From IMG/VR virus record IMGVR_UViG_3300007734_000891, positions 1 through 27,752 of that record: 27,752 nt of DNA; one strand, given 5' to 3'. The stretch's first letter is position 1. Every line of letters begins with the position of its first letter. The notes below the pieces were generated by a model. That model was not told the DNA's origin and did not search any database. It saw nothing but the letters and a program-made list of their open reading frames with translations. Both the position numbers and the translations under genes were made by a program. Below are positions 1-27,752 of the stretch, piece by piece. This DNA comes from a virus.

Positions 1-207
1 GCGGTCGTGGGCATCGCGGGCGTCGGCGTGGGCCTTGGCCAGTGTGGCCTCTGCGTTGGGGTCGCGCCGCAGGTAGGCGGGGACGTCGAGCCAGTCGGCC
101 CAGCGTGTGTGTGTGGCGAGAACCGCGTCGGCGGTTTGGGCGACGTCGGCGCGGGCTTGGGCGGCCAGGTCGTGCTGGGCGGCGCGCAGCGTGTGTTGCA
201 GGTCCAT
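1..207 (-). CDS. Unknown small alpha-helical phage protein, cut by the window edge
   Basis: Reading leftward from an ATG at 207, the frame stays open for 69 codons to the window edge, so the gene is partial at its 3' end. It starts MDLQHTLRAAQHDLAAQA and continues as an alanine-rich, charged, probably helical sequence with a Trp-x-x-Trp segment (RWADWLDVPAYLRR) near residues 35-47. A purine-rich ribosome binding site (GAGGGG) lies just before the ATG on the minus strand. Third codon positions are mostly C or G, as in the other leftward genes. It is the last visible gene of the leftward unit that begins at 1387. I do not recognise the family and no function can be assigned. Confidence 0.7.
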   Translation of the reverse strand, partial: MDLQHTLRAAQHDLAAQARADVAQTADAVLATHTRWADWLDVPAYLRRDPNAEATLAKAHADARDAHDR

Positions 208-259
208 GCTCCCCTCAGTGTGCGCCCGTGGGCGCGTTGTGCCGGCTTATGCCGGGGCA

Positions 260-302
260 GGCCAGTGCGGTCTTGAACCGCCGCGGTCGTGAGCCGCTGG
301 CC
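260..302. other. Intercistronic dyad-rich segment
   Basis: The 101-base gap between the leftward genes 309-560 and 1-207 contains an outer inverted repeat GGCCAG (260-265) / CTGGCC (297-302). Smaller GCGGT/ACCGC-type stems are nested inside, and a CCGGC-TTAT-GCCGG hairpin lies just to the left at about 240-253. No T-run follows on the minus strand, so it is not a clear intrinsic terminator. It could be a folded intercistronic RNA or simply chance in GC-rich DNA. Confidence 0.3.
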
Positions 303-308
303 TGTGAG

Positions 309-560
309 TTAGGCGCGGCGTTGCTCGCGCTGTACCGCGCGGTACTCTGCGCGGATGAGGTCCACGAGCGGCCAACGGGCGGTGTCGCCGTTGACCAGGG
401 TGTTGCCCATGTGCGACAAACCGTCGCAGACCTGCACGAGGTCGCCGCGGATGTACTCGCGGACGTAGCCGCCACCCGCCGGGCAGTAAAACTCGCGGAT
501 GCGCCAGGTCGTCTCGATGGTGACGCGGTTGGGCGCCTGTGCTGTGATTTTTGTACGCAT
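309..560 (-). CDS. Unknown small phage protein (83 aa)
   Basis: The ATG at 560 is preceded on the minus strand by AGAGAGG, a good ribosome binding site. The product begins MRTKITAQAPNRVTIETTWR and has two short beta-like stretches (RVTIETTWRIREFYCP, YVREYI) followed by a helical, charged tail ending REQRRA. It has two cysteines and no visible membrane segment or known motif. It sits between the gp88-like gene (674-1387) and the edge gene (1-207), all leftward, and is probably co-transcribed with them from the promoter at 1424-1452. Third-position base use matches its neighbours. I do not recognise the family. Confidence 0.7.
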   Translation of the reverse strand: MRTKITAQAPNRVTIETTWRIREFYCPAGGGYVREYIRGDLVQVCDGLSHMGNTLVNGDTARWPLVDLIRAEYRAVQREQRRA

Positions 561-673
561 GTTGCCTCTCTGCGGTTGCCGTGCCGCTTGTGTGTGGCGG
601 GGTTGCCACGGTGGCGCATGTCGCGCCAGTGCCGCCCGACAACCGCAGCTGCCGGGCGATCTGGCGATACAGG

Positions 674-1387
674 CTAGGTGTCCGATTTGGCCAACCGAAG
701 CTTGGCTTGCGCCACAAATTTACCATGGCGAGCGATTGCCACCGATGCCTTGCGCGGGCTGGCCCCGCCGTCACAGTAGCCGCATTCGTCGCAGGTAATC
801 GCGTCACCGCGCACCCATTGCGGGCAGGCAATTTCGCCGTGCTCGTTCTTGCCACGCCACGGTGCGGCATCGGCGGGAAGATGCCGGAAACTGCGGCCGC
901 CAAGCGCGCGAATTTCTGCCACGTCCGCCAGTGTGTCTGCGGAACCCATCAGGCTACTGAGAAGATCGGGACGCGTCCGCCAGCCGTGGGTGTACCCGAG
1001 CGGTTGATCTGCCCCAGCTGCGGCCAGTGCCGCGGAAACCGACTGGTAAGCCGCCGCGGGGATAGCCGATGGGTCGCCAATGGCGGTCCAACGCGGGCGA
1101 CGTCCGCCCACGGCACGCTTGAGATGTGACGTTGTCGCGCGGATCTTGCCGACCACCATGCCCGCCCGCCCCTCCCAGGCGTAGCACACCTCGCCAACGT
1201 TGCGCGCCGCTTTGAGCGCGGCCGGCGCGATGTTCGCGGGCAATAAAACGCAGTCGCCGCACACTTCACGCGCCCCACCGCTGGCCGGCACGATCCAGAT
1301 TTGCGCCATGTCGCCGATCTTGCGATTCTTCGACTTAGAGTCTTGAAGCCAGACGATCGCCCGATCGTCGCGGTACAATTCCAACAT
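674..1387 (-). CDS. Cysteine-rich phage protein resembling the mycobacteriophage gp88 family
   Basis: This 237-aa protein starts at the ATG at 1387, behind AAGGTGG on the minus strand. Near residues 18-50 it has NRKIGDMAQIWIVP followed by a CGDC motif (C43, C46), then a CYAWEG motif at C68. A second cluster, CPQW...CDECGYC (C188, C199, C202, C205), lies near the C-terminus. From memory, this arrangement (K-x-G-x-M-x-Q-x-W-I, CGDC, CY, then CP...CxxCxxC) is that of a widespread phage family named after mycobacteriophage gene product 88. The paired cysteines suggest metal or iron-sulfur binding, but the biochemical role of the family is not known to me. It is the first gene of a leftward unit with its own strong promoter at 1424-1452, which suggests it is an important early product. 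Confidence 0.8.
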   Translation of the reverse strand: MLELYRDDRAIVWLQDSKSKNRKIGDMAQIWIVPASGGAREVCGDCVLLPANIAPAALKAARNVGEVCYAWEGRAGMVVGKIRATTSHLKRAVGGRRPRWTAIGDPSAIPAAAYQSVSAALAAAGADQPLGYTHGWRTRPDLLSSLMGSADTLADVAEIRALGGRSFRHLPADAAPWRGKNEHGEIACPQWVRGDAITCDECGYCDGGASPRKASVAIARHGKFVAQAKLRLAKSDT

Positions 1388-1423
1388 GTGACCACCTTAC
1401 AACGGCTCCCGCCGTGTGTGTGT

Positions 1424-1452
1424 AGTATACCCAATTTCGCGTGTGTGTGCAA
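1424..1452 (-). promoter_or_regulatory. Sigma-70-type promoter for the leftward gp88-like unit
   Basis: On the minus strand TTGCAC (1452-1447) and TATACT (1429-1424) are separated by exactly 17 bases. They match the bacterial consensus TTGACA/TATAAT at five of six positions in the -35 box and four to five of six in the -10 box. The predicted start is near 1417, about 30 bases before the ATG at 1387, leaving room for the AAGGTGG ribosome binding site. Three GT/CA tracts (1414-1423, 1441-1449, 1456-1462) flank or overlap the core. Confidence 0.7.
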
Positions 1453-1523
1453 CTTGTGTGTGCGGTAGAGGCTGAGATAACGGGGCCATGCGCCGGCAGG
1501 CATGGGTGGCGGTGGCGGTGGCC

Positions 1524-1573
1524 AAAAACGACAACGGCCGCCCCCGCAAAGGGACGGCCGTCGCCGGTTGTCG
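1524..1573 (-). terminator. Rho-independent terminator of the leftward six-gene unit
   Basis: On the minus strand the sequence forms a GC-rich hairpin. The outer stem is CGACAAC (1573-1567) with GTTGTCG (1535-1529), and an inner GGCCG/CGGCC pairing encloses a CCC/GGG step. It is followed directly by TTTTT (1528-1524). It lies just past the stop at 1583 and upstream of the promoter at 1424-1452, so it separates two leftward units. There is no T-run in the rightward direction. Confidence 0.65.
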
Positions 1574-1582
1574 CGCCGCAGG

Positions 1583-1861
1583 CTAGTCGCAGAGACCGAC
1601 CAGCGCCCGCACCGTATCATCGGCCCACCGGGCATGTACGATGTAGCCGCGCCCGACCATTTCACGCGCCGACCGGGTCAGCAGCGCCAAGACGTCGGCG
1701 GAACCCATGCCATCCTGAGCGAAGATCATCGGCTCCCCGATGTGGACAGGGAAGGTCAAACCACCCGCGGCGAGATCGCGGAGAATCTCCCGCTCACGCC
1801 GAGCTGAAACAGGCTCCGCCAGCACGTTGCCGCAGCGATCTTCCCAAACGCGCATCAGCAT
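1583..1861 (-). CDS. Unknown small phage protein (92 aa), last gene of the leftward unit
   Basis: I chose the ATG at 1861 because GTGGGG lies about six bases upstream on the minus strand. A GTG at 1873 (four residues longer) and an ATG at 1855, which forms TGATG with the upstream stop, are also possible. The product (MLMRVWEDRCGN...) has a charged helix near residues 18-30 (SARREREILRDLA) and a second helical region near 50-70. It has no membrane segment or known motif. The start overlaps the stop of the 1855-2070 gene, which suggests coupled translation, and a hairpin terminator follows the stop. The family is not recognised. Confidence 0.65.
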   Translation of the reverse strand: MLMRVWEDRCGNVLAEPVSARREREILRDLAAGGLTFPVHIGEPMIFAQDGMGSADVLALLTRSAREMVGRGYIVHARWADDTVRALVGLCD

Positions 1862-2070
1862 GTCGCACCCCACAGCACCACCGGCCGCGCCGGCAGCAGG
1901 AAAAGGCGAGCCCGACCGTCAGGCCCGCGCAGGGTCGCTTGGCCATCGCGCGCACAGATGCGCAGCGCCCGCCGCTTGGCCGTTGCTGCCGAACGACAGA
2001 CCAGCACCGTCCGACCAGTCGCGGAGGTCACCGACCAGTAGCCCTCGAACCAAGAATCGCTACTCGACAT
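1855..2070 (-). CDS. Unknown small basic phage protein (71 aa)
   Basis: The ATG at 2070 opens a frame beginning MSSSDSWFEGYWSVTSATGR and ending ARPVVLWGATC. A G-rich run (GGGGGGC) on the minus strand before the start may act as ribosome binding site. The protein is short, basic and beta-like, with a pattern of a tryptophan-containing strand, TVLVC, an arginine-rich turn and LFLLPARPVVLW, which suggests a small single domain. The start overlaps the end of the 2060-2260 gene by 11 bases, and the stop overlaps the start of the next gene. No family is recognised and the function is unknown. Confidence 0.6.
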   Translation of the reverse strand: MSSSDSWFEGYWSVTSATGRTVLVCRSAATAKRRALRICARDGQATLRGPDGRARLFLLPARPVVLWGATC

Positions 2071-2260
2071 GAGCGCCCCCCATCTCGATGAGGTAGCGGG
2101 CGAGCAGCAGCCGCAGGGCCAGCCGGGGCTTGTCCGCGCCCTTGGCCTGACCGACCAGCGCCGCCGCATCTGCGGCCAACCCACAAAGCGCCGAGATGTC
2201 GCGGCGCGACTCCGCCCGCTCAAAATCCGCATCCCACCGTTCGTACCACGAATTCGCCAT
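2060..2260 (-). CDS. Unknown small helical phage protein (66 aa)
   Basis: I chose the ATG at 2260 because GGGAG lies eight bases upstream on the minus strand; longer in-frame extensions have unlikely composition. The product begins MANSWYERWDADFERAESRR and looks wholly alpha-helical, with a hydrophobic Ala/Leu-rich second half (CGLAADAAALVGQA, RLALRLLLARYLIEMGG). It could be a small helical-bundle or oligomerising protein. It overlaps the next gene by 11 bases, which suggests translational coupling. I do not recognise the family. Confidence 0.6.
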   Translation of the reverse strand: MANSWYERWDADFERAESRRDISALCGLAADAAALVGQAKGADKPRLALRLLLARYLIEMGGAHVE

Positions 2261-2352
2261 GACACCGACTCCCGCGGCATCTCGCCGCACTGGCAGCACT
2301 ACGCTACCGCCGCTGCCCGCCAGCCCGGAGACTGACAGGCAGGGACAGCAGA

Positions 2353-2544
2353 CTAGCGATAGAGGAGGGAGTAGAGCCGCCCGATCTCGCGAGACGCCCG
2401 ATCCTCGACGGCGGTCCAGTAGTGGTACGATGACCACCGGGGAGGGGACCGCATCCCCGCCGCAGCCGCACGCCGCCCCGCAGCATCGCGCCGCCGCTCT
2501 AGGGCATCGATGCGCGCAGAGATCCGCAGATGATTAGTATTCAT
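2353..2544 (-). CDS. Unknown small helical phage protein (63 aa)
   Basis: The start codon at 2544 forms an ATGA overlap with the stop of the upstream 2541-2978 gene. A strong GGAGGG ribosome binding site lies on the minus strand just before it. The product begins MNTNHLRISARIDALERRRD, an amphipathic, arginine-rich helix. The second half (SSYHYWTAVEDRASREIGRL) is also probably helical, with aromatic residues. Its size and basic charge would suit a small regulator or nucleic-acid-contacting protein, but there is no recognised motif. Confidence 0.65.
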   Translation of the reverse strand: MNTNHLRISARIDALERRRDAAGRRAAAAGMRSPPRWSSYHYWTAVEDRASREIGRLYSLLYR

Positions 2545-2978
2545 GACGCCCTCCAGTACCGCGCGAATGTGCCCGACGGCAAGCCCGACTCCGCCCGCGC
2601 TTGGCAGTACGCCATCCCGCGCTGGCGCATGTCGCCGACCAACGCCCGCCGCTCGCATGGAGTCACGGCCGGCCCAACCAGTGGTAGGCGCTGTGCCGCC
2701 GCCGCCCCAGACTCTGCCGCCGCCCAGGTCGCCCGCACTTGAGCGATGACGCCCCACTGCGCGGGAGTCAGCCGCCCAAGCGTCACCGTCCACTGGACAG
2801 GGGTCACCCCTTGCGCCGTGGCATGCCACCGACGATCCGCGACGTCCGACTCGCTGGCGTAAGACAGCACCTCGACCACGATCGGCACCGCATCGACGTC
2901 AGAGACAGTAGGCCGAGCACGGAGAACCGACCAGTCGGTTGTGGGCAGGACGCCTGCCCGAAGATCGGCGCTAGTCAT
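2541..2978 (-). CDS. Unknown phage protein (145 aa)
   Basis: The ATG at 2978 lies inside the end of the previous gene, with an 8-base overlap. The product begins MTSADLRAGVLPTTDWSVLR, has beta-like stretches in the first half (VPIVVEVLSYAS, VQWTVTLG) and an alanine-rich helix near residues 85-100 (WGVIAQVRATWAAAES). It ends with a helical segment including CERRALVGDMRQRGMAYCQA. Two cysteines lie in the C-terminal third. No membrane segment or recognised domain is visible. The overlaps at both ends (8 and 4 bases) show it belongs to the leftward unit and is probably translated by coupling. Confidence 0.65.
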   Translation of the reverse strand: MTSADLRAGVLPTTDWSVLRARPTVSDVDAVPIVVEVLSYASESDVADRRWHATAQGVTPVQWTVTLGRLTPAQWGVIAQVRATWAAAESGAAAAQRLPLVGPAVTPCERRALVGDMRQRGMAYCQARAESGLPSGTFARYWRAS

Positions 2979-3216
2979 GGCGCACCCCCCAGAAGGATGC
3001 GGACTGCGCATCGAGAGGAGCACCCGCGAGCATCGCCGCCGCCGCATCGTCAGCAAAGACAGCCCGACCAATCCACAGTTTGCGCCGCAGAGGCGAAAGG
3101 CACCTCGCCGCCCGACGCCGAGCGACGCCAGCCAACGCAACCACCGCGCCGGGGAGATGAACCGCCACCGCACCAGTGAGCGCACGATCAAAATCGACCA
3201 AAGAAATATCTGACAT
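2971..3216 (-). CDS. Unknown small phage protein (81 aa), first gene of the leftward unit
   Basis: I chose the ATG at 3216 because AGGTGG precedes it on the minus strand. A 17-residue longer form would start upstream of the predicted transcription start. The product begins MSDISLVDFDRALTGAVAVH and contains an Ala/Val-rich hydrophobic stretch (GAVVALAGVA) followed at once by an arginine-rich segment (RRRAARCLSPLRRKLW). This could be a short membrane-associated segment or simply a helix. It is the promoter-proximal gene of a six-gene unit read from the promoter at 3258-3286. The family is not recognised. Confidence 0.6.
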   Translation of the reverse strand: MSDISLVDFDRALTGAVAVHLPGAVVALAGVARRRAARCLSPLRRKLWIGRAVFADDAAAAMLAGAPLDAQSASFWGVRHD

Positions 3217-3257
3217 CTCGCACCACCTACCACCAGCGACTACCGCCGGATACCCCC

Positions 3258-3286
3258 AGCATGGCACACCTCGCGCCCGCCGTCAA
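3258..3286 (-). promoter_or_regulatory. Promoter of the leftward six-gene unit
   Basis: On the minus strand TTGACG (3286-3281; five of six to consensus) is followed after 17 bases by an extended TGC plus CATGCT (3263-3258) -10 box. The predicted start near 3251 gives a leader of about 34 bases to the ATG at 3216. The -10 box overlaps the upstream-most possible ATG (3261) of the rightward gene, so the two directions may compete. Confidence 0.5.
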
Positions 3287-3356
3287 CAAAAAGCGCGCAC
3301 CGTGGGGCGGGAATAACGAGATGCGAGCATTCGCTCAGGTATGCGCGCAAGGGCAC

Positions 3357-3385
3357 TTGCCGCCAGTCGATTGTGCGCGTATCGT
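3357..3385 (+). promoter_or_regulatory. Candidate promoter of the rightward HTH-like gene
   Basis: TTGCCG (3357-3362) and TATCGT (3380-3385) are 17 bases apart, each matching four of six consensus positions. The predicted start near 3392 gives a leader of about 30 bases, containing GGGAAAGGGAAA, to the ATG at 3423. Position and spacing support it; the boxes themselves are only fair. Confidence 0.4.
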
Positions 3386-3422
3386 GGACAATGCCCAGCC
3401 GATTGGGCGGGAAAGGGAAACA

Positions 3423-4145
3423 ATGGCGAGGGCGAGCGCTGCCGCAAGGTTGGCCGACGTTGACGGCATGCTACGTAGAGGCACGCAGGAAAGGGAGAAC
3501 CCCAGCTCGAAGCCTGTTGCCGAGAGGAAGCCTGTTTTTGACTTGGACGCGCTGAACCGTGGCGCGCAGGCTGGCGACGGCCTCAACTCGCTAGTGCGGG
3601 CTGGCCAAACGACCGACGAGCACGCCCGCGAAGTGGTGAGGTGGTGGCACAACCGCGGAGCTGGGGTGTCGCAAATCTGTCGGATCACGACGTTGAGCGC
3701 ACCCGAAGTGCAACGCCACCTAACGGCACTCGCCCGCGAACTCGGCCCGCTCGAACCCGAGACACGCGACGAACTGTCGACGCGACTGCAAACGCAACTC
3801 GACCAGCAGCGCTGCCAACTGCAAGACCTCGCCGAGCACGCCGACAAGCCAGCCGACCGCATCGCCGCCCACCGCGCGCTACTTTTGCTAGCACGCACCC
3901 ACGCAGACATTGCCGGCCTACACCGCACCCAAGACACCGAGCTCGCCCGCAGCATCGAAGCCCTACTCGCCCACGACGGCACCACACGCGTCGCTATCGC
4001 CATCGAGCACGCCCAAGCCGACGACAAGCGCCACGCCGACGAAGGCGCACGCCTGCACCGCTCGCAAGCCGCCGCCGAGCGCAAGCACTACCGCCCCGCT
4101 ACGAATCCGAGCATCGACGCCCCCGCAGACGACGCCGATCTGTAG
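3423..4145 (+). CDS. DNA-binding-like protein with a helix-turn-helix segment; possible small terminase or regulator
   Basis: This rightward gene precedes the repeat-rich region. I chose the ATG at 3423 (240 aa) because GGGAAAGGGAAA precedes it. The frame is open back to an ATG at 3261 (294 aa), but that start lacks a ribosome binding site and overlaps the leftward promoter. Counting from 3423, residues about 68-105 (VVRWWHNRGAGVSQICRI, TTLSAPEVQRHL) read like a helix-turn-helix of the kind seen in small terminases and recombinases. It is followed by a long charged helix (RLQTQLDQQRCQLQDLAEHA) and a helical part ending ARTHADIAGLHRTQD, a pattern I associate with terminase small subunits. The C-terminal 60 residues are charged and low-complexity. 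It could bind the repeats at 4469-4765 as TerS, an origin-binding protein or a regulator; this is inference. Confidence 0.6.
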   Translation: MARASAAARLADVDGMLRRGTQERENPSSKPVAERKPVFDLDALNRGAQAGDGLNSLVRAGQTTDEHAREVVRWWHNRGAGVSQICRITTLSAPEVQRHLTALARELGPLEPETRDELSTRLQTQLDQQRCQLQDLAEHADKPADRIAAHRALLLLARTHADIAGLHRTQDTELARSIEALLAHDGTTRVAIAIEHAQADDKRHADEGARLHRSQAAAERKHYRPATNPSIDAPADDADL

Positions 4146-4254
4146 CATCGCGACACGCGAAGGCCACCGACCAGCAGGCTAGCCCGCGGCACACGCCCGC
4201 CCCACTGGCCAGCGCACCCGCCAATCGCACGCACCCCGCCAAAAAAATTTTCTC

Positions 4255-4368
4255 GCTCGCTTCGCTCGCTCGGGTTGCAGTTACGCACTGCAACCCTGCA
4301 TACGCTGGACTATGAATTAGCGGCTGAAGTAGTCGGGAAAACACCGCCTTTCTGCTCGCTTCGCTCGC
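4255..4368. repeat. Pair of 15-bp direct repeats GCTCGCTTCGCTCGC
   Basis: Identical copies lie at 4255-4269 and 4354-4368, 99 bases apart. The first directly follows an A7T4 tract and precedes the GGGTTGCAG hairpin; the second is flanked by CT and AG. On the minus strand the unit reads GCGAGCGAAGCGAGC, which contains the compact GC-GAA-GC mini-hairpin motif. Confidence 0.6.
4272..4296. other. Perfect 9-bp hairpin (GGGTTGCAG / CTGCAACCC)
   Basis: The arms 4272-4280 and 4288-4296 are perfect complements around the 7-base loop TTACGCA. No T-run follows in the rightward direction. In the leftward direction the nearest T-run (4247-4241) is about 20 bases away, so this is not a standard intrinsic terminator. 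Part of the left arm and loop (GTTGCAGTT) recurs at 4523-4531. Confidence 0.55.
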
Positions 4369-4468
4369 AGTTGGTAGTACGGGAGGCGGCCCGAATAGAT
4401 GGTTGCGGTGTCACGATGATAGCCCTCTCGCCACTTGTACCAAAAAAGCGTTTCAAAACGGGTAGTCT

Positions 4469-4765
4469 GAATAGTTTGCCTCCAAAATGACGGGTTATGA
4501 TCAAACCCTTCATTTTTTTCCTGTTGCAGTTCGCACACTTTGACAGGTTTGACGGGTTTGAATAGTTTTTGGGTAAGGAACCCGTTCCGTGTGCGCGCCC
4601 GCCTGCCTCAGCAGAAACTCCTATCAAAAACCCTTCAAACCCTTCAAACCCTTCAGCAGGAACACGGCTGTTCCCGCACCCTCGGCCTGCAACCGGGGGC
4701 AATCACTGGTTAGTTTTGCGCTGAAGGGTTGCGCGGGGGTGCTGACGGGTTTTGGGAAACCCTTC
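4469..4765. repeat. Iterated 9-bp repeats in two mirrored tandem triplets plus scattered copies
   Basis: The forward unit AAACCCTTC occurs as three perfect tandem copies at 4628-4654 and singly at 4503-4511 and 4757-4765. The reverse-complement type (GAAGGGTTT) occurs as a degenerate tandem triplet GACAGGTTT-GACGGGTTT-GAATAGTTT at 4542-4568. Single reverse-type copies are at 4469-4477 (GAATAGTTT), 4489-4497 (GACGGGTTA), 4723-4730 (GAAGGGTT) and 4744-4752 (GACGGGTTT). Each triplet is followed within 4-8 bases by a GGAAC/GTTCC dyad (4577-4588; 4659-4674). Such repeats are usually binding sites for an initiator, terminase or partition protein. Confidence 0.75.
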
Positions 4766-4799
4766 ACAACCTGTCAGCGGGCTGGCGGGCAGGCCAGAG

Positions 4800-4828
4800 T
4801 TGTCAGCCGCGGGTCGGGTTGCTACTCT
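4800..4828 (+). promoter_or_regulatory. Promoter of the late (packaging and virion) operon
   Basis: TTGTCA (4800-4805) and TACTCT (4823-4828) are separated by exactly 17 bases. The predicted transcription start falls about seven bases past the -10 box, on or next to the ATG at 4835. There is no proper ribosome binding site before that ATG, so the first mRNA may be leaderless. Confidence 0.5.
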
Positions 4829-4834
4829 TAGGGC

Positions 4835-5308
4835 ATGGACGCTTTCAAGTCGGTTCCGCCGTGGGAGATAGTGGACAACCAGATATTCGGGTTTCGCTCG
4901 GATTTGGGGTTGTGGTTCAAGGGGTTGTTGGACGCGAGCACGGATGACACGTTGCCGTTTGCGCAGCACTGCTTGGGCATGGACGCAGACGTGAGGTCGA
5001 AGGTGGGGCCGCTGGTTGAGTTCTTGGGCCGGGTTGGGGATCATCGGTTGGCGAAGGAGCATCGGCGGTCGGCGGAGCTTTTGCGGGAGTTTCTGGCCAG
5101 TCCGCCACTTCCGGCTGAGGTTGCCGAGGAGGTGGAGCCGCTTGTTCCGCCGGTGACGCTTCACAACTGGCAACGCACACTGGTCAGGCTCAAGAAGGGG
5201 TTGCGGGAGGCGGCGGCGCAGGGCATGGAGCGGCGGGCGAGGAAGCACAAGAACCGCAGTCAGTTGCAGATCACGGTGCCGAAGAGTGAACCGGAGCAGG
5301 TGGCGTAG
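4835..5308 (+). CDS. Unknown protein directly upstream of TerL (157 aa); possible small terminase or packaging accessory
   Basis: The gene starts at the ATG at 4835. Only AGGG one base before it could serve as a ribosome binding site, while a -10-like TACTCT is placed as for a leaderless message. The product begins MDAFKSVPPWEIVDNQIFGF. A helical middle (FLGRVGDHRLAKEHRRSAEL) and a basic C-terminus (RRARKHKNRSQLQ) follow, and a Pro/Glu-rich linker lies near residues 88-105. The stop overlaps the GTG of TerL (TAGTG), so the two are translationally coupled. Position suggests a TerS or packaging accessory, but I see no clear helix-turn-helix. Third codon positions are mainly G here, in contrast with the C-rich TerL. 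Confidence 0.65.
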   Translation: MDAFKSVPPWEIVDNQIFGFRSDLGLWFKGLLDASTDDTLPFAQHCLGMDADVRSKVGPLVEFLGRVGDHRLAKEHRRSAELLREFLASPPLPAEVAEEVEPLVPPVTLHNWQRTLVRLKKGLREAAAQGMERRARKHKNRSQLQITVPKSEPEQVA

Positions 5309-7080
5309 TGGTCTCCAACTTCGAGGGCCAATGGGTCAGCAACCAGCGGCACGACGAGGTCATCAAGGAGCTCGAGCGGAGCAAGTCCGACTTCTTCTAC
5401 TTCTGCTCGATGTACCTGCGCATCATCAACCGCGACTTTCGGCCTAAGAATGTCGGTGAGTTCGAGGAGTTGACGATCTCCCAAGACGAGGTCCCGCTGC
5501 TGGCCAAGAAGCCCGAAGCGTGGATCACGCTCAAGCCAAACGCAGCGCAGAAAGCGGTCATCAAGTCCATCGAGTGCAACCCGGTCACCTACGTCCTCAA
5601 GCACCGGCGCGGCGGCATCTCAACCATTTGGAAGGCTTGGGTATTCTGGCGCGTTCTGTTCGAGCCAGGCGCTGCCGGCGCGACGATTTGCCACCTCGAA
5701 GAGTCCAGTCGCGAGATGTTCTCCGAGGTTCGCCGGTGGTACGAGGAGTTGCCGCCGTACTTCAAGGCGGGGCCGCTCAAGTTGCGCACCGACCGCGCCA
5801 ACGTCATGGAGTTCGAGCATGGCGGCCAGTACCGCGTAGGCACGCCAGACACGTTCCGCGGCGGCAAGACGCTAACCTACCGCCACTACTCCGAGTTCAG
5901 CGCCTACGAGCGCCCCGAAGAGGCCATTTCGGCGGTCGAAGGCGGCTCATCGACCTTTGGCGTGGCGCTCTACGAAACGACTGCCCGCGGGTTGGGCTAC
6001 GCCCACGACTGTTGGCGGACCCCCAACGGCTGGTCGAAGCTCTTCTTCCCGTGGACCCAAGACCGCAAGTACCGGCGCGACCGCTGGCCTGCTGCCGTCC
6101 CCAAAACGCTGCGCGAGGACACCGACTTCCGCAAGTACTGCGACACCCACAACCTCGACGACGGGCAAATCAACTGGCTGGGCGGCAAACTTCACGCATT
6201 CGGCACCAACTGGGCGCAATTCAACCAAGAGTACCCGGCGACCGCCGAGTTGGCCTTCATCGCCAGCAAGGGGCGCGTCTTCACGGTCGGGTTCCCCGAT
6301 GCCAAAATCACCCGCGGGCGTATGCAGTACCTGCAACCCGACGACTACCGCGCCTACACACTGGGCGCCGACCCAGCTGCCGGCGGCGCAGAGGGCGACT
6401 TCTCGGCCTACGTCGTCCTAGACGTCACCTTCCCCGACAAGCCGATGATTGCCGCCACCTACTACGGCAAGCCGACCGTTCCCGAGTTCGCAGAACTGGT
6501 GCTGGCCGAGGCCAAACGCTACAGCGCGCTCATCGTCCCCGACCGCAAGGGCATCGGCCTCGACCTCGTCAACCGCCTGCTTGACCACGGCTACCCCTCA
6601 ATCTGGCGGGACGTCCTGCGCGACCGCGTTGGCGACCAAGCCACCGACCGCATCGGCTACGACATCAACGTGCGCACCCGCTCAATCTTGACCAACAAGC
6701 TGATCGAGTTCATCAACGGCGGCAAAATCGAAATCGTCGACGAGCGGCTACAGTACGAAATCAACGACTTTCACTACAACGACGACCGCCGCCCCGAGCA
6801 TCTCCCCGGTTGCCACGACGACATACTGTTCGCACTGGCGATGGCGATGGTTGGCAGCAGCCAGAAGCACGCCCGCGAGCGCACCCACTTCCGCGCGCGG
6901 CCCGTCACGTTTGACCAAGTGCGCATCTTTCGCAAGGTCACTGGCAGGCTCGAGAGTGAATGCCAGTTCGACGACGACGACGGGCTACTGGACCGCGCCG
7001 ACCACGGCATCGCCAGCGTCTGGGACGAACTGGACGGCTACGGCGCAAGCCGCGTTTTGGGCGCTCTCAACGCCGCTTGA
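5308..7080 (+). CDS. terL: Terminase large subunit (DNA packaging ATPase and nuclease)
   Basis: This 590-aa protein pumps DNA into the prohead through the portal and cuts the concatemer. It starts at a GTG behind GGAGCAGGTGG and overlaps the previous stop. The N-terminal ATPase has a Walker A-type loop, LKHRRGGIST (residues 97-106), of the K-x-R-x-x-G-x-S form used by many terminases, and a Walker B-like YRHYSEF (191-197). QEYPATAELAF near 307-317 is a typical terminase segment. The C-terminal RNase H-like nuclease shows GADPAAGG (D355), IVPDRKGIG (D412) and GCHDDILFALAMA (D504/D505), the usual three acidic sites. Length and domain order are normal. The C-terminal 70 residues are acidic and less conserved-looking. 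Certainty of function is high. Confidence 0.95.
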   Translation: MVSNFEGQWVSNQRHDEVIKELERSKSDFFYFCSMYLRIINRDFRPKNVGEFEELTISQDEVPLLAKKPEAWITLKPNAAQKAVIKSIECNPVTYVLKHRRGGISTIWKAWVFWRVLFEPGAAGATICHLEESSREMFSEVRRWYEELPPYFKAGPLKLRTDRANVMEFEHGGQYRVGTPDTFRGGKTLTYRHYSEFSAYERPEEAISAVEGGSSTFGVALYETTARGLGYAHDCWRTPNGWSKLFFPWTQDRKYRRDRWPAAVPKTLREDTDFRKYCDTHNLDDGQINWLGGKLHAFGTNWAQFNQEYPATAELAFIASKGRVFTVGFPDAKITRGRMQYLQPDDYRAYTLGADPAAGGAEGDFSAYVVLDVTFPDKPMIAATYYGKPTVPEFAELVLAEAKRYSALIVPDRKGIGLDLVNRLLDHGYPSIWRDVLRDRVGDQATDRIGYDINVRTRSILTNKLIEFINGGKIEIVDERLQYEINDFHYNDDRRPEHLPGCHDDILFALAMAMVGSSQKHARERTHFRARPVTFDQVRIFRKVTGRLESECQFDDDDGLLDRADHGIASVWDELDGYGASRVLGALNAA

Positions 7081-7146
7081 CAACTCGCCAACTTGGCGGC
7101 ACCCTAAGCGGCAACGACTCGCCCACGCACGGGCGCTGGTGGCGCT

Positions 7147-8073
7147 ATGACCGACCAAGTTGCCCAGTCTGCCGCACCGGCCTCGCCAGCCGCTTCGCCG
7201 GACACCTCAGCGCCCGCGACCACGACGGAAAGTCCGTCGCCCGCACCAAGCGTTGAGAGCAAGCCTGTGGACCGCGCACCCGATGGCAAATTTGCCAAGC
7301 GGGGCAACGCGCCGATTTGGAAGACCAAGCCAGACCCGTTTGCCAGTGAGCGCGCCGAGGCAGCACCCGCCGCCCCGCCGGTCCCCGAGCAGACGACGTC
7401 GGCCCCTGTTCCCGCTGCCCCCAAGCCGCCCAAGACCGACAACTTCGTGCCGCAACCGCGGTTCGACCAAGTCATCGCAGAGCGGACCAAGTACCAGCGC
7501 GAACTGCAAGCCGCCCAGCAAGAGCTCGCCGCCTTACGCGCCGAAGCCCAACGCTACCGCGCCGCGCCTCCGCCGCAACAGCAGCAGGAGACGCTACCGC
7601 GCGACATCGCGGACTACTTTGGCATTCCAGCCGACCAAGCCCCGCCACCGCAAGTCCAGCAACTGTTCCAGCAAGTGACCCAGCAACAGCAGGTACTGCA
7701 ACAAATGCAGCACCAGCAGGCCGTCGACCAGGCCCGCGTCCAACTGAACCACGAGGCGGGCCAAGCCTACTCCTCACTGGTCAGTCAGGGCGTCCCGGCT
7801 GAAATCGCCAAGGCCGCCGTGGCAAACGCCATGCCGTTGGTGTCGCAGAATGACCAGTTGCAAGTGATCGACGCAGCCGCGATGTGGCTCGAGCGCAACC
7901 GCCAAGTTCTGGCGTTCCCGCAGCAAGCCGCACCCGCGCCGCGCCAAGCGCCACAGGCGCCACCGCTCCCCACTTCCGCTCCTGCGGGGTCGCCAAACGC
8001 GCCAGTTCGGCCAGCGTACAACGCGCCCTACAACGAGCGGATCAAGCACCTGACCGCACTTCTTGGCCGCTAA
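7147..8073 (+). CDS. Capsid scaffolding protein
   Basis: This 308-aa protein directly precedes the major capsid gene, the usual place for a scaffold. Residues 1-100 are Pro/Ala/Ser-rich and probably disordered, with DGKFAKRG at 46-53, a motif type common in phage scaffolds. Residues 104-138 form a charged helix or coiled coil, and residues 143-195 are very Gln-rich (runs of QQQQ). A helical stretch follows at 200-260, then another Pro/Ala-rich linker, and a short basic C-terminus (NERIKHLTALLGR) of the kind that contacts capsid protein. The ribosome binding site is weak (GGTGG). Such proteins co-assemble with capsid protein to set prohead size and then leave or are degraded. The assignment rests on composition and position. 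Confidence 0.8.
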   Translation: MTDQVAQSAAPASPAASPDTSAPATTTESPSPAPSVESKPVDRAPDGKFAKRGNAPIWKTKPDPFASERAEAAPAAPPVPEQTTSAPVPAAPKPPKTDNFVPQPRFDQVIAERTKYQRELQAAQQELAALRAEAQRYRAAPPPQQQQETLPRDIADYFGIPADQAPPPQVQQLFQQVTQQQQVLQQMQHQQAVDQARVQLNHEAGQAYSSLVSQGVPAEIAKAAVANAMPLVSQNDQLQVIDAAAMWLERNRQVLAFPQQAAPAPRQAPQAPPLPTSAPAGSPNAPVRPAYNAPYNERIKHLTALLGR

Positions 8074-8094
8074 CCCGGCAGAGGACAACCAACT

Positions 8095-9483
8095 ATGGCT
8101 ACGACCGTCACCAGCAACGCGCTACTGAAAGAGTGGGTGGAAGAAACCATCTACGAGACCATCAACTACGAGGCGTTCTTCGCGGACTTCGCGGACACCG
8201 TCCCGTACGAGTGGGAAGGCGACCACATCCGCATCGTGGTCCACACCGGGCAGAACAACTCGTTCACCCGCATCGCCGAGTTCGGCGCCACCCCGGCTCC
8301 CGGCAACCAGTCGTACCTCAACCTGCTGGTCACCACCAGCGAGTCTGCGGCAACGATGTCGGTGTCGACCCGCGCAGTCGCCGCCTCCTCGGACGCCCCG
8401 AGCAAGGGCGCGCTGGCCAAAATCCTCGACCGCGAGAAGACTGGCCTGACCAAGGACGTCGTCCTCGGCTTGGACCTCGACCGCATCTTCGGCTTCCGCG
8501 TCAAGGGCCTGCTCAACGAGCAAAAGGCCAACGCTGCATCTGGCGGTGGCGCGACCGTCGCCGTCCCCGCCGCCGGCATCACCGCGTGGCAGTACAGCGG
8601 CGACTTCCGGCCGTTCCTCAACTGCGTGCAAGCCAACACCAACACCTGGGTGCGCGTGCGTATGTTCCAGCAGGACACCTACGCCGAGGTCCCGTTCACG
8701 GGCGCAGGTGCCGCCACGTCGGCCTTGTTCGTGTCGGCCATCGACCAGACGTTGCAGAGCGTCACCCTGTCGGTGGTCTCCAGCGGTGGCGCCTCGGGCA
8801 TCACCACCGTTGGCGTGGCTGCGGGCTTTGCCGTTGCCTTGGCCCTGCACGACGTGCAGTTCCTCGACAGCCTCGGCGCCGCGTTCGGCATTCAAGTGCC
8901 GTTCGCGCTCGAGCCCCGCGGTGTGTTCAGCAACCTGTGCGACCCGATCCACTTCACCGCCGACCGCACCACGGCGACTGGCACCGGCACCGGCTTGCAG
9001 TCGACCCTGATGACGCAAGCCACGGTGGCGCCACAGGGTCGCGGGACCTTCACCCCGGCCCGCGTCCAAGCGGTCCTCGACCAGATCTTGAGCAAGACCG
9101 GGTCGGAGAAGGACATGCCCGACGTCGTCGTGTTCAACCCCTTGCAGCGCAGCGTCTACACTGCGGTGCTGGTTGCCAACACGCAGTACCAGGCCAAGGG
9201 CGGCGGCGAGAAGACCGACATGGGCCCCAAGTTCGAGGACGTTTCGTTCCTCGGCTACAAGCCCAAGGTCAGCCACCACTGGCCGCGCGGTTGCGTGGCC
9301 TTCCTCAAGAAGGCGACGTGGATGCAGCCCGAGTTCAAGAAGCCCGGCTTCATGGACATGGACGGCAGCTGGCTCGCGCGCGTTCCCGGTCAGGCCGGCT
9401 ACTCTGCCGTCTACCAGACCTTCGACAACTTCGTCTGTGCGGAGCCGCGTGCCAACGCTGTCCTCACCGGCATCACCGTGTAA
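8095..9483 (+). CDS. Major capsid protein
   Basis: This 462-aa protein starts at the ATG at 8095 behind AGAGGAC. Its length, its position between a scaffold-like gene and a small surface-like gene, and its strongly biased C-ending codons fit a highly expressed coat protein, probably of the HK97 fold. The N-terminal part (NALLKEWVEETIYETINYE) is helical. A likely long-loop region with DHIRIVVHTGQNNSFTRI follows, with a large central beta-rich domain and a C-terminal part including DVVVFNPLQRSVYTAVL and SWLARVPGQAGYSAVYQT. No N-terminal delta-domain or protease gene is seen, in agreement with a separate scaffold. I cannot confirm the fold without a structure search. Confidence 0.85.
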   Translation: MATTVTSNALLKEWVEETIYETINYEAFFADFADTVPYEWEGDHIRIVVHTGQNNSFTRIAEFGATPAPGNQSYLNLLVTTSESAATMSVSTRAVAASSDAPSKGALAKILDREKTGLTKDVVLGLDLDRIFGFRVKGLLNEQKANAASGGGATVAVPAAGITAWQYSGDFRPFLNCVQANTNTWVRVRMFQQDTYAEVPFTGAGAATSALFVSAIDQTLQSVTLSVVSSGGASGITTVGVAAGFAVALALHDVQFLDSLGAAFGIQVPFALEPRGVFSNLCDPIHFTADRTTATGTGTGLQSTLMTQATVAPQGRGTFTPARVQAVLDQILSKTGSEKDMPDVVVFNPLQRSVYTAVLVANTQYQAKGGGEKTDMGPKFEDVSFLGYKPKVSHHWPRGCVAFLKKATWMQPEFKKPGFMDMDGSWLARVPGQAGYSAVYQTFDNFVCAEPRANAVLTGITV

Positions 9484-9492
9484 GGAGGCCCC

Positions 9493-9939
9493 GTGGCTGT
9501 CAACCTCGTCAAGAACAACCTCGACGGTTCCCCCGCCGTAGCCTCCCCGCCGTCAGCGACGGACTGGGTAGCGCCGGGTGTTGCCATCGCAGGCTCCAAG
9601 AACCTGCAAGGTGCCGCGGTCATCGCGGTTCCGCTGGCCATCGTGGCGACCAAGTTGTTGGTGCCATTCTCGCTGGCCTTCAAGGCGCGCATCATCGGGA
9701 CGACCATGTCGTACTCGTCAGGCGGTCACGCCAACGACACGTTCACGCTGACCAATGCGGCAGCGGCGACGGTGTCGCAGTGCCTCGGCAGTGCGACGGC
9801 TGGCAAGCAGCAGTACAGCGTCACCGGCTTGGGCAGCGCCCAGGTGGTCGCCGCTGGCGAAGCCCTGCTGGTGACGGTCGTCGACGGCGGTAACAACCCC
9901 GCTGGCGTCTTCATCGTCCACTGCATCCCGGAGCCGTAA
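9493..9939 (+). CDS. Probable head decoration or other minor head protein (148 aa)
   Basis: A GTG at 9493 is preceded by a perfect AAGGAGG that overlaps the capsid stop codon, the strongest ribosome binding site in the window, which points to high expression. The protein is small, Ala/Val/Gly-rich and beta-like (VAIAGSKNLQGAAVIAVPLA, ARIIGTTMSYSS, TLTNAAAATVSQ), as expected of a capsid surface protein. It has no membrane segment; the hydrophobic stretches alternate as in strands. The position immediately after the capsid gene is the usual one for decoration proteins. The family is not recognised. Confidence 0.6.
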   Translation: MAVNLVKNNLDGSPAVASPPSATDWVAPGVAIAGSKNLQGAAVIAVPLAIVATKLLVPFSLAFKARIIGTTMSYSSGGHANDTFTLTNAAAATVSQCLGSATAGKQQYSVTGLGSAQVVAAGEALLVTVVDGGNNPAGVFIVHCIPEP

Positions 9940-9941
9940 GC

Positions 9942-10259
9942 ATGTTGCAAGAACTCGAAGTCGGCTATGGTGTCGAAGCTCCAGACGGTCGCTACACGCG
10001 GGGACAAGTCCACGCGATTGGCGGCAAGTACGGGGCGATGATGCAATTCCTGCCCAACACCGACCCGCGGTTCAAGGCCGTGTTGGTCAAGGATGGAATG
10101 GTCTACGCCATTGACTTCGACGACGGCAGCGTGCCTGCTCCGGCACCCCAACCAGCGGTCGCCGCTCCTGCCGTGACCATCGCCCCTGTTGCGACCACGG
10201 AAGAGGCGGAGAACGCTGAGAAGCCAAAGCCGAAGGTCTTCTTCGGCAAGCGGGGTTAG
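9942..10259 (+). CDS. Unknown small protein (105 aa)
   Basis: The ATG at 9942 lies two bases after the previous stop, with GGAG upstream. Residues 1-60 are a compact, possibly beta-rich domain (YGVEAPDGRYTRGQVHAIGG, FKAVLVKDGMVYAIDF). Residues 62-100 are a Pro/Ala then Glu/Lys-rich linker (PAPAPQPAVAAPAV, EEAENAEKPKPK) ending in a basic KVFFGKRG tail. The layout, a small domain with a flexible charged tail, is common among minor head proteins. No family is recognised. Confidence 0.65.
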   Translation: MLQELEVGYGVEAPDGRYTRGQVHAIGGKYGAMMQFLPNTDPRFKAVLVKDGMVYAIDFDDGSVPAPAPQPAVAAPAVTIAPVATTEEAENAEKPKPKVFFGKRG

Positions 10260-10260
10260 C

Positions 10261-10515
10261 ATGACTGCGGGCGAGGCAAAGGCAATCGTCGTTGCCTCGC
10301 TCGCGGTCGTGCGGTTCGGCGTCCAACTGGCGTCCTCTACGCTGCTTGGCGTCGCAAACGCCCTGCGCATGGCGGAACTTGAACTGATCGGCGCCAAGGT
10401 TGCCACAGTAGCTTCCGCCGACGACGTCGCTCGCCAATGGGCAGAGCAGCGCATGGCGGAAGCCCCCACTGGCGGGATCGACGACTACGGCCCGATGGAC
10501 GGCCCACCACACTGA
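10261..10515 (+). CDS. Unknown small helical protein (84 aa)
   Basis: The ATG at 10261 follows the previous stop by one base, with GGGG as ribosome binding site. An in-frame extension to 10189 would overlap the previous gene and is less likely. The product (MTAGEAKAIVVASLAVVRFG...) has a hydrophobic helix near residues 8-35 and a charged helix near 36-65 (RMAELELIGAKVATVASADD, VARQWAEQRMAEA). It ends in a Gly/Asp/Pro tail. The first helix could insert into a membrane or pack in a bundle. It may be a minor virion protein, but its function is unknown. Confidence 0.6.
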   Translation: MTAGEAKAIVVASLAVVRFGVQLASSTLLGVANALRMAELELIGAKVATVASADDVARQWAEQRMAEAPTGGIDDYGPMDGPPH

Positions 10516-10526
10516 ACGAGGCGCGC

Positions 10527-10871
10527 ATGATCCGTTTGGGTGGCCCACAGTACGTTGCACCGGGGCAAGAAGTCCCAGGCGCTGACCTCGCCTACCGTCC
10601 GAGCCCGCGAGCGCAAGCCGCTCAAACGTTGGGCGCCCCCGGCATTACGCCCGAAGGCATCTTCGAGGGTGCCGCGCAAGGCGCTGGCGTCGGCACCAGC
10701 ATCGCGCCCGGTTGGGGAACGCTGATTGGCGCAGGCGCCGGCGCAATTGGCGGCGCGCTCAAGGGCGGGTTTGCCCCCGACAGTGCAGGCGCCCAAGTTG
10801 GCGATGCGCTGGAAGGTCAAGGTCCAGTCGGCCAGATTGCGACACCACTGCTCAAGAAGCGGTTAGGGTAA
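10527..10871 (+). CDS. Glycine-zipper protein (114 aa), possible internal virion or membrane-active protein
   Basis: I chose the ATG at 10527 because GAGG precedes it; an upstream extension overlaps the previous gene and has shadow-like composition. After a Pro/Ala-rich N-terminus, residues about 50-86 form a glycine-zipper-like hydrophobic stretch (GAAQGAGVGTSIAPGWG, TLIGAGAGAIGGALKGG) able to make a tightly packed helical hairpin in a membrane. The C-terminus ends KKRLG. Small glycine-zipper proteins encoded among head and portal genes are often minor virion components that may contact the host membrane. The family is not firmly recognised. It lies nine bases before the portal gene. Confidence 0.65.
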   Translation: MIRLGGPQYVAPGQEVPGADLAYRPSPRAQAAQTLGAPGITPEGIFEGAAQGAGVGTSIAPGWGTLIGAGAGAIGGALKGGFAPDSAGAQVGDALEGQGPVGQIATPLLKKRLG

Positions 10872-10880
10872 GGGGGCGCG

Positions 10881-12860
10881 ATGGCGCTCTTGCGTCGACC
10901 ACAGGACAACAACGGCAAGACCGACATCATGCGGGCTATCGACGATGCGCGCATGGACCGCCTGCGCTACGTCACCGCGTGGGACCTGTGCAACCAGTTC
11001 CTTCGCGGCAACCAGAACATCTTGTGGGATACCTCGTCGGGGCGCCTGCTGCCGATGCAGCGCAAGTCCAACAAGAACCTGTCGATTTGCAACCAGTTCG
11101 TCCAAATCCACCGCACTTGGTGCAGCCTGTTGGCCACCGCCTTCCCGCGGTTGACGGTAATCCCGAGTGCGCCGTCCAGTCTCAAGATCGCCAAGTCCGA
11201 AGCGTCGGAGATGCGGGTCAAGTACCTGTGGCACGACAGCGGCGTGCGCAAGCAACTGCACGAAGGCAACGCTTGGCTGTCGGTCGCCGGCAACACGGCG
11301 CTGCAAGTCGTCTTCGACCCGGCCAAAAAGCGAGTATTCCTTCGCATTCGCAGTCCCTACGACGTCGTGTTCGAGAAGGGCGCGCTGACCTACGAGCAGT
11401 CGAGTTGGGTTGCTGTCCGCGACATCTACACTCGCGACGCGCTCAAGGCCGCATACCCAGACAAGAAAAAGCTGATCGAAGAAAAGCCCTTCATGCCGAG
11501 CGGCACCCAAGACGCGCCGGAGACGCAGATCTCGCGGCCCACCCAGTTGGAACACCGGCTCGAAACGTGGACGGTCTACCGCCGCACCGGCGAGATGTGC
11601 ATCTACTTGGGCAACGAGACACTGTGGGAGGGCGAGTACCCAAAGGGTGCGTTCCCGCTTATCCCCTACCGCTGCTTGAACATTCCCAACCAGTTGTACG
11701 GCATGCCGATGCTGCTGCCGTTGGTCGACCTGCAAATCCAGTACAACAAGTACCGCAACATGGCGCTCGACGTCGCCGACCAAGTCAGCAACCCGGTCTG
11801 GCTGATCCCGACCACCGCCGAGGTTCCCCTTTCCAGCATCACCAACGAACCGGGCAAGCCGATGGTCTACCAGCCCACTGGCGGGAAGCCGGAGCGGTTG
11901 GCGGCCAGTGCGGTTCCGCCGCACTTGTTCGAGATCCAGACGCGGGTGTCGGGCGAGATGATGGACGGCGCGGGCATTCACGCTTCGACGTTCGGCAAGC
12001 GCAACCCCGGCGTCACCAGCGGCACCGCCATTGAGAACTTGGCGCAGGCCGACCGCGGCCAGATGCAGATGACGGCGGACAACATCGAGTACGCGGTTGC
12101 CGAGGCGATGCGGGTGGCGCTGGTCTTCTCGCAGACGTACCTGACCGAAGACAAGTTCGTCCAAATGATGGACCCGGCGATTGGCGAAGTGGTGTTCCGC
12201 GAGCTCAAGGCGACCGACTTGGTCGAGGAGCCAGAGATCCACATCGTCCCCGGCACGCTGTTCACCGCCACCGGCGACGACCGCGAGCAGAAGTTGCAGT
12301 GGTTGGTGCAGAACAAAATCATCGACCCGGCCGAGTACAAGAAATTGACCGCCGAGCCGATGGACAACAAAGAGGCGATGGATAAGCTCAAGAGCCGGTC
12401 GCACGCCAACCAGTTGCTGGCGGCGCTGCGCGAGGGTATGGACATCGAAATCTGGCCGTTCGACGACTTGGCCATGATCCGCGAAGTGTTCGAGGAGTTC
12501 GTCCACAGCGACGAGTTCTACGCGCCGCAGTTCAAGTTGTTGCAGATGCAGCAGGCGGGCATGATGGGCGCCGACCAGGGGCTTGCCCACGAGGCCGCCA
12601 TCGCGGACAAGATCGTCCACGTTTTGGTGTCGGTGTCGGTGCCGCCGGCCACGCCGCCTGAGCAAATCGACGCGCTGGCCCAGCAGAAAATCTACCCCAA
12701 GACGCCAGTCCCGCCGTTGGGTGGTCCGCCCCAACAGGGGCAAGGTACGCCTGGGCCGACGCCCAACGACCAGTTGACCCCCGAGCACCAAGCGGTACGC
12801 GGTGAAGTGGCGCAGAACAGCATGGGTCGCAGCGCGGCAGGCCAAGGGACGGTGGGCTAA
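10881..12860 (+). CDS. Portal protein
   Basis: This 659-aa protein forms the ring at the head vertex through which DNA passes and on which TerL and the neck dock. It starts behind AAGGGGG at the ATG at 10881. Its length fits portals of short-tailed phages. Portal-like features are an N-terminal helical part (TDIMRAIDDARMDRLRYVT), the NKNLSICNQFVQIHRTW segment, a beta-rich wing (residues about 130-230, with RIRSPYDVVFEKG), and a GVTSGTAIENLAQADRGQ segment near 375-395 leading into the long stem and crown helices. A Pro/Gln-rich tail follows after about residue 610. The stop overlaps the next start (TAATG). The assignment is from pattern and position, with good confidence. Confidence 0.85.
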   Translation: MALLRRPQDNNGKTDIMRAIDDARMDRLRYVTAWDLCNQFLRGNQNILWDTSSGRLLPMQRKSNKNLSICNQFVQIHRTWCSLLATAFPRLTVIPSAPSSLKIAKSEASEMRVKYLWHDSGVRKQLHEGNAWLSVAGNTALQVVFDPAKKRVFLRIRSPYDVVFEKGALTYEQSSWVAVRDIYTRDALKAAYPDKKKLIEEKPFMPSGTQDAPETQISRPTQLEHRLETWTVYRRTGEMCIYLGNETLWEGEYPKGAFPLIPYRCLNIPNQLYGMPMLLPLVDLQIQYNKYRNMALDVADQVSNPVWLIPTTAEVPLSSITNEPGKPMVYQPTGGKPERLAASAVPPHLFEIQTRVSGEMMDGAGIHASTFGKRNPGVTSGTAIENLAQADRGQMQMTADNIEYAVAEAMRVALVFSQTYLTEDKFVQMMDPAIGEVVFRELKATDLVEEPEIHIVPGTLFTATGDDREQKLQWLVQNKIIDPAEYKKLTAEPMDNKEAMDKLKSRSHANQLLAALREGMDIEIWPFDDLAMIREVFEEFVHSDEFYAPQFKLLQMQQAGMMGADQGLAHEAAIADKIVHVLVSVSVPPATPPEQIDALAQQKIYPKTPVPPLGGPPQQGQGTPGPTPNDQLTPEHQAVRGEVAQNSMGRSAAGQGTVG

Positions 12861-13579
12861 TGTTCGTCACCGAAGTCGCCGCCATGTTCCGCGCCTACGC
12901 CGACGAGCAGGACAAGACGTTCCTGACCGACGCGCAGGTGTCGCAGTATTGCCGCTTGGGCTACGACGACTTCTACCGCATCGTGCAGAAGACGTCGCCC
13001 GAATCGATCTTGGTCAACGTCAACATCGCCTTCCCGACGCCGCGCCTGTTCTACGACTTGGCCGACCCGGCCAACACGGTGCGGTTGCTAGGCGCCTCGC
13101 TGACCCACAAGCGGCTGCTGCGCCTCTACCGCATCGGGTTGGTTGACCCGACCACTGGCCTGATCCTGATGTTGCTCGAAGCGGCCAACTCCGCTGAGGA
13201 ACTGCAAGCCGCCAAGGGCCCCGCCGCCAACGTCGGCTTCTTCCCATTCAAGTATTTCTTCAGTGGCACGATCTTGAACTTCGCAGCGATGATCCAGCAG
13301 ACGGTACAGGTCAGTTACATCCCGTTCCCAAGCAAGACGCCGGAGTTCGCGCAAGGTATCGACTGGAGCAAGATCGCGCCCGCTGACACCGAGCGCATCG
13401 ACGACTTCCAAGACTTCCACGAACTGATCGCCTTGTTCGCGATGCAGCGGTACGCGATCCGCGACGGCGCCGACAACCAGCAGTTGCAGCGGCAGTTGTC
13501 GTCCATGCGCAACGACTTCGTGTCGTACCTGACCAGCGGTCGCAACCTCGACGCGCTTCACGTTTCGCAAAGCTGGTAG
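12860..13579 (+). CDS. Head-tail adaptor (neck) protein
   Basis: The 239-aa product starts at an ATG overlapping the portal stop (TAATG). The N-terminus (MFVTEVAAMFRAYADEQDKT, FLTDAQVSQYCRLGYDDFYR) is a helical pair. A beta-rich middle ends VQVSYIPFPSKTPEF, and a C-terminal helical hairpin follows (DDFQDFHELIALFAMQRYAI, then a glutamine-rich helix). This order, with the helix after a conserved region that places the protein against the portal, resembles adaptors of podoviruses such as the P22 gp4 and T7 gp11 groups. Its place between portal and nozzle genes supports this. Exact family membership is inferred. Confidence 0.7.
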   Translation: MFVTEVAAMFRAYADEQDKTFLTDAQVSQYCRLGYDDFYRIVQKTSPESILVNVNIAFPTPRLFYDLADPANTVRLLGASLTHKRLLRLYRIGLVDPTTGLILMLLEAANSAEELQAAKGPAANVGFFPFKYFFSGTILNFAAMIQQTVQVSYIPFPSKTPEFAQGIDWSKIAPADTERIDDFQDFHELIALFAMQRYAIRDGADNQQLQRQLSSMRNDFVSYLTSGRNLDALHVSQSW

Positions 13580-13582
13580 CCG

Positions 13583-16351
13583 ATGGCGACTGCCAACCCA
13601 GAACAGGACGTGCTCCCGCGCGGCATCTCTGTCGACGCGCAGACGTTGGGTCCGTGGCTCGCCAACGTTTACGAGCGCAAACAGGCGCTTGAGGTTCGCC
13701 CCGGCTTCGGCCAACAGTGGCAGGCCGATAGCACGTTGACCTTGCGCGACCCCGGCTTGACTGGCGGGGTGCGCGGCGCGGTGGTCTTTGGCTACACCAA
13801 GGTCTTGGGCTCCAAGGTCTTGCGCACCTCGTTTGGGCACACGCAAATCTGCACCACGCTCGCCGCCATCGGTTACACGGGCGACGGTTGGAACGGCGCG
13901 TTGGCGACGCGAGACCAAGTCATCTCGTCTGGCCAAGCGCAGACCTTCGTGGTGCTGTCGGTTCACGACCTGACCGCCAACGAGACCCAAGAGTTCGTGC
14001 TGCACCGGCACACCGCCGAGAACAGCGAACAGGCCAGCAGCCCGCAGGACTGGCGGGGCCTCTGGTCGTCGTACAACAACAAGGACTACGGCGCGGTCTA
14101 CAAGGGCGCGTCCGTCCGCACTTGGTTCTGCGAGTACCGCGACATCTTGCTGTTCGGCGCGCCAGAGATCGGCACTTGGGCCTACCGCCCGGTCGACCTG
14201 TCTGGCCTGCGCCGGCAGTGGGTCGAGACCCATAAGGACGAACAGAACGTCACCGGCTACAGCGAAAGTTGCGCGGTCTGGCCAGTGGTGGCGAGTGACG
14301 GAGCCTTCTCGGAGAAGTACCCGTACCTGCCGCCGACCGCTTGGCCAGTGGTGGTCGACGCCACCGTCATCGGCAACCGCGTGGTCTACGCCAGCACGAC
14401 CGACTTGTACTTCTCGGACCCCGGCAACCCGAGTGCCATCATGGCGCAGAACATCGTGCCGTCGTCGAGCGACAGGCCGATTACAGCGGTGGCGGCGGTA
14501 CTTGGCCAACTGGTCTACTGGACAGCCAGCGAGACCTTTACCTTCCAGCCCGACGACAAGGCGATTGTGTCAGGCGGCCGGCGCATCAAGGTGTCCGAGG
14601 CCATCGGTTGCTTGGGCGCCCAGGCCAAGGTTCGCGCCGACGCGATGCTGACTTGGGTCGACGACAACGGTGTCTGGCAGACCAAGGGCGACTTCAACAT
14701 CGTCGAGTTGTCGGTTGGCATCGAACAGTTATTCGTCGACCAGTTGCAGAACCCGCTGTCGTACTGGTTCCAGACCCAGTTGGGCGGCTACTCGCCGTCG
14801 AACTCGCCGCACGTCCCCAACGTCATCGACTGGCGGGACACGGCCGACGTCAACTTGGCCTACGACCAAATCCACGACTTGCTGTTCGTCTGCGTCCCTG
14901 CCTACAACGTGTCGCTGGTTCACCAAGATGGCGGTTGGAAGATTTGGAGTTGGGACACGCTGGTGACCGCGACCGCTCGCGAGACCACGCTGACCCGCAA
15001 CGTGTCGGTGCAGTCGTTGAACGCCTTTGACGGCGAGGTCTACCTGACCCACGGCATTGACGTCCTGACGCCAACCGATGCCGCCCGGTCTGGCGGCGGC
15101 GCGGCCCTGAGCGAGAACCAACCCTACGGCAGTTACGCGCTGTTGACTTGGCGGCGCGGTGGCGCGCTTGACCGTTCGGTCGAAGCCACCGAGGACGGTC
15201 GGCTTGGCGGCGGGTGGTACACGGCCGACAGTTACGTCACCACCAACGACGGCGCCGTCTACTTGGGCGAACCAGTGGCGGTGCCCGCAGGCTACATCCT
15301 CCCGCACGGCACCATGCCTGCTGGCGGGTTGCTCTACCCGGTCATGTTGCGGTGTTGCTCCAATGCCACGGTTGCGCCGCCCGACACCGTGCGCATCGTC
15401 TTCAACTTCGACAACACCAACTGGGCGCCAGCGACCTTTGGCGGTGGCGCGACGCAGATCGACGTCCTGTTCCCAGCTCCGCGCCAAGCATCGCGCATCG
15501 GTTGGGGCTACACCGCACCTGTCGCCGCCATTCGCGAAATCCAGCTGTACGGCAACCAGATACGCGCTTTCTTCTTTGGAGCAGACGGTGCCATCCCAGT
15601 TGGCACTTGGTCGACGCAGCCGCAGTTGAACATCACCCCGTTTGCCGACAGCGTCTTGTTCTGGGTGCCGTTCAAGCCCACGACTGCCAGCACGACGATG
15701 TCGCTGGGGGTGCAGTTCCCAGTTGCGCCGTCGCAGACCATTTCACCTGCCGCCGCCAAGACGTTGACCGCGTTCTGGTACGAGCAACCGTGGCAACTAC
15801 CGTTGCAGACCAGCGACGCTGTCGTCCAAGCGGTGGACTGGGCGGTGAAGACGGCGCAGTTGGGGCTCGAGCACGCAACCCAGACGCGAGCTCGCGGCCT
15901 GTTCGTTCGCGCTCAGTCGCGCGGCGCGGCCTCGACGCCCATCGCAACGTGGCTCTACGCGCAACTCAACGCTTGGGCGGTGTCGGACTGGAAGGACTGG
16001 TCGGCGCAAATCGTCGACTTCCCGGTCAACGAACCGAGCGAGGAGAACAGCGACCAAGCCCGCCTCCCTGGCCTGCGGGCCCGCATGTACGATGCGATTG
16101 GCGACGTAATGGCCGCCCGCACGTTTGGCAACAAGGCGACTTGGGGCGATGCTGGCACTGCGGCGACCGGCAACTTCTTGGTGGACGATCCGCAAGTCGA
16201 TACGCTCGCCGTGTCGTCTGGCGTCAAGGGCGAGCACGTTTCGTGGCTCCTGTTTGGCAACATGCTGAACAGGGCAGAGGCGTTGGCGATCTCTAGCGTC
16301 AAGGCCGTCTTGCAGGCGCGTGGTCAGCGTCGCCGCACCGGGAGGCAGTAA
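13583..16351 (+). CDS. Tail nozzle-like protein with propeller-type repeats (922 aa)
   Basis: The ATG at 13583 lies three bases after the adaptor stop and has no clear ribosome binding site, so it is probably reached by coupled re-initiation. The segment VIGNRVVYASTTDLYFSDPG followed by NP (about residues 262-283) and the later PITAVAAVLGQLVYWTASET (about 300-320) and GDFNIVELSVGIEQLF (about 370-385) match the pattern in short-tail nozzle proteins (T7 gp12 and P22 gp10 groups): 'rv-f-g-s-n-l-wfSdpGnp', then 'I-g-l-g-L-vft', then 'i-i-lS-gie-qf'. Residues about 600-780 are a further beta-rich domain, and the C-terminus is helical. It would close the tail tip and carry fibres. It is the largest tail component in the window. 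Confidence 0.8.
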   Translation: MATANPEQDVLPRGISVDAQTLGPWLANVYERKQALEVRPGFGQQWQADSTLTLRDPGLTGGVRGAVVFGYTKVLGSKVLRTSFGHTQICTTLAAIGYTGDGWNGALATRDQVISSGQAQTFVVLSVHDLTANETQEFVLHRHTAENSEQASSPQDWRGLWSSYNNKDYGAVYKGASVRTWFCEYRDILLFGAPEIGTWAYRPVDLSGLRRQWVETHKDEQNVTGYSESCAVWPVVASDGAFSEKYPYLPPTAWPVVVDATVIGNRVVYASTTDLYFSDPGNPSAIMAQNIVPSSSDRPITAVAAVLGQLVYWTASETFTFQPDDKAIVSGGRRIKVSEAIGCLGAQAKVRADAMLTWVDDNGVWQTKGDFNIVELSVGIEQLFVDQLQNPLSYWFQTQLGGYSPSNSPHVPNVIDWRDTADVNLAYDQIHDLLFVCVPAYNVSLVHQDGGWKIWSWDTLVTATARETTLTRNVSVQSLNAFDGEVYLTHGIDVLTPTDAARSGGGAALSENQPYGSYALLTWRRGGALDRSVEATEDGRLGGGWYTADSYVTTNDGAVYLGEPVAVPAGYILPHGTMPAGGLLYPVMLRCCSNATVAPPDTVRIVFNFDNTNWAPATFGGGATQIDVLFPAPRQASRIGWGYTAPVAAIREIQLYGNQIRAFFFGADGAIPVGTWSTQPQLNITPFADSVLFWVPFKPTTASTTMSLGVQFPVAPSQTISPAAAKTLTAFWYEQPWQLPLQTSDAVVQAVDWAVKTAQLGLEHATQTRARGLFVRAQSRGAASTPIATWLYAQLNAWAVSDWKDWSAQIVDFPVNEPSEENSDQARLPGLRARMYDAIGDVMAARTFGNKATWGDAGTAATGNFLVDDPQVDTLAVSSGVKGEHVSWLLFGNMLNRAEALAISSVKAVLQARGQRRRTGRQ

Positions 16352-16926
16352 TGCCCGCACCCGAGCAAGTCCGCATTGGCGGCAGCAAAGTCGACCAAGT
16401 CAACATGCAGGCGCGCGGCCAACAGGTCGACGTCCTTGCGGTGCTGGCGTCTACGCTCGCAGACGGCAAAGACCCGATGCTCGAGAGCGACGTCGCCAAC
16501 AACGCCATCTTGGCGCTGGCCGCCGACCAAGGGCAGTTCGACGCCGCCAAGTCTGGCACACGGGTCAGCGGCACGCCGGGGTCGGTGATCCGCCACCTGA
16601 CGGTTCGCACAGCCGACTTCGCCTCGTTTGACGGTGTGCGCTTCTTGGGTTCAGACAGCACGACGCTGGTCGACATCACCGCCGCGACTTCGACCGCCGT
16701 GTTCACCAACTGCCGGTTCAGCAAGCCAGCGGGGGTAGGCGGGGTCTACGTCGCTCTTGTGGCAGGGGCCCGCGCTCACTTCGTCGGGTGCATCTTCGAC
16801 GGCGCGCAGACGTTGGGCAACACCATCAACAACGCGGGTGCCGCCGCCAACGTGTTCGTGATAGGCTGTAGCCGCAAGACGGGCACCGCCAACGTCAACG
16901 TCACCGTCATCTCAGAGACCGTGTAA
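16351..16926 (+). CDS. Small beta-helix-like protein, probable fibre or spike component (191 aa)
   Basis: Starts at TAATG behind GGGAGG. Residues 1-60 are helical (SKVDQVNMQARGQQVDVLAV, LASTLADG). Residues about 75-185 show stacked strands of the right-handed beta-helix type: ADFASFDGVRFLGSDST, ATSTAVFTNCRFSKP, GARAHFVGCIFDGA and ANVFVIGCSRKTG. Each carries a 'hxhxxCxF' or similar rung, with cysteine or phenylalanine at matching places. Such folds are common in phage tail spikes and pectate-lyase-like proteins. The small number of rungs implies a mini-spike or trimeric fibre segment. No catalytic residues are obvious. It sits just after the nozzle gene, in line with a tail-attached role. Confidence 0.6.
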   Translation: MPAPEQVRIGGSKVDQVNMQARGQQVDVLAVLASTLADGKDPMLESDVANNAILALAADQGQFDAAKSGTRVSGTPGSVIRHLTVRTADFASFDGVRFLGSDSTTLVDITAATSTAVFTNCRFSKPAGVGGVYVALVAGARAHFVGCIFDGAQTLGNTINNAGAAANVFVIGCSRKTGTANVNVTVISETV

Positions 16927-17778
16927 ATGGGCAGCATCCGCGAAATCACCCGCGAGCAGTTCGCTGACGGCACGACCATCGACGCCGGCACGCGCATCGA
17001 GCGCGCCTTGGCCGACCTCGTCCAACGGTTCAACGCGCTGCTGCCCCGCGACCGCAAGCGTCGGTGGTTCCCCGCAACCTACACTGGCGGGTACATGCCG
17101 ACCATTCGCGCGGGCGCCCAAGGCAACGCGCCGTGGCTGTCGGCGGCAAACGTCGCTGGCTTGACCGTGGTCAACGTGCCGTTCGGCGGCATTCAGAACG
17201 AGTGGCGCAACAAGGGCATTCGCAACGTGCTGATCGACCCCGACAACGGCAACGGCGACCAGTTGGTTTGGACGACGGCGCTCTACTTCGGCAAGCCAGT
17301 CATCGTCACCGGGCTCTCGCTGTTCCTTGGGAGCGACGAAAGCTATTATTTCAACACGTTTAGGTATCAAGCGGGTGCGCCCGCGCCCAAAACCAGTCTG
17401 CCAGGCGACGACGTGGTCGTTGAACTCGCGGTCGACCACCCTTGGAACGGGCACGCCCCACTGGCAGGCGCCCAAGAGTTCTTGCGCACCCAGTTCAAGC
17501 TCAACGCCCACGCCTTTGCGCCTGTCGCCCCTGCGGCCTTTGCAGACGGCACGCCGGGGTTCGCCATCAACGCTGCCTACGCGGCGGCCAAGAAGTACCC
17601 CAACGGGGTCATGCTCTGGCAACCCGACTTGAACATCGCGCTGCCCGACAAAAGCACGGCGCGGCTGTCGTTCACTATCCCAGAGTACTCCAACCCGGCT
17701 TGGGCCAACTGGTCGGGCTCGCCGTGGCAGGCCCAGTACTACAGTTGGGCGCTTCACGTCTTGGAGGCGGCTGAGTAA
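16927..17778 (+). CDS. Virion structural protein, possible tail fibre (283 aa)
   Basis: The ATG directly follows the previous stop with no gap. Residues 1-45 (SIREITREQFADGTTIDAGT, RIERALADLVQRFNALL) resemble an N-terminal adaptor or coil that anchors fibres. The remainder is beta-rich, with RRWFPATYTGGYMP, LYFGKPVIVTGLSLFLG and a C-terminal domain ARLSFTIPEYSN...YYSWALHV. There are no visible catalytic motifs or collagen-like repeats. The location between the beta-helix-like gene and the 562-aa gene suggests a receptor-facing or tail-decorating part. I do not recognise the family; the fibre role is inferred from position and layout. Confidence 0.6.
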   Translation: MGSIREITREQFADGTTIDAGTRIERALADLVQRFNALLPRDRKRRWFPATYTGGYMPTIRAGAQGNAPWLSAANVAGLTVVNVPFGGIQNEWRNKGIRNVLIDPDNGNGDQLVWTTALYFGKPVIVTGLSLFLGSDESYYFNTFRYQAGAPAPKTSLPGDDVVVELAVDHPWNGHAPLAGAQEFLRTQFKLNAHAFAPVAPAAFADGTPGFAINAAYAAAKKYPNGVMLWQPDLNIALPDKSTARLSFTIPEYSNPAWANWSGSPWQAQYYSWALHVLEAAE

Positions 17779-19466
17779 TGGCGAAGGTCACACGCAACAC
17801 GCTGGCCAAGGGCATCAAGTTGCTGCGGCAGATGGTGTACCAACCGCTGACCGACGTCGCGGCGTTGCTGTCGGCGCCGAGCATTCAAGCCGCCAACCTG
17901 CAACAGGCCAAGGGCTCCTTCCGCATCGTGTTCAACTGGCCGGTGGTCGACTGGCGCATGTTCCGTGAAGTGTCGGCCTCGACCAACGCCTCGTTCTTTG
18001 GCACGCTTGGCGTTCCATTCATGGTGCCGCCGCTGCAAGAGTTCTGGGACGCCAACGGCAAGACGTCGCCAACAACGCCGCGGGTGACACTGACCGAGGT
18101 TGCCATTTCGTTTGACCAGCGCGCTGAGGCAGCTGGGGTGCGCGGTGACGCGGGTGCCGACTACGGCAAGTCCGACGCGAGCATCATCGGCCAGTACACA
18201 CTCGAGGTGCGGTTGCTCGAGAAGTTGCCGACCAAGTACGGTGGCGTGGTGGGCACGGCAGACCGCGAGGTCTACAGCACGACCATTGACTCGTCAGCGT
18301 TTTCGTCGCGCACTGGTCGCCTCAACCCGTTTGCGCTGTCCGACCTCAAGGTCGACTTCAACCCGTTTCGCGTGTACCTGTTGCAAATCCTCGCCAAGGA
18401 CATGAGCAGCAATCACAACGCGATGCTGCCGTCGCTGACTGTGGCGCTGCGGTTCACGCACCCCATCGTCAAGCGCGACCAGAACCCAGGCGGCGGCGTG
18501 CTGGTGCAGAACATGCCGTTGCATGCGGGCGCGAAGACCCCGCCAGTGGTGGCTATCACTACGCCGGCAGCAGGGGCGCTGATTGCCGCCACCGCGGGGT
18601 CAGGCGTTGCCAACCAGTTCAACGTGGTCGATGCGGTGTTGCGGGCCAAACTCGAGGGCGGGTACACCAAGGACAGCAACGTGCCGGTGACGGAAACGGT
18701 GCTCGACGATTCGACCTACGAGGTCATCGCGGTGCCGTGCTTTGCGTCGATGGGCAGCGAGTTGGCCATGACGGCGGCCAATGCGGCCGAGATACCCTAC
18801 GGCGGAGCGGCACCGTTCGCGGGCCCTGCGTGCTACCGGCACATCGTGCCGATCCAGTACCCGTTCGTCGTCCACCACGTCATGGCCACTTGCAACTACG
18901 GAAAGCCCCCGGTTGCTGGCGGCACTGGCTTGGCCCGGTTGCCGTCGTCGCCCACCATCGCCTACGACGTCGGCGTGCTGATTGGCCGGGGCTTGCGAGG
19001 CGACAAGACGTCCTACCAGCAGGTTGCGCGGTTGGCGTTCCAACCCGGTGACGCGACGGGCATCGTGGACAAGGTCAAGTCTACACTCAAGAACACCCTG
19101 ACTGGCGGGGCCTTCGACTACGAGGTTCGCGCGGTGCCGTTGGTTCAACCGGGTGCTGCCAACGGGCAGGGCTTCAACGCGCAGGGTGCGCCGTTCTTCG
19201 TGGGGTGGTCGACGACCAACACGCAAGGGCGCAGCAACTGTGGCGACCTGGGCGGCGCGTCAGGCGCACCGTTGACTGAGGGTGGCGAGCAGTGGATCGA
19301 AGTGCGGTGGAGCATCGGTGACGCAGTCGGGTTGGCGGCCAACACGGCGGCTCCTCCCGGCGCGGCGGCAAGCCCCGACGAGACCTACACTGGCATGGGT
19401 GGCCACTGGGTGTTCATCATCGGCAAGAAAACTGCGGCTATGGCGCAAGGCGACATTCGGCAGTAA
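17778..19466 (+). CDS. Virion structural protein, possible tail fibre or tail-attached protein (562 aa)
   Basis: Starts at TAATG behind TTGGAGGC. The N-terminus (RNTLAKGIKLLRQMVYQPLT, DVAALLSAPSIQ) is helical and reads like the anchor region of the preceding 283-aa protein. The body is beta-rich (SFRIVFNWPVVDWRMFREVS, PRVTLTEVAISFDQ, LPSLTVALRFTHPIVKRD), and the last strand group is EQWIEVRWSIGDAV...GGHWVFIIG. No enzyme motif is visible. The two neighbouring proteins share the order helical anchor, beta body and C-terminal beta domain and may form one fibre complex or derive from a duplication, but I cannot align them by eye. The family is not recognised. Confidence 0.6.
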   Translation: MAKVTRNTLAKGIKLLRQMVYQPLTDVAALLSAPSIQAANLQQAKGSFRIVFNWPVVDWRMFREVSASTNASFFGTLGVPFMVPPLQEFWDANGKTSPTTPRVTLTEVAISFDQRAEAAGVRGDAGADYGKSDASIIGQYTLEVRLLEKLPTKYGGVVGTADREVYSTTIDSSAFSSRTGRLNPFALSDLKVDFNPFRVYLLQILAKDMSSNHNAMLPSLTVALRFTHPIVKRDQNPGGGVLVQNMPLHAGAKTPPVVAITTPAAGALIAATAGSGVANQFNVVDAVLRAKLEGGYTKDSNVPVTETVLDDSTYEVIAVPCFASMGSELAMTAANAAEIPYGGAAPFAGPACYRHIVPIQYPFVVHHVMATCNYGKPPVAGGTGLARLPSSPTIAYDVGVLIGRGLRGDKTSYQQVARLAFQPGDATGIVDKVKSTLKNTLTGGAFDYEVRAVPLVQPGAANGQGFNAQGAPFFVGWSTTNTQGRSNCGDLGGASGAPLTEGGEQWIEVRWSIGDAVGLAANTAAPPGAAASPDETYTGMGGHWVFIIGKKTAAMAQGDIRQ

Positions 19467-19485
19467 GATAGCGGAGGAGGGTGAA

Positions 19486-20193
19486 ATGGCGTTTGCTGCG
19501 TACAACAAAGAAACCAAGCAGTGGGAGCAGACCGACGTCGACCCAGAGGCGACGCCTGCCGCGACCGCTGCCGCCAATGACTACAAATCACAGCAGGGCG
19601 TCCGCGCTCAAGCAGCTGGTCTCTGGGACGCGAAAACTGCGCTGGCCGGCAAACAATTGGGCGATTGGACTTCGCAGCGAGGCCAAGGTCAGCAGGCACT
19701 CCAAGCGGCAGGCCAGCAGGGCTTGACCGACATCGCCCAGCAAGGTGCCGAGAGCCGCGCCAACGCCGCCGCTGCGGGTGGTGGCAGCACCGCCAGCGTC
19801 TACGGCGGTCTGTTGGCGGCAGGCAAGCAAATCGGCCAAGACCAAGCGACGTATCGGGCCAAGGCTGCGCAAGACCTCGCCGGGTACGCCACCGACACAC
19901 TGGCAGGCACCCAAGAGCGGCAAGCCAACGTGCAGGACACGGGCTTGCAGGCGTTGCAGGCCAAGGCCGCGATGGGCACTGAAACCGAGAACAGCCAGAA
20001 GCGGTTGGCGGATTTGCAGTCGCAAGTCGCCAAGGAAGAAGACAACGTGCGCAAGAACGGCGCGACGACTGGTGAACAGGCCGCGTACGCCCACCAGTTG
20101 TACTTGAAGGCGCAGTCGGAACCTGACCAGATGGTTAGGCAGTGGTTGCTCGATGAAGCCGACCGCGTCGCGTCCGGGTATGTCGACGTCTAG
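19486..20193 (+). CDS. Small internal-virion-like coiled protein (235 aa)
   Basis: I chose the ATG at 19486 because GGAGGAGG lies seven bases before it. The in-frame stretch upstream (from 19282) overlaps the previous gene and is a shadow. The product (MAFAAYNKETKQWEQTDVDP...) is Ala/Gln/Gly-rich and almost wholly helical. It has repeated AGxQ/QQG-type patterns in residues 40-90 and a Gly/Ser hinge (AAAGGGSTASVYGGLLAAG) near 95-113, followed by a charged coiled coil (LADLQSQVAKEEDNVRKN). This composition is typical of the first of the internal core or ejection proteins in podoviruses. It precedes two much larger genes of the same type. Confidence 0.65.
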   Translation: MAFAAYNKETKQWEQTDVDPEATPAATAAANDYKSQQGVRAQAAGLWDAKTALAGKQLGDWTSQRGQGQQALQAAGQQGLTDIAQQGAESRANAAAAGGGSTASVYGGLLAAGKQIGQDQATYRAKAAQDLAGYATDTLAGTQERQANVQDTGLQALQAKAAMGTETENSQKRLADLQSQVAKEEDNVRKNGATTGEQAAYAHQLYLKAQSEPDQMVRQWLLDEADRVASGYVDV

Positions 20194-20201
20194 GAGTTCG
20201 C

Positions 20202-23147
20202 ATGGGCCGCATCTTGCTTCCAATCGACCCGGCCGGCATGGGCTACCAGCGGCAGAACCACGACTACGTTTCGACGTACCAGTCGCCGTGGGCGCAGGTT
20301 GGCCCACACGTTCTGGTCAACACGGCGATCCCGCTGGCGGGGCAGGCGCTCAACGCTGGCATCACCAGCGCGGCCAATGCCTACAACAAGAGCGAGTTTG
20401 AGGCCAACCAGCGGGGCATCAACGACGCGGCCGACCGTGCGCCGGCAGACCTTGCAGCGATGCGAGGTGGCCAACCGGGTGGGCGCCAAGACGCTGCACC
20501 GATGGAGCGTAGCCCGCGGGCTGCTGCGGCGTCGGCGTTCGGTGGGGAGCCGTCGCCAGTTGCTGGCTACGGCGGCATCGAGCGCGGCGAGTACGCGCAG
20601 TCGCCGCACATGCAAGAGCGCCAGATGCAACCCTCCGCGCCGCCTGACCCATCGGACTACGAGGCGTGGGACGCATACCAGCGGGCGAACGGTCGGCCAG
20701 ACTGGAACGGGGCTTCACGGTTGGCTACCCAACCGCCCACGCCTCGGGTGCCAGTGGTCGCACCGGGCTATGGCGCGATGGGTTCTGGTCCGAGTGCGCC
20801 AGAGGCAGGCAACTACTTTGGGGTGCAACCGCGGGAGGCTCAACCTGGCGATTTGCCAGCAGAGCGTCCGGGCGGCATGGATTCGTTGTGGCCAGAAGGT
20901 GCGCCTGCGGTCAATGACGTCACGATGAACCACGGTGTCATCGACCCTGAGACGGGCGAGCCGATGCAACTTGCCGCAGGTGGCCCATTTGGCGCACTGT
21001 TGAAGCGTGGGCGAACTGTCATGAAGGCGGTTCAGCGTGGCGCGCGAGCGCAGGCAGCACACGAAGCTGCGAGCGCAGCTCCTGCCGCTGTTCGGCAGAA
21101 TGCGGTCAAGACTGCGATGGACCAAGCGGGTCACGAATTGCAGCGTGAGTACGTTCCCACACCTCGGGCACCAACAACGAAGCCACCATCGCTCCCCAAC
21201 ACCGGGGTGGCCCCGCAACCGTCGCCACAACTAGATGCTGCATACACTGCGCGCCGCGCTGCTGCTGAGGAGATGTCGCGGGCGAGCGCCCAGAACCCGC
21301 TCAATGCTGGCGCTGGTGACATTGACGTCAACGGGTTGGTGCCTGGAACTAAACCGACCCCACAAGGCCGGTCTGTCCCTGCTCCGCAACTGCTTGGCCC
21401 CAAGAACTTTGAGCCAGATCTGCGTTCCGGCGTCGAAGTGCCTCGCGGGAGTGCGCTACCAACTGGCGCCGCTGGTCACGCCCAAGACATTTCGGACTGG
21501 GCAACCGCGGTTCGTCAAGGAGAAGCCACTCTTGGCGGACAAGCCCAGATGCTGGCAAAGAAGGCGCAACTCGCCGCCGCAGTTCGCGAAGAATGGGACG
21601 CGCTGACCTCGCGCCGCCTGCTTGGAAACCCAACGGAGGCGAGCGCAGCCAAGGCAGTCATGGCGGGTAACCCGTCGCCTGCACAGATGGCCGTCGTCGC
21701 AACGCGGTTAAAAACGCTTGGCCAGATCAAGAAATTGGGTGCCGCTGCCGCTGCCATTGTCGGCACCGGAGCAGCAGTCAGCGCGCTGTCTGCTGGTGAC
21801 ACCCCGGCGGGTGGTGCTGCTGGGCGCGGCGTTTCTGGCGAAGTCCCAAGTGGCACTCCAACGCTTGGCACGGCCGACCACCCGCCAGACATCGACTTTT
21901 CCGCCTTGGCGGCACGGGCAAAGGCGATGGCGGCCGAACCTGGCGATGCGTCGGCACCGACCGCTGCCGCAAGCTCCCACATCGGGAAACCAGCGACGCA
22001 CGCTACTGCCCGCGCGGAGTCTGCAAGCGAGTGGGTCGACCGCAATACGCCAGACGTCGCCGCGCCGCCTCCCAACGAGGTTCGCACCGTCGCGGCTCCC
22101 GGCACGCCAGAGGCAGAACAGGCCAGTGGCATGCCGCACGCTCAACCGCGGCAGTTGCTCGATCCACGCAAACTGCATTCGTACCAGCAGATTATGAATG
22201 CCGCTGCGCTGGCGCAGACGCCAGAGGAGAAGGCGCAAGTGCTCGCGGCAGCCGAACGCAGTGGATTACAGGATGCGCCGGCCGAATCGTGGCTCGACGT
22301 CATCAACCCACAGGAGCGAACCAACCGCGGCTTCGAGACTGTTCGCAGCCACATGCGGGCTAAAGCGGCAGACCCACTGGCTGAAATCCGGGCGCAGAAC
22401 TACGCCAGCGAGATTGCCCATCGCGAGGAACTTAACCGGGCGTCTCGCGAAGGGTCGGCTGCTCGCGTCGCTGGGGGTGCCATCAAGCAGGCGCAGGCGC
22501 AGTATGAGCCCGCCAAGCAAGAGGCCACGGTCGGCATGGAACAGGCGCGGCGTACGAAGTTGGAGATCGACAATGAGACGGAGCGGGCGCTTCGGTCGGC
22601 TGGGTTGCAGGAAGGTCAAGCCAAGGCGCTGATTGCAGCGCAGGACGCCCGCGACCGTGGCGACATGAATAGCGCCAAGATGCTGATGGAGCGGTCACTT
22701 GCTGGTAAGTCGATCCAAGAGGCGAAGCAAATCATCGAACTGATGCCGGGCCGCAAAGACCTGCTGCGGGCGCAGACTGGCTATTATGATCGGTGGGAGC
22801 CGTCGTCTGTCAACATTGGCGCGCGCGAAAAGGTGGAGAACCGCAAATCGTCCGAGGCCGCGTTCCGCAAGGCGTGGGACCAGAACCAGTTGGTGCAGGG
22901 TGCGCTCGCCGCTGTCAAGGACATGAAGCCAATCGACGCCATCGCGTGGTTCAGCGAAGACCCGGTGAAGCGCGGCGGTGCGCTCAAGGCGCTTGGACTC
23001 AAGGACGTTGCTGACCAAGCGACGGTCGACGCCTTCAAGCGCAAGGCGCCGGGAGTGGCGGCATCGTTGGAACGGGAGCGCGCCATCATCGAATCGGCTG
23101 GCGGCAGCGTCGACGACAAGGGCGTGATCCACTGGCCCACGGAGTAG
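20202..23147 (+). CDS. Large internal virion (ejection) protein, disordered plus coiled (981 aa)
   Basis: The AGGAG overlapping the previous stop serves the ATG at 20202. Residues 1-500 are low-complexity and rich in Pro/Ala/Gly, with the short motif NHGVIDPETGEPMQLAAGG near 244-263. A hydrophobic glycine/alanine segment at about 505-530 (LGAAAAAIVGTGAAVSALSA) could span a membrane. Residues about 640-720 form a second linker. Residues about 725-860 are a long charged coiled coil (EIAHREELNRASREGSAARV and following), and the C-terminal 120 residues are helical. A disordered, coiled protein with a potential membrane segment, next to a giant neighbour, fits proteins ejected ahead of phage DNA to build a channel through the envelope. 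No lysozyme motif is seen. The role is inferred from layout and position. Confidence 0.65.
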   Translation: MGRILLPIDPAGMGYQRQNHDYVSTYQSPWAQVGPHVLVNTAIPLAGQALNAGITSAANAYNKSEFEANQRGINDAADRAPADLAAMRGGQPGGRQDAAPMERSPRAAAASAFGGEPSPVAGYGGIERGEYAQSPHMQERQMQPSAPPDPSDYEAWDAYQRANGRPDWNGASRLATQPPTPRVPVVAPGYGAMGSGPSAPEAGNYFGVQPREAQPGDLPAERPGGMDSLWPEGAPAVNDVTMNHGVIDPETGEPMQLAAGGPFGALLKRGRTVMKAVQRGARAQAAHEAASAAPAAVRQNAVKTAMDQAGHELQREYVPTPRAPTTKPPSLPNTGVAPQPSPQLDAAYTARRAAAEEMSRASAQNPLNAGAGDIDVNGLVPGTKPTPQGRSVPAPQLLGPKNFEPDLRSGVEVPRGSALPTGAAGHAQDISDWATAVRQGEATLGGQAQMLAKKAQLAAAVREEWDALTSRRLLGNPTEASAAKAVMAGNPSPAQMAVVATRLKTLGQIKKLGAAAAAIVGTGAAVSALSAGDTPAGGAAGRGVSGEVPSGTPTLGTADHPPDIDFSALAARAKAMAAEPGDASAPTAAASSHIGKPATHATARAESASEWVDRNTPDVAAPPPNEVRTVAAPGTPEAEQASGMPHAQPRQLLDPRKLHSYQQIMNAAALAQTPEEKAQVLAAAERSGLQDAPAESWLDVINPQERTNRGFETVRSHMRAKAADPLAEIRAQNYASEIAHREELNRASREGSAARVAGGAIKQAQAQYEPAKQEATVGMEQARRTKLEIDNETERALRSAGLQEGQAKALIAAQDARDRGDMNSAKMLMERSLAGKSIQEAKQIIELMPGRKDLLRAQTGYYDRWEPSSVNIGAREKVENRKSSEAAFRKAWDQNQLVQGALAAVKDMKPIDAIAWFSEDPVKRGGALKALGLKDVADQATVDAFKRKAPGVAASLERERAIIESAGGSVDDKGVIHWPTE

Positions 23148-23150
23148 CCG

Positions 23151-26100
23151 ATGGCTGAACCTGTTGGGCTTGGCGATAGACTGCTCCGCGGTGGCACCCG
23201 GTTGCTCACAGGGCTCCCGTCCGCGCCGCTCGCGTTGGGCGCTGCGGCTGGCCGCGTCGCCGCCTCGGAGTTGCCCGATTCGGTCCAGCAGTGGTTGCAG
23301 TCGCAAACAGGCTTGCCCGCACAGAGCAAGGGTCTCCTGACCACGGCGGCGCGTCAGTATTTCGATGATGCGCGCGACCCGGCCAAAGACAACGTCCCGT
23401 TTCTGGAGTCTGCGCAGGCCAACCTACAGGGGCTATCCGCGGGCCTGTGGTCTGCTGGCGAGTTCACACTCGGCATGCATGATTACCCAGGCGACGATCA
23501 ACCGATCGACTGGTCCCCATCGGGCATTCAGCGCGAGGTTGAAAACTGGGGGAAGGGGCGCATTGCCGCCGCGACGCCGTTGGCCTCGTCTGCTGTTGGC
23601 GTTCCGCTCGCGTTGACAGCATCGTTGAGCCAAGACGCCCAGCGTGCGGCCGGCGCGCACTCGCTAGGCGAAGCGTGGCAAGAGGGCACCCGCACAGTTC
23701 GCGCCAAACCGGCAGACGTCGCAGCCACGTTCAGCCCACTGGCTGGCAAGGCAGCGCGCAGCATGACAGGCGCGCTTGCAGGCGGCGACCGTGCGGTGCT
23801 GGTCAACAGCGAACCGTTGACGCGCCCCGTTGGCGAAGGCACCCCGACCCGCGGGTTGGCGGGTTGGTCGCGGGCCACTGGCTTGCCGGCTGAACCAGTG
23901 GAGGCTGCGCTGGCGCCCGAAGTGTTGCCGGTGGCGCGGCAGATGGTTCGCGACGGTTTGATCACTGGCGCCGAGGCAGCGGCGACGCTTGAGAAGATGT
24001 TCCCGTGGAAGTCACAGATGCAGGACGCGGCGGTCAAACTCGCCAAGCCAGCGTTTGAGGTTGGCCAGCGAGTGGCTGGCAACGCGGCGCAAGGGGCGTT
24101 GGTGCTGGGCGAACCGTTTGGCGTCGGGGTCGGCGCAGCGGTCGGCGCGCTGGCACCCGAAGCTGTGCGCGCCTTCATGCGCTACCTTGGCCCTGAGAAG
24201 ACGGCGACAGTGATCCGCAACATTGGCGGTCGCGGCAGTCGTTACCAGCAAGGCACGCCAGAGGAGACTGCGTTTGCCCGCGAAGTGGTGGAGAACACGC
24301 ACGCCCGCGGTGAGGGTATCGGCAACCTGGGCGCGGCCATCGGTGGCGAACTTCTACGGGAACAGCCCGCGCGGTCGACGACCCCTACTGGCCAGATCCC
24401 ACTCCCGCCAGTGGAGACTGCCCAGCGCGAAGTGGTTGTCACGCCAGAGGGGGTGCCGGAGATCCGCCGTGACGCCTTCCGGGTACGGCAGGCCGCGGCA
24501 GATGCAGCTGAGTTGCCACAACGGCGCGCGGAAATAGAAGCGGCGCCAGAACTGGCGAAGCGGTTGGACATGAGCGACCCGGCCGCCGTCCCGGCGATGG
24601 ACGCTTTGACCAACATGGAGGCGGACGCCAAGGTGCGCCGCGGCCAGATTGGCAACTCGCAGGCGGCGTTCGACCGGCAGCAAAAGCTCACGAAACGCAA
24701 CCTGCGTCGGCCCATCGCCAACGAAACGACGTCCCCCTCGTACAACGCGGCGGCAGACGAAATGGCGGCACTGGCTGGTGACGTTCACTCCGATGTGCCG
24801 GCGCACTGGTGGCGCCGCGCGCCGCTTGAGCCGTTGCTTGACCCGCAGTCGCCTACCATGTTCCGCAGCGCCCGTGTGCGTGGTGCGCTAATCGCCAAGA
24901 TCACTGAGAAAATGCCCAAAGACCAAGCGGCGAAGTTGGCGCCCTTGCTCGATGCGGAAATGGTCAAGATGAGCGGGGAGTCAATCGGGCCCCGACCGCA
25001 GAGCGCGGCGTACAAATTGCCCGACGGTCGCATCGTCGACTTGAATGTCGAACTCGGGCGCCTGCCGCGCGAGTTTGCTAACCCTGAGCAACCAGGCATG
25101 TTGACCCGCGCCTACCACAGCGTGTTCCACAAGCCGATGCCACCCGCACCATCGGTCTACCAGCACATGCAGGCGGAAGCAGTCGGCCAGAACTACCGCG
25201 CCTACGGGTTGAAGTATGGCGAGGCCAAGACCGCCCAACTTATCGAAGCCGAGGCCAACCGTACCGGCGGTGGTCTAGACAAAGCCGTCGGTGACACACT
25301 GGCTAAAGGCATCGCCCGTGAACACTTGGCGGGCAACATGCGCCCGCAAGCGCTGTACGCCGACCCGCGCATCGCCGCCGATGCGATCACCGCTGACCCC
25401 GCGGGGCACGGGTTGACGCCCGACCAGGCCGAAGCGTTGGCCAAGGACTTGAAGACCAACTACGTCCCGACGCCGCAAGTGACCTCTGCGTTTCTTGCTC
25501 GCGCCGCCGAAGAGAAGCACATCACCAGTGGGGCTCCGCCGTTCATGCGCGCCGGGTTGGCATCGGCACTTGAGGAGCACTTGTCGGTCAACTACATGAA
25601 CGACTTCCTGAGCGCGCAGGAATCGGCCATGACCCGCGCCGGTCGGTTCGCCAAGCAGAACCTGACCGCGCTGTCGATTGGCGCCAAGGTAGCCAACGAC
25701 ACCGCCAACGCGACGTTGCAGTACCTGAGCCGCGGGTTGCGGCCCGACATCTACGCCAAGGACGTGCTTGCGACCGCCGACCGTTGGAAGGCCATTTCGC
25801 AGGGAGCGCCCGCGTCGCCCTACGAGTTGCAGCGGCAGCGGTCGATCCTCAAGACGGGCAAACTTGAGACTGACATGCTGTCGGTGGAGGCCAAGCGGCA
25901 GATGCACTTGGGCCCCGGCTCGGGTGGTCTGCTCAAGAAGGGCGTGCAGTTGATGCGCCAAGCGTACTCGGCCAGCGACTTGTACCCCAAGTTGGAAGAG
26001 ACGATCCACAACTACGACCGCATGTTTCAAGAACTGGGGCAACTGCAAGACGGCAAGAAGTACACCACACTGGTCGGGCCCAACGTCGTTGCGACGTTCG

Positions 26101-27497
26101 AGCGCAAGAATGGCGTCTTGGAGCTCAACGGCAAGCCGCTGACGCCAGAGGCGGCCAGCGACGTCGTCGCGCGGGCGGCTATCCAGCCAGCGTTGGAGAA
26201 GTTGGTCGACCACGGCGATGTCAACCGTATGGTGTCGGCGATGCGCCGCGGTGGTTTGGGCGGCATCATCGGCGTGATTGCGCCGTTCTTGACCTGGCGC
26301 TGGGCGGTGACTGACATTCCCGGTCTCAAGAAGGGCATCCTCGGCGCGGCGTTTGACGGCGGACCGTCGATTTGGACCGACGACCCAGTGCTGGCTCGCA
26401 AGCAGTGGACGGACGCCGTGAAACTGACCACCCGCCGCGGGGCCCTGACTGGCATGGCCTACGGCGCACTGGCCGACCACACCGATGACGAGTTGCGGCG
26501 CACTTTCGGGCGGGCCATGACGCCAGTGGTGCGGGCACTTGAGGGTGACCCATTGGAAGAAACAGTCTACGACCTGTCGCGGTCGGACTGGATGGCACCG
26601 AGCATCGCGCTGTTCCGGCTGGGCTCGACGGCGGCGTGGCAGCTGCGCTTCGGCCTGACCAACTGGGAAAAGCAGGCGTTCCCCGAGCTCAAAATGGGCG
26701 ACGTTGGAGACCCCGCGAAGGGCGACCCAAAAGTGCTGCGGGCGTGGACCCACATCAACACTGGCAAGTCGAGCGTGCAAGACGCCCTTGAACTGGTCGG
26801 GTTTGGCGGCGGCTTGGCGGCACCAGTGCTGCGCGAATACTTCAAGCCGAGCGGTGAAGGCGACTGGAAGGCAGCGGCGTGGGGCATGAGCCGCGCCATT
26901 GTCGGCGGCACGCCAAGCGATGCGGTCAACATCGCGCTGGCGTCGGTGCTGCCCAAGGCGTCGAGCCGGCGCATTGAACGCATGGGCCAGTGGGGCGAGA
27001 CAGGCGGCGAGATCCACAGCGACTACAAGATGGAGGACATGTTGGGCTTCGTGTTGCGTCGCACTCTTGGTGTCGGTATCCGTTCGACCAATTCGCTGTC
27101 CGAGGCCAATCACTTCATCGACCAGGCGCAGGTGCGCTTGGAGAAAGAACTGGTCGGCAACTTGGACAAGTGGGCGTCGATTGCGGCGGCTGACTACGCG
27201 AACCTGTCGCGCACTGAGCCAGTGGGGTCGCCGAAGTTGGCCGACGCCCGCGGGGAAATGGAACGCCTGATGGTGGCGTCACAGATCGCTAAGGCCCAAG
27301 TGAACTTGGCGGTCAACCACTATCGCGAGCGGTTGGCGCACTTCTTGAACGTACGCAAGTCTGCCATCACTGACCCGTCGGTTGACCCAGCCGAGGTCGA
27401 AAAGGCCAAGGCGGCTGGCGAGAAAGCGGCAGACGACTTGTTGCTTGACGGCAGCGAACCAACAACGGAAACTGCGCCTGCGGAGGGTACACCATGA
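23151..27497 (+). CDS. Giant internal virion (ejection) protein with polyvalent-protein-like C-terminal region (1448 aa)
   Basis: Starts at the ATG at 23151, with GGAG six bases before it, three bases after the previous stop. The N-terminal 400 residues are Ala/Gly-rich and helical with amphipathic stretches (LLTGLPSAPLALGAAAGRVA near residues 17-36). Residues about 620-800 are charged and helical. Residues about 835-1060 (KQNLTALSIGAKVANDTANA, AYSASDLYPKLEETIHNYDR, GGIIGVIAPFLTWRWAVTDI) look like the large polyvalent protein-associated domains found in giant phage virion proteins. The final 350 residues are helical and end in an acidic tail. No transglycosylase Glu motif or protease triad is obvious. 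It resembles T7 gp16/N4-type ejection proteins by size and position only. The stop overlaps the next start (ATGA). Confidence 0.7.
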   Translation: MAEPVGLGDRLLRGGTRLLTGLPSAPLALGAAAGRVAASELPDSVQQWLQSQTGLPAQSKGLLTTAARQYFDDARDPAKDNVPFLESAQANLQGLSAGLWSAGEFTLGMHDYPGDDQPIDWSPSGIQREVENWGKGRIAAATPLASSAVGVPLALTASLSQDAQRAAGAHSLGEAWQEGTRTVRAKPADVAATFSPLAGKAARSMTGALAGGDRAVLVNSEPLTRPVGEGTPTRGLAGWSRATGLPAEPVEAALAPEVLPVARQMVRDGLITGAEAAATLEKMFPWKSQMQDAAVKLAKPAFEVGQRVAGNAAQGALVLGEPFGVGVGAAVGALAPEAVRAFMRYLGPEKTATVIRNIGGRGSRYQQGTPEETAFAREVVENTHARGEGIGNLGAAIGGELLREQPARSTTPTGQIPLPPVETAQREVVVTPEGVPEIRRDAFRVRQAAADAAELPQRRAEIEAAPELAKRLDMSDPAAVPAMDALTNMEADAKVRRGQIGNSQAAFDRQQKLTKRNLRRPIANETTSPSYNAAADEMAALAGDVHSDVPAHWWRRAPLEPLLDPQSPTMFRSARVRGALIAKITEKMPKDQAAKLAPLLDAEMVKMSGESIGPRPQSAAYKLPDGRIVDLNVELGRLPREFANPEQPGMLTRAYHSVFHKPMPPAPSVYQHMQAEAVGQNYRAYGLKYGEAKTAQLIEAEANRTGGGLDKAVGDTLAKGIAREHLAGNMRPQALYADPRIAADAITADPAGHGLTPDQAEALAKDLKTNYVPTPQVTSAFLARAAEEKHITSGAPPFMRAGLASALEEHLSVNYMNDFLSAQESAMTRAGRFAKQNLTALSIGAKVANDTANATLQYLSRGLRPDIYAKDVLATADRWKAISQGAPASPYELQRQRSILKTGKLETDMLSVEAKRQMHLGPGSGGLLKKGVQLMRQAYSASDLYPKLEETIHNYDRMFQELGQLQDGKKYTTLVGPNVVATFERKNGVLELNGKPLTPEAASDVVARAAIQPALEKLVDHGDVNRMVSAMRRGGLGGIIGVIAPFLTWRWAVTDIPGLKKGILGAAFDGGPSIWTDDPVLARKQWTDAVKLTTRRGALTGMAYGALADHTDDELRRTFGRAMTPVVRALEGDPLEETVYDLSRSDWMAPSIALFRLGSTAAWQLRFGLTNWEKQAFPELKMGDVGDPAKGDPKVLRAWTHINTGKSSVQDALELVGFGGGLAAPVLREYFKPSGEGDWKAAAWGMSRAIVGGTPSDAVNIALASVLPKASSRRIERMGQWGETGGEIHSDYKMEDMLGFVLRRTLGVGIRSTNSLSEANHFIDQAQVRLEKELVGNLDKWASIAAADYANLSRTEPVGSPKLADARGEMERLMVASQIAKAQVNLAVNHYRERLAHFLNVRKSAITDPSVDPAEVEKAKAAGEKAADDLLLDGSEPTTETAPAEGTP

Positions 27498-27752
27498 GCC
27501 GACTGACCACCCCAAAAACCAGCGAGAGCCTCGTCCACGCCGCCACTGTCGCAGGGCGGCGGCTGATCGCAGGGGCCACCGGCGCCAACGGGGCACCCAC
27601 ACCTGGCCTGGGCACGCTCGGCGTCGAATGCGCCGGGTACAACGACTTGCTGTTGCAGGCCAAGATCAGCGTGGGCACCAGCGCCGAGGCCACCGTCTGG
27701 TGGTGGTACGACACGATGGGCGACTGGATGGCAGACACCGGGTTTGGCACCA
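27494..27752 (+). CDS. Unknown virion-operon protein, cut by the right edge
   Basis: An ATG at 27494 overlaps the preceding stop (ATGA), with GGAGGG seven bases upstream. The frame stays open for 86 codons to the window edge, so the gene is partial at its 3' end. The product begins MSRLTTPKTSESLVHAATVA and contains a beta-like stretch with three tryptophans (ATVWWWYDTMGDWMAD) near residues 67-82. It looks like the start of a beta-rich structural or fibre protein, but no family is recognised. Confidence 0.7.
   Translation, partial: MSRLTTPKTSESLVHAATVAGRRLIAGATGANGAPTPGLGTLGVECAGYNDLLLQAKISVGTSAEATVWWWYDTMGDWMADTGFGT

Follow-up and report, generated by a model that had tools for sequence, protein, structure and literature searches.

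The described sites that come closest in plan to the one analysed here are found in phage P4, a satellite, whose cis sites serve an SF3-type initiator, the alpha primase-helicase. The type 1 repeats of P4 crr form two facing groups, one at 4314 and 4323 (+), the other at 4366 and 4384 (-); crr lies 46 bp 3' of the alpha gene, and the annotated P4 ori is located away from that gene. In SaPI and SCCmec elements, too, a self-loading initiator helicase binds short iterons through its C-terminal domain: SaPI Rep in this way recognises iterons directly 3' of its own gene, SCCmec Cch2 behaves like SaPI Rep, and a two-hexamer model was proposed (PMC7581432). Repeats beside terminase genes are described for the pac site of SPP1, where sets of direct repeats lie around the start of terS, and the DNA-binding domain of the SF6 small terminase shows little sequence preference for pac repeats (both PMC4737164).

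The stretch of DNA analysed in this work, which we call the window, is the whole of IMG/VR record IMGVR_UViG_3300007734_000891, a linear, incomplete virus contig of 27,752 bp. As in P4 ori and crr, it bears several groups of facing iterons with 9-bp spacing; unlike them, it does not use the GGTGAACAG type of iteron, and, whereas crr adjoins its initiator gene, the window site has no adjacent one. The SaPI and SCCmec sites lie directly 3' of the helicase gene and their iteron sequences differ from that of the window. The window site shares with SPP1 pac its position beside terminase genes, but SPP1 pac consists of direct-repeat boxes, and facing 9-bp arms are not described in the available part of PMC4737164. 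An earlier note on this DNA knew of no described phage site with exactly this plan. That view does not stand, given P4 crr, with its facing 9-bp-spaced iterons beside a primase-helicase gene, and the iteron origins beside the SaPI and SCCmec initiator helicases (PMC7581432).

Layout of the array and its surroundings

The array is housed in a 690-bp intergenic stretch, 3' of a rightward gene for an HTH-like protein. The features of the region are as follows.

677..1387, minus strand: leftward early-type gene, phrog_2554; Mycobacterium phages jiawei and Bongo have its relative close to the right end of the genome
3423..4145, plus strand: all-helical protein, weakly matching an HTH of the IclR/ArsR type, possibly a regulator or a terS-like protein
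4440..4540: block with the highest AT content in the region (0.59; the record as a whole has 0.35)
4468..4477, plus strand: degenerate unit TGAATAGTTT, a variant identical to the innermost unit of arm A
4488..4512: single facing iteron pair (4488 plus; 4503-4512 minus)
4541..4568, plus strand: arm A, the left half of the main mirrored pair, with the three 9-bp iterons TGACAGGTT-TGACGGGTT-TGAATAGTTT in tandem
4569..4627: spacer of 59 nt that separates the arms (measured in the same way, that of L048 has 60 nt)
4577..4588: dyad GGAACCCGTTCC, within the spacer, of doubtful significance
4628..4655, minus strand: arm B, which faces arm A and consists of the iteron GAAGGGTTT three times in perfect tandem
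4659..4674: dyad GGAACACGGCTGTTCC, on the outer side of arm B, of doubtful significance
4722..4776: 2x2 facing iteron group in an imperfect inverted repeat (4722 and 4743 plus; 4757-4766 and 4767-4776 minus)
4835..5308, plus strand: small protein directly 5' of terL, a candidate small terminase by position only
5308..7080, plus strand: terL, terminase large subunit (phrog_2, E 6.5e-23)

Both triplets reported in the earlier note were found where it had placed them: the three perfect AAACCCTTC units at 4628-4654, which read GAAGGGTTT on the minus strand, and the degenerate, opposite-facing GACAGGTTT-GACGGGTTT-GAATAGTTT at 4542-4568 (+). Its count of at least six further single copies in both orientations is likewise borne out by seven units outside the triplets, at 4469 (+, variant), 4489 (+), 4503 (-), 4723 (+), 4744 (+), 4757 (-) and 4767 (-), some of them in an inverted repeat (4741-4754/4765-4778). 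In all three main mirrored groups (1x1, 3x3 and 2x2) the plus-strand units stand to the left of the minus-strand units.

The best core of the units is TGAMGGGTT, exact copies of which occur nine times in the 27,752-bp record, 9/9 within 4488-4766. With at most one mismatch, 11 copies are present in 290 bp, compared with a maximum of three in 60 Markov copies, and a de novo search for the best 9-mer ranks this core first (11 copies versus six in five shuffles and nine in one). The window has a single mirrored tandem arrangement with period 9, and such an arrangement was met in 3 of 400 Markov copies of the window sequence. The 9-mer of the earlier note, GAMGGGTTT, gives 17 matches with one mismatch, 9.3 being expected, and all seven exact copies fall in the region. 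The observation of an ordered array holds.

It is conceivable that slippage produced a 9-bp tandem, as in the intergenic TTTGAAGGG arrays of Bacteroidota, and that the rest of the pattern is coincidence. Indeed, three tandem GAMGGGTTT units were met in 36 stretches of genome contigs, most of them one-orientation Bacteroidota arrays. The window copies, however, are dispersed, mirrored and present in both orientations, at a density far above that of the shuffled sequences, and unrelated phages repeat both the plan and the variant unit; a chance minisatellite is accordingly very improbable. Exact three-unit arrays in genome contigs were also considered as relatives of the window site, and were rejected as mostly Bacteroidota minisatellites devoid of the mirrored plan. 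One-orientation, intergenic 9-bp minisatellites of the TTTGAAGGG type (L004-L039) were seen in several Bacteroidota groups (Saprospiraceae, Chitinophagales, Bacteroidales).

The core of the spacer (4572-4624) has an AT content of 0.38, compared with 0.35 for the record, and hence is not AT-rich; the AT-rich block at 4440-4540 might act as the unwinding element. No GC-skew switch supporting an origin was found, the skew minimum lying away from the site. As to the GGAAC/GTTCC dyads, which had been proposed to cap the two triplets, both are present, at 4577-4588 and 4659-4674. They do not form symmetric caps, since the first lies inward of arm A and the second outward of arm B. Dyads with arms of 5 bp also turn up all over the window (about 3.2 per 300 bp, five being present here), so that the idea of caps is unsupported. 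The single facing pair forms a stem (4484-4516) with a T run after it, which is scored as an intrinsic-terminator-like hairpin as well. An RNA hairpin as the functional form was considered and set aside: the region folds better than shuffled sequences, but arm mismatches were not compensatory by eye. Rfam and tRNA scans were empty. The same intergenic region contains GCTCGCTTCGCTCGC direct repeats at 4254-4296 and, at 4354-4368, a perfect 10-bp hairpin, GGGTTGCAGT-TACGC-ACTGCAACCC, near an A/T run, which is possibly a leftward terminator.

To the right of terL, a major head protein and a P22-type portal are encoded. Homology searches with the window proteins identified no terS, and no relatives of the 3423-4145 protein were found in phage records. 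The two flanking proteins could be modelled with low confidence only (pLDDT 54 for the first and 46 for the second), and no usable result came from fold searches with the first. Pfam scans found no SF3 primase-helicase gene among the ORFs of the window, the record being a fragment; no partition genes were noticed among the window proteins scanned against Pfam. The left flank of the array consists of small leftward genes, the phrog_2554 gene among them. Relatives of its product (677-1387) occur in Mycobacterium, Gordonia and alphaproteobacterial phages, and are encoded close to the right genome end in both that were examined. In the 1.9-kb non-coding right end of phage Bongo (L045:3557-3853) there are six TTTGACCTG-like 9-mers, shuffled sequences having three to four. 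Farther along the window, at 20202-27497, 3' of the structural genes, two proteins are encoded that are very large (981 and 1448 aa), have no Pfam or PHROG match and could be virion-internal.

A repressor or activator, for example the HTH protein of 3423-4145, might bind the array and control the packaging or the early operon. The intergenic position, the dyads nearby, the HTH-like protein encoded immediately 5', TTGACA-like hexamers in arm A and the one terminator-like stem would all fit such an operator or promoter array. A promoter scan, however, revealed no sigma-70-type promoter within the arms, and in other genomes the arrangement tracks replication initiators, not regulators; we consider regulation of this kind quite unlikely to be the main role of the site.

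Mirrored iterons in other viruses and at SF3-helicase genes

The pattern of two facing arms was first found in one contig, L048, and a generalised pattern was then run on 2.9 million IMG/VR contigs. Mirrored arms with the sequence and spacing of the window occurred, besides the window itself, only in L048, L049 and L050. The window and these three share the unit TGA(A/C)GGGTTT and have their arms in facing order with about 60-75 nt between them; the unit of L049 and L050, TGACGGGTTT, is that of the window, and the degenerate innermost unit TGA(A/C)TAGTTT of the window's arm A recurs in one arm each of L048 and L050. Searches for close relatives through terL, the 4835 ORF, the portal and the major capsid protein in IMG/VR, and through terL in GTDB genomes, found none. 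By blastn the region had no match in phages and chance-level matches only in plasmids, and nothing of the window kind was seen when iteron clusters were sought near terminases or genome ends of distant phages.

All three of these phages encode SF3 initiators. In L049 the gene combines D5_N, NrS-1 HBD and DUF5906, in L050 VapE and DUF5906, and in both the arms overlap or directly follow its 3' end; the order in L050 is VapE, iterons, TerL. The L048 record has a D5_N, DUF5906 and NrS-1 HBD gene and two homologous mirrored sites, both away from that gene. One is 5' of a leftward operon of recombination/replication-type genes. The other, in which TGAATAGTTT units recur, lies directly 5' of a terS-like gene and terL, and the window site is its positional counterpart. 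Two homologous mirrored iteron sites, in opposite orientation and at the two borders of the early block, were observed in IMGVR_UViG_3300033463_000465 (L055:4227-4380 and L054:2787-2884); they share spacer sequence around TTACATATATACGCG, and one of them is directly 5' of terS-terL.

Prophage loci from 150-200 Pseudomonadota genomes per family were surveyed for facing tandem repeats with periods 6-14. Only period 9 was strongly enriched. Mirrored tandem 9-bp iterons were present at 13 of 22 VapE loci and 13 of 30 DUF5906 loci, and the window passes the same scan (period of 9 bp, arms facing each other with 25-130 nt in between). VapE and DUF5906 loci coincide in some cases, so that the 26 of 52 are not all independent; counted once, they make 22 sites. 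In 19 of these the distance to the stop codon of the helicase gene is -35 to +93 bp; broken genes or a mistaken choice of ORF may account for the other three. No such iterons were found at 30 terminase loci, a control that comprises one family (PF03237) in one phylum, nor, at period 9, in shuffled loci. The 9-mer itself varies from locus to locus. These results suggest that VapE and DUF5906 genes across Pseudomonadota are commonly accompanied by the facing 9-bp plan of P4, each lineage having its own 9-mer.

Among Bacillota loci with NrS-1 HBD genes, the strict 9-bp test was passed by 4 of 19 only and TGAMGGGTT was present in none, though by eye many have facing repeats and an AT-rich spacer just 3' of the gene; the arm pattern had no match in 399 Bacillota genomes. 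Facing iterons with lineage-specific 9-mers were recorded at the 3' end of VapE, DUF5906 and D5-type genes (L056-L077, L108-L137 and L158-L176), in Pseudomonadota and in some Bacillota.

These comparisons bear directly on a role in packaging. At a pac or cos site, the small terminase would bind units flanking a cut in the spacer, as proposed for the repeat-bearing SPP1 pac. The array is directly 5' of the terL cassette, one copy in the L048 phage is 5' of terS-terL, leftward early genes lie on the left, the phrog_2554 product has a relative encoded near the genome end in Mycobacterium phages, and SPP1 pac, too, bears its direct-repeat sets near a terminase gene, around the terS start. On the other hand, mirrored 9-bp iterons are absent from the 30 terminase loci of the control and present at 26 of 52 SF3-helicase loci (not all independent), L049 and most prophage loci have the site at the stop codon of the helicase gene, and the DNA-binding domain of the SF6 small terminase is barely selective for pac repeats (PMC4737164). 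Packaging initiation is therefore an unlikely function, which nevertheless keeps some probability because the window site and the second copy of the L048 phage are just 5' of terminase genes. The earlier suggestion of a protein-bound array at an origin, a packaging site or a partition site stands best for the origin, which is well supported by comparison, and is weakened for packaging by the terminase control.

A probable iteron origin for an SF3 initiator

The window element is probably an iteron replication origin, or one of two cis sites as in P4, for an SF3 initiator of the D5/VapE/DUF5906 type. This reading is the most likely one because the same layout adjoins replication-helicase genes in many other phages and prophages. 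The plan, moreover, is that of P4 crr, and SaPI Rep and SCCmec Cch2 bind iterons 3' of the helicase gene, which makes an iteron origin of an SF3 initiator the best-supported interpretation. The initiator itself would be encoded by the phage outside the 27.7-kb fragment.

In the mechanism that we propose, the C-terminal DNA-binding domain of such an initiator would bind the 9-bp TGAMGGGTT units, and the facing arms would place two helicase hexamers head to head, flanking the spacer of about 59 nt. DNA nearby would then melt, and the two helicases would move apart. What the sequences show is the array, its mirrored plan, its company with SF3 genes in other phages and prophages, and a relative that has such a site 5' of its terminase; the initiator of this phage, and binding, melting and helicase loading at the window site, are inferred.

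Several features speak against an origin: the record, itself incomplete, has no SF3 gene, the spacer is not AT-rich, no initiator gene is adjacent, no GC-skew switch supports it, and the arrangement was scarce in the Bacillota loci and its arm pattern absent from the 399 Bacillota genomes. The sites at prophage VapE, DUF5906 and D5 genes and those of L048-L050 have period 9 and facing arms in common with the window, with a spacer of about 60-110 nt; nearly all VapE/DUF5906/D5 sites, however, are found at the stop codon of the initiator gene, and the spacer is AT-rich in most of them, neither of which is true of the window site. Location directly 3' of the initiator gene is not strictly defining, since neither P4 ori nor either site of the L048 phage is next to that gene. 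In view of its misfits (AT content of the spacer, lack of an SF3 gene, position at the terminase), we regard the window site as a variant that would act like an SF3-initiator origin, rather than as a proven member of the class.

A separate possibility is that such phages have the same element at each border of the early block, the two copies being inverted, and that it serves both the start of replication and the hand-over to packaging; the window would hold the terminase-side copy. We regard this arrangement as rather improbable.

If the origin interpretation is right, mirrored 9-bp iterons would place origins in orphan and metagenomic phages from sequence alone, and would predict a D5/VapE-type initiator even when its gene is off the contig. 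As each lineage appears to have a different 9-mer, the specificity of initiator for iteron becomes directly testable. Facing iterons at SF3 genes may also allow systematic mapping of prophage origins.
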